Shown piece by piece: positions 1 through 60,079 of a stretch of DNA of 60,079 nt. Within the stretch, counting starts at the first letter, position 1, and each line of letters opens with the position of its first letter. A program made the position numbers and the translations under genes. This DNA comes from Oceanospirillum beijerinckii DSM 7166 (lineage in GTDB: Bacteria > Pseudomonadota > Gammaproteobacteria > Pseudomonadales > Halomonadaceae). The notes under the pieces were generated by a model. That model did no database searches, had not been told where the DNA came from, and saw only the letters and a list, made by a program, of their open reading frames with translations. The stretch spans positions 1 to 60,079 of the forward strand of contig NZ_AULT01000042.1 of the NCBI RefSeq assembly GCF_000422425.1, given 5' to 3'.

Positions 1-192
1 AAACAGGTGTAGAAGAGAGGGGTAATGACGGGGATTAAGAGATAGTGCTCGAATAAAGCTGGAAACACCGGCGTTATCGGCTCGGACAGTAAAGCCCATA
101 AGAACGAGGCATAACCATAAGAATGTTCGTTTTCTTGAGCAAGCTGATTTTAAAGACTGGACAGCGGCAAACCACACCCACCATAATTTCAT
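1..192 (-). CDS. Transposase, N-terminal part, cut by window edge
   Basis: The minus-strand frame opens with ATG at 192 and stays open for 64 codons to the first base of the window, so only the N-terminus is present. A strong AGGAGGC ribosome binding site lies just upstream. The translation (SACSRKRTFLWL, then VRADNAGVSSFIRALSL and a tail like HYPSLLHLF) resembles the start of a family of IS4-like DDE transposases, in which a cysteine/arginine-rich and hydrophobic stretch precedes a 'GV(S/T)SF(I/V)RALGL' motif. The catalytic domain lies outside the window, so the family call rests on this motif alone. The gene is probably part of an intact insertion sequence. Confidence 0.55.
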   Translation of the reverse strand, partial: MKLWWVWFAAVQSLKSACSRKRTFLWLCLVLMGFTVRADNAGVSSFIRALSLNPRHYPSLLHLF

Positions 193-781
193 AGTCGCCT
201 CCTGGTTTTTGGCCTGACTTTGGTTTGTGGTGAATTTAAGTCCAGACCATAAACTAGAGAGGCGTCAAGCTTATGCTTCCTCTATCGAGAACTTCGCACT
301 GTCCAGTACAAAAATACTACAAAAAAGTTTTCATACAAAACACTGCCCCAAAAAGTGTTTATTACGCAAAGTATTACATTCAAAGCAGGTTGGTTGATCA
401 AAAAACACTCAATATCAGGCCGATTAGTCGTTTTACTCACTCAATATTACACCTCATTACACCTACGCTCTTCCGTCATTGCACATTTTTTTACACTACG
501 AGTTCAAGGTAAAAAAATACACCTTTTAAAGATTCATCAATATCCGATAAACTATTCAAGTAATTCTAAATCGAAAGATAAATCGCTGAAGCTTGGCTAT
601 CTTAAATTAACTGGAGAGTCAGGATCAGGTTTTCTGCTGACTATGTCGCATTAACAGAATGCCCCAATGTTTGAGAGCGAACATCTCATCATGTTGGGCT
701 CGACTCAATTAAATTGCTATATCCAAAAACAATACAAATAACAGCGTTATAGCCAGATAAGAAGCAACCAGGAATTTTGCA
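193..781. other. Gene-free AT-rich stretch
   Basis: About 590 bases with no convincing gene. Short plus-strand frames at 273-512 and 355-654 lack ribosome binding sites and protein-like composition. The part next to 193 should hold the promoter and terminal repeat of the insertion sequence at the left edge, but no inverted repeat could be defined with only one end visible. Confidence 0.5.
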
Positions 782-1078
782 ATGGAGAGATCAACTATTA
801 ACATTAATGAACCTCATACAATGAATGATAGTAATCTAGAACATTTATTGAATGCCGCCAAAGAGGAAGGACAGACAGAAGGCAAAGCTGAGCTCATTAT
901 CCAACTACTGTTATCTAAATATGGCGCTGTCCCTGAATGGGCCATGGATATGCTTGTTCTCGCAGATGCAGAGCAGCTCGATATCTGGGCAAACAATATT
1001 TTATACACTGACAATATACAACATGTGTTTGTTAACCATAGGCTTGATAAACATAATGTATTTTTCAGAAGACAGTAA
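782..1078 (+). pseudogene. C-terminal remnant of an Rpn-family (PD-(D/E)XK/DUF4351) protein
   Basis: The frame encodes 98 residues. The middle part (GKAELIIQLLLSKYGAVP, then a PEWAMDML-like stretch and DAEQLDIWANNIL, ending in a VF motif) matches the C-terminal helical region of Rpn/YhgA-like recombination-promoting nucleases and DUF4351 proteins. The nuclease domain of about 200 residues that normally precedes it is missing. No good ribosome binding site is visible before the ATG. The next stop extends the protein beyond the usual end with a tail of unrelated composition. It is best read as a decayed fragment left next to the mobile element at the left edge. Confidence 0.6.
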
Positions 1079-1411
1079 CCATACAAAAAAAGCGGCTATT
1101 AACACGATTTAAGGAGATCGCCTTGGCCATATATAGCCATAAGCGATTTGAACTCAAAATACTTAGTTTTGCCCCCACAAAACCAAGCATCGAATAGTCA
1201 GGACATCAAAGGTTAGGCCACTCATATCACCTTCAATCAAGGAGATCTTATGATTAGTTATCGCACTCTCTGCCCAGTCTTCTCTATCACCAGGTGTCAA
1301 TTGTCGCTCAGCATATTATAAAAAGCCGCAGGCTTAATGCTGCGACTTTTTAACGCTAAAGACCCATTTCTAATTACCAAAATCAAGCAATAGGTATATA
1401 GCTATTTAGTG
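1079..1411. other. Intergenic region with a terminator; otherwise nothing clear
   Basis: This stretch lies between the Rpn remnant and the end of the ATP-grasp gene. Its only solid signal is the hairpin at 1320-1351. A minus-strand frame of about 40 codons (roughly 1172-1297) has protein-like composition but no start signal and no recognised relative. Confidence 0.5.
1320..1351 (-). terminator. Intrinsic terminator after the ATP-grasp gene
   Basis: A 12-bp stem (AAAAAGCCGCAG at 1320-1331 paired with CTGCGACTTTTT at 1340-1351, one C-A mismatch that becomes G-T on the other strand) closes an 8-base loop and carries T-runs on both strands. It lies 60 bases beyond the stop of the minus-strand gene and probably ends the amidase-C45-ATP-grasp transcript. 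Confidence 0.85.
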
Positions 1412-2866
1412 TTAGATCATCTTGCGTACACTATCCGTTGGCATATAAGGCACTTCCAGTTCAGACAGGGCCTTGTATTCAAACTGAGCATTGATCGCTT
1501 TTTCCCACTGCTCTGCACGCGGCAGCAGCTGACGGTCATCAGTTTGCATACGGCCACGAGCCACCAGAATACCCATATCAGCACCCAGATAGCTGTAGTC
1601 ACCTGCGCCGTAGACACGCAGATAGAAGGCATCATGCTCATCACCAACGTTGTTCCAGTCGATACTCTTACGCATAAAGTCGATATCGCCATCATCACGC
1701 ATACGCCAGATACCGGACTCCGGCGCTTTGGTGATCATACGGATCTCATCGGTAGTGTGTTTCAGTACCAGCTGAGTCCAGCTGCCGAAGTCTGACCAAC
1801 GTTTTTGGATCTCGTTGATATCAATATCAAACTCCACATCCATAAATTCCAGCAGGTGGAACAACATCAATGGGATACCGCCATATTTTGACGTCACCAG
1901 ATTGGTCAGCGGGCTGGCACCACTGATACGCGGATTGATCTCGCCCAGATAAACTTCATCGGTGTCGGTGTCCACCAGATAGTCAAAACAGAAGGTGCCA
2001 CGATAGCCGGTTTCATACAGCTTATCGCCCATAGCTTTTACCATCTCGATAATCTTGTCGCGCTTCTCTCCCTGCAGAACCTCAGGGAAGATATCGTTGC
2101 CACACCAACCGCCTTTGTAAGGGGTCAGGTTAGCATAACCTGTGATATCCGTTTGCAGTGGGCCTACCATGGTGCCACAGCGGGTGGCGACTGCTTCAAC
2201 AGTGCCAGGAAAGTGATTGATATACTTCATCACCTTCAGCTTCTCACCAACAATGCTTTTAGCATTCTTCTCCCAGTCTTCGGCATTGTTGATAAAGAAA
2301 GTGGTTTTACCGGAGTCACCGTATGGGGTTTGAACGACCAAGCGATCACCCAGATTTTTCTCATCTGCCAGTGCTCTTAGCTCTTCAAAGCTGGAGGCTT
2401 CTACATCAACCAGATTCGGTACGCTGGGTACTCCGGCTTCGTTGGCCAGCTGGGTGGTGACAATTTTGGAATCCAGACGGTTTCTTAGACTGGCCGGAGG
2501 CAGCGCGATCTCAACACCCAGTTGCTTGGCGATCTCTTCGGTTTTCTCGTCAAACATCACCGCAAGAATTTTGCCCTTGCCGCCATTTTGCTCAAACAGT
2601 TCAACGGATTCTTTATGGCTGAGCAGATAGTTGACCATATCTTCCATGGACTGGAATTCACGTTCGGTGTTCTGCGCTGGATTGGTGACGCGGAAATGGC
2701 CGCCGCCAAAGGAGTCAAAGTGAGTGATATATTTAAAGCCCTGAATCCACTGCCCCAAACCCAGAATATTGTAGGCGGTGGGCGAGACAAAATAGATCGG
2801 TGTTGTGTTTTTACGGAAGAAACGATAAATGTCTGACAAACTGCGAAGCGGTTCTTGCTTACTCAT
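1412..2866 (-). CDS. ATP-grasp domain protein (carboxylate-amine ligase / biotin-carboxylase-like)
   Basis: A 484-residue cytosolic protein of the ATP-grasp superfamily. The metal-binding motif EINPRISGASPLTN, the central VVQTPYGDSGKTTFF nucleotide loop and the FCFDYLVD strand are visible. This fold joins a carboxylate to an amine, thiol or other nucleophile through an acyl phosphate. The substrate cannot be deduced, and no biotin-related or lipoyl domain is attached. The ATG at 2866 was chosen because AGGAC lies 6 bases before it; an in-frame extension upstream to 3007 has no such signal. It is the last gene of a minus-strand cluster with an Ntn hydrolase and an amidase, and a terminator follows. 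The shared neighbourhood of an amide-forming and two amide-cleaving enzymes suggests one amide or peptide-like metabolite. Confidence 0.8.
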   Translation of the reverse strand: MSKQEPLRSLSDIYRFFRKNTTPIYFVSPTAYNILGLGQWIQGFKYITHFDSFGGGHFRVTNPAQNTEREFQSMEDMVNYLLSHKESVELFEQNGGKGKILAVMFDEKTEEIAKQLGVEIALPPASLRNRLDSKIVTTQLANEAGVPSVPNLVDVEASSFEELRALADEKNLGDRLVVQTPYGDSGKTTFFINNAEDWEKNAKSIVGEKLKVMKYINHFPGTVEAVATRCGTMVGPLQTDITGYANLTPYKGGWCGNDIFPEVLQGEKRDKIIEMVKAMGDKLYETGYRGTFCFDYLVDTDTDEVYLGEINPRISGASPLTNLVTSKYGGIPLMLFHLLEFMDVEFDIDINEIQKRWSDFGSWTQLVLKHTTDEIRMITKAPESGIWRMRDDGDIDFMRKSIDWNNVGDEHDAFYLRVYGAGDYSYLGADMGILVARGRMQTDDRQLLPRAEQWEKAINAQFEYKALSELEVPYMPTDSVRKMI

Positions 2867-3080
2867 ATTGACGTCCTCTAAGTTCTTGTACTCTGTGCGG
2901 GCTATTTGTTGTTTTTGTTTCACGGGCACCCATCGCAGGGGCTGAGATAAAACGGTTTTTATAAAGCGGCCCGGTGTTAAAAACAGGATCTGGTAGAGCG
3001 TTTTCATAACGGCTTACCATCCATGTTCTAAATGGTTTTTATCGCGCTGTTTAAGGTCGCTTGTTTTATAAATGCTTTAA

Positions 3081-4064
3081 TCAAATAGATTGAGGGCCAT
3101 ACTCAATGGTGATGGCTTGCTCCTCAAAGTGATCAAAGCTCAGGGTCAGACTGGTGTGGGGCCAGACATAATGGGCAGAGCGATGTTCTGGGTTATACAC
3201 AGCGGTGTATAAGGTGCCGGAATCATAGATATCGTGTTGTCGATACAGTGGCGGTTGCAGAAATGCACCGACTGCAGACGACAAGGTGAGTTCAGTGAAC
3301 CCCAATAGATGCTGTAAGGTATCCAAACGGGTTAGGGTATCTTCCAGGAATAATGGTTTTTCAACGGTCGCCGGTCCCTGATGATTTGTAGATATAGTAG
3401 CCTGAGTCACATTGGGTTCACGATCCGGAGCGATAAACACAGTGGCGTGATTACCAGCCATATCCAGCAAAGCGATGTTGTAATCCAGATGCACAGGCAC
3501 GCGATTCAGTACCGCAATGGCTTCTTCCACCGTGCTGCACACCTCCAGGATATAACGCATCACAATAGTGATACCAAAGCCTTTGCCTTCTATGAGGCAA
3601 CCGCCGTAATTGATAGAAACGCTAAGGCCCTGGTCGTTAATGCCATCCAGCACACCCCAGACACAATCCGCTGTGGCGATGATCTCCTTGTCCAGCCATT
3701 GGCTCTTAATAATGGTGCCTTCGCATAGAAAGGCGGGAAAATCATAGTTACGGATTAACGCTGTTTCTTCCCGCTTGTAGATCAACTGAGAGCAAGCGGA
3801 ATAAAAGGTCGGTGGGCAGTAAAGGCTTAAGAAACGCGCCTGTAGGTCATCGCAATCCAGCAGTTTAACCAGCTCTTGATACAGCGGGTACAACTCGGGC
3901 ATATAGTGTTTTAATGCCGAGACACACTCCAGATAGCTTGGGCGAGCGGCTTCTCCTTCATCCAGATACCAGGCCCGGTAACTGGGCCAGTTCTTATGGA
4001 AGAGCTGACGGAATTTATCCGCAGGTTTAGGCTCGTTAATGATATCAAACTGGATACACTTCAC
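3081..4064 (-). CDS. C45-type Ntn hydrolase (linear amide C-N hydrolase / acyltransferase-like)
   Basis: A 327-residue protein with the pattern of peptidase C45 and choloylglycine hydrolase-like N-terminal-nucleophile enzymes: a cysteine (C91, in FYSACSQL) followed about 15 residues later by RNYDF (R105, N106, D108), then CVWGVLDGINDQGLSVSIN and NHQG. In this superfamily the cysteine becomes the new N-terminus after self-cleavage of the propeptide, here about 90 residues, and attacks a linear amide. Members cleave acyl-amides or transfer acyl groups (penicillin acyltransferase). Translation starts at GTG 4064, preceded by AGGGA at good spacing. It lies 65 bases after the amidase gene and 214 bases before the ATP-grasp gene, all on the same strand. 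The substrate is unknown; no signal peptide is evident. Confidence 0.8.
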   Translation of the reverse strand: MKCIQFDIINEPKPADKFRQLFHKNWPSYRAWYLDEGEAARPSYLECVSALKHYMPELYPLYQELVKLLDCDDLQARFLSLYCPPTFYSACSQLIYKREETALIRNYDFPAFLCEGTIIKSQWLDKEIIATADCVWGVLDGINDQGLSVSINYGGCLIEGKGFGITIVMRYILEVCSTVEEAIAVLNRVPVHLDYNIALLDMAGNHATVFIAPDREPNVTQATISTNHQGPATVEKPLFLEDTLTRLDTLQHLLGFTELTLSSAVGAFLQPPLYRQHDIYDSGTLYTAVYNPEHRSAHYVWPHTSLTLSFDHFEEQAITIEYGPQSI

Positions 4065-4129
4065 TGGCGTTTATCCCTACCGTTACCGGATTAAGTTATC
4101 TGGACTGCGCTTGCCTGATTATGATTCTG

Positions 4130-5581
4130 CTATTGTGCGGCTTGCTCCTCAGCTTGTGCCTGAGCACGTAGCTGAGCTTCTTTGATCGAGTCTTTAGGGC
4201 TGTTATCCCAGCCAATCACCTTTTCGATCTGTTCGGCGATATCCAGAATGGCGGCATCGGAACCTAATGGTCCGGATAATTGAATCGACAGTGGCAAACC
4301 TTCATCGCCAAGCCCCATAGGTTGAGCCAGGGCAGGCATACCGGTCAGGTTGGCGTCATAGAGGAAGGTTACCCAGTCCAACCAAGGGTTAGTGATCTTG
4401 GTAGAGCCGACATATTTCGGATAACGACGGGTATGGGAAAACGCTTCCATGCCCAGAGTGGGAGTTAGAAAGAAAGAGGAGCCATTACGCTCAAACATCG
4501 ACATATAAGCAGCATGAATCACTTCACGGTGCTCTTCCGCCGCTTCGAATTCGTGATCCTTCATACTGGCACCAAACTGCAGTGTTTCTATGGTGCTGGC
4601 TTCCAGACCTTCCAGTGGCGCAGGTTTTTCTTTCTGGAAGCTCCAGCTGTCATAGTGCGCCGAGGTAGCCCAGGCAATTACAGATGAAGGTAAGTTGGGT
4701 TGGTCGTAGGCAATTTCCGCACCGGCTTCTTCCAGCATACGTACGGTCATACGGAAGGTCATACGTACATCGTCATCAATGGGAGCAAAACCCAGGTCTT
4801 CCGATACGATAATCTTCTGACCGGCCAGCGTCATAGGATGCCGGGCGTGAGCAGCCAGAGAATCAACATAAGCCTTATCATTATTATTAGCGGCGACCAC
4901 GGAGAACATCAGACGGGCATCGGCAACACTACGTGCCATAGGGCCGTAGGAAACAATGGTGCTCCAGGATGGGAAGCAAGGCTCTCTTGGTACCGCTTTA
5001 AAAGAGGGTTTAAAGCCGACAATACCGCAGAAACCCGCGGGGATGCGGATAGAACCACCGCCATCACCACCCAGTGACAGTGTGCCTGCACCGGCGGCTA
5101 CAGCGGCCCCGGCACCACCGGAAGAACCACCACAGGTACGCTCTGCGTTCCAGGGATTGGTCGTTACACCGTTCAGCTCAGAAGACGTGGTACCGGTCAG
5201 ACAAAATTCCGGGCAGGTGGTTTTGGCAAAAATTACCGCACCGGCTTCTTCCAGGCGACGTACCGCAGCGCTGCTCTCTTCAGGAATAAAATCGATCTGT
5301 GTTTTGGATGCGTTAGGGCTGGGTACACCCGCCATCCATTGGGAGTCCTTTACCGTAATCGGCAGGCCGCACAAACGACCGCCCAGGCCTTTGGCTAACA
5401 GCTCATCGGCTCTGGCCGCTGCCACACGGGCACGATCATACAGTTTGATGGAAAAAGGGTTGTAGGCCTGGGAGACGTGTTCGGCGTGCTTGATGGTTTC
5501 TTCCAGCAGCTCAGTGGCCGTTATTCGGCGATGACGCAGATCTGCCAGCAGTTCGATTGCCGTTTTATTGATCACGTTCAT
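4130..5581 (-). CDS. Amidase (amidase-signature family)
   Basis: A 483-residue amidase-signature enzyme. The Ser-cisSer-Lys triad is readable: K78 in LPITVKDSQW, the GGSSGG serines at 153-154, and S177 in GGDGGGSIRIPAGFCG. The family hydrolyses carboxamides, including aryl, fatty and small amides, and occasionally transfers the acyl group. The N-terminal TAIELLADLRHRRITATELL helix is typical of the family. ATG 5581 was preferred because AGGG lies 8 bases before it. An open extension to 5818 is probably leader DNA. It is the first gene of the amidase, C45 hydrolase, ATP-grasp cluster and is divergent from the unknown gene at 5817. Substrate not predictable. Confidence 0.88.
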   Translation of the reverse strand: MNVINKTAIELLADLRHRRITATELLEETIKHAEHVSQAYNPFSIKLYDRARVAAARADELLAKGLGGRLCGLPITVKDSQWMAGVPSPNASKTQIDFIPEESSAAVRRLEEAGAVIFAKTTCPEFCLTGTTSSELNGVTTNPWNAERTCGGSSGGAGAAVAAGAGTLSLGGDGGGSIRIPAGFCGIVGFKPSFKAVPREPCFPSWSTIVSYGPMARSVADARLMFSVVAANNNDKAYVDSLAAHARHPMTLAGQKIIVSEDLGFAPIDDDVRMTFRMTVRMLEEAGAEIAYDQPNLPSSVIAWATSAHYDSWSFQKEKPAPLEGLEASTIETLQFGASMKDHEFEAAEEHREVIHAAYMSMFERNGSSFFLTPTLGMEAFSHTRRYPKYVGSTKITNPWLDWVTFLYDANLTGMPALAQPMGLGDEGLPLSIQLSGPLGSDAAILDIAEQIEKVIGWDNSPKDSIKEAQLRAQAQAEEQAAQ

Positions 5582-5816
5582 TTGATATCCCTTATTGTAT
5601 CCACCTCTGCAACAACCATGTTCTGTTTTTGACAAACAGCTGTTGTATCGGTGTTTATTATTATTTTTCGGCTCTTGCGAGTGTTCCATGTAGCTTGAGC
5701 TAAGTGCTTGTTCGGTCAGGTAATGTCTGCAGACAGCCACACTAACCAGTTGAGGTTTAGCTACATCATGATCCATAATGTATGAATATTTTAAAAAAAG
5801 ATCAACACTATGGTGC

Positions 5817-6506
5817 ATGATGTTTGATAATGAGAGCTTAGAGGCTTATTTGCAGATTACTGGAGTAATTACTCAGGCAGAACTGCCAATCGTGCGTGCT
5901 CAGGGTCGCCTGGGTGAGTATGCGGTGGTCTATCGTATCTATCGCAATAAGCAAGGCGGTGGTTTCGGTGATACCGGTAAAAAACCGTTTGCCTGGGCGG
6001 TATTGGTTTATGCAGATGGCTTTCCGTTACGCCTGAACAGCGCCCGTGGCGATTGCCGTGAATGGTCAACACTGGAAAGTGTTTCGGATTGGATGCGCAA
6101 AAATGGCTTCAGATACTGGTGGACCCGCAATGATCTGGAGTTTGAACCCGTAGAGGTTCCAGCCGCTGTAGAAACCAGTGCTGATGTTGAAGCTGCTATT
6201 AGCCCGGAGCTTCAACCAGCGGCGGCACCTGCTATTGACCCTGCTATAGATCCGGCCATAGCTGTTCAACCTTATGCTTATGGTAATACCGCTGCAGCCT
6301 ATATATCAGAAACCAACATTGCGCCTTATACAGATCTGGTGACTGAATCCCATATCACTGACACAGGCCTTCCAACCGAGGTTGAAACAGTGATCGGACC
6401 GACAGATATCCCAGAAGCCGGAGCTGGAGACCTCTCTCAGGATGAAGCCTTAGAACAGGAAAATAATGTCATCGGCTGTGATGGGGCAGAAGAGAAAACG
6501 AACTAG
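5817..6506 (+). CDS. Protein of unknown function with low-complexity C-terminal half
   Basis: About 229 residues, not recognised. The first 110 residues look like a compact folded domain rich in aromatic residues (YAVVYRIYRNKQGGGFGDTG, then KKPFAWAVLVYADG and NGFRYWWTRNDLEFE). The second half is acidic, rich in Ala, Pro, Glu and Thr, and contains the internal repeat PAIDPAIDPAIA, as expected for a disordered tail. The ATG-ATG at 5817-5822 is the likely start, but no strong ribosome binding site is present and an ATG at 5778 is also possible. No signal peptide or membrane segment is seen. It is divergent from the amidase gene and ends 7 bases before a GC-rich hairpin, so it is probably a single-gene unit. 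Confidence 0.65.
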   Translation: MMFDNESLEAYLQITGVITQAELPIVRAQGRLGEYAVVYRIYRNKQGGGFGDTGKKPFAWAVLVYADGFPLRLNSARGDCREWSTLESVSDWMRKNGFRYWWTRNDLEFEPVEVPAAVETSADVEAAISPELQPAAAPAIDPAIDPAIAVQPYAYGNTAAAYISETNIAPYTDLVTESHITDTGLPTEVETVIGPTDIPEAGAGDLSQDEALEQENNVIGCDGAEEKTN

Positions 6507-6513
6507 TTAAATG

Positions 6514-6534
6514 GCCTCCGGCACAGCCGGAGGC
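6514..6534 (+). terminator. GC-rich hairpin after the unknown gene
   Basis: GCCTCCGGC and GCCGGAGGC form a perfect 9-bp stem around a 3-base loop, 8 bases after the stop codon at 6506. There is no T-run behind it, so it may need Rho or act mainly as an mRNA end stabiliser. Confidence 0.6.
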
Positions 6535-6819
6535 ATACTTAGATAACAGTGATGCCTTCGCAGGGCTTTTTATTGAGCCAAGCCAACCAGATTGGATACC
6601 GCACGCATAAGGGAAATACGGATACACCTATGGATGTGATTCATCATGAGATAACCCTCCACGGTCTTCATCTCTGTTTTGCCTGTTCATGACACATTTC
6701 GCCTAAGTGCGGAAAAACCCGTTCATATTAAAGGACCATTAACCTCTCTTCCGGTAAGCTGACAGTTTTTCGTTGTTGCTGAAGCACAATGTCCTAAAGC
6801 TCAACCCCAAAGGTCTGTT
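6535..6819. other. Leader region of the two-component operon
   Basis: About 285 bases without a gene. It should contain the promoter for the response regulator gene at 6820; no clear -35/-10 pair or operator stood out. Only weak A/G-rich signals precede the ATG. Confidence 0.4.
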
Positions 6820-7503
6820 ATGCAGGTGTTGATTGTTGAAGATGATATCGAATTAGCTGAAGCCATTGCGGATTATTTAATGTTGCAGGGCGTGGAGTGT
6901 GACTTTGCTTATAGCGGCAACGCGGGTCTGGAGATGGCTAAAAATCATCACTTTGACATTATTATTCTGGATCTGATGCTACCCAAGATGAATGGCTTTA
7001 GCGTTTGCCGAACATTAAGAGATCTGGGGTATAACACGCCTGTTCTTATGCTCACTGCCTGTGATACAGATTCAGATCAACTGGAAGGTTTTCAGGCCGG
7101 GGTTGACGACTATGTCGCGAAACCCTGCGCAATGCCTCTGCTATGGGCCCGTTTACAAGCCATCTATCGACGTAATAATCCTGCTTCAGAGTGCCTTAAA
7201 ATAGGCCCGCTAGCCCTGTATCTAAAAGAGAAACGTGTGGTGCGGAAGCAGGAGGAGCTTAAACTCAGCCCTACCGGTTGGAAAATGCTGGAATTACTGG
7301 CCCGAAAAAGTCCTGAGGTGGTATCACGCAAGGAGATTGAACAACAGGTTTGGCCAGATGGCGTGGATAGCAGCAACTTTAACGTCCAGCTGCATATCTT
7401 ACGCAAGGCAGTGGATAAGCCATTTGAACAGGCATTGATTCATACCCAAGTAGGCAAGGGACTGTATCTAAAAGCCCTACCGGCAGCCGAAGGCGAAGAG
7501 TAG
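6820..7503 (+). CDS. OmpR/PhoB-family response regulator
   Basis: A 227-residue two-domain regulator. The receiver domain (1-120) carries the acidic pocket D8-D9, the phosphorylation site D51 (IIILDLMLPKMNGF) and the switch lysine K101 (DDYVAKP). The C-terminal winged helix (about 130-225) ends with the typical NFNVQLHILRKAVDKPF and IHTQVGKGLYL motifs. It is the first gene of an operon: the cognate kinase starts 27 bases downstream and a DUF418 membrane protein gene follows, which may be a target or partner. Sequence alone does not reveal the signal. The QseB/PmrA-like size and layout are only general resemblances. Confidence 0.93.
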   Translation: MQVLIVEDDIELAEAIADYLMLQGVECDFAYSGNAGLEMAKNHHFDIIILDLMLPKMNGFSVCRTLRDLGYNTPVLMLTACDTDSDQLEGFQAGVDDYVAKPCAMPLLWARLQAIYRRNNPASECLKIGPLALYLKEKRVVRKQEELKLSPTGWKMLELLARKSPEVVSRKEIEQQVWPDGVDSSNFNVQLHILRKAVDKPFEQALIHTQVGKGLYLKALPAAEGEE

Positions 7504-7530
7504 CCAGTATGAGCAAATGGATGAAAGAGG

Positions 7531-8865
7531 GTGAATGCGGGAAAATATGTAGGGGTGAATAAACGGACAAGTGCAGCCAAAACCGCTATTCCATTGGCAC
7601 GAACCTTAAGACGGCAGCTACCCTGGATCGGCTTAGCCATGACACTAGGCTGCTTGACGCTGGTATTTGGCTTTGTCGTCAACGCTATTGAGATAACCAC
7701 TGATAATCTGATGCGCTTGGAAGCGGAAGCTATTGTACAAGAAGCAAAAGCCAAGCCTGAAGCACCATTGCCCAACAGTAAAAGGCTGAGTGCCTGGCGC
7801 AACTGGCAGGAGATTCCTGAAGCATTCCGTCAATACTTTAACCATGAAGAGGTCTTGTTGGGTACACCCGTTGAAGCCCTGATAGAACTAGAAAAGGGCG
7901 AATTTGAATATCTCTATCTGCTGCATTACCAAAACGATGAATTTGGCAGTTTATATCTGCTCAGCCATCACTCAGAGCAGGAGATCGAATCCGCTATCAC
8001 CCCGTTACTGAACTCTGCAATCGGGCAGTCTTTATTGCTGACACTGGTGATATTGACTGTGCTCTTTATCGTGATCGCTTGGTTAATCCGTCGAACCCTG
8101 GAACCGTTGAAATTATTAAGCGACTGGTCAAAGCAGCTGAATCAACAGCCGGATAACGCCATCGATATTAATTTTCCGATCACTGAATTAAATGAGATCG
8201 CTCAGCAGTTACGCCAGGGGGTGGATCAAGTGCGGGAAGCCAATGATAGAGAGCAGCAGTTTCTCAAACATGCCAGCCATGAGCTGCGTACGCCTTTGGC
8301 AGTAATACAAGCCAGTCTGGATACGGTTAATCTGCAGCTGTCTTATTCAAAACCATCTAATTCACAAGCACCTGCTGATAGCCCTGCTCGTCGCCCAATT
8401 CAGAGAGCATTAAAGGCCAGTGAACGTATGATTCAACTATCGGATACTTTGCTCTGGTTAGCACGGGAGTCGGATAAAACCATCCCAAAAGAAGTTGTCG
8501 ATGTTAAGGCACTTTGTACCCAGCTGGTCAGTGATCATCAATATCTGCTGCACCAAAAGCAGCTGGAGATTAAACCACTCATCACCGTAGAGTCCATTGA
8601 GATTGAAGCACCTTTGTTCAGCATTGTATTAGCAAATCTAGTGCGAAATGCTCTGCAGCATAGCGGCGATGGCGAAGTCACAATCCAACTGGATCAGCAC
8701 AGCCTTCAAATCAGTAATCCTGCACAAGATGAATGTGATAACAGTGAGCCTGGTTTTGGGTTAGGCCTGCAATTGGTTCAGCGCATCTGCCAAAAAACAG
8801 GCTGGGATTTCACTTTTCAACACAAGGACAGACAGGTGCAGGTGACTATTCTGCTGGCATCTTAA
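7531..8865 (+). CDS. Membrane sensor histidine kinase
   Basis: A 444-residue HisKA/HATPase kinase paired with the preceding regulator. Two transmembrane helices (about 31-52 and 165-187) enclose a periplasmic sensor of about 110 residues with no recognised fold. The dimerisation/phosphoacceptor helix carries H250 in HASHELRTPLAVIQ. The N box (NLVRNALQHS) and a glycine-rich G box (GFGLGLQLVQ) of the ATPase domain follow. The start is uncertain. GTG 7531 gives a basic N-terminal tail, but an AGAGG sequence lies directly against it, so initiation could be a few codons later (GTG 7555). The HAMP region is short. Confidence 0.9.
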   Translation: MNAGKYVGVNKRTSAAKTAIPLARTLRRQLPWIGLAMTLGCLTLVFGFVVNAIEITTDNLMRLEAEAIVQEAKAKPEAPLPNSKRLSAWRNWQEIPEAFRQYFNHEEVLLGTPVEALIELEKGEFEYLYLLHYQNDEFGSLYLLSHHSEQEIESAITPLLNSAIGQSLLLTLVILTVLFIVIAWLIRRTLEPLKLLSDWSKQLNQQPDNAIDINFPITELNEIAQQLRQGVDQVREANDREQQFLKHASHELRTPLAVIQASLDTVNLQLSYSKPSNSQAPADSPARRPIQRALKASERMIQLSDTLLWLARESDKTIPKEVVDVKALCTQLVSDHQYLLHQKQLEIKPLITVESIEIEAPLFSIVLANLVRNALQHSGDGEVTIQLDQHSLQISNPAQDECDNSEPGFGLGLQLVQRICQKTGWDFTFQHKDRQVQVTILLAS

Positions 8866-8968
8866 AACGGCTTTAAGGTCTGTTCTGGCAACATGGTATC
8901 TCACTTAGCCTATGGGCTATTACATCACCTGTTGCTTACCTATTTTTTAGTAGGAGAGGAGACCTGCT

Positions 8969-10045
8969 GTGACCTCTACAGCTGCTCAATCCCGTCTGGA
9001 TGGACTGGACTTTGCCCGCTTTATCGCCTTTGTCGGCATGGTATTAGTGAACTTCCGCTTAGTGGTTAGCGGAGATGCCCCAACCGATCCCCATTTTTTA
9101 GACGGCCTTATTACCTTAATGGAAGGGCGGGCTGCGGCCACTTTTGTTGTGTTAGCCGGTATTGGTTTAGGACTGGCTCAGCTAAGAACTTCGCTCAATA
9201 CCATTACCGTAATCACACTAAAGCGTGCTGCCTTTTTATTCCTTCTTGGTCTGTTAAACCTGCTGGTCTTTGATGCGGATATTCTGCACTACTATGCCGT
9301 GTTCTTTCTGTTTGGTGCTTTGCTGCTGCCCTTGCGCAATGCTGGGTTAGTGTTGGCTATTGTGCTGCTGAACTGTCTGAGTGTACTGCTTCTTTTTATC
9401 CTGGATTATGACAAGGGGTGGAACTGGAGTGATTATAGCTACAGCGATTTTTGGACCCTGGAAGGTTTTGTGCGGCATCTGTTTTTTAACGGCTGGCACC
9501 CGGTTATTCCCTGGCTGAGCTATCTGCTATTTGGTGTTTTATTAAGTCGCTATGATCTGGCAAAACAGAAAACACAGTGCTTGCTGATGTTGTTGGGCGG
9601 GATTGCCGTTCTCGAAGCGGAGGTTGCCAGCGCTCTACTGCAACCAGAGCTGGCCGAGATTGATCCTGAACTGGCTTTGTTAGCCACCACAGAAGCTCTG
9701 CCGCCTATGCCGCTTTATATGCTGACGGGTCTCGGCTCCGCTTCTTTTGTCATCGGTTTATGTCTCTTGTTAAGTCGCTATATGTCCCGAGTCTCTCTAT
9801 TGGATCGCAACTTACTGGCTTGGTTTACCCCAGCGGGTCGTCAAACCCTCACTCTTTATCTCGCTCATATTTTTATTGGTATGGCTGTGCTGGAAGAGCT
9901 GGGTTATATCGGTAATGAATCCGTTGTTGTCGCATTTTCTGCCGCTGTGCTGTTTTGCCTGTTCGCAATGCTCTACGCCTGCATTTGGGGGCGCTATTTT
10001 AAACGTGGTCCGCTGGAAGCCCTGATGCGTCGGTTAACAGGCTAG
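8969..10045 (+). CDS. DUF418 / acyltransferase-like multi-pass membrane protein
   Basis: A 358-residue, strongly hydrophobic protein with about ten predicted membrane helices. The N-terminus (RLDGLDFARFIAFVGMVLVN) is the hallmark of DUF418 and heparan-glucosaminide-N-acetyltransferase-like proteins. The C-terminal LLAWFTPAGRQTLTLYLAH also fits the family. Translation starts at GTG 8969 behind an excellent AGGAGAGGAG site. It follows the two-component genes on the same strand with a 103-base gap. Members are thought to modify or sense envelope components, but the reaction is unknown. The presence of a sensor kinase upstream suggests an envelope response; this is an inference from position. Confidence 0.82.
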   Translation: MTSTAAQSRLDGLDFARFIAFVGMVLVNFRLVVSGDAPTDPHFLDGLITLMEGRAAATFVVLAGIGLGLAQLRTSLNTITVITLKRAAFLFLLGLLNLLVFDADILHYYAVFFLFGALLLPLRNAGLVLAIVLLNCLSVLLLFILDYDKGWNWSDYSYSDFWTLEGFVRHLFFNGWHPVIPWLSYLLFGVLLSRYDLAKQKTQCLLMLLGGIAVLEAEVASALLQPELAEIDPELALLATTEALPPMPLYMLTGLGSASFVIGLCLLLSRYMSRVSLLDRNLLAWFTPAGRQTLTLYLAHIFIGMAVLEELGYIGNESVVVAFSAAVLFCLFAMLYACIWGRYFKRGPLEALMRRLTG

Positions 10046-10175
10046 CGTTTGCTAGTCAGTTGGTCTGATCGACTCCTTTTTTGGCATGCTGGCCCTGACC
10101 GATGTTGTGGTTAACGATGGTTTGGTGATGATGACCCGCTATAACCAAGGGCGGGAATCAGGCCTAACGATTAGT

Positions 10176-10200
10176 GAAAAGTACTGTATGCCTACTTACC
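10176..10200 (+). repeat. 25-bp element, copy 1 (inverted relative to 19068-19092)
   Basis: A 25-base sequence beginning GAAAAGTACTG and ending CTACTTACC occurs here on the plus strand and again, exactly reverse-complemented, at 19068-19092. It contains the arms AAGTA and TACTT separated by 9 bases. This copy sits 17 bases beyond the stop of the solute-binding protein gene at 10218. Confidence 0.85.
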
Positions 10201-10217
10201 ATCCTACCTGAAGCAAA

Positions 10218-11033
10218 TTAGTTAACGTTTTGAATCCCGTACCGTTCTGCTAATTGCTGGAAGCGCCCATCACTACGCATTTTTGCCACCGCCTCATCTA
10301 AGGTTTTAACAATAATCTCTGCATCGGGATGGTTTTGATACATGCCTATATGCATCTCAACTCGGTAGCCTGTGAGAAAATACTGAAATGTATTGGGATA
10401 ACCAATAGCCATAGCGGTTGATGCGGCAACATTACAGTCCGAAATGGTCATCTCAAGCTTATCCTTGGCAATCAATCCTAAAATCTCCTCAAGGGCCTTA
10501 GCGCCGTGGATATGATGAATATCTTTAGATTCCTGATTGGCTAGTAACCACTCTCTTACCGGGCCGTCATAGGTATAACCGGCGACCAGAGCCATAGATC
10601 GCCCTGCCAGAGATTCAGCATCAGTCCAGTGATAATTACTCTTTTTTGAAGTCACGACAGATTGGCAGGTGGTTAAGATAGGTTTTTCAGGTAATAACAA
10701 GCCGCCACCATCTTCTCGACTCAGAGTCATCACGCCATCAATAGCTCCTGAACGTGCTTCCGCTAATACCCGCTTCCAAGGCTTTAATTCGTACTCGATC
10801 CGAAGACCCAGAGGTTCCAGAGCCATTCTGGCAAACTCAACAAAAAATCCGGGGTGTTTTGCACTCTTATCACAAATGTAGGGGCAATAAGGATCTGATG
10901 CGAACACCAGCGTGGAATCTTCTCGAAAGTCACTACGGTTATCTGCAAAGCTGAGATGACTAAACAGAGCCAGAGTACAAATGAGGCATCTTGAGGCGGT
11001 TTGAAATAACAGAGGATTAGATAAAGACAACAT
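10218..11033 (-). CDS. Periplasmic solute-binding protein, family 3 (amino-acid type)
   Basis: A 271-residue protein with an N-terminal signal peptide (hydrophobic LICTLALFSHLSFA, cleavage near residue 30) followed by an SBP_bac_3 fold: FVEFARMALEPLGLRIEYELKPW, then LAEARSGAIDGVMTL, and a C-terminal IVKTLDEAVAKMRSDGRF helix. Such proteins bind polar amino acids or related compounds in the periplasm. No ABC permease or ATPase gene lies nearby, so it is an orphan binding protein that may feed a distant transporter or act in sensing. It has a start at ATG 11033 preceded by AAGGAAGGC-like bases. Confidence 0.85.
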   Translation of the reverse strand: MLSLSNPLLFQTASRCLICTLALFSHLSFADNRSDFREDSTLVFASDPYCPYICDKSAKHPGFFVEFARMALEPLGLRIEYELKPWKRVLAEARSGAIDGVMTLSREDGGGLLLPEKPILTTCQSVVTSKKSNYHWTDAESLAGRSMALVAGYTYDGPVREWLLANQESKDIHHIHGAKALEEILGLIAKDKLEMTISDCNVAASTAMAIGYPNTFQYFLTGYRVEMHIGMYQNHPDAEIIVKTLDEAVAKMRSDGRFQQLAERYGIQNVN

Positions 11034-11149
11034 ATGCCTTCCTTTTTAGGTTCTTAATCCAATGTTAGTGAAGATTAACAGGCTTATGTGAGATTTTTAA
11101 CAACAAACTCTGTGAAAAATTCACCGTGATAAGATCGATGAATTGAAAA

Positions 11150-11178
11150 AGCCCCATCTTGATCAACAAGATAAGGCT
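11150..11178 (-). terminator. Intrinsic terminator after tag
   Basis: On the minus strand AGCC-tt-ATCTTG pairs with CAAGAT-gg-GGCT around a 5-base loop and is followed directly by TTTTTC. It lies about 70 bases past the tag stop codon. Confidence 0.85.
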
Positions 11179-11245
11179 AATAAATCAGTTGGTAGGGATA
11201 GAGGAAGCAGGCCAAAAACCTTTATCTGCAGACTTTGTTTAAAGC

Positions 11246-11914
11246 TTACAAACTTGGGATATCCGTATTAGCCCTGGCGGTTAAACACTTCTCACGCATA
11301 AAGCAGCCTTCAAGATGGTCATTAACCATCCCCATCGCCTGCATAAAGGCATAACAGGTGGTCGGGCCAACAAACTTCCAACCCCGTTTTTTCAAATCTT
11401 TACTCATCTGCTGGGAGATCTCGGTCTGACCGAGCTTGCTTAAAGTGCTGTAATCCATTTTATCAGGACGCTGTTCAGCACTTGGCTCGTAGTGCCAGAA
11501 GTAAGCGGCTAAAGAACCAAACTCCTGCTGCATCTCAATCGCACGAGCAGCATTATTAATCGTCGCGCTGATCTTGCCTTTATGGCGGATAATGCCTGCA
11601 TCTTGCAGCAAACGATCAACGTCTGACTCATCAAACTGGGCTACTTGGTGAAAATCAAAACCAGCAAATGCCGAACGAAAGTTTTCCCGTTTGCGCAGAA
11701 TAGTGATCCAGCTTAGGCCCGACTGAAAACCTTCCAAACAGATCTTTTCAAATAAACGAATATCATCGGTAACTGGCATGCCCCATTCGTTGTCGTGGTA
11801 GTGTCGATAGAGTTCATCATCTTCGCCACACCACCAACAGCGGCACTGCTGATCCGGGCCCGTTAATAGGCCTGTTTTCTCTTCTGCCTTGTTTTCAGCA
11901 TTCTCGTTAGCCAT
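11246..11914 (-). CDS. tag: DNA-3-methyladenine glycosylase I
   Basis: A 222-residue HhH-family base excision glycosylase that removes N3-methyladenine from alkylated DNA. Diagnostic stretches are CWWCGEDDELYRHYHDNEWG at the N-terminus, FEKICLEGFQSGLSWITIL, the RKRENFRSAF motif, GPTTCYAFMQAMGMVNDHL and C-terminal zinc-type cysteines. The start was placed at ATG 11914, which has AAGGGAAG a few bases before it and gives a short charged leader (MANENAENKAEEK) in front of the conserved domain. The frame extends upstream to 12019, but with membrane-like composition that the family lacks. It is a single gene, ended by the terminator at 11150-11178. Confidence 0.93.
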   Translation of the reverse strand: MANENAENKAEEKTGLLTGPDQQCRCWWCGEDDELYRHYHDNEWGMPVTDDIRLFEKICLEGFQSGLSWITILRKRENFRSAFAGFDFHQVAQFDESDVDRLLQDAGIIRHKGKISATINNAARAIEMQQEFGSLAAYFWHYEPSAEQRPDKMDYSTLSKLGQTEISQQMSKDLKKRGWKFVGPTTCYAFMQAMGMVNDHLEGCFMREKCLTARANTDIPSL

Positions 11915-12021
11915 CTTTACTTCCCTTTTCTGCGTATGAGTGATTAAGTGCAAGCCTAACACAGCGACACTGTATATAAAAACAGCCATACCATATATAC
12001 AATCAGAAGGAAGGGGCAAAG

Positions 12022-12050
12022 TATGCAGGAACCATTACAGATCCTGCATA
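12022..12050 (-). terminator. Hairpin after the aminotransferase-transglutaminase gene
   Basis: TATGCAGGA and TCCTGCATA form a perfect 9-bp stem around an 11-base loop, 20 bases beyond the stop codon of the minus-strand gene. Only a short CTTTG follows on that strand, so termination strength is uncertain. Confidence 0.5.
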
Positions 12051-12070
12051 AAAAATCTGATGGTTAAACG

Positions 12071-14029
12071 CTACTCCTCAAAGCCAGCCTCAGCTAACTC
12101 AATATCAGGCAGATTCTCCGCCACCATTTGCACCGTGTCGTAAGTCTCCAGAGCATAAATAACCTGAGGTAGAGGCTCTGGATAAACGCCCGGCAGATCG
12201 GCTTCTCCTTCCGTAACAATCGAGTAAGCCAGTTGCTCTTTGGGCGGACAAAACTGGGCATCAACGCCTTCTTTGCCCAGATCTAATTGCTCTACCCGGT
12301 TACCTCGGGCATCCAGCCGATACCAGCCGCATTGCTCAAGGTAGACAGCATTTAAACCATGCAAACAAAACGGAGGCTGTTGATGGGAAATGGTCAGACG
12401 CTGATAACACAATCCGGCAGGAATAGCATTCGCACGCAACAAAGCGGCTAAGAGATGACTTTTGGCGTAACAATAGCCTGTACCGTGCTTAAGCACATCC
12501 GAGGCTTTGCAGGTGACGGGGTTTAACTGAAAATCCCAGCTGTGTTTAATCTGGTCTCGTACATACTCAAAGCATTTTTTAGCGATCTCAGTTTTATTAT
12601 CTGTACCTTCAGCCAGTTGCTTGGCCAACTGTAGGATTTCCGGTTGTTGCCAGTCGATATCCTTGCTTACCGCCAGAAAGGGCTCCAGATCTTCCGGATG
12701 TAAGTCAGTTGTTTTCAGATCAATAGCTTGTGGCTCATAGGCTTGTAGACCGGCGGCCGGAGTCTGATTGAGCACTTGAGATAGCACCCGTTTTAAAATG
12801 CTCATCGCCTTATCAATCTCTTTTTGACCGAACGTCAGCGCAGGCATAAAACGCAGGGTATCGGGCCTTGGCGCATTCAATAGCAAACCGTGCTCTAACG
12901 CCTTAGCGACAATATCCGGGGCAGATACAGATCCTGTATCCAATGCCAGCAACAAGCCTTTACCCCGAACAGTCCCCAGACCAAATTCTGCAGATAGCTG
13001 TTCCAGAGATTGCTTTAGATAGTCGCTGCTGGTGTTCATCTGATCCAAAAATTCAGGTTTTAACACTTCGGAAAGAACAGCATCAGATACCGCACACATC
13101 AGCGGATTACCGTTATAAGTACCGCCTTGATCACCGTAATCAAAACAACTGACTGATTCATCAACCAGCAAAGCCGAGATCGGCACACCGCCACCCAATC
13201 CCTTACCCAAGGTCATCATATGAGGTTTGATACCGTAATGCTGATAAGCAAACAAACTGCCTGTCCGGCCAATCCCTGTCTGTACCTCATCAACAATCAA
13301 TAACAGATTATGCTGATGACACAGTTGCTCCAGTCCTTTAATAAACTCAGGATCAGCGGGAATTACACCGCCTTCTCCCTGCACCAGCTCCAGCATAATA
13401 GCGACGGTATTGGGGTTAATGGCTTGCTCTGTGGCGATTAGATCATTGTAATCCACCTTAGTAAAGCCACTGACCTTGGGTTCAAACAGAGACTCAAATG
13501 CCGCTTTACCGCATGCCGACATGGTAGCCAGCGTCCGACCATGAAAAGCGTGATTAAAGGTAATAATATTGAACGCACCTTGCTTGTGCTTCTGCCCCCA
13601 CTTCCGCGCCAGCTTAATCGCCCCTTCGTTAGCTTCCGCACCGCTGTTGGCAAAAAACACCTGATCAAACACCGAGTTTTCACACAGCTTTTGTGCCAGA
13701 CTCAACATCGGCTGGTTATAAAACGCCGGACCTGGATTCACTAACAAACCCGCTTGTTCAGCGAGTGTTTGCTGAATAATCTGAGGACTATGGCCCAGAG
13801 TATTCACCGCCCAGCCCTGTATCAGATCCAGATAGGCTTTGCCCTGATCGTCATACAGATAATGACCTTCACCACGGACCATGGCGAAGTCAGGCCGAGG
13901 CGTAATCGGTATCAGATGTTTTTTCTGTGTACCGATTTTTTGTGCACAGTTTTTCTGAACACCGGCCTTCTGTGTGTCTGTCTTGTGGATGTTGGCTGGC
14001 TGACTGGACAGCTGAGATGTGCTTTGCAT
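12071..14029 (-). CDS. Fusion: class-III aminotransferase + transglutaminase-like domain
   Basis: A 652-residue two-domain protein. Residues about 40-420 form a PLP-dependent class-III aminotransferase close to acetylornithine/4-aminobutyrate aminotransferases: [34 protein letters not shown] and the PLP lysine K276 in [10 protein letters not shown]. Residues about 455-640 form a transglutaminase-like cysteine-protease fold with a complete candidate triad: C520 ([12 protein letters not shown]), H557 (CLHGLNAVY) and D573 (RLDARGN). The aminotransferase moves the amino group of an ornithine- or GABA-like omega-amino compound. The second domain could form or cleave an isopeptide or amide bond. 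The first 37 residues are a degenerate TQK-rich repeat with no known role. AAGGAAT precedes ATG 14029. It stands alone as a transcription unit. Confidence 0.88.
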
Positions 14030-14171
14030 CGTGATATTCCTTTATTAATCACTTTATAAAGAGCCCTGGATAACCCGATTCTTTTTGCAATACGCAGCCT
14101 CTGGCTAACAAGCGCTCTGAAAGAGGGTTACAGGGGATTTTTGATCAGCCCGGCATCCTGCAGGCACAAAA

Positions 14172-14199
14172 AAAGCCGCAGGATCTAACCTGCGGCTTT
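14172..14199. terminator. Bidirectional-looking hairpin
   Basis: AAAGCCGCAGG (14172-14182) and CCTGCGGCTTT (14189-14199) form a perfect 11-bp stem with a 6-base loop, an A-run before it and T-rich sequence after it. Its core is nearly the same as that of the terminator at 1320-1351. No plus-strand gene ends just upstream, so it may insulate the following small frame. Confidence 0.7.
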
Positions 14200-14221
14200 C
14201 TGGTTTTGGTACGCGTTAATT

Positions 14222-14419
14222 GTGTTTTATCAACGTCGTCGAGATCCAACACCCAGACAGGCACAGGCATTCGATACACGGCGTCGCAGTGTATGTGCAA
14301 TGAAGCAAGCCGTGTTTTGGGCATTGGTGAAAGTATTCATAGCGCGGGAGTATGGAGCCAACAAGATGGACCGTCAAGCTCAACTTTCCATCAGCGTGCC
14401 GGACTTAGGCTATCAATAG
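14222..14419 (+). CDS. Possible small protein (65 aa), unrecognised
   Basis: A GTG-initiated frame encodes 65 residues with a basic N-terminal half (YQRRRDPTPRQAQAFDTRRR) and a second part AVFWALVKVFIAREYGANKM that could be an amphipathic or membrane helix. An internal ATG at 14300 would give only that second part. Its stop lies inside the left arm of the hairpin at 14415-14440, an arrangement typical of a short transcription unit. No ribosome binding site is visible and no relative is recognised, so this may be non-coding. Confidence 0.25.
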   Translation: MFYQRRRDPTPRQAQAFDTRRRSVCAMKQAVFWALVKVFIAREYGANKMDRQAQLSISVPDLGYQ

Positions 14420-14440
14420 CCTGAAAGATATCAGGCTATT
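14415..14440. terminator. Perfect hairpin between small ORF and MFS remnant
   Basis: AATAGCCTGA and TCAGGCTATT form a 10-bp perfect stem around AAGATA, with short T-rich flanks on both strands. It could terminate both the small plus-strand frame and the minus-strand MFS gene. Confidence 0.65.
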
Positions 14441-14491
14441 TTAGGGGTGTTTTCTCTCCTCCTTCAACCTTCAACACTCCCCCTTCAACAC

Positions 14492-15801
14492 TCAACAGGG
14501 CTCAACACTGACAACAGATGGACTTCTCCCCCGCCAATAAATGACTGCTGTAATCAGCACCAACAGAACTCCGGCAACAGCCAGAAGATCATACATCAGA
14601 GCCAGTGATCCGGTTTGATTCAGAATCTGTCCTGCCAGCACATTCCCCAAACTCCCGCCTATTGCAGAAGCCACCATACCAATGCCACTTAGCTGCATGG
14701 TCGCAATGGGTGAGTAACGTTGAGACAACCAGGAAGAAAGCACACCCCAGACAGGGAAGTACATCAACCCATAACCTGCTCCGGCTAAAAAGGCATAACT
14801 CAAAGGATCAAAACTAAAGGCTGCTAAACCTACAGAAAAGCCAGAGGCCATCAGCAACAAAGTCACATCGTGGCCTTTTTGTCCGCTAAACGTCCAATTA
14901 ATAAGCCACACGCCATGCCACTTATACCGATTACGGACCAGGTTGAGCCTGCCAGAGATGACATAGGCTCTAACTCATCCAGATATGTATTGAGCCAACC
15001 TGTAAAGGTCATACAGATCATCCCAACCAGAAAATAGATCAGGCCGCTGAAAAAGGCCCTTTGCTCGGTAAAACTGGCCATAAGTAGCTGACGGGTTGTC
15101 AAAGCCACCAGCGCCTCTTCTTTTAGTTGATGTCCGGTACTCCGGGATGGATGAGAAGTACCATGAGAGCCATCTTGTACAGTATTTTCAGGCAGGCCTG
15201 ACGAAAGAGCGTGAAAGTCCAGTCCCTGCTGTTCACCCTCTGCTAACTGCTCTCGTACCAACCTCAACACCATACTCAAAGTCACCAGCCACACGATACA
15301 GGCAACAACAGCAACAAGAGCCCAAACCGATTGCCAGCCAAATACCGGTACCCACCACAACAAAATCAAACCGTTGATACCATAACCCCAGGCCGTACCA
15401 CTGCTTGCCAGCGTCAATCGACTGGCGGCACTTTCCGGGGGGGCAAAGCGGCTGATTAAACCGACAATAGCACTCCAGCTCACTGCAGCACTAAACACCA
15501 GGCCAAAGAGTACGCCTATCATGATGTAGGGATCGGAGAAGACAAAAAGTGACAGTAACAACAGGCCTGCAGCCCCTCCCGTGATCAGCACCAGTTTTTC
15601 AGCCGGGACCCAACGCCCCAAAAAACCAACACTTAGAGCACCGGCCAGATAAGCGACCTGAGTCGTAATACCCGCCGTCGTCAGATACCAATGATTTAAG
15701 CCCAAGGGCTCGCGCATCAGCGGGAACAGCGCAGAAAACAGAAACAGTCCGAATCCATGACTAACCACCTGATTCGCGGCCAAAATAAATGCCATCGGCA
15801 T
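14492..15801 (-). pseudogene. MFS transporter (YbfB/YjiJ-like), broken by one frameshift
   Basis: Two overlapping minus-strand frames together make a 12-helix major facilitator of about 430 residues. The first (15801 to 14863) covers helices 1 to about 8 and ends GLLIGRLADKKATM. The second (from about 14880 to 14492) resumes with GHDVTLLLMASGFSVGL and carries the remaining helices. The joint falls at a run of five A on the coding strand (T-run 14876-14880). One additional A would restore the expected loop GRLADKKGHDV. So the gene has either lost one base in a homopolymer or the assembly has an error there. It is divergent from the LysR gene at 15940, which probably controls it. Confidence 0.85.
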
Positions 15802-15847
15802 AATAAATACTCTGCAAAATGTTGGTAATAAGATCTGATACGTTTAC

Positions 15848-15864
15848 CTGATCGCTTTGATCAG
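15848..15864. promoter_or_regulatory. Candidate LysR operator
   Basis: CTGATC-GCTTT-GATCAG is a perfect 6+6 inverted repeat in the 138-base region between the divergent MFS and LysR genes. Further TGATCA-like half sites lie nearby (around 15879). LysR proteins commonly bind such dyads between themselves and a divergent target. Confidence 0.5.
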
Positions 15865-15939
15865 CATCTTATTTCACTTGATCAACTTCAACATATCGAT
15901 AAATATTGATTTCTACATTCAATAAAATTGAACATAACA

Positions 15940-16797
15940 ATGAAAGACCTTCCGATTACTCTGTTAAGAACCTTTGTTACAGCAGCCCGCACATTGAATC
16001 TGACGCAAACAGCGCAACTTCTGCATAAAGCGCCATCAACGATCAGTATGCAGTTAAATCGACTGGAAGAGTGCTTGGATGCCACCTTACTGGAACGGGG
16101 ACAATACGGTGTACGCTTAACGGCTGCGGGAAAAAAGCTGGAAGAAGATGCCCGCCAATTAATCAGTTTGCATGATCAGATTGTCGGTAATTACCAGCAC
16201 GGCACCGTCAAAGGCACCGTACGATTGGGCACCCATGATCAATACGCCACTCGGGTACTGACTCCGATACTGGAAGCCTTTGTGCAATCCTATCCCGAAG
16301 CCAATCTGGAAGTATTCAGCGATCACAGGCCCCAGGTACTGATCGATATGCTGCGCGATGGCAAGCTGGATATCATTCTGATCGAGATGCCCGCACAATC
16401 AGAAGGTGGCGAACGCCTCACTCATGATGAGCTGGTGTGGGTCTGCTCTCAGGTTCATCCGGTGACACAGCGCATACCGTTACCACTGGCCGTTTTCCCT
16501 GAGGGGTGTTACCACAGAGAATGCGCCCAAAGCACATTGAAAGCAGCAGGAATGGACTACCGAATCGCTTTTGGCAGCCAAAGCCGTGCCGGTATTCTAT
16601 CTGCGGTCAGAGCTGGGATTGGTGTCGGAGTGCTGCCGCGCTCAACAGTAGAGCCGGATATGATGGTGATTGAATCAAGTCTGCCCAAACTGCCTAAAAC
16701 CAATACCACGCTGTTTGTGGCAGAGCAGGTTAACGAAGCCACCCAGAGACTGGCCAACACCATTAGAGAAAGTGCCCGGGATGGCTTACTGCATTAA
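15940..16797 (+). CDS. LysR-family transcriptional regulator
   Basis: A 285-residue regulator. The N-terminal winged helix (LLRTFVTAARTLNLTQTAQL, then APSTISMQLNRLEECL and LLERGQYGVRLTAAG) is typical of LysR, and a two-lobed effector domain fills about 90-285. ATG 15940 begins the standard KDLPITLLRTF start; a TTG four codons earlier is less likely. The spacing to the divergent MFS gene and the dyad between them suggest control of that transporter. Effector unknown. It may now be a regulator without a working target, since the transporter is frameshifted. Confidence 0.9.
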   Translation: MKDLPITLLRTFVTAARTLNLTQTAQLLHKAPSTISMQLNRLEECLDATLLERGQYGVRLTAAGKKLEEDARQLISLHDQIVGNYQHGTVKGTVRLGTHDQYATRVLTPILEAFVQSYPEANLEVFSDHRPQVLIDMLRDGKLDIILIEMPAQSEGGERLTHDELVWVCSQVHPVTQRIPLPLAVFPEGCYHRECAQSTLKAAGMDYRIAFGSQSRAGILSAVRAGIGVGVLPRSTVEPDMMVIESSLPKLPKTNTTLFVAEQVNEATQRLANTIRESARDGLLH

Positions 16798-16830
16798 CTG
16801 CTAACAGATCACTCTGCATTAACAGATAGC

Positions 16831-17784
16831 TTAGATTCTGTCTTTATTACGGGCGATATAATCGCGGCCTGTCAGGCTGGAGGTCAGCAGATCATCATCC
16901 AGCAGCTCCAGGAAAGCACGGCACTTTTTAGCGTTATCCAGTTTAAATTTGTCGCCGTCTTCGCTGTAAGCCAAAGCACCGGAGTAGTAATCTTTGCTTT
17001 TGGCATACTCAATCAACTGCTCATTGGTTACACCCGCCTCAATCACAGCCGACTCATTAAAAACTTTCACAAACTTACGGGCAAAGCCGGTTTCTTCCGC
17101 AACCTTACCGGCAAACTTCTCCAGACCATCAACCAGCCCCATCTCTTGCAGTTGCTCTGTGCAACGACTGGCTTTTTCATGGATGATTTTCTTGAAGTTA
17201 AGCTGAGACTCCAGGGCCTTAACATTCTCGATCAGGATATTTTCGCCCAGCTGCATAAAGACAAAGTTAGGCCCAATCTTCAGCACATCCTGATCCAGTT
17301 TGATAATGCGGGTTTCGTGGGCGGTCAGATTGAGCATGCCACGATCTGCATTCAGCAGAGATACACTGTAAACATGTTGGTAGAACCCGGCCAGAACGCC
17401 GTTCGCATCTTCCAGCATCAGAATAATAGCTTTGATCGAAGACAGCTTATTATCCGCAACCTGGAAAGTATCCAGCTCACCTTCTTTGGCTAACTCCATC
17501 GCCTCAGCCAGCACTGAAAATTCGCTTGGCTGATCATCAAAATCAAACTGATACAGCGCATGTTTGCGTTCATCGTGATCAGACAGCAAAGGCGCAGTAA
17601 AACCTTCATTGTCGATATACTTCTGTTCCAAAGAAGCGCAGAACTCTTTTTTGCAATCATTCAGGCCGCTGCTATCCAGACCAGAGTCTTTGATTTCGCC
17701 CTCTTCATCGACAAAATACACCCGAATCCCTGTGCTGCGATCCACTAACTGCTTAAGTGCGTCTTTTACTTCTTGGCTATTCAC
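16831..17784 (-). CDS. KwaB-like protein (DUF4868, Kiwa defence family), no KwaA nearby
   Basis: A 317-residue soluble protein resembling DUF4868/KwaB of the two-gene Kiwa anti-phage system. Support comes from the length, the TAHETRIIKLDQDVLKIG and PNFVFMQLGENILIENVKAL core followed by FKKIIHEKA, and an overall alternation of a beta-rich first half with a helical second half. The start is GTG 17784, with AGGAAGG seven bases before it; a longer frame from TTG 17832 lacks this. In Kiwa, membrane KwaA senses infection and KwaB acts on DNA. Here no four-helix KwaA gene is adjacent on either side. The neighbours are a LysR gene and a solute-binding protein gene. A 10+10 palindrome lies 54 bases upstream. 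Confidence 0.7.
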   Translation of the reverse strand: MNSQEVKDALKQLVDRSTGIRVYFVDEEGEIKDSGLDSSGLNDCKKEFCASLEQKYIDNEGFTAPLLSDHDERKHALYQFDFDDQPSEFSVLAEAMELAKEGELDTFQVADNKLSSIKAIILMLEDANGVLAGFYQHVYSVSLLNADRGMLNLTAHETRIIKLDQDVLKIGPNFVFMQLGENILIENVKALESQLNFKKIIHEKASRCTEQLQEMGLVDGLEKFAGKVAEETGFARKFVKVFNESAVIEAGVTNEQLIEYAKSKDYYSGALAYSEDGDKFKLDNAKKCRAFLELLDDDLLTSSLTGRDYIARNKDRI

Positions 17785-18142
17785 TAAATGACCTTCCTCA
17801 CAAAAATAGATGCCCAAACAAAAGTTGCTCAATGTGCTGTCGTATTTTACAAATACGACAATTGCTCACCCATCATAGGCGAGTAAACAGAAAAAATACT
17901 TTTGTTCAGGGTATATCAACTTTTTGGAAAATACCGACAGTCTTGGTTGATGTAAGAGCGTTGGTTTTCCGGGGAGGCGTATTTTACCTATCAAGACGAA
18001 ATGCGCCAGCACAACCTGACTCTGTCAGATGGTATACTCGGGGCGTATCGGTAGAATATCCGCTTTTCAGCAAAAGCCAGGCTCTGAGCTTTAAACAAGT
18101 CGTTAAGCCAAATACTATGGACGGCATATCGTCAAAAATGGC
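17785..18142. other. Upstream region of the KwaB-like gene
   Basis: About 360 bases without a convincing gene. It holds the palindrome at 17838-17860, which lies in the position of a promoter or operator for the KwaB-like gene. No KwaA-like hydrophobic frame exists on either strand. Confidence 0.55.
17838..17860. promoter_or_regulatory. Perfect palindrome upstream of the KwaB-like gene
   Basis: TGTCGTATTT and AAATACGACA are exact reverse complements separated by TAC, 54-76 bases before the GTG start. There is no T-run behind it and no gene ends here, so an operator is more likely than a terminator. Confidence 0.6.
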
Positions 18143-18940
18143 TTAATCTGACTCCGCAGCCTGATCTTGACTCAGTTTGGATAGAAAACGCTCATATTCA
18201 CCTGTCGCAGCCATATCCATCACCATACGATCTACTGCGTCAGTCAACTGATCCGCATACGGAGAGTATTTACTGACCATTAGCACAAAGGGAACCTTTT
18301 TCAATACCATAGGGTGCTCTTCTATCAGCCCCATATAGTTCTGGGACATCATGCGTTGATCCACAATAGCTTTGGAGTGCACAAATAGATCTACTCTCCC
18401 CATCTGCATCATTTTCAACGCAAGCGGCAGATCTTTTACCGACTGACAATCCAGATTAAAACGTCGATACAGGCTTTCACTGGTACGGTCACCCAATAAA
18501 CTGACGCAACTCACATCACGTATAGTTAACGGGTTATCAGCGCCTTTTAACCGTTGATAGTTGCTAGATTGAGTGGAAAGATAGGCCCGCCATTGCAAAC
18601 GATACAAGGTGCTGTTCGTGCGCTTGAAGTAGAACTGACGTTCAGCCGTAGGAGCCGTGATCAGAGCATCATAACTGCCATTACGCACCATATTTTGTGC
18701 TCTTTCCCAAGGCAGAGGGATATGCTGAACGGTAAAACCCATCTTTTGATGAAGAATAAAGTCGACGATATCAACCAGAATACCTTTGGCCTGCCCCTCT
18801 TTATTCCCATAAGAATAAGGCTTCCATTGATTAGCATATGTAACCGTTATCACCCGTTTATTATCACGTTCATCAGCCAATATCGGTAGTGATGTTAATA
18901 AGCCAGCCAAGACAAACCCTGTCAGCAGTCGTTTTAACAT
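18143..18940 (-). CDS. Periplasmic solute-binding protein, family 3
   Basis: A 265-residue exported protein: signal peptide MLKRLLTGFVLAGLLTSLPILA with cleavage after LA, then an SBP_bac_3-type two-lobed domain (NQWKPYSYGNKEGQAKGILV, LPWERAQNMVRNGSYDALI, and the C-terminal QLTDAVDRMVMDMAATGEY helix). ATG 18940 was chosen because AAAGGGAAAAAAG precedes it and it places the signal peptide at the N-terminus. Like the protein at 10218 it has no transporter genes beside it. The two share the fold but are clearly different in sequence. Such orphan binding proteins resemble the extracytoplasmic sensors seen in Pseudomonas and Vibrio relatives. Ligand unknown. Confidence 0.85.
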   Translation of the reverse strand: MLKRLLTGFVLAGLLTSLPILADERDNKRVITVTYANQWKPYSYGNKEGQAKGILVDIVDFILHQKMGFTVQHIPLPWERAQNMVRNGSYDALITAPTAERQFYFKRTNSTLYRLQWRAYLSTQSSNYQRLKGADNPLTIRDVSCVSLLGDRTSESLYRRFNLDCQSVKDLPLALKMMQMGRVDLFVHSKAIVDQRMMSQNYMGLIEEHPMVLKKVPFVLMVSKYSPYADQLTDAVDRMVMDMAATGEYERFLSKLSQDQAAESD

Positions 18941-19067
18941 TCTTTTTTCCCTTTGATAAAACTCAGTGTCCATAAAAGCCCGACTACTTATTACATTTTT
19001 ATAAGTAACAAGCAAGTCAACAAATGTCGTTAAAGACCACTTAAAAACAAAGGTTAATCCTATAACA

Positions 19068-19092
19068 GGTAAGTAGGCATACAGTACTTTTC
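19068..19092 (-). repeat. 25-bp element, copy 2
   Basis: Exact reverse complement of 10176-10200. Read on the minus strand it points toward the solute-binding protein gene and lies 128 bases before its start at 18940. Confidence 0.85.
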
Positions 19093-19241
19093 CCTACATA
19101 AACCTCTTATTTTCCGGCCGTTTCGGCCTGAAAATATCGGAATATTTATGTTCGGGTACTTAGAATAGCAGGCAGGGGAGTTAATCTTATAAACAGGTAT
19201 ATTGTCGATAATACTGAGATCAGCAAGAAACTCTCAAAAAA

Positions 19242-19279
19242 GCCCTTTAGACAATGGCTAAGTTGATCGTCTAAAGGGC
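19242..19279 (-). terminator. Terminator of the qhp operon
   Basis: On the minus strand GCCCTTTAGAC pairs perfectly with GTCTAAAGGGC (11 bp) around a 16-base loop and is followed by TTTTTTG. It lies 78 bases after the beta-subunit stop codon. Confidence 0.9.
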
Positions 19280-19356
19280 AACCCTGGAGTGATGTGATTT
19301 AAACCAGGTGAAGAAATAAATCGCTTGTTTCCAAAACAGGAATAAGGCGTGTTTGT

Positions 19357-20529
19357 TTAACGGATAAACACCTGTGCTGTAGTTGTCGACATATCACCAC
19401 CCGGCAGTGTAATGGTGTTTAAACGCTCTAAGGTATCCGCATCAAATACCGCCACATGGTTGTAAGTACCCGCCAGATACACCTTGCTGCCATCGTTGCT
19501 CACGGTCAGGCAGTAGTAGGAGTGATCCAGCTCAGCCGCATCCAATAGCATCTGTTTTTCAATGTCGTATTTGGCCAGGCGATTAAGCACGCCATACATA
19601 ATATTGGGGTCTTTGGGAGAGCGGGTACCGGTAAAATAGATCTCGGTGATTGGACCAAAATCTTTGGTTTCGGTTTTACCTGTCTCCAGATTGATATTGA
19701 AGTAACCGTATAACCAATCCGCCGTATTCAGATCTTCAGAACCTTCCTGAAAGCGTGCTGTGGTATAGAGAATGGTGAAGTCCTGGGTTGGCGTTTGTAC
19801 CGCCCACACATTCAGTACATCCGGCTGAACATAGCGCGGACGTTGCCAGTTACGACTCGGCACAGCGACGGAGTATTCACCAGTGTTGACATCCATCTTG
19901 TAGATATCCGCACCCGCCATATACAAACCACCGTCTTTACCGGTCTGTATCGCGGTCACCAAACGAGGTGCAGGCAATGTACGAATCGGTTTGGCATTTA
20001 AGCCACTGGACGTATCGTAAACCGCTAACCGGGTGGGTTGTACACGGTAATGATCACGCTCCAGAAGAGTGGGGTTCTGTACCGCATACAGTTCCTTACC
20101 GTCATAACTCAAGGTAAATGCATACAACGTTTTAGTCCGCTCTTTGGGTGCCTGCGCCATTCGAGCGTGGAAGGTGATATCACAGGTATCCATATCAACA
20201 CCATAGATATCCTCATAACCGTTATTCAGGATATAAGCGGTCTTTTTATCCGGTGAAACCTGCAGGGCACCTGGGCCAAAACGATCCGGCATCTGGCAGG
20301 TTTTATAGACACTATCTGACTTAAGATCCAACACGTTAAGCTGGTTTGGATAGTTGGCGACGATCATATATTCGTCGCCGGATTTTAACGCTTTATTCTT
20401 ATTAACCGAGTCCAGACCTGAGTTGTTATAGTTCAGGCTGGCTGCTGCACTGCTGGCAAAACCGATACTGGTTGCGGCCAGGGTTAACGCCGCTAACGTC
20501 TGTTTTAACGGGAGCTTTTTGTTGTTCAT
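19357..20529 (-). CDS. qhpB: Quinohemoprotein amine dehydrogenase, beta subunit
   Basis: A 390-residue exported seven-bladed beta-propeller subunit of the periplasmic amine dehydrogenase. The signal peptide (LAALTLAATSIGFASSAAA) is followed by propeller repeats such as YMIVANYPNQLNVLDL, LSYDGKELYAVQNP, DAAELDHSYYCLTVSNDG and YLAGTYNHVAVFDADTL. The subunit holds the gamma subunit and helps form the active-site cavity. ATG 20529 is preceded by GGAGAG; an upstream in-frame ATG (20541) is less well placed. It is the fourth gene of the operon alpha, qhpD, gamma, beta, 78 bases behind the gamma gene, and ends before a terminator. Confidence 0.93.
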   Translation of the reverse strand: MNNKKLPLKQTLAALTLAATSIGFASSAAASLNYNNSGLDSVNKNKALKSGDEYMIVANYPNQLNVLDLKSDSVYKTCQMPDRFGPGALQVSPDKKTAYILNNGYEDIYGVDMDTCDITFHARMAQAPKERTKTLYAFTLSYDGKELYAVQNPTLLERDHYRVQPTRLAVYDTSSGLNAKPIRTLPAPRLVTAIQTGKDGGLYMAGADIYKMDVNTGEYSVAVPSRNWQRPRYVQPDVLNVWAVQTPTQDFTILYTTARFQEGSEDLNTADWLYGYFNINLETGKTETKDFGPITEIYFTGTRSPKDPNIMYGVLNRLAKYDIEKQMLLDAAELDHSYYCLTVSNDGSKVYLAGTYNHVAVFDADTLERLNTITLPGGDMSTTTAQVFIR

Positions 20530-20607
20530 TTTACTCTCCATATGAATTCTTCTCGCCATTCTTTCTTATGGCGTCCTGATTCTTTTGCTGTCCTAATCTG
20601 CACAGCC

Positions 20608-20934
20608 TTAATCTTTATCACCGGGGAAAACCGTACCCAGATTGCGCCAGTTCTCGCCGGAGTTGGTCGCCTTCTCGTTCCAGTTCGGGTAGGTGTTCAT
20701 CATGTCCGGCACCTGAGCAGGCCACCAGCAAGGGTCGGCACAACCATAAAGATCCGACTCCATGGGCTGACACAATGAAGTCACAGAACCAAAAGCATCA
20801 ATCTCCCAGCCGGGATCTGTGGTAGCGGTACAACCGGCCAGAGACTGCATGGCAATCACATCTTCAATCTGGTCCTCATCCGCGACCTTGCTCAGCAGAT
20901 GGGCTTTGTTGTTAACAGGTTTCAGGTGTTTCAT
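20608..20934 (-). CDS. qhpC: Quinohemoprotein amine dehydrogenase, gamma subunit (CTQ-bearing)
   Basis: A 108-residue precursor of the subunit that carries the cysteine tryptophylquinone cofactor. The cysteines C35, C55, C65 and C69 have the spacing 20-10-4 of the crystallised Paracoccus protein (Cys7, 27, 37, 41). With an offset of 28, every partner is present: E44, D61 and D77 for the thioether crosslinks and W71 as the tryptophan converted to the quinone with C65. Residues 1-28 would therefore be the leader removed during maturation. The start codon overlaps the qhpD stop by one base (TGATG), consistent with coupled synthesis of substrate and crosslinking enzyme. Activity depends on radical-SAM QhpD plus a protease, exporter and Trp-hydroxylating flavoprotein. 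Confidence 0.95.
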
Positions 20935-22412
20935 CAGTGAGCCCTCCGAGGGGAAATATAGTCGTCGAAAAAGGCCGGATTCTCGGCCATGATGCGGCTG
21001 TAAACCTGGATGCCGAAGTCCACCCAGTCGCGCATCAGATCGCAATAGTGATAGGTCGGTTGCGCCGGATCGTTATAGCGGGCATAGCTTTCGTGATAAC
21101 AGCCACCGGAGCAGAGATTACGAATACGACAGCTGGCACAACCGGTATCCGTGCGATCCAGCCGTTGCTGTAGAAACTCCGCCAGCGCTGGTTTATCCAT
21201 CCCCGTTTGCACATCACCAAAGGTGTTGAGATCCGAGCCGGTAAAGCGGTGACATAGATTCAGATCGCCTTTATGATCCACCGCCAACATGGCGACACCG
21301 GCACCACAGGGCAGGGCTTTTTTATTGCCTTCATGCAGATCCGTCAGCAGCTGATGCATATTGGAAAAGCCAATATTGCGATGAGCCAGCGCTTCTTCCA
21401 GATAGAACTCGCCCAAGCGTTTCATATTGGCAAAGACCTCGCCTAATTCCTGATAGCTCAGGTTAAAGGCGCTGATATCACCAGACGTCACCGGGGCAAA
21501 ACCGACCTCGGCAAAACCCAGCTCCTGATGCAGATGTCGCCAGATGCGTTCGATATCGGTAATGCCCTTGGTCAGGGTGACCCGGGCACCAATCGGCCGA
21601 CTGCGATAACGGGACAGCAGCATACGCGCCTTTCGACTCACTACGTCATAAGTGCCTTGCCCACCGACGGTAATGCGATTTTTATCATGGATCGCTTTCG
21701 GGCCATCCATACTCACCGACAGGCCAAAACGATGCGCGTTCAGCCAATCGACAATCTCTTCGCTCAGCAAGGTGGCATTGGTGGTCATGGTGAAATCCAC
21801 CGGCTTATTAAACTGAGCAAAACGACGCTCAGCGTAATTCACCACCTCAACAATCAGACTGAAATTCGACAGCGGCTCACCACCAAAGAAGACGATGTTG
21901 TATCGCTCTTCATCCGGTGATTCCTGCAGCAACATCTCTATCGACTGCTTAGCCGTTTCCAGTGTCATCTTGCGACCAGCAGAAGGTTTATCCAGATCCT
22001 CTTTATAGCAGTAGCTACAGCTGAGGTTACAACCGGTATTCACGTTGAGTACCAGGGTATTCAGCGGGAACTCACTGATTGTTTTCGTACCTATTTCTGG
22101 TGTGAGTTGACGGGAGCCATCACTGATCAGCTCCAGCGCCAGCATCTCCTGAATCACTTCTTCTATCTGTTGTTTAGAAAACCATGAGTGCTGTTCAGGA
22201 AACAGCGCTTGCTGCTCTGAAAATTTAGCCTGCAAGGCCGAAACCAGCTGCTCTGCGCTTTGCTCCGGTTGCTGACGCAGATCCTGAATCAATTGCAGGG
22301 TTAAATCATCCAGCTCAAACAAACTGCTGGAGGGAATATGGAACAGCAGCTGGCGCTGGTGTACTTCCACCAGATGCAGATTCTGCTCCACAAGTTTTAA
22401 TTGTGCGCCCAT
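20934..22412 (-). CDS. qhpD: Radical SAM/SPASM enzyme forming gamma-subunit thioether crosslinks
   Basis: A 492-residue maturase. After an N-terminal peptide-recognition region (about 1-110), the radical-SAM cluster C128-x3-C132-x2-C135 ([15 protein letters not shown]) is followed by FFGGEPL and TTNATLL strands. The C-terminal SPASM-type cysteines ([41 protein letters not shown]) hold auxiliary iron-sulfur clusters. In the characterised system this enzyme joins cysteine sulfurs to the beta/gamma carbons of Glu and Asp in the gamma subunit before export. It sits between alpha and gamma genes and overlaps the latter by one base. Start at ATG 22412, with AAAGGTACGTC upstream. Length and order fit the family. 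Confidence 0.95.
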
Positions 22413-22579
22413 AGTGACGTACCTTTATTGGATCTTAGTTTTGGCGAATTTTTTTACAAAAGCTGTTTTAAACCTGTATTCCAGCTTTGAACCTGAGCTT
22501 TAACGCTGTAAGTTCAAAAGTCAGAAGGATTAACAACTTGAGTTTTACGCCACGTTTTAGATTCAGATAAAAGCCGTCG

Positions 22580-24295
22580 CTACGGCAGTGGAGGATTGTT
22601 CCAGCGCTGTACGGTCACAATCAGCTGACCATCGCCAGACACTTGTTGTCCCTCGTCAGTCACCTTCGCTACAACCTTCAGGTTACCGGCATTATTGGTG
22701 GACATACGACGTTTAGGATTCGGCCCCGCCGCTGCGGTGGTAAACATACCGGTATTGGGGTTCATACTACCGGTGAACTCCACGTCGCGGTCTGCTTTGG
22801 CCGCTTCATCAAACGGCTCAACATGCCATTTAGCCGGTACAAAACCGATACGCAGATCATCGGCGGTCCCCGGCTTACCATCGGCACCATTGCCCCAGGC
22901 TTCCGCCTGGAAGTGAGCGTTATATTTAGGCGTGGAGCCACCATTGCCACCCACACGGGCGACAGAATATTCAGGAATTACTTTGAGGCTATCGATACGA
23001 TCATAAACGGTCAGTGTGGCACCATTGGCTTTACCCGCCTTAACTTGACGTAAGCCTGGTGCCGCTTTGGCTTGTGCTTTCACTCGCAGTACCAGTCGAT
23101 TGGCATCCTGAGCAATCACACTGACCACTTCGACACCCTTACCCAGAGAAACCTTTTTGTCTAAGCCTTTCTGATCCAGGCCGGTGCCCACTAAGGTCAC
23201 CATCTGAGTGCTACCGGCTTTAATAAACTGAGGTTGAACGCTTAGCAGGGTTTGTTGTTGGCTCTGACGGGCAGCAATAAAGTCCATCCCGGCTTCATCA
23301 TGTACGGCTTCAAACATACGACCTGTCAGCTGATTACCATCGGCAGAAGCGGCAAACACCTGACGCATTTTGACGCCATCTACAGTTAGATTGGCACGCC
23401 ACTCATAACCGGTATAGACAATTGCCGTACCTGAACCTTTCAGCAGGGAGCCATCAGCGTACTGACCACTGATACTGACCTTATATTGATCATGGCCGGT
23501 TTGCGAAACTGTCATCACGCCATGCGCATCTCCTTTCGCTGGCATTTGCGCAGCAAAGCTCCACTGTCCGCCCAAAGGCTGCTTGGCTTTTTTCTGCCAC
23601 TGCTCCCAACTGGCGGATTGCAATGGGAAGTCAGCCGTTAATTCCGGCACCATCTCTTCCAGTGCTAACTTAAACCAATCACGGTCACGGGATAACGCTT
23701 GATACTCCAAAGAAGGCCATTGCCCCAAGTGGAAGTGAATCAGGTTTTCCCACTCGGCTGCCGGACGGCGTTGCAAAGCGACACGGGCACCAGAGTGACA
23801 ACGGGCACACATCTCGGTGAACTGAGCAGATTCAAAATTTTCCATAGTGTTCAGACGACGTTCCATGGCATAACGAGCACCTTCGGTCTCTTCAGGCGCC
23901 AGCCCCTGATTATCGGCAAAATATTTCACCAACTTACGGCGATCCTGATCACTGATCTGCAGACCGTGCATCACCTGCATCCGACCGATAGTCATCAACC
24001 AACCCTCTGGGGTTTTACGCTGATGGCTCATACGGCTAAAGGTTGCGGGTTCTGCTTGCTCCTCACTGTGACAGATCAGACATTTACTGCGAATCAGATT
24101 TTCTGCTTCAGCGTCGGATGCAACGGCCTGACCTGCGGGCAACAGTGCTCCGGCCAGAGCTAAACCGCTTGCCAGCTGGGTCAGCCGGCCAGAGCGTAAT
24201 TTTGCGTGAGGACGAGTTTGTTCGAAAGAATGGGACTTCCGCAAAGGAAGATTCAGGTTGGATCTCTTTAAACTGGATCGTGTTGAAGATTTCAT
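22580..24295 (-). CDS. qhpA: Quinohemoprotein amine dehydrogenase, alpha subunit (diheme)
   Basis: A 571-residue periplasmic subunit with two c-type heme sites near the N-terminus: C72-x2-C75-H76 (CLICH) and C163-x2-C166-H167 (CARCH). Several beta-sandwich domains follow (for example FIKAGSTQMVTLVGTGLDQKG). Electrons from the CTQ of the gamma subunit pass through the two hemes to a soluble carrier such as cytochrome or azurin. The signal peptide has an unusually long charged n-region of about 38 residues before LASGLALAGALLPAGQAVA. ATG 24295 is preceded by AGGAG at 10-base spacing. First gene of the qhpADCB unit; 167 bases separate it from qhpD. Confidence 0.93.
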   Translation of the reverse strand: MKSSTRSSLKRSNLNLPLRKSHSFEQTRPHAKLRSGRLTQLASGLALAGALLPAGQAVASDAEAENLIRSKCLICHSEEQAEPATFSRMSHQRKTPEGWLMTIGRMQVMHGLQISDQDRRKLVKYFADNQGLAPEETEGARYAMERRLNTMENFESAQFTEMCARCHSGARVALQRRPAAEWENLIHFHLGQWPSLEYQALSRDRDWFKLALEEMVPELTADFPLQSASWEQWQKKAKQPLGGQWSFAAQMPAKGDAHGVMTVSQTGHDQYKVSISGQYADGSLLKGSGTAIVYTGYEWRANLTVDGVKMRQVFAASADGNQLTGRMFEAVHDEAGMDFIAARQSQQQTLLSVQPQFIKAGSTQMVTLVGTGLDQKGLDKKVSLGKGVEVVSVIAQDANRLVLRVKAQAKAAPGLRQVKAGKANGATLTVYDRIDSLKVIPEYSVARVGGNGGSTPKYNAHFQAEAWGNGADGKPGTADDLRIGFVPAKWHVEPFDEAAKADRDVEFTGSMNPNTGMFTTAAAGPNPKRRMSTNNAGNLKVVAKVTDEGQQVSGDGQLIVTVQRWNNPPLP

Positions 24296-24591
24296 CAAGG
24301 CCAGACTCCTTTTTATTGTTCATTGTCTGGTAGCCAATGCCACCTGCTGTTCTAACCTGAACAGGTTCAGTGCACGGCATATGCCATGATAGAAATATCT
24401 TTATTTTTCAATCCAGTAATTATTTATCACAATCCTTAGGCCAAGGTTTTAGCTGTTTTATTACGAGACAGATTGTTCAATTCTGTGACAGTGCTTCAGA
24501 GGTAGTAAACATCCATGCTTATGGAATCAGTGCTTTCTGATTTGCACCTTAGAAACCTTGGCATAATTCCGAGCCGATACTCAGACAGCAC
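24296..24591. other. qhp promoter region and end of the ModE-like regulator gene
   Basis: About 300 bases with no gene. The qhp promoter must be here. Two dyads are visible (see the next entry), and AT-rich sequence (ATATCTTTATTTTTC) around 24390-24410 could carry promoter elements. Confidence 0.5.
24354..24385. promoter_or_regulatory. Dyads upstream of qhpA
   Basis: AACCTG-AA-CAGGTT (24354-24367), overlapped by CTGAAC-AG-GTTCAG (24357-24370), and the perfect palindrome GGCATATGCC (24376-24385) lie 59-90 bases before the qhpA start. They are plausible regulator sites for amine induction. The AraC-type regulator QhpR of other species is not encoded in the window. Confidence 0.45.
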
Positions 24592-25683
24592 TTAATTTGA
24601 CAAGCCTGTCTCGGTAATCAAACGCTGAAAATCATCCAGACTAACGATATCGCCACAACCTTCATTGCTATAACCCGGCAGATCTGCCAGAGCCTGGTTG
24701 AAGCCGTCGCTATTCAGCATGGCCTGAAAACGCTCCATCGCCAGTGATTTTAAAAAGTCCCGATGACAGACCAATAGATAAAACTCTTGCTCTATCGGAA
24801 TAAAATCCAGACCAAAGCGAGCCGCTGCCGCTTGCACACCAAACCCCACATCCGCCATACCGGCAGCCACATAAGCCGCCACAGCCGAATGGGTAAACTC
24901 CTCGGTATTAAAGCCTGATATCTGCTCTGAATTGATTCCCGCCCGTTTTAATAATTCATCCAGCAAGGCACGGGAGCCGGAACCTTTTTCACGGTTAATA
25001 AAGGTGATGCTCTCACGTACCAGATCCTGCAGGCCTTCAATCTGTTTTGGATTGTCAGATGCCACGATCAAACCCTGCTGACGAGAAATAAAACGCATCA
25101 CCAGATGTTGATCGTTTTTAATAAACCGGCGATAGGTTTTAAACAGCGCTTCACTCAGGTGCACTGTAGGAAGGTGGAAGCCAGCAATATCACACTGCCC
25201 ACGGCTTAGAGACGCCAGCGCATCTTCAGCACTCATATATTGCAGATCAAACTGAAAACCTTCCGCATGCTCAGGCAGCAAGGCCACCGCATAACCATGA
25301 CTGGCGTGTAGGCGAATCACAGGCGTTTCTTGTTCAAGGGTCTGTTGAATCGCCAGATTCAGTTCCGAAGCCAGATTCTTTAGCTGAGGTTCCAGGCGGG
25401 CACTCACCCGCTGCTCTGCCCATAACAGCTTATCACCCAGGGAGGACAACTTAGCTCCCTTACCTTTTTGTAGCTCAACAAGGGGCGTACCAAAAAAATC
25501 GGTCCATTTATTCAGCAGATTCCAGGCATGGCGGTAGGAGATATTGACCTGTTTTGCCGCCTCGGTCAGCTTACCGTGATCATGCACACCGCGCAGTAAA
25601 CGAAATAACTGCGGCTCCAGCTGTCGCCCCTTCTCGTCACAGAAAGTCCAGGCAGGCGTAATCTGTACATTTCTAATAGGCAT
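24592..25683 (-). CDS. ModE-type HTH regulator with PBP-like effector domain
   Basis: A 363-residue regulator. The N-terminal winged helix (FRLLRGVHDHGKLTEAAKQV, then ISYRHAWNLLNKWTDFFGTP and GKGAKLSSLGDKLL) is the LysR-like DNA-binding domain of ModE. The rest (about 120-363) is a periplasmic-binding-protein-like domain of the molybdate/LysR type (FINREKGSGSRALLDELLKR, VAAYVAAGMADVGFGV) rather than the TOBE domains of ModE itself. It is divergent from fdsG with a 240-base spacer holding an 18-bp palindrome. In other bacteria a regulator of this design sits beside fds operons. Control of formate dehydrogenase by formate or molybdate is therefore likely, but inferred. Confidence 0.88.
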   Translation of the reverse strand: MPIRNVQITPAWTFCDEKGRQLEPQLFRLLRGVHDHGKLTEAAKQVNISYRHAWNLLNKWTDFFGTPLVELQKGKGAKLSSLGDKLLWAEQRVSARLEPQLKNLASELNLAIQQTLEQETPVIRLHASHGYAVALLPEHAEGFQFDLQYMSAEDALASLSRGQCDIAGFHLPTVHLSEALFKTYRRFIKNDQHLVMRFISRQQGLIVASDNPKQIEGLQDLVRESITFINREKGSGSRALLDELLKRAGINSEQISGFNTEEFTHSAVAAYVAAGMADVGFGVQAAAARFGLDFIPIEQEFYLLVCHRDFLKSLAMERFQAMLNSDGFNQALADLPGYSNEGCGDIVSLDDFQRLITETGLSN

Positions 25684-25768
25684 AATATTTCATATTCCCG
25701 TAATAGCCCCATTAATGCTAAGTTTTCGCCTATTGAGACAGTACCGAATGTAGTACCCCAATAAAAGT

Positions 25769-25786
25769 TATGAACTATAGTTCATA
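25769..25786. promoter_or_regulatory. 18-bp perfect palindrome, candidate fds operator
   Basis: TATGAACTATAGTTCATA is self-complementary over all 18 bases and lies midway between the divergent regulator and fdsG. The motif TTCATATT, which overlaps its right arm, recurs at 25689-25696 next to the regulator start, suggesting a second weaker site and autoregulation. Confidence 0.7.
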
Positions 25787-25923
25787 TTTAAAAAGAATAA
25801 TAGTTAAGCCAACCCTTTACCGGCCCATCGCAGAAACGTTTTTGAGCTGGAAACAACAGCAATAGAACGGAAGCGATTAAACAGATCGGTGGCGGGTTGA
25901 CTGATTAGCTGACAGGTCCGCCA

Positions 25924-26436
25924 ATGAGTAGTTATAGCCAATGGAATCTCCAGGCCGTGCAGGAGATCATCCAGTCATTAAAAGACAAACCCGGTGCCTT
26001 ACTGCCTATCTTGCATGCCATCCAAAAGGCAGAAGGCTATATCCCACCTGAGTCTGTGCCTCTGATTGCCGATGCATTGCAACAGTCTCGCGCCGAGATC
26101 CACGGTGTGATCAGTTTTTACCACTACTTCCGCCAGACACCACCGGGCCGCAATCAGGTGCAGATCTGTCGTGCAGAAGCCTGCCAGGCTCGTGGTTCCC
26201 GTGAACTGGAGCAACACGCCAAAGAGAAGCTTGGTGTGAACTACCATGGTACGACAGCTGATCGTGAATTCAGCCTGGATGCGGTCTACTGCCTGGGCAA
26301 CTGCGCCTGTGGCCCTTCTGTCCGTATTGGTGATGAAGTGTTTGGTCGCGTGGATGCGGAGCGTTTTGATGAGCTGGTTGATGAGTTTGCTGCCAGTACG
26401 GTTGCCCTGTCTGATATCGCCAAGGAGGTAAAATAA
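25924..26436 (+). CDS. fdsG: NAD-dependent formate dehydrogenase, gamma subunit (NuoE-like)
   Basis: A 170-residue [2Fe-2S] subunit related to NuoE of complex I. The four cluster cysteines are C82, C87 (QICRAEACQARG) and C123, C127 (YCLGNCACGP). The domain starts with the typical LLPILHAIQKAEGYIPPESV helix. It passes electrons between the FdsB flavin and the rest of the soluble enzyme in the cytoplasm. It is the first gene of the fdsGBA-fdhD-fdsD operon; its stop codon overlaps the fdsB start by one base (TAATG). Regulation by the divergent ModE-like gene is probable. Confidence 0.96.
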   Translation: MSSYSQWNLQAVQEIIQSLKDKPGALLPILHAIQKAEGYIPPESVPLIADALQQSRAEIHGVISFYHYFRQTPPGRNQVQICRAEACQARGSRELEQHAKEKLGVNYHGTTADREFSLDAVYCLGNCACGPSVRIGDEVFGRVDAERFDELVDEFAASTVALSDIAKEVK

Positions 26437-28058
26437 TGACCTCTACAAATCCTATTAAGGTATATATCCCGCGGGATACCACCACACTGGCACTGGGCGG
26501 TGAAAAAGTGGCGCGCCTGATCACAGAAGCCGCTCAAGCCCACCAAAGCGCAAACCCAGAACAGCCGATTGAAATCGTACGTAACGGTTCCCGTGGCGTG
26601 TTCTGGCTGGAACCTATGGTGGAAGTTGAGACCGCTCAAGGCCGGGTTGCCTATGGTCCGGTTAATGCCCGTGATGTTGAATCTCTGGTCGCCGCAGGCC
26701 TGTTCAGTGGCGAGCAATCCCACGAACTGTCTCTGGGTCAGCCGGAAGAACTGCCTTACCTGAAAAAACAGCAACGCCTGACCTTTGCCCGCGCCGGTAT
26801 TACCGATCCAGTTTCTATCGCTGATTATCAAGCCCATGACGGTTTTAAAGGCCTGAAAAAAGCCCTGACCATGAGCGAGCAAACGATCGTTGATGAGGTT
26901 AAAGCTTCAGGTCTGCGCGGTCGTGGTGGTGCGGCTTTCCCAACGGGTATCAAGTGGCAAACCGTACTGGATTGCGAAGGCCCACAGAAATATATCGTTT
27001 GTAACGCTGACGAGGGTGACTCAGGTACGTTTGCCGACCGAATGGTGATGGAAGCCGATCCATTGATGCTGGTTGAGGGCATGACCATCGCGGGTTTAGC
27101 GGTGGGTGCCGATCAGGGTTATATCTATCTGCGTCAGGAGTACCCGGTGGCCCATGAGATTCTGGATGAAGCGATTGCAAACGCATACGCAGCTGGTTTC
27201 CTGGGTGAAAATATTCAAGGCAGTGGCAAAACCTTCCATCTGGAAGTGCGTTTAGGGGCTGCGGCTTATATCTGTGGTGAAGAGACTTCACTGCTGGAAA
27301 GCCTGGAAGGTAAGCGTGGCATGGTGCGCGCCAAACCACCACTACCGGCTATTGAAGGCCTGTTTGGTAAGCCGACGATTGTAAACAACGTACTGTCTCT
27401 GGCAGCAGTGCCCTTTATTCTGGCGGAAGGCGGTCAAGCCTATGCGGATTACGGTATGGGCCGCTCTCGCGGTACGCTGCCGTTCCAGCTGGCAGGTAAT
27501 ATCAACCAAGGCGGTCTGATTGAGCTGGCCTTTGGTACAACCCTGAAGCAACTGCTGGATGACTACGCAGGTGGTACGGTTTCGGGTCGTCCGATGAAAG
27601 CGATTCAGGTGGGCGGTCCTCTGGGGGCTTATATGCCGGAAAGCCAGTGGGATACCGAACTGGATTACGAAGCCTTCTCCGCCATTGGTGCGGTGCTGGG
27701 TCACGGCGGTATCGTGGTGTTTGACGATACAGTCGATATGAGTGAACAGGCGCGTTTCTCCATGGAGTTCTGTGTTGAAGAATCGTGCGGTAAATGTACA
27801 CCGTGTCGTATCGGCTCCACCCGTGGTGTGGAAGTGATCGATAAGATCCGCGCCGGTATCAACCCTGAAGCCAATATGGAGCTGCTGGGTGACCTGTGTG
27901 ACACCATGCTTGACGGTTCCCTGTGTGCTATGGGTGGTATGACGCCCTTCCCGGTACAGAGTGCCGTTAAACACTTCCCTGAGGCCTGGGAAGCCAAAAC
28001 CGCTGTAAGCCAAAATAGTACAGATGAACAAGCGTCCACTGGAGGGCAGCCAGCATGA
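26436..28058 (+). CDS. fdsB: NAD-dependent formate dehydrogenase, beta subunit (NuoF-like)
   Basis: A 540-residue flavoprotein that reduces NAD. An N-terminal thioredoxin-like [2Fe-2S]-type region (1-130) precedes the NuoF core: FMN/NADH-binding GLRGRGGAAFPTGIKW, CNADEGDSGTF, YICGEETSLLESLEGKRG. The [4Fe-4S] ligands follow in ESCGKCTPCRIG, with a further cysteine in GSLCAMG. Length and order match characterised FdsB of Rhodobacter capsulatus and Cupriavidus. Tight coupling to fdsG (1-base overlap) and fdsA (4-base ATGA overlap) supports stoichiometric synthesis. Well supported by a string of intact motifs. Confidence 0.96.
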   Translation: MTSTNPIKVYIPRDTTTLALGGEKVARLITEAAQAHQSANPEQPIEIVRNGSRGVFWLEPMVEVETAQGRVAYGPVNARDVESLVAAGLFSGEQSHELSLGQPEELPYLKKQQRLTFARAGITDPVSIADYQAHDGFKGLKKALTMSEQTIVDEVKASGLRGRGGAAFPTGIKWQTVLDCEGPQKYIVCNADEGDSGTFADRMVMEADPLMLVEGMTIAGLAVGADQGYIYLRQEYPVAHEILDEAIANAYAAGFLGENIQGSGKTFHLEVRLGAAAYICGEETSLLESLEGKRGMVRAKPPLPAIEGLFGKPTIVNNVLSLAAVPFILAEGGQAYADYGMGRSRGTLPFQLAGNINQGGLIELAFGTTLKQLLDDYAGGTVSGRPMKAIQVGGPLGAYMPESQWDTELDYEAFSAIGAVLGHGGIVVFDDTVDMSEQARFSMEFCVEESCGKCTPCRIGSTRGVEVIDKIRAGINPEANMELLGDLCDTMLDGSLCAMGGMTPFPVQSAVKHFPEAWEAKTAVSQNSTDEQASTGGQPA

Positions 28059-30958
28059 TCGAGATCTTTGACCCTAAAAAGCAAAATCTGGAACTGTACG
28101 CCAGCCCAGATAAAGATTACGGCACACCACCGAGCCAGTCTGAGAATATGATCTCTCTGATCATCGATGGTACCGAGATTACCGTACCGGAAGGCACCTC
28201 GGTGATGCGCGCTGCCGCACTGGCCGATATCAATATTCCTAAGCTGTGTGCCAGCGACAATCTGGATGCTTACGGCTCCTGTCGTCTGTGTGCCGTACAG
28301 ATTGAAGGCCGTCGTGGCCTGCCTGCGTCCTGTACCACGCCTGCGGAAAACGGCATGAAAGTCAGCACGCAAAACGATAAGCTGGCTAAACTGCGTCGTA
28401 ATATTATGGAGCTGTATATCTCCGATCACCCACTGGACTGTCTGACCTGCCCCGCCAATGGTGATTGTGAACTGCAGGATATGGCCGGTGCCGTGGGTCT
28501 GCGTGAAGTGCGTTATGGCTTTGATGGCAATAATCACCTAGACGCCGAAAAAGACACCTCTAACCCATACTTCACCTTCGATGCCAGTAAATGTATCGCC
28601 TGTAGCCGCTGTGTACGCGCCTGTGGTGAAGTACAGGGCACTTTTGCTCTGACAATGGATAGCCGTGGCTTTAACTCCACCATCAGCGCCGGTCAGAAAG
28701 AAAACTTCCTGGGCTCCGAGTGTGTCTCCTGTGGTGCCTGTGTTCAGGCCTGTCCAACAGCAACTCTGATCGAAAACAAGGTGATTGATAAAGGTCAACC
28801 AGAGCATAGCGTAGTAACCACCTGTGCTTACTGTGGTGTCGGCTGTTCATTCAAAGCTGAGATGAAAGGCGAAGAAGTGATCCGCATGGTGCCGTACAAA
28901 GGCGGTGATGCCAATATGGGCCACTCCTGCGTGAAAGGTCGCTTTGCCTTTGGTTATGCCACTCACAAAGATCGTATCACCGAGCCGATGATTCGAGACT
29001 CCATCGATCAGCCGTGGCAGAAAGTAAGCTGGGAAGAAGCGATTCAGTTTGCAGCAGACAAGCTGAAAGCGACTCAAGAGAAATACGGTCGTGAAAGTGT
29101 CGGCGGCATCACCTCTTCCCGCTGCACCAACGAAGAAACCTATCTGGTGCAGAAACTGATTCGTGCCGGTTTTGGTAATAACAACACCGATACCTGTGCC
29201 CGTGTATGCCACAGCCCGACCGGTTACGGTCTGAAAGTCACCATGGGTGAAGCGGCGGGTACACAGACCTTTGAATCGGTACTGAAATCCGATGCGGTGC
29301 TGGTGATCGGTGCTAACCCAACCGATGCCCACCCGGTATTTGGCTCTCTGCTGCGTAAACGTCTGCGTCAGGGGGCTAAGCTGATCGTGGTTGATCCTCG
29401 TGAGATCGATCTGCTGAGCACACCGCACCTGAAAGAAGCGATTCATTTGCAGCTACGCCCAGGGACTAACGTCGCAGTCGTCAACGCACTGGCACACGTT
29501 GTGGTGACCGAAGGTCTGGAAGATCAGGACTTTATCGCCAAGCGTTGTGACGATAACGACTACCAGCGCTGGCGCGCCTTTATCCAGCAGCCGGAAAACT
29601 CGCCTGAAGCGATGGCGGACATCACTGGTGTTGCCGCTGAAGATATGCGTCGTGCAGCACGTCAGTTTGCTGAAGCCGGTAACGGCTCCATTTTCTACGG
29701 TCTGGGTGTTACCGAGCACAGCCAGGGTTCTACCATGGTAATGGGTATTGCTAACCTGGCGATGGCTACCGGTAATATCGGTCGCGAAGGCGTGGGTGTT
29801 AACCCGCTGCGTGGTCAGAACAACGTACAGGGCTCCTGTGATATGGGCTCCTTCCCCCACGATCTGCCGGGTTACCAGCACGTTGCGGATGATGATGCCC
29901 GTGCACGCTTCGAAACCGAATGGGGCGTATCGCTGGATAACGAACCGGGTCTGCGTATTCCGAATATGTTTGATGCGGCGCTGGCCGGTCAATTCAAGGG
30001 TATGTACGTTCAGGGTGAGGATATCGCTCAATCTGATCCAAATACCCAACACGTTTACGCGGCACTGCGGGCACTGGATATTCTGGTAGTACAGGATATC
30101 TTCCTGAACGAAACTGCTAAGTTTGCCCACGTACTGTTGCCGGGTTCTACCTTCCTGGAGAAAGACGGCACCTTTACCAACGCGGAACGTCGTATCAACC
30201 GTGTGCGTAAGGTAATGACGCCTCTGGGTGGCAAGCAGGATTGGGAAGTGACCATGATGCTGTCCAATGCCCTGGGCTACCCAATGGATTATAAGCATCC
30301 ATCGGAGATTATGGATGAGATCGCCCGTCTGACGCCGACCTTTACTGGCGTGAGCTACGAGAAGCTGGAAGAGATGGGCAGTATTCAATGGCCATGTAAC
30401 GACCAGTTCCCAGAAGGCTCTCCGACCATGCACGTGGAAGACTTCCCGATTGGTCTGGGTAAATTTGCCGTGACTCAGTATGTGGAAACATCGGAGAAAT
30501 CCACCTCGCGCTTCCCACTGCTGCTGACCACAGGCCGTATCTTGTCGCAGTACAATGTAGGTGCTCAGACCCGTCGTACCGACAACCAATACTGGCATGA
30601 CGAGGATGTGCTGGAGGTGCATCCGTCTGATGCAGAGCTGCGCGGTATCAGCGACGGTGATTGGCTGGGTATTACCAGTCGTGCCGGTGAAACCGTAATG
30701 CGCGCTGTGATCAGCGAGCGTATGCAACCGGGTGTGGTTTACACCACCTTCCACCACCCAGGTAGCGGTGCCAACGTAATCACCACCGATAGCTCGGATT
30801 GGGCTACCAACTGTCCTGAGTACAAAGTGACTGCAGTTCAGGTCGAGAAAGTGACTCAGCCATCGGAATGGCAACAGAGCTTTAAACGCTTTGAAACCGA
30901 ACAGCTGGAGTTCCTGGAACAGGGCCGTCAGCAAGAAGAGAAAGTCAGGGTACGCTAA
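28055..30958 (+). CDS. fdsA: NAD-dependent formate dehydrogenase, catalytic alpha subunit (Mo-bisMGD)
   Basis: A 967-residue molybdoenzyme that oxidises formate to CO2. From the N-terminus: a NuoG-like [2Fe-2S] domain (C65, C76, C79, C93), a His/Cys [4Fe-4S] site (H125, C129, C132, C138), and two ferredoxin-type clusters (CIACSRCVRAC at 180-190; CVSCGACVQAC at 223-233). The molybdopterin domain follows, with its own cluster (CAYCGVGCS) and the catalytic pair C385-H386 in CARVCHSPTG. The metal ligand is cysteine, not selenocysteine. The C-terminal MopB domain (GRILSQYNVGAQTRRTDNQY) is complete. Maturation requires sulfuration by the FdhD-type protein encoded downstream. It shares ATGA with the fdsB stop. 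Confidence 0.97.
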   Translation: MIEIFDPKKQNLELYASPDKDYGTPPSQSENMISLIIDGTEITVPEGTSVMRAAALADINIPKLCASDNLDAYGSCRLCAVQIEGRRGLPASCTTPAENGMKVSTQNDKLAKLRRNIMELYISDHPLDCLTCPANGDCELQDMAGAVGLREVRYGFDGNNHLDAEKDTSNPYFTFDASKCIACSRCVRACGEVQGTFALTMDSRGFNSTISAGQKENFLGSECVSCGACVQACPTATLIENKVIDKGQPEHSVVTTCAYCGVGCSFKAEMKGEEVIRMVPYKGGDANMGHSCVKGRFAFGYATHKDRITEPMIRDSIDQPWQKVSWEEAIQFAADKLKATQEKYGRESVGGITSSRCTNEETYLVQKLIRAGFGNNNTDTCARVCHSPTGYGLKVTMGEAAGTQTFESVLKSDAVLVIGANPTDAHPVFGSLLRKRLRQGAKLIVVDPREIDLLSTPHLKEAIHLQLRPGTNVAVVNALAHVVVTEGLEDQDFIAKRCDDNDYQRWRAFIQQPENSPEAMADITGVAAEDMRRAARQFAEAGNGSIFYGLGVTEHSQGSTMVMGIANLAMATGNIGREGVGVNPLRGQNNVQGSCDMGSFPHDLPGYQHVADDDARARFETEWGVSLDNEPGLRIPNMFDAALAGQFKGMYVQGEDIAQSDPNTQHVYAALRALDILVVQDIFLNETAKFAHVLLPGSTFLEKDGTFTNAERRINRVRKVMTPLGGKQDWEVTMMLSNALGYPMDYKHPSEIMDEIARLTPTFTGVSYEKLEEMGSIQWPCNDQFPEGSPTMHVEDFPIGLGKFAVTQYVETSEKSTSRFPLLLTTGRILSQYNVGAQTRRTDNQYWHDEDVLEVHPSDAELRGISDGDWLGITSRAGETVMRAVISERMQPGVVYTTFHHPGSGANVITTDSSDWATNCPEYKVTAVQVEKVTQPSEWQQSFKRFETEQLEFLEQGRQQEEKVRVR

Positions 30959-30969
30959 GCTCCTGAAGG

Positions 30970-31000
30970 GCCTCACTGTGAAATACCCCAGTGAGGCTTT
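30970..31000 (+). terminator. Hairpin between fdsA and fdhD
   Basis: GCCTCACTG and CAGTGAGGC pair perfectly (9 bp) and are followed by TTTATCCTTT, 11 bases after the fdsA stop. It probably attenuates transcription so that the accessory genes are made at a lower level than the structural subunits. Confidence 0.75.
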
Positions 31001-31040
31001 ATCCTTTGGGACGAATACAAATCAAGATAAGTCGTTGTAA

Positions 31041-31111
31041 GTCGGAAAAGCCGTAAGGCGCCTTCCGACAATAATCGGAGTCAGTGTCGGATGGCGCTTC
31101 GCTTATCCAAC
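31041..31111. repeat. REP/BIME-like palindromic pair
   Basis: Two hairpins lie head to head: GTCGGAA (31041-31047) with TTCCGAC (31063-31069), and GTCGGATGGCG with GCTTATCCAAC (31086-31110). The sequence GGATGGCGCTTCGCTTATCC is very like REP elements of many gammaproteobacteria. It lies in the spacer between fdsA and fdhD. Confidence 0.7.
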
Positions 31112-31217
31112 CTACTCTGAGGTCAAGAAACTTATCGGGAACGGGATAAGCGACTGAGCTATTGCCTTTAGCACCCAGCAGCGACAAACATCAGTCATGC
31201 AAAATAAGAGACGCACT

Positions 31218-32099
31218 ATGAACCAACACCATACCCAGCCCTTTCAGACCCAAGAGGTTAAAGGCCATATCGCTAAGGCGGTAGAGCGCTGGTTAAGTGT
31301 GCAAAACCAGCTGCAATGCCAGCATGATTACGATCAAGTGGCTGAGGAGCAGGCGATCGCACTGATTTACAACGGCATCTCTTATGCAGTCATGATGGCG
31401 ACAGCGGATCACCTGGAAGAGTTTGCACTGGGCTTTAGTCTGAGCGAAGGCCTGATCCAGCACCCGAACGAGATCTATGATATCGAAGTGGTGCAGGACT
31501 GTGCCGGATGGTTGGTGAATATCGAACTCTCCAGCCAGCGCTTTATGGAACTGAAAGAGCGACGCAGAAACCTCACCGGACGTACCGGCTGTGGCCTGTG
31601 TGGCGCGGAATCACTGGAGCAAGCGATACGCCCAGCGCCAGTGATGCCTGCCACACCTTGTCCGACTCCTGAAGCTATCGCAACAGCACTGGATCAGCTA
31701 CCTGAGCATCAGTTACTGAAAAAGGCGACAGGTGCCACTCATGCAGCAGCTTGGTGCGATAGCGCAGGTAATGTACTGGCAGTTCGGGAAGATCTGGGCC
31801 GTCATAACGCCCTGGATAAACTGATCGGCCATCTCTATAAAACCGCTCAGGATCTAAACCAGGGTTTTGCACTCATCTCCAGCCGCGCCAGCTACGAGAT
31901 GGTACAGAAAGCCAGCAGCACAGGTTTAGGCTCATTAGTGGCAATCTCAGCCCCTACATCATTGGCTATCGAAAAAGCCCAGCAAAGTCAGCTAAATCTG
32001 GTCGCCTACGCCCGACCAGACCGCTTTGTGATCTATCACCGCAGCCAGCCTTTATCCGAAACACAACCCGCTGATACGCAGCAGGATAAAGACGCTTAA
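31218..32099 (+). CDS. fdhD: Formate dehydrogenase sulfurtransferase/chaperone (FdhD/FdsC)
   Basis: A 293-residue FdhD-family protein that inserts the essential terminal sulfur into the bis-MGD cofactor of formate dehydrogenase. Family signatures are HLEEFALGFSLSEGLI, the RTGCGLCGAESL loop with its two cysteines, THAAAWCDSAG, REDLGRHNALDKLIG and SSRASYEMVQKA. The ATG at 31218, with AAGAGA before it, gives the usual length; an ATG seven codons earlier is possible. It is separated from fdsA by a hairpin and a REP-like element but followed closely by fdsD, as in other fds operons. Confidence 0.94.
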   Translation: MNQHHTQPFQTQEVKGHIAKAVERWLSVQNQLQCQHDYDQVAEEQAIALIYNGISYAVMMATADHLEEFALGFSLSEGLIQHPNEIYDIEVVQDCAGWLVNIELSSQRFMELKERRRNLTGRTGCGLCGAESLEQAIRPAPVMPATPCPTPEAIATALDQLPEHQLLKKATGATHAAAWCDSAGNVLAVREDLGRHNALDKLIGHLYKTAQDLNQGFALISSRASYEMVQKASSTGLGSLVAISAPTSLAIEKAQQSQLNLVAYARPDRFVIYHRSQPLSETQPADTQQDKDA

Positions 32100-32141
32100 G
32101 GCTAGCCAAGCTCACAGAGCAAAAGAATTTAAGGAGTTATT

Positions 32142-32360
32142 ATGAAAACCCAACTGGAACAACTGATCGTAATGATCAACCAGATCGTTGATAACAACAG
32201 CTACGGCAACACCCCGGAACAAACCGCAGATGCAACAGCTGTTCATCTGAAAAAATTCTGGGCACGTTCTATGAAACATCAGATTATTGAGTATTTAGAA
32301 CAGGATGGCAGTGAGCTGCAACCGGCAGCTAAGTTGGCGGTGCAGCAACTGGCGGGTTGA
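32142..32360 (+). CDS. fdsD: Formate dehydrogenase delta subunit
   Basis: A 72-residue helical protein with the family pattern: LEQLIVMINQIVDNN at the start, ATAVHLKKFWARSMKHQIIEY in the middle and a short acidic/alanine tail. In Rhodobacter and Cupriavidus FdsD supports formation of active enzyme, probably during cofactor insertion. AAGGAG precedes ATG 32142 by 7 bases. Last gene of the operon, with a strong terminator 18 bases behind it. Confidence 0.92.
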   Translation: MKTQLEQLIVMINQIVDNNSYGNTPEQTADATAVHLKKFWARSMKHQIIEYLEQDGSELQPAAKLAVQQLAG

Positions 32361-32377
32361 TTTTAATCTTCCAATGG

Positions 32378-32411
32378 AAAACGGGGATAGCTGGTGAGAG
32401 CTCCCCGTTTT
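32378..32411 (+). terminator. Terminator of the fds operon
   Basis: AAAACGGGGA pairs perfectly with TCCCCGTTTT (10 bp) around a 14-base loop and is followed by TTTGTTTT. Confidence 0.93.
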
Positions 32412-32465
32412 TTGTTTTATGAACTGGAACCACTTAAAAAAATAAACACTGCTTACGAATCAAAG

Positions 32466-32530
32466 AGATAAATCTGGGTGTCTGATTTTTTACTAATAAA
32501 TCAAGGAGATAAGTTTGGATGTCCAATAAT
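32466..32530 (-). repeat. Two truncated, inverted copies of the Y1-associated repeat
   Basis: Bases 32466-32491 and about 32492-32530 each match, on the opposite strand, the first 25-40 bases of the 84-bp repeats at 33212 and 33313 (core GACACCCA...TTTATC). They lie in tandem and form the 5' part of the propionyl-CoA synthetase remnant. The second copy is more diverged than the first. Confidence 0.7.
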
Positions 32531-32909
32531 TTGTGAAATGGAAGAGATTATTGCCTCTCTTGTTGCCTCTCACTCAGGTGTTGCTGAGTGCGCAGTGATT
32601 GGTATCAATGATGAACTGAAAGGACAATTGCCGGTTGGTCTGGTTATCACTAAAGATGGTTATGATGGTGCTGATGAGGTGCTTGAGGCAGAATTAGCCG
32701 CTCTGGTGCGTTCAGAGATTGGCGCTGTAGCCTGTTATAAGCAGACTATTGTGGTGGATCGGTTACCTAAAACGCGTTCTGGTAATATCCTGCGTTCAAT
32801 TGCTGACGGTAAGGAGTATCAGGTTCCATCTACCATTGATGATCCGGCCAGTTTGCCAGAGATTGAAGCTATTATGGCTGACAACAACATTGGTGTTGCC
32901 ACGGCATAA
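32478..32909 (+). pseudogene. C-terminal fragment of a propionyl/acetyl-CoA synthetase (PrpE-like)
   Basis: From about residue 21 the 143-residue frame matches the C-terminal domain of acyl-CoA synthetases of the PrpE/Acs group: EMEEIIASLVASHSGVAECAV, NDELKGQLPVGLVI, VRSEIGAVACYKQ, VVDRLPKTRSGNILR, EYQVPSTIDDP. About 480 upstream residues are missing. The first 17-20 codons come from the mobile repeat that precedes it. The acyl-adenylation lysine of the SGK motif is replaced by asparagine (SGN), and the GTMRK-like stretch after it is deleted. It cannot be an active ligase and is best read as a decaying fragment created by a repeat insertion. Confidence 0.85.
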
Positions 32910-33025
32910 TTCGTTTCAGATCTGATATATCTGAATAAACAGCCAGAAATCCTTTTATTCAGGTATGTAGCAGCCACTTTGGTGGCTGCTACATCTGACT
33001 CTGCTTTTCCAGTTCTGTTTCCGTT

Positions 33026-33202
33026 TTACTCCACTTCTTTTTTCTCCTCCTGAGTCACCGGAGCGATGACAAATAGCTCCAGAGGATTGGACGGTTCTGT
33101 ATCAAAGGTTTTTAAGCAAACCAGGCTGTCTGATGTAAAGGTGTGTCCTTCGGCAAGTAACAGGATGTCATTTGAATTCAGTAAGTTTCTGGTCAGTTTC
33201 AT
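33026..33202 (-). pseudogene. C-terminal fragment of an HD-GYP-type response regulator
   Basis: A 58-codon minus-strand frame reads MKLTRNLLNSNDILLLAEGH followed by TFTSDSLVCLKTFD and an acidic end. This matches the tail that follows HD/HD-GYP domains in response regulators (pattern 'GMxLxRDLLSSNGxLLLAEGHxLT'). The HD domain is absent; the frame abuts the 84-bp repeat at 33212, so the gene was probably cut by the repeat insertion. No good ribosome binding site is present. Confidence 0.55.
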
Positions 33203-33211
33203 GCCGTAAGG

Positions 33212-33295
33212 AAAAATCGGACACTCAAATTTATCTCATTGATTCATAAACAGAAATTATCCACTCATACTAAAACCTTGAGCCAGATCATTAAC
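33212..33295 (+). repeat. 84-bp direct repeat, copy A
   Basis: Starts AAAAATCGGACACTC and ends CCAGATCATTAAC. It matches copy B at 33313-33396 with about nine differences and no gaps. Both lie directly upstream of the Y1 transposase gene. Confidence 0.85.
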
Positions 33296-33312
33296 TAAAA
33301 AATCGGAAACTA

Positions 33313-33396
33313 AAAAATCGGACACCCAAATTTATCCTATTGATTTATAAATAGAAATTATCCAGTTATACCAAAACCTTGACCCAGATCATTAAC
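33313..33396 (+). repeat. 84-bp direct repeat, copy B
   Basis: Second full copy, 17 bases after copy A. A partial unit (AAAAAATCGGAAAC) fills the gap. Its first part also matches the inverted units at 32466-32530. Confidence 0.85.
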
Positions 33397-33467
33397 CATT
33401 CCTGATTTCTTCAACTACGATGATTACAACAGCAAATGGATGTATCCCCGTTCATGGAGGAATAGAT

Positions 33468-34507
33468 ATGACTCGTGCTCGTCAGGAACAGATCAGCCCC
33501 GCTGATACACCTTATTACCATGTTATTTCCCGTTGTGTGCGTCGGGCGTTTTTATGCGGTGAGGATCAGTTTTCGGGACAGTCTTTTGAGCATCGTCGTC
33601 AGTGGGTGCTTGAGCGTTTATCCCTTTTAGATCAGATGTTTGCCATTGATATCTGTGCTTATGCCATTATGTCGAATCATTATCATCTGGTGTTGTATAT
33701 CAATCAGGCACAGAGTTGGTCTGATGATGAGGTAATTAAGCGCTGGCAGACGTTATTTGTTGGCCCTATGCTGATTCAGCGTTACCAGCAAGGTAAGAAA
33801 CAATCTCAGGCCGAGCTGAATAAGGTCGCGGAGATTATTGCCGAGTGGCGGGAGCGGCTGATGGATATCAGTTGGTTTATGCGCTGTCTGAACGAGCATA
33901 TCGCCAGGAAGGCCAATCAGGAAGATAACTGTACAGGTCGCTTCTGGGAGGGACGCTTTAAAAGCCAGGCTTTGCTGGATGAACAGGGTTTGCTGACTTG
34001 CATGGCTTATGTGGATCTCAATCCGGTGCGTGCGGTTATGGCAGATAGCCCCGAGAACTCTGATTTTACCTCTATTCAGCAGCGCATTCGGGAGTTTGCG
34101 GAGGTTCATCCAACCAAGAATCAAGATAGCCAATGCGAGCAAGCCCAAACATCACCGCAAGAGTCTACATCAGAACTAAAACTACCGAAGCTGAAGCCGC
34201 TTTCTGCCCGTTATGATGATGGCGATAAGGCAATTATGTTTGACTATGCGGATTATCTGGGGCTGGGCGCTGTTGTCGGGAGGATAAACGCGGTTATATT
34301 TCGGGGACTCTGCCGCCTATTCTGTCGCGTTTGGGCATCAGCCCTGATCACTGGCTTAAGGCGATGCAATCTGAGGGATTATCACAAAGTCGCGCCATGG
34401 GTTGTCTTAATCAATTGAAGCAATATGCTAAGAGCGTGAGGTGCGCGTGGTTACAGGGTAGCCGTCAGATTGGGGCGTTATTTCACTCATCAGGTTATGA
34501 GGCCTAA
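33468..34507 (+). pseudogene. Y1 (IS200-like/REP-associated) transposase with C-terminal frameshift
   Basis: The gene starts at ATG 33468 behind GGAGG. The N-terminal Y1 single-strand transposase domain is intact, including ISPADTPYYHVISRCVRRAF, the HUH pair in MSNHYHLVLY, TGRFWEGRFKSQAL and YVDLNPVRA. After about 34255 the first frame turns into unrelated sequence ending at 34418. The expected C-terminus continues in another frame: EDKRGYISGTLPPILSRLGI, SPDHWLKAMQSEGL and GSRQIGALFHSSGYEA, ending at TAA 34507. So one frameshift near 34255-34285 splits the coding region. The catalytic domain could still be made. The upstream 84-bp repeats are probably its cognate elements, as with REP-associated transposases. 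Confidence 0.82.
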
Positions 34508-34810
34508 GGGCATAGAAAGACACAAAACCGGGCAGCCAGATCTCTCCTGCAGATATTCTTAAACTACATCTCGATATTCCAGCCTTTAGAGTGCGCGTCC
34601 TGTGTGCATTTCAGGCTTTTGACCCGCCCTGTCTATTATTTATCTTCTTTGATTTCTACCGCTAATATCACCATGCTGTTTGGCGCTGAGCCTTTATTTG
34701 AACAAGACTTGATGGCTGTCATTTATTGATGAGATGCGACTTGCCAATAGGGTACACAACTATAAAAATGCTCGATTGAAAACAACTGATCATAGGCGAC
34801 GGCATAAGTC
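34508..34810. other. Intergenic region without visible features
   Basis: About 300 bases between the transposase remnant and the radical SAM gene. Only short frames are open, and no hairpin, repeat or RNA gene was recognised. Confidence 0.5.
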
Positions 34811-35665
34811 ATGGCTCAACAACCCTCTGAATTTAAACCCAGTATCTCCAATCATGACCGACTGAGCGATCAGGGGCATTTGGTTTATCCGGTATTTTCA
34901 CGCCGCTCTGGGGGCTTGTCCCTGGGGATTAATCTCAATACAGACAGGGGCTGCAATTTTGATTGTGTTTATTGTCAGGTTGATCGCTCTGCGCCGCCAC
35001 CGCCCCTCAAACCCAGTATTGAGCAGATCGAAGCCGAGCTGCGAGGCTGGTTGGATAAGTTGGCACAAGAAGAGGGTAATGATCATGCGTTGCGGGACAT
35101 CTCGTTGGCCGGTGATGGTGAGCCCACCAGTGTAAAGATACTGTCTGAAGTGTTCAGATTACTACTGGACCTGAAACGCGAATACCAGCTCGACGAGACC
35201 AAACTAGTGCTGTTTACCAATGGCAGTGGAATCGACAGGAAAGATCTAGCGTCCTTATGGCCTGAGCTTTACGCGGCAAACTTCGAGGTCTGGTTCAAAC
35301 TGGATTATTGGGATCAGGACTCTCTGGTGCGAATCAACCGAACCCGACTGAACTTTGAGCGTTTAACTGAGAAACTGATTGAGTTCGGCCAAACCTATCC
35401 TGTGATTCTTCAGTCCTGCTTCTTTCGCTGGCAGCAGGAAGCGTTCGACTGCGCCAAATACCAACCCTATGTGCAGTTAGTCCAATCACTGCTGGAGCAG
35501 GGCACAAAGATCGAAAAGATTCAAGCTTATACGCTGGCGAGGAAACCCACTGAAGATGAGGCTGAGCCTTGGTCAAATGCTGAAATGGATCAACTCGCCT
35601 CTCTGCTGCGTAGCACGCTTAAGCAACCGGTCGAGCTCTTTTACGAAACGGGTACGGAAGAATAA
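34811..35665 (+). CDS. Radical SAM protein of unknown substrate
   Basis: A 284-residue radical SAM enzyme. The cluster motif is CNFDCVYCQVD (in NTDRGCNFDC), followed by ISLAGDGEPTSVKILSEVF (the GGE-like SAM motif is GDGEPT here) and LVLFTNGSGI. FKLDYWDQDSLVRINRT in the second half resembles a TYW1/'wyosine-like' subgroup of short radical SAM proteins found widely in bacteria without an assigned reaction. No auxiliary-cluster cysteines are seen in the C-terminal part. The gene stands alone; neighbours are a transposase remnant and a MerR gene. ATG 34811 follows a weak GGCGACGGCATAAGTC leader. Confidence 0.85.
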   Translation: MAQQPSEFKPSISNHDRLSDQGHLVYPVFSRRSGGLSLGINLNTDRGCNFDCVYCQVDRSAPPPPLKPSIEQIEAELRGWLDKLAQEEGNDHALRDISLAGDGEPTSVKILSEVFRLLLDLKREYQLDETKLVLFTNGSGIDRKDLASLWPELYAANFEVWFKLDYWDQDSLVRINRTRLNFERLTEKLIEFGQTYPVILQSCFFRWQQEAFDCAKYQPYVQLVQSLLEQGTKIEKIQAYTLARKPTEDEAEPWSNAEMDQLASLLRSTLKQPVELFYETGTEE

Positions 35666-35829
35666 CCCGGTTTAGGATAGGGTCGGTCAATGGTGACTAT
35701 TGAAGAGGTTGAAACCATTCCATATGGGCTGAAACGAACCGAGAGCTAAGAAGATACAAGGCTTAAAACAGCTTGGTCCAAACAACTTTGAAACTGCCGT
35801 AACTGAGCACTTCGCTGTACGAAGACAAC

Positions 35830-36357
35830 TTAGTTTTTGGACCAGGCCCGAATGCGGGCGATCTCTTCTGTATCAATATTCAGGGATTCCAGAAATGTCT
35901 GATGCTCATCGGGTCGGCTTTGTTCAAATTGACGATGCCAATTATGCATATCATCGTCGCTGAGGCCCGCACTGCTCATAATCTCGACCCAGCCATCCTT
36001 GGTCATCGATGGCTGATTCAACCAGTCTGGCCGCTCCATAAACTGCACTATCGCCTTTTGTTGTAATCTTAGTTGCTGTATCTCCTGTTCCAGAGCATTG
36101 AATTGCTCCAGCAGAATATGTTCCTGGGTTTCTAAGTTTATCTGGTTTCTATCCAATAATTCAGCAAGCTGAGCAACCGGAAGACCAAAAGAGCGATAGG
36201 CCAAAATTGTCTCTAATCGCTTCACCTCCCGCGCTCCATACCAGCGATAACCATTGTCGGAGCGATGGGCTGGCAACAACAGTCCTTCACGCTCGTAATA
36301 GAGCACACTGGTTCTGGATATTCCGCACTTTTTCGCTAGTTGAGATACCGTGATCAT
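35830..36357 (-). CDS. MerR-family transcriptional regulator
   Basis: A 175-residue regulator: winged helix at 1-70 (SQLAKKCGISRTSVLYYERE, then GLLLPAHRSDNGYRWYG), a coiled dimerisation helix (about 80-120) and a C-terminal region resembling the small TipAS/'MerR-2' domains (DDDMHNWHRQFEQSRPDEHQ). No cysteine cluster for metal binding is seen, so a metal or redox sensor of the classical kind is unlikely. It is divergent from the luciferase-like gene at 36575. Two direct repeats of CTTGACCT(G/A)(C/T)CTACC around 36452-36483 lie between them and could be its binding site. Confidence 0.88.
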   Translation of the reverse strand: MITVSQLAKKCGISRTSVLYYEREGLLLPAHRSDNGYRWYGAREVKRLETILAYRSFGLPVAQLAELLDRNQINLETQEHILLEQFNALEQEIQQLRLQQKAIVQFMERPDWLNQPSMTKDGWVEIMSSAGLSDDDMHNWHRQFEQSRPDEHQTFLESLNIDTEEIARIRAWSKN

Positions 36358-36574
36358 TTATCCACTCTGCCATTTTATTGATGGCCTACCTTAAAGCCTG
36401 CACCTATAGACGGGTCAATAAGCCCATTTCAACCTATCGCAAACATTCCCTCTTGACCTGCCTACCCCTTGACCTATCTACCAGTGCCACCTTCAGACTG
36501 CCTTTTCTCAAGTACACCAACTTGAAAGTTCTTATCTAAACAAGTCACTCCCCAATTGAAGAGGCGGCCTGAAA

Positions 36575-37534
36575 ATGCGTAAGTCATTTTTCTCAACCCT
36601 GGATCATCATCCAGATAAAACCGATTTAAACCTTGCGGATATATACCAGTCAACACATCAGTATGCCCAGCTGGCTGACAAGTTGAGATTTAGTGGCTTC
36701 TGGTTAGGAGAGCATCACTGTTTGCACAATATTGGCAGTGTACCGAATCCCGCTGTATTACTCAGTTCACTTGCCCAGTGCACCCAGAATATACGACTAG
36801 GCCCCGCCGTTGCAGTGCTCCCTATGCGCGACCCCATTCTGACCGCAGAAAACTATGCCATGGTCGACCTGCTATCTGGAGGTCGCCTGAACTTTGGAGT
36901 GGGAACCGGGCAGATTGAAGAAGAATTCCAGCTCATGGGGCAGGCTTTTAATTCTCGTCATGGCATTTTTGAACAGAATTTGAGCACAATTCTTGAATAT
37001 TGGAACAAGCATAATTTCAGTTCAGGCTCTTCCCTGAACGTCTGCCCCTCTCAGGCACCATTGCCACCTGTTTATATCGCGACATCCCACCCGGAAAGAG
37101 CGTATAAGGCAGGAACAAATGGTCACTCCATTCTAACCATTGTGAGCCCCGGAAATGGCAATCTATCCGATCTGGAGCAGGTTATTGCGGCCCACGCCAG
37201 GGGCAAAAATGACTCGCCCTTAAAGCTGTCTGATACAGAAGTTATTGTGACGGTATTTGCTTATGCTGCGGATACAGAGGAGGAGGCCATCAATACTCTT
37301 ATTCAGTGTGCTCCCAGGTTTATGCCGCCACTGAGAGAAGCGCCTGATATTCGGAGTGTGATCAAAGGTATGATATCAAGCAATACAGCCCTGTTTGGCA
37401 CTAAGAAACAGATTCCTGCACAGCTCAATCACTATCGGGAGCTGGGTGTTGAGCATATAAACTTCTTAGGTAATTTTGGCGGTATGACAGAAGCGCAAGT
37501 CAGCCAAAGCATCTGCTTGTTGTCAGACGTTTAA
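36575..37534 (+). CDS. Luciferase-like (LLM class) flavin-dependent monooxygenase
   Basis: A 319-residue TIM-barrel flavoprotein of the bacterial luciferase family. Diagnostic parts are FSGFWLGEHHCLHN, CTQNIRLGPAVAVLPMRDPI, VDLLSGGRLNFGVGTGQIEEEF and the later VYIATSHPE. These enzymes use reduced FMN to oxygenate aldehydes, sulfonates, amines or similar small molecules. The substrate is not evident. ATG 36575 is preceded by GAGGCGG. It is a single gene, divergent from the MerR regulator, which is a natural candidate for its control. Confidence 0.88.
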   Translation: MRKSFFSTLDHHPDKTDLNLADIYQSTHQYAQLADKLRFSGFWLGEHHCLHNIGSVPNPAVLLSSLAQCTQNIRLGPAVAVLPMRDPILTAENYAMVDLLSGGRLNFGVGTGQIEEEFQLMGQAFNSRHGIFEQNLSTILEYWNKHNFSSGSSLNVCPSQAPLPPVYIATSHPERAYKAGTNGHSILTIVSPGNGNLSDLEQVIAAHARGKNDSPLKLSDTEVIVTVFAYAADTEEEAINTLIQCAPRFMPPLREAPDIRSVIKGMISSNTALFGTKKQIPAQLNHYRELGVEHINFLGNFGGMTEAQVSQSICLLSDV

Positions 37535-37783
37535 AAGTAATCACCGTAACAAAAGAGATTTCGTCAGTCGCTGTTTTGCTTCTGACGATCCTCACTTATA
37601 TCGCTTCAAAACAGCCTTGCCGCTAACAACCTCAACCCAGTGAATCAGTCATGGCTGTCCGCATATAAATCCGCTATCATTCGCGCCTCTTCAGGAAATG
37701 CCTCTTGGATTTGAACACTCCGTGCAAGCCAACACAGCTCAAAACACCTGATATTTTCTTCCGCTACAAGCCTTAGGATTGCC

Positions 37784-38194
37784 ATGAAAAAGACCTTTAA
37801 GCTCTCTCATCCAAAAATCAAATACCCTCGCATGATCGAATCCGCTAAAAATGAAGCGAAAAAATACCTGAAGCGCGAAAGAAATAAGGCTCTACCTGCA
37901 GATGCAGATTTCTGGGACTTTGATTGTAAATATGGCACGAATGAAGCAGACGCTCAGGTGATCCATGTCAGCGAGATCAACCAGTATATCGGTCAGGCTG
38001 AAGCGGAGCAGCTGGAATCATTCTATTTGGAAATTCTGGCTAAACCTGCCAAACGTACTCCTCGTCCTGTTACCGAAGATGATAATGAAGCACTGGATCA
38101 CGAAGATAACACCAGTGAAGTACAGGAAGCACGTACAGAGAAAGGTGTTGCGGAAAAAGAGTTTGATATTCTTGATCCCTGGGAAGACGACTAA
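37784..38194 (+). CDS. DUF6172-family conserved protein
   Basis: A 136-residue soluble protein that begins with the conserved MKKTFKLSHPKIKYPRMIES and contains NEAKKYLKRERNKALPADAD and FWDFDCKYG, the signature of DUF6172. The second half is acidic and rich in Glu/Asp, probably flexible. The family is common in gammaproteobacteria; its function is unknown. TAGGATTGCC precedes ATG 37784. It is a single gene ended by the hairpin at 38236-38267. Confidence 0.85.
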   Translation: MKKTFKLSHPKIKYPRMIESAKNEAKKYLKRERNKALPADADFWDFDCKYGTNEADAQVIHVSEINQYIGQAEAEQLESFYLEILAKPAKRTPRPVTEDDNEALDHEDNTSEVQEARTEKGVAEKEFDILDPWEDD

Positions 38195-38235
38195 GTCCTT
38201 ACCCTAATGTCGCTCTTAACTTGGTGCGACTCTGG

Positions 38236-38267
38236 AGAAGTGCAGCTGCCACGGGCAGTGCACTTCT
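38236..38267. terminator. Terminator between convergent DUF6172 and AraC genes
   Basis: AGAAGTGCA (38236-38244) pairs with TGCACTTCT (38259-38267), with an inner CTGCC/GGCAG helix. T-rich sequence follows on the plus strand. Confidence 0.75.
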
Positions 38268-38343
38268 GAGTCATCATTTTCTATTTACACTGTTGTCTAT
38301 AAGCTCATTTCTATTAGCTTACCAGCTTACTTCACCCTCGATT

Positions 38344-39222
38344 CTAAAGAGCCTTGAGTGGCAGATAGATATCTGTCAATAACTCCGTCGGCGCAACGTC
38401 ACGGGGATTGTTGAGATACTCTTCAAACACCGGCTGATCCGCTGCTTCCCGGCCGGATTCCGGTAACCACTGACCATAGAACCACTGATAAGCACTGTGC
38501 ATATCGCTATAAGGGCCCTTAAAGCGCAGTACGGCATATTCGCCACCTGACACCCGACTTTCTTCAAAAGGCTTTTCGATCTCAATCTTGCTCATATCGC
38601 CGAAACCAACCGTCGCCATTGAGCGCAGTTCCGCTTCTGGCACGCTATCGGGGTCATCAAAGTAGATGCCAATACAGCGCATATCATCCCCTGACAACCC
38701 CTTCATTCCTAACCAACCAAACAGTTTTTCAAAGGCTTGCCCGATATCCATATAAGACCCGGTATGGTTCATACCCATCAGATTAACAGGCGGGATGGTT
38801 TCAATTCTGACCTCATGCATAATATGCTCCTGTGCCGCGCGATGCGGATACTCCAATTTGAATTGTTGATGGCTCCCCTCTTTGCGATATCGCGCCGGAG
38901 GCATGCCATAACTGTCACTGAACGCACGGGTAAAGGATTGCAGACTGGTGTATCCCGAACCGGCAGCCACCTCTTTGACTGGCAGCGCTGTATTGGCCAA
39001 ACGATCCGCCGCATAGTGCAAACGTAGGCGTTTTACCGTTGCGGCCAGGCTTTCACCATAAACACTGTAATAGATGCGGTGCAGATGGTAAGGCGAGATA
39101 CAGGCGACTTCTGCCAACTTCATCTGATCCAACGGCGTATCCAGATGCTGGTAGATAAAATCGATAAGGCGCTCAAACTTTTGTTGATAACGCTCTTGCG
39201 AGGTTAAGCCGACCTGAGCCAT
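38344..39222 (-). CDS. AraC-family regulator with GyrI-like effector domain (Rob-type)
   Basis: A 292-residue protein with two AraC helix-turn-helix motifs in the first 115 residues (MKLAEVACISPYHLHRIYYS and VKEVAAGSGYTSLQSFTRAF, then SYGMPPARYRKEG). A GyrI/SOUL-like small-molecule domain follows (about 135-292: VRIETIPPVNLMGMNHTGSY, ISGGEYAVLRFKGPYSDM). This is the layout of Rob and related stress regulators that bind amphipathic ligands. Start ATG 39222 has AAAGGAAATC upstream. Target genes are not indicated by the neighbourhood. Confidence 0.92.
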   Translation of the reverse strand: MAQVGLTSQERYQQKFERLIDFIYQHLDTPLDQMKLAEVACISPYHLHRIYYSVYGESLAATVKRLRLHYAADRLANTALPVKEVAAGSGYTSLQSFTRAFSDSYGMPPARYRKEGSHQQFKLEYPHRAAQEHIMHEVRIETIPPVNLMGMNHTGSYMDIGQAFEKLFGWLGMKGLSGDDMRCIGIYFDDPDSVPEAELRSMATVGFGDMSKIEIEKPFEESRVSGGEYAVLRFKGPYSDMHSAYQWFYGQWLPESGREAADQPVFEEYLNNPRDVAPTELLTDIYLPLKAL

Positions 39223-39510
39223 ATGATTTCCTTTATGTCGTGTCAGTGTTTGTGCAACAAGGTCAAAATAACAGGGAAGGATTTAACAAATCCTGCTCTT
39301 TTACACACATGGATGTTTGAAATAGCCCGCTACAGTTCTTTATTTTGTTAGCAAAATACGTTTGCTTAAAAATGTAGAAAAGGCACTAAACCAGAGGGTT
39401 AGAGCCCGTTTTGTGAAGCGAAACACAGCATGAGAAATTTTTTCCGTTAAGATCATTAACAGTTTCCTCAATCGCTCATGTTCAATCGCAAAGAAAAGAG
39501 TATACAGACG

Positions 39511-40296
39511 ATGTCATCAATTAAGCACTTTCTTGCCGTTGGCAGTCTGATTCTGATGGGAGCTGCAGCACCTGTAAGCTACGGGGACAGCCTTTCCCAG
39601 CCTACAGACTCGCAGGCGATGCAGAAACAGCAATCTGCCGCTCAAGTGGTTCTTCAGCAAGACCAGCAGCTCAGCATCACAATCCACACGCCCATACAGA
39701 ACCTGTTTCGCTATGTTCAATGGGAAGGCAAACCTGCAAAGCTTGATCAATTGAAAGAGAGTTCAGGCCATCAATTGGAGTCATTTCGCAAAGCGATTCG
39801 GGACCTCTTTCGCAAAGAGCTTAAAATAACGGTGAATGGAAAAGCTTTAAGTGCTAAAAAAGTCCGTTTACCGAATTTAGTACAGATCAAACAGGCTTTA
39901 CGTCCTACCAATCAACAGGAACGACGCGCACCAGCACCGCCGCCGCCCCCACGTCGTAATAATGACGATGACAGGATAGCGGACTATAACGGCATACCGG
40001 CAGAGCAAAGGGAAAGACAAGCGGGACAAGACAGAATGCCACCAGGGCAAAGTGAATCCTATATGGATAATAACAACCCGAATATGCGCCCCCAGCCACC
40101 ACAGTCTCAGCCTGCAATGGTCAATTACCGGAACTCGGTAGCCGTCAGGGTCCGTGGACTCATACCCGAAGAGATTAAAAACCCGCAACTGGAGATTCAA
40201 TTTCCTAAAGCCGTGGGTAAGGTAACGGTGAGCTACAGCCGTCCACAAGTGCAAAATATCAAACACGGCGGACACTATATTCAACGTTTGGATTAA
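39511..40296 (+). CDS. Exported proline-rich protein of unknown function
   Basis: About 261 residues with a signal peptide (SSIKHFLAVGSLILMGAAAP, cleavage near YGDS). The mature part has two beta-rich segments (QLSITIHTPIQNLFRYVQWE, then LRKELKITVNGKALSAKKV; and VAVRVRGLIPEEIKNPQLEI near the end). They flank a disordered linker with a run of prolines (APAPPPPPRR) and many N, Q, P and D residues. No family is recognised. The first in-frame ATG (39478) would add 11 residues before the signal peptide, so ATG 39511 is preferred. It shares a perfect bidirectional terminator with the convergent phosphoesterase gene. Probably periplasmic. Confidence 0.75.
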   Translation: MSSIKHFLAVGSLILMGAAAPVSYGDSLSQPTDSQAMQKQQSAAQVVLQQDQQLSITIHTPIQNLFRYVQWEGKPAKLDQLKESSGHQLESFRKAIRDLFRKELKITVNGKALSAKKVRLPNLVQIKQALRPTNQQERRAPAPPPPPRRNNDDDRIADYNGIPAEQRERQAGQDRMPPGQSESYMDNNNPNMRPQPPQSQPAMVNYRNSVAVRVRGLIPEEIKNPQLEIQFPKAVGKVTVSYSRPQVQNIKHGGHYIQRLD

Positions 40297-40366
40297 GTTT
40301 AACGCAGCCCTCGCTGCCCTAATAGATTACGCATACCCTCTACATACCCCCCCTCTACTTGGGCCA

Positions 40367-40407
40367 GCAATAAAAAGGGAGAGTATTCAACTCTCCCTTT
40401 TTATTGC
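40367..40407. terminator. Bidirectional intrinsic terminator
   Basis: An 18-bp perfect stem (40367-40384 with 40390-40407; core AAAAAGGGAGAGT) closes a 5-base loop, with T-runs on both strands. It serves the exported-protein gene and the convergent phosphoesterase gene. Confidence 0.95.
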
Positions 40408-40430
40408 TCTGAACAGGCAACATAGCCCCA

Positions 40431-41177
40431 TTACCTCAAACCGCGCCCAGTCGAAAGAAAATGCGTCCAATCCTGACGCCCTCTTAGCTGAGCCGCAGCC
40501 ACTGCGGATTCAACATCGTAAGGCACCTTGATATGCTCCACCAACCATTGATCATGGCGTTTTTCCAACAGGGCATAACTGGCATGAGGACTGTAATTTT
40601 CCATAGAGTGCGAGCAGGGTTCATCATCGGTATAAGCAGGCAAACCCACACTGCCTGGATTGACAATCACCTGCCCGGTGCTTAAACGCACGCTGCGGGG
40701 AATATGGGTATGACCACAAAGGATTACAGGTGCAGTTTGCCCTGCCAATAGTTCGATAATGGCCGCATCATCTCTTAAAACCGGACGACCGGATTCTACC
40801 TGCTCCAGCAAATAAATCAGATCATCCGCTGGCGTACCGTGGCACAGATAAACATCCTCATTAAGCTGATAATCAAACGGCAACTGACGCATCCAGTCCA
40901 GAGGCTCCGGCCCCAGATCCTGCAGAATAAACTGCATCGTTGGATTGCTATCAATGGCCTGCTGATCCGCCTGCCAGATCTGACGATCCTGATTGCCGCT
41001 GATGGTGACAAAATTATGTTTCTGCAGCAGATCGTAGGTCGCACGGGGTGCAATAGGACCGTATAAGATATCGCCCAGATTAATCAGCTGATTGACACCA
41101 CGTCGGCCCGCATGGCTTAAAACCGCCTGTAGGGCAAAAACATTACTGTGGATATCGGATAGCACCGCCAATTTCAT
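40431..41177 (-). CDS. Calcineurin-like metallophosphoesterase (YfcE/MJ0936 type)
   Basis: A 248-residue phosphoesterase with the binuclear-metal motifs D8-x-H10 (AVLSDIHSN), GD (INLGDILYGP), GNxD (TISGNQDRQ) and GHTH (LCGHTHIPR), in family order. Such enzymes hydrolyse phosphodiesters or nucleotides in the cytoplasm; the physiological substrate is usually unknown. The fourth motif has Q where many family members have H, C or N. ATG 41177 fits the domain start, with AAGGTG upstream; a longer frame to 41273 adds sequence with no homology. Single gene. Confidence 0.9.
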   Translation of the reverse strand: MKLAVLSDIHSNVFALQAVLSHAGRRGVNQLINLGDILYGPIAPRATYDLLQKHNFVTISGNQDRQIWQADQQAIDSNPTMQFILQDLGPEPLDWMRQLPFDYQLNEDVYLCHGTPADDLIYLLEQVESGRPVLRDDAAIIELLAGQTAPVILCGHTHIPRSVRLSTGQVIVNPGSVGLPAYTDDEPCSHSMENYSPHASYALLEKRHDQWLVEHIKVPYDVESAVAAAQLRGRQDWTHFLSTGRGLR

Positions 41178-41293
41178 CTTTAAACACCTTATCAATCCAA
41201 AGCGTTGTGACACGCGCACAAACCGGCAGATTAGCAAAAAGCGCCGTACTCTCCCAGCAGTATCGGTGAACAACGTTACCAGACAACAAGTAA

Positions 41294-41611
41294 TCAGTGT
41301 CCCAGCATACGCCCTGATTTGCCTTTATACAGCGCATCTGCAATTTCCAGCTGAATGCCTTCATAATCGCCATCTATGCCCGCTTGCTGATAGATTGCCC
41401 GGTATTCCTTCTCAGTGCAAAAAACGCCATAAGCCAGACGGTTTTCCTGCACGCTGATCCCTTCAAAATTACCCAGCTTCAGCGCCGTAAGCGCCTCATC
41501 CACCTGATCCTGGCGATAATGTTTATGAATGCCGTGTTGTCGAATCAGGTATTGAGAGATCTGGGTGGTGATCTGTTTGGTTCTGCGATTTCTAAAAATT
41601 TGTTTGAACAT
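41294..41611 (-). CDS. Small conserved-looking protein, DUF6559-like
   Basis: A 105-residue soluble protein (FKQIFRNRRTKQITTQISQY, then LIRQHGIHKHYRQDQVDEAL and GDYEGIQLEIADALYKGKSG). The pattern of a basic start, a 'Y(T/R)xxQV' helix and a YD..R/QxEIADA helix is like DUF6559 proteins, but the match is from memory and partial. No membrane segment or signal peptide. It precedes the phosphoesterase gene on the same strand with a 116-base gap. Function unknown. Confidence 0.6.
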   Translation of the reverse strand: MFKQIFRNRRTKQITTQISQYLIRQHGIHKHYRQDQVDEALTALKLGNFEGISVQENRLAYGVFCTEKEYRAIYQQAGIDGDYEGIQLEIADALYKGKSGRMLGH

Positions 41612-42047
41612 TTCTACACTCGGATCGACGGAGACGCTGGTAAATAGTACTTGGGTTGCGAGTGTATCTCAGACTACAAATCCAGGAAAAGTATCCCCCG
41701 TTGATCACCAGAAAAAATCAGGGCAGCTCAAACAACAGCGCATCCACACTATTCTCAATATCCAGAGTCAGCTGAGATTCATCAGTAATCATTGCACCAT
41801 CACCTGCGGACACCTCTATGCCATTAACGACCAGACTGCCTTGAGCAATATGCAGGAGTTAAAACAGATGGAGTTTGGTAAAGAATCAGGCTTAGTGAAA
41901 TGCTCTTCCAAAACATAAATAACACGCATTGCTTTAACCCTGATACATTTGTTGGCTGTAATACTCCTTGGCAAAGTGAATCAACTCATTTACTTTAGCG
42001 TTCACTGCTATAAAAGCTCTGTTACTTCAGTTAGTTAGGAAAACGGC
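41612..42047. other. Intergenic region with pirin-like remnant and Crp/Fnr promoter side
   Basis: The only recognisable content of this 436-base stretch is the pirin C-terminal fragment at 41718-41858 (minus strand). A plus-strand frame at 41565-41918 is its antisense shadow. Confidence 0.6.
41718..41858 (-). pseudogene. C-terminal fragment of a pirin-family protein
   Basis: A minus-strand frame of 46 codons, bounded upstream by a stop, reads LLHIAQGSLVVNGIEVSAGD, then GAMITDESQLTLDIENSVDA and LLFELP. This is the end of pirin/quercetinase-like cupins (pattern 'V.(R/Q)GxLxVNGxxLxAGDGAxxxDE ... LLFDLP'). About 190 N-terminal residues are missing. Confidence 0.7.
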
Positions 42048-42692
42048 ATGGTGCACTCGGTCTCCTCTACACCCAATAACTCTACTCAACTGACCTCCAG
42101 CCCAATTGCAGATCTTGTTGAACATTACCCTCAGGTCACTCTACCAGCCCAACATCAGGTCTTTTCGCAGGGGCAGGTATGTGAGAACTATATTGTCGTG
42201 ACCGCAGGTAAGGTAAAGGTGTTTGCCCGTTCGGAAGATGGCCGGGAGATAGTCTTGTACCGTATTCAGCCTGGTGAGGTCTGTGTTTTGACCACCTCCT
42301 GCCTGATGGGTAACGCCCGTTACTCCGCAGAAGGAATTACAGAGACTGAAGTTACCGCCCATATTATTTCTCAGGCTGAGTTTAATAAATTATTGGCCAG
42401 CTCAGAGGAGTTCCGCCAGTTTGTCTTCCATAACTTTGGCCATCGCCTTAGTGATCTGATGCTTCAGATCGAACAGATCGCTTTTGACAGTATTGAAAAG
42501 CGGATCTGCCAGTTTATCTGCCAGCATAAGGACCAAAACAACACCCTAAACACTACCCACCAAGCCATTGCTGAAGAGATTGGTTCTGCACGGGAAGTGG
42601 TCAGTCGCTGTTTGAAAAAGCTGGAAAAACAGGGTGTCGTTGAACTCCATCGCGGCAGTATAAAACTGCTGCAACCTGAGGCTTTAAGTTAG
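42048..42692 (+). CDS. Crp/Fnr-family transcriptional regulator
   Basis: A 214-residue regulator: cyclic-nucleotide-binding fold at about 25-140 (FSQGQVCENYIVVTAGKVKV, YRIQPGEVCVLTTSCLMG) and a winged helix at about 150-210 (AEEIGSAREVVSRCLKKLEK, QGVVELHRGSIKL). The N-terminal four-cysteine cluster of oxygen-sensing FNR is absent, so a DNR/NnrR- or redox-type sensor is more likely. Downstream lie a DUF2892 membrane protein and a hemerythrin, gene types that often respond to nitric oxide, oxygen or sulfide stress. A GTGACTAAGTCAC palindrome in the next promoter region is a possible target. Confidence 0.9.
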   Translation: MVHSVSSTPNNSTQLTSSPIADLVEHYPQVTLPAQHQVFSQGQVCENYIVVTAGKVKVFARSEDGREIVLYRIQPGEVCVLTTSCLMGNARYSAEGITETEVTAHIISQAEFNKLLASSEEFRQFVFHNFGHRLSDLMLQIEQIAFDSIEKRICQFICQHKDQNNTLNTTHQAIAEEIGSAREVVSRCLKKLEKQGVVELHRGSIKLLQPEALS

Positions 42693-42729
42693 CCGTTCTC
42701 TTATTTGGCTTAGCTATTTTGCTTCGTAT

Positions 42730-42742
42730 GTGACTAAGTCAC
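42730..42742. promoter_or_regulatory. Palindrome GTGACTAAGTCAC, candidate Crp/Fnr site
   Basis: A 13-base perfect dyad (GTGACT-A-AGTCAC) 114 bases before the DUF2892 gene. TTCG and CGAA further out extend the symmetry. It resembles Crp-type half sites (GTGA/TCAC) but with closer spacing than the classical 6-base spacer. Confidence 0.5.
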
Positions 42743-42856
42743 TGAAGCGAATATTTACTTTCGCTAAACTGACGCCATAGATAAAACAACGGCTCTGAAT
42801 CAGCAATGCCTACAGCCGTAATAGAAGATGCTGAATAAACAATCAGGAGTTAAGCC

Positions 42857-43051
42857 ATGAAAGCAAATGAAGGAAAAGTGGATCGTATTCTACGAGTTGT
42901 CGCAGGTCTGGTACTGTTAAGCCTGACAGTTATCGGTCCACAAACCCTGTGGGGACTGGTAGGCCTGGTGCCCCTATTAACCGGTCTGGTAGGTTACTGC
43001 CCTCTGTATACCGTTCTGGGCATCAATACCTGCCCTGTTGAGAATAAGTAA
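42857..43051 (+). CDS. DUF2892 (YgaP-like) small inner-membrane protein
   Basis: A 64-residue protein with two hydrophobic helices (ILRVVAGLVLLSLTVIG and LWGLVGLVPLLTGLVGYCPL). The characteristic end is GYCPLYTVLGINTCP, with two cysteines conserved in DUF2892. The domain also forms the membrane part of rhodanese YgaP, and stand-alone versions are common beside sulfur or redox genes. CAGGAG precedes ATG 42857. The position after a Crp/Fnr-type regulator fits a redox or nitrosative role, which is inferred. Confidence 0.9.
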   Translation: MKANEGKVDRILRVVAGLVLLSLTVIGPQTLWGLVGLVPLLTGLVGYCPLYTVLGINTCPVENK

Positions 43052-43491
43052 AGAATTCTCTGCTATAGATCACTACCGACTCAACAGATCATTGCTTACT
43101 CTACCGAGACATTATCAGGTCTGTGACAACTGACAGACCTGATAACCCAGCTTCGATGCTCAAACCGGATGCTCAAACCGGATGCTCAAACCGAATGCTC
43201 AAACCTGATCACCTCTGGTTAACCACCGGGCAGACTGAATCCCCGAATCCCCGCCCCCCGATCACGCGATAACAAAATTTACTAATCAGCTGACCCTGAG
43301 CAAAAATTTTCTAAACCAGAACGCGTAAAATCCCGCCCTACTACAGTTTTCAGTTACAGTCGCCAAAGAGGCCCGAACAAAAAGTCTCTCCAATGTAGAT
43401 ACCGATAAAAGTAAAACCGAGAGATATCTGTTATCCAACCGCTGAAACAACAAGCTTGAGTAATACGGAAAGAACCGTGGGAGAGACCGCC
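43052..43491. other. Intergenic region with 13-bp tandem repeat
   Basis: About 440 bases with no gene. The notable content is the tandem repeat at 43155-43206 and a C-rich stretch (ATCCCCGCCCCCCGATC) near 43247-43263. The hemerythrin promoter should lie in the last 200 bases. Confidence 0.55.
43155..43206 (+). repeat. Four tandem copies of a 13-bp unit
   Basis: GATGCTCAAACCG is repeated three times exactly and once with two changes, without spacers. It is non-coding. Slippage could change copy number. Confidence 0.9.
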
Positions 43492-43911
43492 ATGTCAGAT
43501 CTAATCGCCGATCTACGCACCCAACACTATGATCAGCCCGCCATGGACAAAGCCCATCATAGATTTACTGCCTTACTGGGCGCACTGCCATTGGCAACTA
43601 AACAGGCAATACCTGCATTACTGGCCAGCCTGCGCCGGGAAGTCATTGATCATTTTGATCAGGAAGAGCGCTTTATGCAGATGACGGGTTATGAGCGTTA
43701 TGATGCCCATAGAGAGCAACACCAACTATTTCTGAAGCAGCTGGATGAATATCAGAACGTTTTGGAATCAGATGGGGCCGATATTCAGAAAGTTCATTGG
43801 TCACTGTGCCAATGGCAACACGATCACGAGAAAATCTGGGATGAGCCCCTGGCTTCGTTCCTGAACTATAACGCCAGCTGGCATCCCCATCATATTGAAG
43901 AGGCCTCTTAG
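43492..43911 (+). CDS. Hemerythrin-like protein
   Basis: A 139-residue four-helix protein with the di-iron pattern of bacteriohemerythrins: DKAHHRF on helix A, DHFDQEERFM (HxxxE) on helix B, DAHREQHQLF (HxxxH) on helix C and a C-terminal HDHEKIWDEP/WHPHHIEE histidine set. Such proteins bind or store oxygen, or handle NO and peroxide. ATG 43492 follows GGGAGA; the longer TTG-initiated frame from 43456 is less likely. It is a single gene near a Crp/Fnr regulator. Short imperfect 16-bp repeats (GACCT...CCTCGTA) begin at its stop codon (43911-43950). Confidence 0.87.
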   Translation: MSDLIADLRTQHYDQPAMDKAHHRFTALLGALPLATKQAIPALLASLRREVIDHFDQEERFMQMTGYERYDAHREQHQLFLKQLDEYQNVLESDGADIQKVHWSLCQWQHDHEKIWDEPLASFLNYNASWHPHHIEEAS

Positions 43912-43950
43912 ACCTATTTCCTCGTAGACCTCTTCCCTCGTAGACCTACT
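43911..43950 (+). repeat. Short 16-bp tandem repeat
   Basis: GACCTATTTCCTCGTA is followed by GACCTCTTCCCTCGTA and a partial third unit GACCTACT. It starts on the last base of the hemerythrin stop codon. Confidence 0.7.
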
Positions 43951-43981
43951 CTTAGAGGCTTACACGATTCGACACACCCCG

Positions 43982-45043
43982 TCAGGGCAAGGCTTGTGCT
44001 GTAAGATCCAGCACCTTGCCCACGGTACGATTCCAGTTCGCAGCACATTCAGGACCACAGCGTTCGGCCCAGCGTGGCAAAATAACTTCTTTTGCGACCC
44101 TGTCACGAATGAGCAGATCCTGAGCTGAAGGTTTCACTAATGTCATGCCGCCATTGCTTCCCAGTTCACAGGGACCATTGGACAAACACGCCAGCGCGAC
44201 AGCATCCTCAGTAGCCGTTTCTTTCCACATATTATCGTTCAGGATGGCGATCTCTTGTTGCAGCAGCTGCTTTTGCTGATCATTCAAGCGGTGCCATTTA
44301 TTAAGGTTCATAGCCCCAAATGATAACCCCCAACCGACCCGTAAAGTAAAACCATAGGGAGTGTATTTGTGCAGGCCTACTGTATAAGCGGACATGGTGC
44401 CAGTAATCACACAATCAATCGCATCCTGTTGCAGGGCTTGAGGCACATCATTAAAACGGACATTAACGGGTACTGCACCAATACCATCAATAAAGTCCCC
44501 CAGAGTTTCCAGATAAACCCGCACACGCTTACCTTTTAAATCCCCAAGGTTATTAATACGCTGTTTACACCAGATCATCTGGCTGGGGAAGGGGTACAGT
44601 AGCATCAACTTGGCGTTATATTTCTCGGCAAAGGCACGCTCCAATGTTGGAAAATAAGCCTCAGACACCCGACGCAGCACCGAGATATTCTGTGCCAGGG
44701 AAGACAGATCACCGCCTTCGAAGATAGCACTTTCGGGCGTCACATAACCCGACATACCAAAAGCAAAATCAAACACACCGTTTTTCACCAGGCGCATGAT
44801 CTCGTAACCTTGTAAATCCAGTTCAGAATGAGGTGTAATCTCACCTATAATCTGCCTGTCACTTACCTCAGCAATATGCTGATTCCAGAATGGACCTTCA
44901 TGTTTTTGATAGTTGGTAAAGTAACCCCAGGTCCCTACCGCTTTAAAGATCAGGGTATCATTAGCCGACAGGTTATGACTGATAAACCAAGTCATCAGGC
45001 AGACTGAGATCAGAGTAAAAAAACGTTTAAATCGCTTTATCAT
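43982..45043 (-). CDS. TRAP-type dicarboxylate-like solute-binding protein (DctP family), orphan
   Basis: A 353-residue exported binding protein: signal peptide (FFTLISVCLMTWFISHNLSA) and then the DctP fold, including LGDLKGKRVRVYLETLGDFI with the arginine region that holds the ligand carboxylate. IDCVITGTMSAYTVGLHKYT and MNLNKWHRLNDQQKQLLQQE follow. The C-terminal part contains extra cysteines (ALACLSNGPCEL, RCGPECAANW) that could form disulfides. No DctQ or DctM membrane genes are adjacent. It is divergent from a DctB/DctD-type two-component system at 45193, so it may serve as sensor partner rather than transporter. ATG 45043 places the signal peptide correctly; ATG 45067 is possible. Confidence 0.85.
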   Translation of the reverse strand: MIKRFKRFFTLISVCLMTWFISHNLSANDTLIFKAVGTWGYFTNYQKHEGPFWNQHIAEVSDRQIIGEITPHSELDLQGYEIMRLVKNGVFDFAFGMSGYVTPESAIFEGGDLSSLAQNISVLRRVSEAYFPTLERAFAEKYNAKLMLLYPFPSQMIWCKQRINNLGDLKGKRVRVYLETLGDFIDGIGAVPVNVRFNDVPQALQQDAIDCVITGTMSAYTVGLHKYTPYGFTLRVGWGLSFGAMNLNKWHRLNDQQKQLLQQEIAILNDNMWKETATEDAVALACLSNGPCELGSNGGMTLVKPSAQDLLIRDRVAKEVILPRWAERCGPECAANWNRTVGKVLDLTAQALP

Positions 45044-45192
45044 CAAGGTGTTACCGCAGGCAAACATCAGGGCTTCAATCGAATACCAGCTGCAACACTG
45101 TAGCAGCTAAAAATTAATAACCCAGGGTGTATTCATTAATTTTCCAGAGTACCCTTAATCAAGCTACTAAACAAAACTTTATCCCGGACTCT

Positions 45193-47154
45193 ATGAAAAA
45201 CATCAATCGCTTTGGTATCCGCAGTCGCTTTTTCTTTGCCTTTGGCGCACTCAGTGCCCTGACTTTGCTGGCAGGAATAATCAGCTGGGTGTCCTACAAT
45301 CGTCTGGGTGATGAACTGAATCAGGTGGTAGAAGGTAATATCCATACCCTGAGCCTGATGACCGAGCTGAAAGAACAGGGCACGCGTATCACCCTGATGG
45401 CCCCGACATTATTGGCGGCAGATGATGAGATCAGCCGAGAGCTGATTGAGCGTGAGCTGAAGCTCAACCTCCAGGAAATGACAAACCTGTTACCCAAAAT
45501 TTCAGCGGTGACTCAGGACCATCAGGCGCAGCAAACGTTATTTGAGCAGATTGAAGCCATCAAAGCCTCTTTGACCGAACTGAATAGCAATGTACTGCAT
45601 AAACTGGATATTCAGCAGCAGAAACAAGCTGAAAACCGCCGTTTACGCTGGGTGGCGGCCAGCTTCCTCAGTGATATCAATTCTCTGATTGAAGAGGTTC
45701 AGCGCAGCCTGTTCAGTCACTACAACCAACAGATGCCGGATTCCTGGATAGTGATGAACAGCTACGGTCAGGAAGCCACGCAAAGCATCAATACCGACTT
45801 GCAGTACTTGTACCGTATCAAGGCCGATGTCAACCTGTTGATCAACCTTGTGGACCGGGCCCAGCACCTGCCGGACCTGAACTCACTGATCGCTACCCAG
45901 GCCTATTCCGATGAAATTATCCAACGAATTAAGCAGGATATGCAGGCGCTGGATAAGCTCCATGGCGTGCAAACATTAAAAAATACCATCGTAAATATCG
46001 TATTCCTCACCGGTGGCGAGAACAATATGTTTGCGATCCGCAGCCAGGAGCGAAAAATTTTACAGGATGGTGAATTGCAGCTCAGCCGAAGCCGCACCGA
46101 ACTGGACCTGTTAAACCAACAGATCGCTGCAGAGACAGAGCAGACAGAGCAAGCGGCTCAGGCTTCCGCTGCCAATGCCCAACAAACCATCCGCAAAGGA
46201 CGTATCTGGATGCTGTTGATGGTAGCGACCAGTTTGCTGCTCTCTATCATTATTGTCTGGCTGTATGTTGGTCGAAATATGGTGGGACGCATCACAAGGC
46301 TGGATGCCAGTATGCGCGCCATCGCCGACGGCAATCTGGAACAGACTGTTGAGGTCAAAGGCAATGACGAGATTACAGCGATGGCCCGATCATTACTGAG
46401 CTTTCGGGATCAACTGTCAACACTCCAGGAGGAGCTGGTACAAGCCGGTAAACTGGCGGCGCTAGGACAATTGTCGGCAGGTATTGCCCATGAGATCAAC
46501 CAGCCATTATCCGCTATTGGTCACTACTCCCATAACGGGGTGCGCCTGCTCAACGCCGGTCGCCTGGAAGACACCGAGAAAAACCTGAAACAGATCTCCA
46601 ACCTGACCAAACGGGCCGCCACCATTATCACCCGTTTAAAAGCTTTAGCACGTAAACAGCAAACCAATCTGGTTGCAGTGGATGTACAGCAAGTGATAGA
46701 AAGCGTGCTTTTGATGCTGGAAGGTGATGAAGTCAGAAAACAGACCGTGATCGAAATTGACTGTCAGGACGATCTGCCTAAAGTTTGTGCAGACAGCGTA
46801 CAGTTGGAACAGGTGGTGATGAACCTGATGACGAACGCTTTGGATGCCATGACGGAACAGGACGAACGCTATATCCATATTCGTTGCCTCCGGCCGGCAG
46901 CAATATCACAAGGAAAAGATCAGGTCATGATTCAGATACAGGACAATGGACCGGGGATCAGTCAGGCAGCCAGGGAGCACCTGTTTGAGCCGTTTTTTAC
47001 CACAAAACCCCGTAACCTGAGTTTGGGTCTGGGCTTATCGATCTCCTTTAATATTATTAAGAGTTTTGGTGGCAAGTTGATGGTTGATGACCAGGCCGGA
47101 CAGGGTGCCTCCTTTTGTATTCAACTGCCAGCATACCGGAGCCCACAGTCATGA
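45193..47154 (+). CDS. DctB/TorS-like membrane sensor histidine kinase
   Basis: A 653-residue kinase. A first membrane helix near residues 12-33 and a second near 333-356 enclose a large helical periplasmic sensor of about 300 residues (many Q/L/E heptads, like TorS/NarX helical-bundle sensors). A HAMP domain and the phosphoacceptor helix LSAGIAHEINQPLSAIGHYS, typical of DctB/NtrB-type kinases, come next. The ATPase part shows NLMTNALDAM, DNGPGIS and LGLGLSISFNIIKSFGG. ATG 45193 was chosen as the start of the basic KNINRFGIRSR leader. It overlaps the response regulator by 4 bases. TorS-like sensors can read a binding protein; the divergent TRAP protein would suit this. Confidence 0.88.
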   Translation: MKNINRFGIRSRFFFAFGALSALTLLAGIISWVSYNRLGDELNQVVEGNIHTLSLMTELKEQGTRITLMAPTLLAADDEISRELIERELKLNLQEMTNLLPKISAVTQDHQAQQTLFEQIEAIKASLTELNSNVLHKLDIQQQKQAENRRLRWVAASFLSDINSLIEEVQRSLFSHYNQQMPDSWIVMNSYGQEATQSINTDLQYLYRIKADVNLLINLVDRAQHLPDLNSLIATQAYSDEIIQRIKQDMQALDKLHGVQTLKNTIVNIVFLTGGENNMFAIRSQERKILQDGELQLSRSRTELDLLNQQIAAETEQTEQAAQASAANAQQTIRKGRIWMLLMVATSLLLSIIIVWLYVGRNMVGRITRLDASMRAIADGNLEQTVEVKGNDEITAMARSLLSFRDQLSTLQEELVQAGKLAALGQLSAGIAHEINQPLSAIGHYSHNGVRLLNAGRLEDTEKNLKQISNLTKRAATIITRLKALARKQQTNLVAVDVQQVIESVLLMLEGDEVRKQTVIEIDCQDDLPKVCADSVQLEQVVMNLMTNALDAMTEQDERYIHIRCLRPAAISQGKDQVMIQIQDNGPGISQAAREHLFEPFFTTKPRNLSLGLGLSISFNIIKSFGGKLMVDDQAGQGASFCIQLPAYRSPQS

Positions 47155-48557
47155 GCCAGTCGCCGTTACAAGAGATAAACCCACTGTCACCCGCAGCCGC
47201 GCACACGCCCCGACATACAGGACAGGTGATTGTAATTGATGATGAGGAGATCGTACGGGACTCCATGACCCAAACCCTTGAATTAGAGGGATACCAGGTA
47301 TTGGCGTTTGAAGATCCGAATGAAGCCTTGGCATACTGTGCTCAGGATTGGCAGGGCGTAATTATCTGTGATGTGCGCATGAATATGATGCATGGGCTGG
47401 ATGTATTGCAGAAAATACTGGAGATTGATGCTGAGATTCCGGTAATCATGTTCAGTGGCCATGGTGATATTGCCATTGCAATTCAGGCCATTCGCCTGGG
47501 AGCCTACGATTTTCTGGAGAAGAACGACGACCCGGAGCACCAACTTAATACCATACAAAGAGCCTGGAACCAACGGCACCTGGTTCTGGAAAACCGCTGT
47601 TTACGCCAGGTTATTGGTGGTCAACATGAGATTGAAAACCGTCTGGTGGGTCAAACTCCTGCCATGGTTCAGTTAAGGGAGCTGGTACTGCAACTGGCTC
47701 AGATCGATGTTGATCTGATCATCAATGGTGCCACCGGAACAGGTAAAGAGGTGGTCGCCAAATGTCTGCATGATTTTAGCCCCAGAGCAAAAAAGCCCTT
47801 TGTAGCTCTGAACTGTGGCGCAGTCACCGAGTCGGTGATTGAAAGCGAGCTATTTGGCCATGAAGCCGGCGCTTTTACCGGAGCCAATAAGCGTCGTATT
47901 GGCAAGATCGAGTACGCTTGTGGCGGTACTCTATTCTTGGATGAGATCGAAAGCATGCCTCACTCGCTACAGATCCGTTTACTGCGGGTATTGCAGGAAC
48001 GTACCCTGCAGCGGTTGGGCGGCAATGAAAATATTAATGTGGACATCCGGGTGGTGGCGGCTTCGAAAGAAGATCTAAGAATCAGCGCCGATGAAGGCCG
48101 CTTCCGGGAAGATCTCTACTACCGCCTGAATGTCGCCAGCCTGGATATTCCAAGCCTGGATCAACGTAAAGACGATATCCCACTGTTATTCAGCCACTTT
48201 GTTGAACAAGCCAATCAACGTTTTAACCGTGACAGTCGTCCGATACCGGAAGCTTTGTTAAGCCAGCTCACCCTGCAATCCTGGCCTGGTAATGTGCGCG
48301 AACTGCGTAATGCCGCTGAACGCTGGGCTTTGGGTTTGCCACTCCCCAATCTGGCCGAAGCACCACGGATCCCTCAGCAGGGCAACCTGGATGAGCTGGT
48401 AGAGCATTACGAGAAGCAAGTCATTATCAACGCCCTGAAAGCGAATAAAGGCCAAGCGGAATTAACCGCCCAAGCGTTGGACATTCCCCGGAAAAAGCTC
48501 TATTTACGTATGAAAAAATACGGGCTTGAGCGCAGTAACTTTACCGACAAAGAATAA
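47151..48557 (+). CDS. Sigma-54-dependent response regulator (DctD/NtrC type)
   Basis: A 468-residue activator with a receiver domain at about 20-140 (VIVIDDEEIVRDSM, phosphorylation Asp in VIICDVRMNMMHG). The AAA+ domain follows (INGATGTGKEVVAKCLHDFS Walker A, the GAFTGANKRR sigma-54 contact loop, GGTLFLDEIESMP Walker B). A Fis-type helix-turn-helix ends the protein (NKGQAELTAQALDIPRKKLY). It activates RNA polymerase with sigma-54 after phosphorylation by the kinase encoded just upstream; ATGA overlap couples their translation. The natural target is the divergent TRAP binding-protein gene or a distant transport operon. No textbook -24/-12 promoter was found in the intergenic region. Confidence 0.93.
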   Translation: MSQSPLQEINPLSPAAAHTPRHTGQVIVIDDEEIVRDSMTQTLELEGYQVLAFEDPNEALAYCAQDWQGVIICDVRMNMMHGLDVLQKILEIDAEIPVIMFSGHGDIAIAIQAIRLGAYDFLEKNDDPEHQLNTIQRAWNQRHLVLENRCLRQVIGGQHEIENRLVGQTPAMVQLRELVLQLAQIDVDLIINGATGTGKEVVAKCLHDFSPRAKKPFVALNCGAVTESVIESELFGHEAGAFTGANKRRIGKIEYACGGTLFLDEIESMPHSLQIRLLRVLQERTLQRLGGNENINVDIRVVAASKEDLRISADEGRFREDLYYRLNVASLDIPSLDQRKDDIPLLFSHFVEQANQRFNRDSRPIPEALLSQLTLQSWPGNVRELRNAAERWALGLPLPNLAEAPRIPQQGNLDELVEHYEKQVIINALKANKGQAELTAQALDIPRKKLYLRMKKYGLERSNFTDKE

Positions 48558-48634
48558 GATAGCCTCATATATAACACCGCATCACAAGGTAACGTCTTCT
48601 GGTTCGGCATAGGCTCATGGGTGGAAAGGTTAAA

Positions 48635-48760
48635 AGTTACGGGGTTAAGAGTTACGGGGTTAAGAGTTACGGGGTTAAGAGTGGTTAAGGGTTAAGGGTT
48701 AAGGGTTAAGGGTTAAGGGTTAAGGGTTAAGGGTTAAGGGTTAAGGGTTAAGGGTTAAGG
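48635..48760 (+). repeat. Two-tier tandem array: 15-bp x3, then 7-bp GGTTAAG x11
   Basis: AGTTACGGGGTTAAG is repeated three times without a gap (48635-48679). After three bases, GGTTAAG is repeated eleven times with no change (48683-48759, plus one G). The 7-mer is contained in the 15-mer with slight change, so the array probably grew from it. GGG runs every seven bases could form a G-quadruplex. Confidence 0.97.
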
Positions 48761-48836
48761 ACAATACCAAAACCCACTTACCTTTATCTACGGCTACAGA
48801 GAGCCATACTGGGAGCACTAAAGACAGTACGCCGCT

Positions 48837-49070
48837 TTAATTCAATACTTGTTGAATAAAGTCCTGTACTTCAGGCAACAGGCTATAGTCTTTCTTTTCA
48901 AGCGCCCGTACTTCAGCCCGAAGCGGTTCTCGCATCTCGGGCGTTTCCTGTAGCCACTTACTGACAACCCCTTGGCACTCCTCCAGTGTTTGCTCAGGAG
49001 TAATCGGCGCCGAACAGGCGATCAGCAGGGCTTTGAAATCTACTTCGTCGACTAAATCAGCGAACATCAT
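48837..49070 (-). CDS. Small acidic protein of unknown function
   Basis: A 77-residue, acidic, mainly helical protein (MFADLVDEVDFKALLIACSA, then PEQTLEECQGVVSKWLQETP and LLPEVQDFIQQVLN). ATG 49070 has AGGAG seven bases before it; a frame extension of 12 codons upstream is unlikely. No signal peptide or membrane helix. It lies between the tandem array and the end of the dgc operon as an independent minus-strand gene. Not recognised. Confidence 0.65.
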   Translation of the reverse strand: MMFADLVDEVDFKALLIACSAPITPEQTLEECQGVVSKWLQETPEMREPLRAEVRALEKKDYSLLPEVQDFIQQVLN

Positions 49071-49240
49071 GGTAACGTCTCCTAAAATTGCATCAGAGTC
49101 TGACAACCTAATCGGCTTCAGCCGCCGAAATCAAGGTGTATAAACCCAGTCTTTATAATTTATTTTAGTTCTTACTATCTTCTCGGGCATTCAAAAAAGC
49201 GTCATTGTAGCGACTGCTTTTAACGCCTGTAAAACGCAAA

Positions 49241-49273
49241 GGGACTCCGATTAACATCCAGTTAACGGAGCCC
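49241..49273 (-). terminator. Terminator of the dgc-etf operon
   Basis: On the minus strand GGGCTCCGTTAAC pairs with GTTAATCGGAGTCCC (one unpaired base each side) around a 5-base loop. TTTGCGTTTT follows. It lies 42 bases after the etfB stop. Confidence 0.8.
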
Positions 49274-49314
49274 TGTCGAAACGGTGCATTAAGGCTTAAT
49301 TGATAAACCAAGCC

Positions 49315-50094
49315 CTACTTAATGACCTTTTCCTCCAGTAAGAGTTTGAAGATCTCTTCCGCCTGTTCCTTGGCCGACTCACTCTTCATCACCTTACCCG
49401 CTTTACCCTGAGGCTTGGCAGTAGCGGCTTTAAAACGATCCGCCGCAGTTTTAGCTTTCACCACTTTCAGACGTTTAGGACGTGGTTTGGCATCACTTTC
49501 TTGCCAACCCGCACGTACCTCATCCACTTCGGTAACGGCTTTATTGCCTTCGATACGGGCACGCATACCCGGACCATAAGCGGTTTGGCGTGCTTCCGCC
49601 GCTGCGTTATCAACGCTTGCGACAAACGGTAGCGGTACACTGACCGCACGACGTTGACCCCGTGGCAATGCCAGCAGGATCTCAGCGACACCATCATCAA
49701 TGGAGACGATATCCGCGATACGCGGCACCAGCGGCCAGCCCAACTGTTCCGCCAGAAGATAAGGCACCATACCTGAGGACTCACCGCTCTCAGCGCGCAC
49801 ACCAGTCAGCACGATATCCGCATTGGCCGATTGCAGGTAATCGCCCAGTGCCGGTACGGCATCATCTTGCTCGGCCAGTTCCAGTACTTTCAGCTCTGGC
49901 AGACCCATACCCGCATAGGTGCGCAGAACAGGTTCAGACGACGCACCGGCATGTAGTACGGTCAGCTGACTGTTTTGGACCACTTTCAGGTTCATACCCA
50001 GCTCAACGGCACGACCATCCTGCTCGGCACGACGTTGACGACCGGACTGAGGGTGACGGCCAACAGAGACCAAAGAAACAACATTAAGCGGCAT
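49315..50094 (-). CDS. etfB: Electron transfer flavoprotein, beta subunit (dgc-associated)
   Basis: A 259-residue ETF beta/FixA-family protein (VSLVSVGRHPQSGRQRRAEQ, then SANADIVLTGVRAESGESSG and the C-terminal KAKTAADRFKAATAKP). With EtfA it takes electrons from the dimethylglycine dehydrogenase and passes them toward the quinone pool. The C-terminal tail is lysine-rich. ATG 50094 is preceded by GGAGG at 8 bases and lies inside the end of etfA, an 11-base overlap. A GTG three codons earlier is closer to the ribosome site and less likely. Last gene of the operon, as in Pseudomonas, where a dedicated ETF pair accompanies dgcAB. Confidence 0.92.
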   Translation of the reverse strand: MPLNVVSLVSVGRHPQSGRQRRAEQDGRAVELGMNLKVVQNSQLTVLHAGASSEPVLRTYAGMGLPELKVLELAEQDDAVPALGDYLQSANADIVLTGVRAESGESSGMVPYLLAEQLGWPLVPRIADIVSIDDGVAEILLALPRGQRRAVSVPLPFVASVDNAAAEARQTAYGPGMRARIEGNKAVTEVDEVRAGWQESDAKPRPKRLKVVKAKTAADRFKAATAKPQGKAGKVMKSESAKEQAEEIFKLLLEEKVIK

Positions 50095-51349
50095 TTTGGT
50101 CACCTCCTTCAGCTTGCTCGGCTTTATGAGCCTGCATCAGTTTGATCAACTCAGCCAGCACCTCTTCACTGTCGCCAATAGCACTCAGAGCGGCACGTTT
50201 CACCATGTCACAACCGGCGTCGCTGTTGATCGCGATCACCTTGTCACACTGGCCGATACCCTGCATATGCTGAATTGCACCCGAGATACCCACGGCGATA
50301 TAAACGCGGGCCGTTACCCAGGTACCAGTGGCACCCACCTGACGGAAACGCGGCATAAAGCCATCATCCACCGCCACACGGCTGGCACCTTCGGTAGCGC
50401 CCAGCACTTCGGCGGCTTCGTGGAACTGCTCCCAGTTATGGATACCGTTACCCGCCGACAGAATAAACTCGGCTTCAGCCAGAGGGATGGCGTTTGGATC
50501 AACCGCCACCTGTCCCTGATCTTTCAGACGGGTAATCGTCAGAGGTATCGCCGCCAGTTCGATAGCCTGGGCCTCATGACGGGTTTCATCAATCGGATCA
50601 GCACACTCTTCCGCCAACAGCAGGATACGTGGCGTGGCACGCTGAATATCCTTGCTGCCACTGGCACCGCGACTGACGGTAGAGGCATGATCTACCTGCC
50701 ACGCCTGAACCGCAGGACGTTCGCTTAAACGTGCCGCCAGACGGGAACCCAGATCGGCACCACCGTGAACACTGTCCGGGAACAGCCAATGTTTCGGTTG
50801 CAGTTGAGCTTCCACCTGCATCAGGGCAGCCAGACGTTGCTCTGGGGCAAAACCTTCATACTCTTCACCGCCCAGGTGGATCAAGCGATCCACACCGGCG
50901 GTGTCATAACCTTCTTCTTTACTTTCGCCAAAGCAGACAGCAACAACAGCGCCTTCGCCGTCAATGCCTTTCACTAACTTGTGCGCCTGACCCAGAACAT
51001 CTTTGTCCTGACTGGTCAGACGACCACCCACCAGATCCGGCACGACTACGATGTAGAAGTCAGGGTTTTCAACCGCATGCAGCGGCAGCTGTACTTCCTG
51101 CGGACCACTGCTGCGACGACCCAGACCGGCTGCAGTGGCGTTACCTTTCAGGCGATCAATACGCTTGATGCCATTAGGACCGATAAAGCCCACCTTGTGC
51201 GGATTCTTACGAATCAGACCGGAAGGACCACGTACTTCCGCTTCTTCACCCACATTGATGGTGCCATGCAACGGGTGCAGGCGGTTACGGGCGATCCACT
51301 CGGCACGAGGATCTCTGCGCAGTACCTCAAAAGAGCCTTCACCACTCAT
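50084..51349 (-). CDS. etfA: Electron transfer flavoprotein, alpha subunit (dgc-associated)
   Basis: A 421-residue alpha subunit, longer than the usual 310 residues because of an N-terminal extension (about 1-95) that is typical of the dgc-linked version. The FAD-binding C-terminal half is intact: VGATGTWVTARVYIAVGISG, IQHMQGIGQCDKVIAINSDA. It forms the FAD-carrying heterodimer with EtfB. The start ATG overlaps the dgcB stop (TAATG) and its end overlaps etfB, indicating tight coupling. Found in the cytoplasm next to the membrane-bound DgcB iron-sulfur protein. Confidence 0.94.
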   Translation of the reverse strand: MSGEGSFEVLRRDPRAEWIARNRLHPLHGTINVGEEAEVRGPSGLIRKNPHKVGFIGPNGIKRIDRLKGNATAAGLGRRSSGPQEVQLPLHAVENPDFYIVVVPDLVGGRLTSQDKDVLGQAHKLVKGIDGEGAVVAVCFGESKEEGYDTAGVDRLIHLGGEEYEGFAPEQRLAALMQVEAQLQPKHWLFPDSVHGGADLGSRLAARLSERPAVQAWQVDHASTVSRGASGSKDIQRATPRILLLAEECADPIDETRHEAQAIELAAIPLTITRLKDQGQVAVDPNAIPLAEAEFILSAGNGIHNWEQFHEAAEVLGATEGASRVAVDDGFMPRFRQVGATGTWVTARVYIAVGISGAIQHMQGIGQCDKVIAINSDAGCDMVKRAALSAIGDSEEVLAELIKLMQAHKAEQAEGGDQNAA

Positions 51350-53304
51350 TAGTGCACCTCCTCGATCAGCTGACCCGCCAGAATCTCAGCGATATCTTTT
51401 ACTTCAGGGCGTGGTTCAGCCACGCCTTCCAGCATGGCGGTACATTGCTGACAGCCTACCGCTACCAGTTCAGCACCTGTGCTGTTCACTTCTTCCATAC
51501 GCATATCAGCAATACGGCGCTCACCCGGAATATCCGTAATCGGCGCACCACCGCCACCGCCACAACAGCGGGAACGGAAACCGGAACGCTCCATCTCAGC
51601 GATCTCAATGCCCAGAGAACGCAGCAGTTCACGCGGCGCTTCGTATTCACCGTTGTAACGGCCCAGGTAGCAAGGATCGTGATAGGTCACGGTGCCACCG
51701 TTAAAGCTATCCAGACGCAGTTTACCGGCCTGAACCAGTTCATTCAGGAAGGTGGTGTGGTGCAGAACTTCAACACCATCCAGCGCATTTGAACCCAGAT
51801 CCTGATACTCGTTACGCAGACAGTGGTAAGCGTGAGGATCTGTGGTCACAATCTTGCTGAACTTGTACTTGGACAGCGTCTCCAGGTTACGCTTCGCCAA
51901 GTTTTGGAACGCGGCGTCATCACCCAGACGACGGGCCACATCACCACTGTCCAGCTCTTCATCACCCAGTACCGCGAAGTCAACATTAGCCGCTTTCAGC
52001 AGTTTGACGAAAGAGCGCAGGATACGCTGACTGCGCATATCAAAGGCACCATCTGATACCCAGAACAGCACTTCCGCCTGTTTAACGTCGCTCATCACCG
52101 GCAGGTTCTGATCCGCTGCCCAGTTAGTACGACTGGCAGGCGAGTAACCGTTCGGGTTATCGGTGGCGATAATGTTATCCAGAATCTCAGCGCCCTTGTT
52201 TGGCGTCTCACCTTTTTCCATGGTCAGGAAGCGACGCATATCAACGATGGCATCCACGTGCTCAATCATCATTGGGCACTCTTCGACACAGGCACGACAG
52301 GTAGTACACGACCACAGGGTTTCCGGTGAAACCAGACCATCGGTGATAATCAGCTCAGGACCACCTTTGGCGTTACCGACTTCTTTTCCTGGGTAAGGAC
52401 TGCCCGCATATTTGGCGTCATCACCACCGGCCAAACCGATTACCATATCCTGTATCAGTTTTTTCGGGTTAAGTGGTTGGCCCGCCGCAAACGCCGGACA
52501 CATGGCTTCACAGCGACCACACTGTACGCAAGCATCAAAGCCCAGTAGCTGGTTCCACTTAAAGTCTTTTGGCTTAGCGACACCCAGAACCTGCTTATCG
52601 CTGGTGGCTGGGTTGAACTCTTCAACGACAGACAGATCGACAGGCTTAAGACCTGTAGAACGGCCACCGCCAAAACGTTCCTGACGACGGTGGAAAGCCA
52701 GGTGCAGAGCACCGGCAAAGGCGTGCTTCATCGGACCGCCCCAGGACATGCCGAAGAACATCTCGCCCATGCCCCAGATAATCAGCGCGGTTAGTACGAC
52801 TGTCAGCAGCACATTGCCCGTTTGTAATAAAAAGCCTTCCGGCAATATGCCCGCAGCAGGTAGCGTCAGGATAAAAAACGAACCCGCAAACGCCAGCAGA
52901 CTTTTTGGCAGACGCATCCAAGGACCTTTTGAGATACGGCTCGGAGGATTTAAGCGACGCTTAAAGACAAAGAGAGCACCAACAAACATCAGTGCGGATG
53001 AGGCTAACAGTGCCCAGGCCAGAATCTGGCTATCCACATCAAACAGATGTACCAGAATAATAAGCACAGCAGACAGGACAAAACCACCACCGGTTGCGGC
53101 GTGGGTTTTGGACATATATTTGTCGCGTTCAACGACATCGTGAAGGTCGTGTAGATAGCGCTTAGGCATCGCCATCAAACCAGCCATCAGATTAACCTGG
53201 TCCGGCTGGCCTGCACGCCATAGGCTAACACGGCGCACAGCACCGATTACCGCCAGCACCAGGGCTGTTGCAATCAGAGCGGGATGTAACCATTCAAAGG
53301 ACAT
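51349..53304 (-). CDS. dgcB: Dimethylglycine catabolism iron-sulfur membrane protein DgcB
   Basis: A 651-residue protein. The N-terminal third has several membrane helices (for example ALIATALVLAVIGAVRRV, SLLAFAGSFFILTLPAAG). Then come two [4Fe-4S] motifs (CVQCGRCEAMCPAFAAG and CTTCRACVEECPMMIEH) and two CCG domains (including FRSRCCGGGGGAP) as in heterodisulfide reductase subunit D or glycolate oxidase GlcF. It links DgcA and ETF with the respiratory quinone pool. The start ATG 53304 follows AAGGGGAGATGTT. In Pseudomonas aeruginosa dgcAB are required for growth on dimethylglycine. Gene order here is the same. Confidence 0.93.
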   Translation of the reverse strand: MSFEWLHPALIATALVLAVIGAVRRVSLWRAGQPDQVNLMAGLMAMPKRYLHDLHDVVERDKYMSKTHAATGGGFVLSAVLIILVHLFDVDSQILAWALLASSALMFVGALFVFKRRLNPPSRISKGPWMRLPKSLLAFAGSFFILTLPAAGILPEGFLLQTGNVLLTVVLTALIIWGMGEMFFGMSWGGPMKHAFAGALHLAFHRRQERFGGGRSTGLKPVDLSVVEEFNPATSDKQVLGVAKPKDFKWNQLLGFDACVQCGRCEAMCPAFAAGQPLNPKKLIQDMVIGLAGGDDAKYAGSPYPGKEVGNAKGGPELIITDGLVSPETLWSCTTCRACVEECPMMIEHVDAIVDMRRFLTMEKGETPNKGAEILDNIIATDNPNGYSPASRTNWAADQNLPVMSDVKQAEVLFWVSDGAFDMRSQRILRSFVKLLKAANVDFAVLGDEELDSGDVARRLGDDAAFQNLAKRNLETLSKYKFSKIVTTDPHAYHCLRNEYQDLGSNALDGVEVLHHTTFLNELVQAGKLRLDSFNGGTVTYHDPCYLGRYNGEYEAPRELLRSLGIEIAEMERSGFRSRCCGGGGGAPITDIPGERRIADMRMEEVNSTGAELVAVGCQQCTAMLEGVAEPRPEVKDIAEILAGQLIEEVH

Positions 53305-53337
53305 AACATCTCCCCTTATAGAGCAGGAGCTGAGGCA

Positions 53338-53390
53338 GGTGATACCTACCCCATTAGGTTGAAAGAGTAGAGAATTGGGCAGGTATCACC
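53338..53390 (-). promoter_or_regulatory. Large hairpin between dgcA and dgcB
   Basis: GGTGATACCT (53338-53347) and AGGTATCACC (53381-53390) form a perfect 10-bp stem, extended inside by CCC/GGG. No T-run follows. It lies in the 186-base dgcA-dgcB spacer and may control processing or the ratio of the two messages. Confidence 0.6.
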
Positions 53391-53490
53391 CTATTCGGAC
53401 CGAACCATATAGGCCGTAAACTGGCCTTAAAAAACAGCCCGAGCGACTCAGAGTGATCTGAAAGCCTAGTCGGGCCGCAATGGCGAATCC

Positions 53491-55554
53491 TTATAGGTCC
53501 TTACACAGGCGTAAGGCGTCGTACATGGCCGCATGTACATTACGCTGAGATACACAGTCACCCAGACGCCATAGAATCATGCCGTCCCCCGATTCACTCA
53601 GCACTGGCTGAGGCTTGATATCGAACAGAGCTTCATTATCGATCTGGCCCTTGTTACGGGACTCCTCTTTCAGGGCATAGTACAGCTCTTCGTTTGGACG
53701 AATACCGTTTTCAACCACCACCTGATCAACCACACGCTCTTCGCGCTGACCGGTGTACTCGTTTTCCAGTACGGCTACCAGATTGTCACCTTCGCGGTAT
53801 ACCTTCTCCAGCAGGAAGTCAGAAGTCATGATCACTTCTTTCTCATACAGAGAACGGTAGTAAGTTGGGAAGGTCGTACCACCAATACCAACACCTGGTT
53901 TGATATCGTCGGTTACCAGCTCAACCAGAGAGCCTTTTGCCGCCGCGTAATCCGCTGTCGACATACCGGAGAACTCACAGATGGTGTCGTAGATCAGGAT
54001 ATTTTTACCAGGCTCTACCTTGCCGCTCAGGATATCCCAGCTTGCGGTGATCAGACCTTCGTCCGCGCCCCACTCAGGGTTTTGCTCGACAAACGGACGA
54101 CCACCGGTCGCCAGTACACACACGTCAGGCTTCAGCTCACGTACCAGATTTTCATCAGCCGCAGTACCCAGACGGATATCCACACCCAGACGTTCCAGCT
54201 CCATCACCAACCAACGGGTGATACCGGCAATCTGATCACGCTGTGGTGCTCTGGCTGCCAGTGTTAACTGACCACCCAGCTCATCGGCTTTTTCGATCAG
54301 AGTCACATTATGGCCACGCTCAGCTGCTACACGGGCCGCTTCCAGACCACCAGGGCCACCGCCCACAACCACAACCTTACGAACCGGACCATCGGTTTTC
54401 TCGATGATATGAGGCAGGCCCATATACTCACGGGAGGTTGCCGCGTTCTGGATACATAGCACGTCCAAACCCATGTACTGACGGTCAATACAGTAGTTAG
54501 CACCCACACACTGACGAATCTGATCCACCTGATCCATCTTGATCTTGGCGATCAGGTGCGGATCAGCGATGTGTGCACGGGTCATACCGACAAAATCAAC
54601 ACAACCGGCTTCAATAATACGCTTGGCCTGGTTTGGATCTTTGATGTTCTGTGCGTGAATAACCGGGACATCCACCACTTCCTTGATACCGGCTGCCAGG
54701 TGCAGGAACGGCTCAGGCGGGTAGCTCATGTTTGGAATAACGTTCGCCAGAGTGTTGTGCGTATCACAACCGGAACCCACTACGCCAAAGTAGTCGATCT
54801 GACCGGTGGCGTTGTAGTAAGCGGCGATCTCTTTCATATCGTCGTGGTTCAGACCGTCCGGGTGGAACTCATCGCCCGTGATACGCAGACCCACTACAAA
54901 ATCAGGCCCCACTTCTTCACGTACCGCTTTCAGTACTTCCATACCAAAGCGCATACGGTTTTCAAACGTGCCGCCCCATTGGTCGGTACGTTTGTTCACA
55001 CGTGGTGACCAGAACTGATCGATCATATGCTGGTGTACGGCAGACAGCTCAACACCGTCCAGGCCACCTTCTTTCGCACGACGGGCCGCTTGCGCGAAGT
55101 CGCCGATTACACGCCAGATCTCTTCTTCTTCAATGGTCTTACAGGTGGCGCGGTGAACAGGCTCACGAATACCGGATGGGGACATCAGGTTCGGCCAGTT
55201 CTCACCGTCCCAACGGGAACGACGCCCCATATGGGTAATCTGAATCATGATCTTACCGCCGTGCTTATGCACTGCATCGGCAAGATTCTGGAAATGAGGA
55301 ATAATACGGTCGGTAGACAGGTTCACCGAACTCCACCAGCTTTGCGGGCTGTCGATGGATACCACACTGGAACCACCACAAATACAAAGACCACAACCAC
55401 CCTTGGCTTTTTCTTCGTAATACTTCACATAACGGTCCGTGGTCATACCACCATCTGTGGCGTATACCTCGGCGTGGGCGGTACTGACAATACGGTTACG
55501 GATGGTCAGTTTATTAATTTTGAGTGGCTCAAACAGCACATCAAACTGGGACAT
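53491..55554 (-). CDS. dgcA: Dimethylglycine dehydrogenase DgcA (NADH:flavin oxidoreductase family)
   Basis: A 687-residue flavo-iron-sulfur enzyme, the length of Pseudomonas DgcA. It has an OYE-like TIM barrel (1-360: LKINKLTIRNRIVSTAHAEV, VHKHGGKIMIQITHMGRRSR, GVELSAVHQHMIDQFWSPRV) and a cluster-binding cysteine set near 380-400 (CVGANYCIDRQYMGLDVLC). A Rossmann NAD/FAD module follows (VVVVGGGPGGLEAARVAAER). It removes one methyl group from dimethylglycine to give sarcosine plus a C1 unit, with DgcB and ETF as electron acceptors. ATG 55554 was chosen to match the domain start; the 21-codon upstream extension lacks support. A 235-base spacer with a hairpin separates it from the previous gene. 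Confidence 0.93.
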   Translation of the reverse strand: MSQFDVLFEPLKINKLTIRNRIVSTAHAEVYATDGGMTTDRYVKYYEEKAKGGCGLCICGGSSVVSIDSPQSWWSSVNLSTDRIIPHFQNLADAVHKHGGKIMIQITHMGRRSRWDGENWPNLMSPSGIREPVHRATCKTIEEEEIWRVIGDFAQAARRAKEGGLDGVELSAVHQHMIDQFWSPRVNKRTDQWGGTFENRMRFGMEVLKAVREEVGPDFVVGLRITGDEFHPDGLNHDDMKEIAAYYNATGQIDYFGVVGSGCDTHNTLANVIPNMSYPPEPFLHLAAGIKEVVDVPVIHAQNIKDPNQAKRIIEAGCVDFVGMTRAHIADPHLIAKIKMDQVDQIRQCVGANYCIDRQYMGLDVLCIQNAATSREYMGLPHIIEKTDGPVRKVVVVGGGPGGLEAARVAAERGHNVTLIEKADELGGQLTLAARAPQRDQIAGITRWLVMELERLGVDIRLGTAADENLVRELKPDVCVLATGGRPFVEQNPEWGADEGLITASWDILSGKVEPGKNILIYDTICEFSGMSTADYAAAKGSLVELVTDDIKPGVGIGGTTFPTYYRSLYEKEVIMTSDFLLEKVYREGDNLVAVLENEYTGQREERVVDQVVVENGIRPNEELYYALKEESRNKGQIDNEALFDIKPQPVLSESGDGMILWRLGDCVSQRNVHAAMYDALRLCKDL

Positions 55555-55729
55555 AATCGGAACCCCATCTCTTTCTTGCTTATCCGGTCTAAACAGTGCG
55601 CAGGTTTTTTGACACACGTTGCTGACAGGTTTTAATTATTCTGTGCAGAGCGGAGTCATTGTTAATGTTCTCGATGCTCTGCCGGTTTCTTGCTAACCGG
55701 CCTACTGTATTGTTTGGGCCGTTTAGTGC

Positions 55730-55764
55730 GAACCGTCTGGTCTCTCAGATAGTCCAGACGGTTC
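55730..55764 (-). promoter_or_regulatory. Hairpin between the DUF5943-type gene and dgcA
   Basis: GAACCGTCTGG and CCAGACGGTTC form a perfect 11-bp stem around a 13-base loop. A second dyad, GCCGGTT/AACCGGC, lies at 55681-55701. Neither has a T-run; they may be mRNA processing or partial termination elements in the operon. Confidence 0.6.
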
Positions 55765-55789
55765 AACGAAACTGAATCAGGTGCAGTGT

Positions 55790-56320
55790 TTACAGTGGCG
55801 TTACTTCGAAGTAACCCACATCACAACCCTCTTCAGCCGCACACTGAGTCTGTTCCGCTTTCGTGCGTACGTCATAACCCAGGCTTTCAGCGATCTGATC
55901 CAGAGCACCCGCGAACCAACCGGTGAACATATAATCCACCTTGCGGTTCACTTTGCCGTATTGGTAAACAAAGGCAGAGTTTTCCAGACGTACTTTGGCG
56001 GTACCGGCTTCAATATCCAGCTCTTCAGTGATAAAGAAACCCCAACCACGCTGAGACAGACGCTTCATGTAGTGATCCCACACTTCAGCACCGCTCAGAC
56101 CATGTTCAGCCGCTTCTTTTTCACACCAGTAGTAAGCAGACTTGTAACCAGCCTTGTACAGAATCTCAGCGTACTTCTCAGCACCAATCTCTTCTTCAAT
56201 ACCCATGTGGTTGTTGACGAAGAAGTGGCGCGGTACGTACAGCATCGGCAGTGCGTCTGTCGTCCATACACCGGTTTCGTCATCAACGTTGATTGGCATC
56301 TCTGGCGCGTGTACACCCAT
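55790..56320 (-). CDS. DUF5943/4-vinyl-reductase-like protein of the dgc operon
   Basis: A 176-residue soluble protein (TGVWTTDALPMLYVPRHFFV, then AEKYAEILYKAGYKSAYYWC and MKRLSQRGWGFFITEELDIE). It matches the conserved hypothetical protein that sits between the dipeptidase and dgcA genes in Pseudomonas (PA5397 type). The C-terminal half looks like a V4R/XylR-N-like small-molecule domain with conserved cysteines near the end (QTQCAAEEGCDVGYFEV). The role is unknown; conserved position suggests a contribution to dimethylglycine or sarcosine metabolism. AAGAGG precedes ATG 56320. Confidence 0.85.
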   Translation of the reverse strand: MGVHAPEMPINVDDETGVWTTDALPMLYVPRHFFVNNHMGIEEEIGAEKYAEILYKAGYKSAYYWCEKEAAEHGLSGAEVWDHYMKRLSQRGWGFFITEELDIEAGTAKVRLENSAFVYQYGKVNRKVDYMFTGWFAGALDQIAESLGYDVRTKAEQTQCAAEEGCDVGYFEVTPL

Positions 56321-56492
56321 TGTTATTTCCTCTTATTCAGTGCGCTTGCCTGACCGAATCGCCGGTTTTCATGTCGAAAAACAACCTTGTTGAAAACGAC
56401 CCGACCAGTCAGAGGGCAACATCGAGCGTAGAAATCGATATCACCCAGCTTGGTTTATTTAGGTTATGCGTAACAATTGAAATCAAAAAACA

Positions 56493-56530
56493 GGGGCGGC
56501 AACTCTATTTGCTCAAACAGAGGCCACCCC
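56493..56530 (-). terminator. Terminator-like hairpin after the dipeptidase gene
   Basis: On the minus strand GGGGTGGC pairs with GCCGCCCC (one G-T), with an inner CTCTGTTTG/CAAATAGAG helix. TGTTTTTTG follows. It stands 12 bases after the dipeptidase stop and may reduce readthrough into the DUF5943-type gene. Confidence 0.8.
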
Positions 56531-56541
56531 ATAAAAAGGCC

Positions 56542-57519
56542 TTATGAGCCCCAAACTTCTTTCAACAGGTTGACCCAGTTGTCACCCATAATCTTGCGGA
56601 CCTGAGTTTCAGAGAAACCGTCCTTCAACAGGGCTTCGGTCAGATTCGGGAATTCGCCAATGGTGCGAATGCCTTTAGGATTGATAATCTCGCCAAAGCG
56701 AGTCAGACGACGGGCATAACCCTTATCGTGTGTCAGGTATTCGAAGAAGTTCTGGTCCTGACCTTGGGTAAAGTCAGTACCGATGCCGATCGCATCCTCA
56801 CCCACGATGTTGTACACGTAGCGAATCGCTTCAACGTAATCATCGATAGTGGCGTGAATACCCGCTTTCAGGAAAGGCGTAAACATGGTCACACCCACAA
56901 AACCGCCGTTATCCGCGATGTACTTCAGCTCTTCATCGGAACGGTTACGTGGGTGTTCTTTCAGACCGGATGGCAGACAGTGCGAGTAAGCCACAGGCTT
57001 CTTAGACTCATCGATCACTTCTTTAGCCGTGTTAGGACCCACGTGAGACAGGTCACACAGCATGCCTACCTTATTCATCTCAGCAACAATTTCACGACCA
57101 AAACCAGACAGACCACCATCACGCTCGTAACAGCCGGTACCGACCAGGTTTTGTGTGTTGTAGCACATCTGCACGATGCCCACGCCCAGATCTTTAAATA
57201 CCTGAACGTAGCCAATCTGATCTTCAAAGGCATGGGCATTCTGGAAGCCCATCATGACACCGGTTTTACCCTGCTGCTTAGCACGGTAGATATCTTCGGT
57301 GGTGCGAACCTTGATCAGCAGATCACTGCTTTCTTCGATCAGGTTATTCATCTCTACGATGTTGCGCACCGTGCCTTCGAAATTCTCCCAGAAAGATACG
57401 GTACAGTTGGCTGCAGTCAGGCCACCTTTTGCCATATCTTCAAACAGAGCGCGCTCCCACTTAGCGCAGATCAGACCATCAATCACGATCGCATCGTTGT
57501 GCAATTCTGCTGGATTCAT
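56542..57519 (-). CDS. Peptidase M19 (membrane dipeptidase) family protein of the dgc cluster
   Basis: A 325-residue TIM-barrel protein of the renal dipeptidase family: MMGFQNAHAFEDQIGYVQVF, VQMCYNTQNLVGTGCYERDG, MLCDLSHVGPNTAKEVIDES, VAYSHCLPSG and IGIGTDFTQG. The N-terminal HxD zinc ligands of M19 enzymes, expected after 'VIDG', are absent: the sequence reads VIDGLICAKWERALFED. The other metal-site regions are still present. The same change occurs, as far as remembered, in the Pseudomonas PA5396-type protein, so this dgc-linked subgroup may have a different metal site or substrate. ATG 57519 is preceded by AGGATAATAAC. First gene of the operon. Confidence 0.88.
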   Translation of the reverse strand: MNPAELHNDAIVIDGLICAKWERALFEDMAKGGLTAANCTVSFWENFEGTVRNIVEMNNLIEESSDLLIKVRTTEDIYRAKQQGKTGVMMGFQNAHAFEDQIGYVQVFKDLGVGIVQMCYNTQNLVGTGCYERDGGLSGFGREIVAEMNKVGMLCDLSHVGPNTAKEVIDESKKPVAYSHCLPSGLKEHPRNRSDEELKYIADNGGFVGVTMFTPFLKAGIHATIDDYVEAIRYVYNIVGEDAIGIGTDFTQGQDQNFFEYLTHDKGYARRLTRFGEIINPKGIRTIGEFPNLTEALLKDGFSETQVRKIMGDNWVNLLKEVWGS

Positions 57520-57658
57520 TGTTATTATCCTGTTCCATCGTCTTAAAACGTTAACCCGCCCACACCGGAACAGATGCGGACTGGCGCTGATTTAAAGCCA
57601 GTGTAATTTTTAAGACTTAGGGACAAGGTGCTATAAACGACCCCTTAGCTACCAAAAA

Positions 57659-57670
57659 CGTCACGTGACG
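57659..57670. promoter_or_regulatory. 12-bp palindrome upstream of the dgc operon
   Basis: CGTCACGTGACG is a perfect palindrome 140 bases before the first gene of the dgc operon. It also lies between that operon and the end of the AT-rich cassette. Candidate regulator site; the known activator GbdR is AraC-type and would need direct rather than inverted half sites. Confidence 0.5.
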
Positions 57671-57748
57671 CAAATGGGCAAGTTGGGGGTGAGACAGAGG
57701 AGATTGCGGGGTTGGAGAAGGGAGCGCAGCTAGGGCTGCGCATACCAA

Positions 57749-58174
57749 TCAAATAGTAAGTGAAAATTTCAAATTCTTAACGCTAAGAGTTGCTTTTGTC
57801 TGTTTTTGAAAGTCAATACACTTTCTCCTCACCGTAGAACCATGCTTTGGTATTCTTGTTGTTACTACATAGCACTCTTTTTGATGCTCATTAAACCTTT
57901 TTCTCGTTAGATTTAAGGTTGATTTTAGTTGTGATATAGCCTTATCTAAATCACAACCCTTTAATTCAACAAAGAGCGCTTTTTTACTTGGATCGTCGTA
58001 TTCAATTATCCAATCACACTTCTCGTTTTTTTCATCAAATAGACAGCCATCGACTTGTATCTTGCTAACATATTTACGTTTTGAGTTTGAGACTTCAAAT
58101 CTGCTTTTATTTTCCTTAACTACAATTTTTGGATCATTACAACGGATACTGCATCTATCATAAGGGCAACACAT
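57749..58174 (-). CDS. Cysteine-rich protein with PD-(D/E)XK-like signature, partner of the ATPase
   Basis: A 141-residue protein, not matched to a named family. It opens with a cysteine cluster (MCCPYDRCSIRC; C2, C3, C8, C12) suggestive of a zinc or Fe-S site. The middle has the form of a PD-(D/E)XK nuclease core: D54 in KCDWIIEYDD, then E70-x-K72 in ALFVELKGCDLDKAISQL, with a following helix carrying Q82. It starts one base after the stop of the ATPase gene, with GGGAG upstream, so the two are certainly co-transcribed. AT-rich codon use sets both apart from the surrounding genes. An effector nuclease of a two-gene defence system is the most attractive reading, but is an inference from one short motif. 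Confidence 0.7.
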   Translation of the reverse strand: MCCPYDRCSIRCNDPKIVVKENKSRFEVSNSKRKYVSKIQVDGCLFDEKNEKCDWIIEYDDPSKKALFVELKGCDLDKAISQLKSTLNLTRKRFNEHQKECYVVTTRIPKHGSTVRRKCIDFQKQTKATLSVKNLKFSLTI

Positions 58175-58175
58175 A

Positions 58176-59471
58176 TCAGTTATCTCCCAAGGTAAGGAGC
58201 TGATTCATAACATTCTCAAAATGCCCTGAGATGTCATCCAACATATCACCACCGACCATCCGATATTCATCATCACAAATTGATTTGCTGACCCCCGACT
58301 CAATTGTATAAGCAGATACATCTTCAAACTTAATAGGCTTCCCACCACCGTTTAACTTTGCAAACTCACTTTCTGAAATCCCTCCACTTCTAACCACATC
58401 AGAGGCTAAAATAAAGTTATTTAATGCCGACAAGATATATGGGCTGTGAGAAGTAATGAAAAAATTAGTAGACAAATGTTCATAAAGGAGAGACAAAATA
58501 GAAACAATATGACCTTGAGAGGTTGGAAACAAATGAGCTTCCGGTTCTTCGATGAAAAACATGCCATGTTCACTATTCCTATTTTTTATAAGAGGAAGTA
58601 TACATAGGACTAGTAGCATGGGCAGTGATTCTTGCTGCCCAGATGAAGCATTTGCTAAATTAATTTTTTTCCCTTTCGAAACGATCCAATCTTGCTCATC
58701 ATGATATTCATAATCTCCACTTACAATTGCTTCAAGCGACTTGCTGAGCTCATCTGCAAGCCCTTTATTACGACGAAATAAGAAGCCATCCTTATACATT
58801 CTTTTTGAATTTTCATAAAGACGTCCAAAGTCTTTCAAGAAAGGATCTATATCTAAATTAGAAGCTAGAAATGTAAAAATATTTTTTTGCAAGTTTGCAA
58901 AAAAAGATCGTGTTGCTGGGATAAAGACAGAATCTGAGAAAAAACAGGAATACTCGCTCTCCCTTAAAGGATCTAAAACACATTCGTATAACACCATATG
59001 CTCTAAATCTACTATCCTACCTCTCCTGCCTTCTTGCTCCATGTATTGATCGAAGCGCTTTTTATAGGATCTCTTCTTATTTAAAAAAATTCTTGCCAGA
59101 TCACTACAGTATTTAACTTTAACACGAGTTTTACCTCTACTATTTCTTTCTCCATATATAGATATTGATATACCGCCGATAAAGTAATCTATTTCAAAAG
59201 AACTGCCATCCCAAGAGTATCTAGGAAACTTACTCTCAAAGCTCTCAACAATAGTTTTATCTAATTCTTTTTTCGTTATTTGCTTTCTAATACTATCAAC
59301 AAAATTAGCTGATAATTCTTGAAAAAAATATACTAACTTCGCAATAACACTCTTACCATTAGCTTGAGGGCCAATAACAACGTTAACTTTCTTTATGTCC
59401 ATATCAACTTTCTTTAAGACTAGAAAGTTTCTTACTTTAAGCTGTTCTCCCACAGCCCCCCCTACCAACAA
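58176..59471 (-). CDS. AAA/SMC-like ATPase (AAA_21, OLD-like without TOPRIM)
   Basis: A 431-residue ABC/SMC-type ATPase: N-terminal strand pair (LKVRNFLVLKKVDMDIKKVN), Walker A G34-to-S41 (GPQANGKS), signature S276-SGQQ (NASSGQQES), Walker B (MFFIEEPEAHL; E308/E309) and the H-loop H342 (FFITSHSPYIL). A 230-residue insertion between Walker A and signature holds the coiled or recognition region. No TOPRIM domain follows. Related ATPases drive many phage-defence systems together with a nuclease or other toxin. The start is uncertain: TTG 59471 opens the frame, GTG 59453 is inside, and an ATG-ATG at 59477-59482 is out of frame by one base across a run of seven G. It is followed directly by the PD-(D/E)XK-like gene. 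Confidence 0.82.
   Translation of the reverse strand: MLVGGAVGEQLKVRNFLVLKKVDMDIKKVNVVIGPQANGKSVIAKLVYFFQELSANFVDSIRKQITKKELDKTIVESFESKFPRYSWDGSSFEIDYFIGGISISIYGERNSRGKTRVKVKYCSDLARIFLNKKRSYKKRFDQYMEQEGRRGRIVDLEHMVLYECVLDPLRESEYSCFFSDSVFIPATRSFFANLQKNIFTFLASNLDIDPFLKDFGRLYENSKRMYKDGFLFRRNKGLADELSKSLEAIVSGDYEYHDEQDWIVSKGKKINLANASSGQQESLPMLLVLCILPLIKNRNSEHGMFFIEEPEAHLFPTSQGHIVSILSLLYEHLSTNFFITSHSPYILSALNNFILASDVVRSGGISESEFAKLNGGGKPIKFEDVSAYTIESGVSKSICDDEYRMVGGDMLDDISGHFENVMNQLLTLGDN
59456..59462 (-). repeat. Seven-G homopolymer at the ATPase N-terminus
   Basis: On the coding strand a run of seven G follows ATGATGGTTCTTGTTGGTA. With six G the ATG would be in frame with the ATPase; with seven it meets a stop soon after. 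It may be a slippage-prone switch or mark a wrong base count in the assembly. Confidence 0.6.
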
Positions 59472-59801
59472 GAACCATCATACTACTACGGCTGATATTA
59501 AACCTTAATCTCATAATTACAAATTACCACACCTCATACCTAAGGCCACCTAGGGAAAACCCTAGCATTGATACCTATCCCACTGAAAAGTTAGACAAAA
59601 ACCGATCAAAAATAGCAGAAAAACTGACATAAATTATTTAGAAAAGCACCAAACCAAGCAGTACCGACAATATATGTCGCAACGACATCAGATGGAACAT
59701 TCAAATCAGGACAGCCATTATTTAGAAAAACGCCAAACCAAGCCCGTGTTCTAACTGGAAGTGCACCACTATAGTTAAATCAACTAGCAAGGAGGTGCAT
59801 T
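59472..59801. other. Intergenic region between the ATPase cassette and the IS30-type element
   Basis: AT-rich, no gene. It carries the promoter of the ATPase gene, a 27-bp direct repeat (59633-59659 and 59717-59743) and, in its last 60 bases, the probable terminal repeat of the IS30-type element, whose exact end cannot be fixed from one side. Confidence 0.6.
59633..59743 (+). repeat. Direct repeat (27 bp, 24 identical) beside the IS30-type element
   Basis: ATTATTTAGAAAA followed by CCAAACCAAGC occurs at 59633-59659 and 59717-59743, differing only in three central bases. The second copy ends about 58 bases before the transposase start. Confidence 0.85.
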
Positions 59802-60079
59802 GTGGGAAAGAATTATTCGCATTTGAGTCATTGTGAAAGAAAGCGGATTTTCCATTGGTTTCATTATCAAAAGAGACCAATTCGTGAAATAGCGCGCCTG
59901 CTCAGTCGCTCACACTCAACAATTAGTCGTAAACTTAAAAGGAACATCAGTACTCACTACGTGCCAACTTATTACCCTAACCCTGCCCAGAGAATGTACC
60001 AAATGAGGATGAGTAGAAGGGTTCAGAGGCAAAAATTGAAAGATCACGAAACCAGAGAGTACGTTACTGCAAAACTTAA
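59802..60079 (+). CDS. IS30-family transposase, N-terminal part, cut by window edge
   Basis: A GTG-initiated frame (AAGGAGG eight bases upstream) runs 92 codons to the end of the window. It begins GKNYSHLSHCERKRIFHWFH and has the IS30-type helix-turn-helix RPIREIARLLSRSHSTISRK followed by LKRN, then YVPTYYPNPAQRMYQMRMSR. This is the classic HTH_38 domain of IS30 transposases ('L...ER..I......G.S.R.IA..LGRS.STISRE..RN'). The DDE catalytic domain lies outside the window. Confidence 0.9.
   Translation, partial: MGKNYSHLSHCERKRIFHWFHYQKRPIREIARLLSRSHSTISRKLKRNISTHYVPTYYPNPAQRMYQMRMSRRVQRQKLKDHETREYVTAKL

Follow-up and report, generated by a model that had tools for sequence, protein, structure and literature searches.

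A horizontally acquired ATPase-nuclease gene pair of Oceanospirillum beijerinckii, probably an abortive-infection cassette of the WonAB type

Introduction

An AT-rich pair of genes near the end of contig NZ_AULT01000042.1 of Oceanospirillum beijerinckii DSM 7166 raises the question of whether it represents a defence system of a new kind or a member of one that already has a name. The stretch of DNA analyzed here, 60,079 nucleotides in length, is referred to as the window. A sequence-only reading of the locus had described an SMC-like ATPase followed by a cysteine-rich, PD-(D/E)XK-like protein, and had proposed a transferred defence module with an effector outside the HNH, TOPRIM and UvrD-helicase types. 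We compared the pair with profile collections, a predicted structure, related loci and published systems, and found that it has been transferred and that it very probably serves in defence as a pair of WonAB type.

The gene pair and its foreign origin

The following features were delineated in the window:

57749..58174, minus strand: WonB-like small PD-(D/E)XK nuclease (predicted), 141 aa, 16.5 kDa; based on the PDC-M29B match, invariant residues and an AlphaFold2 model
58176..59453, minus strand: WonA-like OLD-type ABC ATPase, 425 aa from GTG 59453; based on the AAA_15 match, start alignment, residue positions and ATPase tree
57690..59741, no strand: AT-rich segment that holds the pair and is missing at the same site in the sister genome G1062; based on the similarity break and composition
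59742..60079, plus strand: IS30-like insertion sequence, left part only, truncated where the contig ends; putative left boundary, HTH_38 domain

As the sequence-only reading had it, two open reading frames are present on the minus strand, with the small-protein gene one base downstream of the ATPase gene; profile matches and conservation rule out chance frames. The start of the ATPase gene, previously placed at TTG 59471 (ORF 58176-59471, 431 aa), was revised. GTG 59453 is aligned with the GTG starts of two relatives (L001 and L009) and is closely preceded by a run of G residues, so that it is the most likely start, giving an ATPase of 425 aa.

The GC content of the gene pair is 0.346, and the GC3 values of its genes (0.27 and 0.30) lie below the minimum of 0.473 among 24 other window ORFs with a length of 300 aa or more (mean 0.527, sd 0.033), in agreement with the earlier remark that their codons are AT-rich and unlike those of their neighbours. 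The sister genome G1062 is alike up to window position 57689, just past an M19 dipeptidase gene, and then diverges; the small-protein profile found no match in G1062 or in four other genomes of the genus (0/5). On the other side, a second place in the same genome starts matching at position 59742, and a partial ORF from 59802, the remainder of which lies past the contig end, encodes an HTH_38 domain, which agrees with the IS30 label given to this neighbour. Two 34-base direct repeats (85% identical, with starts 84 bases apart) are located around the left end of the insertion sequence, at 59626-59743. On the basis of the AT-rich composition, the absence from the G1062 site and the flanking insertion sequence, we count the gene pair as horizontally acquired.

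An ABC ATPase of the OLD type

In Pfam, the ATPase matched AAA_15 (7.9e-23) and AAA_21 (6.9e-11), and reached SMC_N at 0.0016 only, below the family cut-off; all of its Pfam matches were of ATPase type, with none to a fused TOPRIM domain. The Walker A (GPQANGKS), signature (SSGQQ), Walker B (EEPE) and H-loop (HSPY) motifs are all present, so that the description of a complete ATPase stands, and the key residues, counted from the GTG start, are K34 (Walker A), R182, E303 and H336. The protein is an ABC ATPase of the OLD type, for which the label 'SMC-like' was too loose.

Two ATPases among the relatives depart from this pattern in their sequence or annotation. In L009 (1917-3188), a close relative that is otherwise intact, glutamine takes the place of the Walker A lysine (GQQAQGQS), and in the Bacteroides ATPase of L010 (4740-5957) the annotated start at 4881 removes Walker A, which is contained in the longer open frame.

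The small protein is a predicted PD-(D/E)XK nuclease

The small protein matched nothing in NCBIfam and, in Pfam, no family above the cut-off; PDC-M29B was its sole match in PADLOC up to E 1, with none to PtuB, PD-T4-4_B or PDC-M47B. A sequence-profile search of the PDB with its family gave chance-level matches only (best E 0.045, mitochondrial complex III subunits). The AlphaFold2 model of the 141-aa protein (pLDDT 87.4) resembles PD-(D/E)XK nucleases, and its structural neighbours include FokI, BsmI, EcoT38I, EndoMS and MUS81-EME1; the core fold of the superfamily is present in the model, with the D...ExK motif (D54...E70-x-K72) on central strands. In an alignment of 16 sequences, window included, the invariant residues are D42, C53-D54, E70-L71-K72, Q82 and L130. 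The fold resemblance and the invariance of D54, E70 and K72 thus support the proposed PD-(D/E)XK-like effector, and the view that it is not of the HNH, TOPRIM or UvrD-helicase type is sustained by the lack of any such match in PADLOC, in Pfam or among the structural neighbours.

A conserved zinc-binding N-terminus was rejected. The clustered cysteines C2, C3, C8 and C12, which had been noted in the small protein, are peculiar to the window protein and thus not a conserved metal site: within the first 20 residues, L001, L003 and L009 have one cysteine each, and 3 of the 16 rows (L006, L010 and L011) have none. What is conserved in the effector is a D-CD-ExK-Q core, not the cysteine cluster.

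Distribution of relatives

Proteins closely related to the small protein of the window (56%, 58% and 37%) were found in Pseudomonas grimontii (L001), a contig of a viral collection (L003) and another genome from the window's family (L009), respectively, and more distant ones in gut contigs (L004 and L005), on Bacteroidota plasmids (L006, L010 and L011) and in further genomes. A tblastn search of a phage collection with the small protein returned two gut contigs only, and no record labelled as WonAB-bearing was encountered. Scans of viral contigs with L004, L005, L006 and the ATPase alignment revealed no relative, and with the close small-protein alignment nothing beyond the contig of L003 again. 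With the own genome counted in each case, relatives were present in 1/369 genomes of the class sample (using the single protein, and likewise the 16-row profile), 2/293 of the order sample, 7/398 of the phylum sample and 10/121 of the family sample, where remote types (PtuA-linked L021-L026, PDC-M47 L017 and PD-T4-4 L018) contribute to the figures for phylum and family.

When 5,426 E. coli genomes were searched at the DNA level for distant matches to the two window genes, two genomes matched, over 6% of the query and inside an ATPase gene; the annotation at the matched locus shows an ATPase and a small gene as a pair. When this E. coli pair was used as the query, it was present in 10 of the 5,426 genomes. 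In E. coli E24377A (NC_009801; L034, 5962-7709), the one genome of the 10 whose surroundings were inspected, it lies in a P2-like prophage, with replication gene A on one side and a partial portal gene on the other. The pair is annotated there merely as an AAA family ATPase and a hypothetical protein.

Pairing and genomic neighbourhoods

Because relatives were found via the small protein or its family, the ATPase played no part in choosing them, save for L034, which alone was found via the DNA of both genes. An ATPase ORF was directly upstream on the same strand at 23/23 assessable loci (24 distinct relatives, window counted; L003, cut by a contig end, was not assessable, and L008 was left out), and the intergenic gap ranged from -14 to +8 bases in 15 pairs. 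The homologues of the pair co-occur, as the proposal of a module had supposed.

The neighbourhoods are of several kinds. L009 lies near type I restriction genes, and L011 has a GmrSD gene on one side and a type III restriction system on the other. Three loci are in surface-polysaccharide regions (L010 by annotation, L041 and L042 by ORF reading), three are among apparent housekeeping genes (L038, L039 and L040), and that of L037 contains no recognizable defence gene; these settings count against a general defence setting. In L038 (4954-8858) and L039 (3125-6986), which belong to one genus, the pair is followed after 26-27 bases by an elongation factor G-like gene, a call backed by Pfam for L038 only, and the other flank differs between the two. 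At the single locus L041, a PDC-M29 pair and a further ATPase with a small protein occur at 2961-4690 and 8107-9864; we take this locus to be O-antigen-like, and the small protein beside the second ATPase is presumably RloB-type TOPRIM-like.

Domestication of the pair for a housekeeping function such as DNA repair appears very improbable. The PDC-M29B profile also reaches the YraN-like protein of L008 (8.2e-4), which by eye we take to be housekeeping YraN and which has no ATPase in its 3.2-kb locus, and a comparison of the small-protein family with a YraN profile from 3 of 19 YraN loci scored 21.8, where the highest of 100 column shuffles reached 18.3. This match is weak support, because it covers 21 columns, at the active-site strands only, with an HHalign probability of 7.6%. 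The patchy occurrence, foreign composition and absence from the sister genome argue against a housekeeping role, as do the restriction-modification systems and prophage beside some relatives and the retention of all catalytic residues.

Comparison with systems in PADLOC

We further compared the pair with the systems represented in PADLOC, a run that had been suggested as a check on the defence assignment. Both proteins were matched, the ATPase best by AriA (3.8e-24) and PDC-M29A (3.3e-21), and the small protein by PDC-M29B (7.6e-8). PDC-M29, a PADLOC candidate of which no mention was found in the literature searched, has the same gene order, ATPase type and nuclease type, and both of its profiles match the window pair. 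Nevertheless, we consider it improbable that the pair is a full member of PDC-M29 and not of WonAB. Scores of the window pair, 74 bits (A) and 30.6 bits (B), are far below those of the clear members L007, L011 and L019 (380-488 and 125-161 bits), and the B profile fell short of E 0.001 in a search of the window's genome. In the ATPase tree, the window shares a clade with L001 and L009 (100/100), joined next by E. coli L034 (99/98), whereas L007, L011 and L019 form a separate clade (100/99) with L020, which was placed by the tree only, without a PADLOC scan. The spacing between the Walker A lysine and the conserved arginine is 91-92 residues in the clear PDC-M29 members, compared with 148 in the window. 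The small-protein tree is poorly resolved; it places the window with L001 and L003 (82/94), and L009 and L034 elsewhere without good support. Remote relatives are thereby represented in PADLOC, as PDC-M29.

PD-T4-4 and PDC-M47 likewise combine an ATPase with a PD-(D/E)XK-like partner, and one locus of each (L018 and L017, respectively) was reached by the window-family profile; however, the partners are of greater size, with 206-207 aa in L017 and L018, and the window protein matches neither PD-T4-4_B, even up to E 1, nor PDC-M47B, and PD-T4-4 was thus rejected. PARIS, Septu and Gabija share with the window pair an OLD-type or related ABC ATPase sensor, and AriA heads the PADLOC list of the window ATPase, but their effectors, namely TOPRIM (AriB), HNH (PtuB) and helicase (GajB), were not detected in the pair. 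PARIS was set aside since the partner matches PDC-M29B only and its model is PD-(D/E)XK-like, Septu since the partner matches neither PtuB in PADLOC nor any Pfam family above cut-off, and Gabija since the ATPase has Pfam matches of ATPase type only, with no sign of a TOPRIM fusion, and is followed by a 141-aa protein rather than a UvrD-like helicase.

In six genomes of the window's family (L021, 1423-1929, and L022-L026), an ATPase is followed by a protein of ~166-173 aa with D-CD-ELK-Q. PADLOC assigned the upstream ATPase to the Septu PtuA type in L021, the one locus scanned of the six, and matched no family for the two partners scanned (L021 and L025). These loci give the impression of a Septu sensor joined to a WonB-like effector, which would replace the HNH protein PtuB.

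Resemblance to WonAB

WonAB, published in 2025 from the V. cholerae WASA-1 prophage, is described as comprising WonA, an OLD-type ABC ATPase with essential residues K34, R182, E300 and H333, mutants of which are inactive, and WonB, a 16.1-kDa PD-(D/E)xK nuclease with an essential K71 (PMC12137116); the system is also summarized in a review (PMC12409358). According to papers that cite them, operons of an OLD-ABC ATPase and a nuclease of restriction-enzyme fold had been listed before WonAB (PMC12137116, PMC12839542), and pairs of an OLD-ABC ATPase and a PD-(D/E)XK nuclease are described from BREX neighbourhoods in a paper of 2026 (PMC12839542).

The window pair has the same layout, a two-gene operon with the OLD-type ABC ATPase first and the small nuclease second. 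Its ATPase residues K34, R182, E303 and H336 correspond to those of WonA, apart from an R-to-E spacing that is 3 residues longer, and its small protein (K72, 16.5 kDa) corresponds to WonB, with a PD-(D/E)XK fold predicted in both; this likeness is read from published residue positions, size and gene order. The E. coli pair (L034) has K33, R181, E301 and H336, and a small protein with K71 and 16.1 kDa. A K-to-R spacing of 148 is shared by WonA, the window, L009 and L034; in L001 it is 142. Among 11 pairs outside the window clade (two PtuA-type rows apart), 7 gave spacings of 79-155, never 148, and 3 gave none; L010, also outside the clade, has 97. Less weight attaches to the E-to-H spacing of 33, because L016, outside the clade, has the same value and L034 has 35. 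The two systems differ in setting, in that the window pair is on a chromosomal contig and flanked by an insertion sequence, whereas WonAB is borne by a prophage. Taken together, residue positions, spacing, size and layout constitute good circumstantial evidence of WonAB membership. Because of this close resemblance, the pair is not a new system: of the original proposal, the transferred ATPase-nuclease defence module is retained, but its novelty and cysteine cluster are not, and the pair very probably maps to WonAB.

Proposed mechanism

We consider it likely that the pair is a horizontally acquired WonAB-type abortive-infection cassette, in which the ATPase would sense infection and license a nuclease that stops translation. 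The genes, operon layout, motifs, predicted fold, pairing, signs of transfer and residue positions near those of WonA and WonB come from the present analysis, while the need for both activities, abortive infection and translation arrest are taken over from the WonAB report (PMC12137116). In that report, WonAB was tested as an abortive-infection pair, both activities were required, and WonB was toxic only with WonA present; abortion set in after phage DNA replication had begun, phage DNA was still replicated, genomic DNA remained intact and translation was halted, for which the authors suggested a tRNA or rRNA target (PMC12137116). We infer that the window copy works in the same manner. The OLD-type ABC ATPase probably dimerizes around ATP, holds or stabilizes the small nuclease and serves as the infection sensor. 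During phage replication, ATP-dependent activation of the ATPase would license the PD-(D/E)XK nuclease (D54, E70 and K72), which would halt translation, most likely through cutting of tRNA or rRNA, and the cell would stop before phage particles are assembled.

PD-(D/E)XK nucleases often cut DNA, and this general knowledge, together with FokI and the other structural neighbours listed above, favours an alternative in which the ATPase recognizes foreign or damaged DNA and loads the nuclease onto it as a restriction-like system that leaves the host unharmed. We regard this alternative as unlikely, since WonAB is reported to leave the genome intact and phage DNA replicating while translation stops (PMC12137116), and since PARIS and Septu, with related ATPases, are described as cutting tRNA (PMC13096335).

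Implications

It is conceivable, though we hold it only tentatively, that WonB-like proteins form one effector family coupled to distinct ATPase sensors of OLD and Septu type, namely WonA, PDC-M29A, PD-T4-4_A and the PtuA-like ATPases of the six family genomes above, and that these effectors are all metal-dependent PD-(D/E)XK RNases that stop translation. If this were true, the activity would be unusual for a fold known chiefly from nucleases that act on DNA. Assignment of the window pair to WonAB would extend the system to another bacterial lineage, and its relatives beyond Vibrio, one in E. coli included, may offer a route to the RNA target and the trigger.
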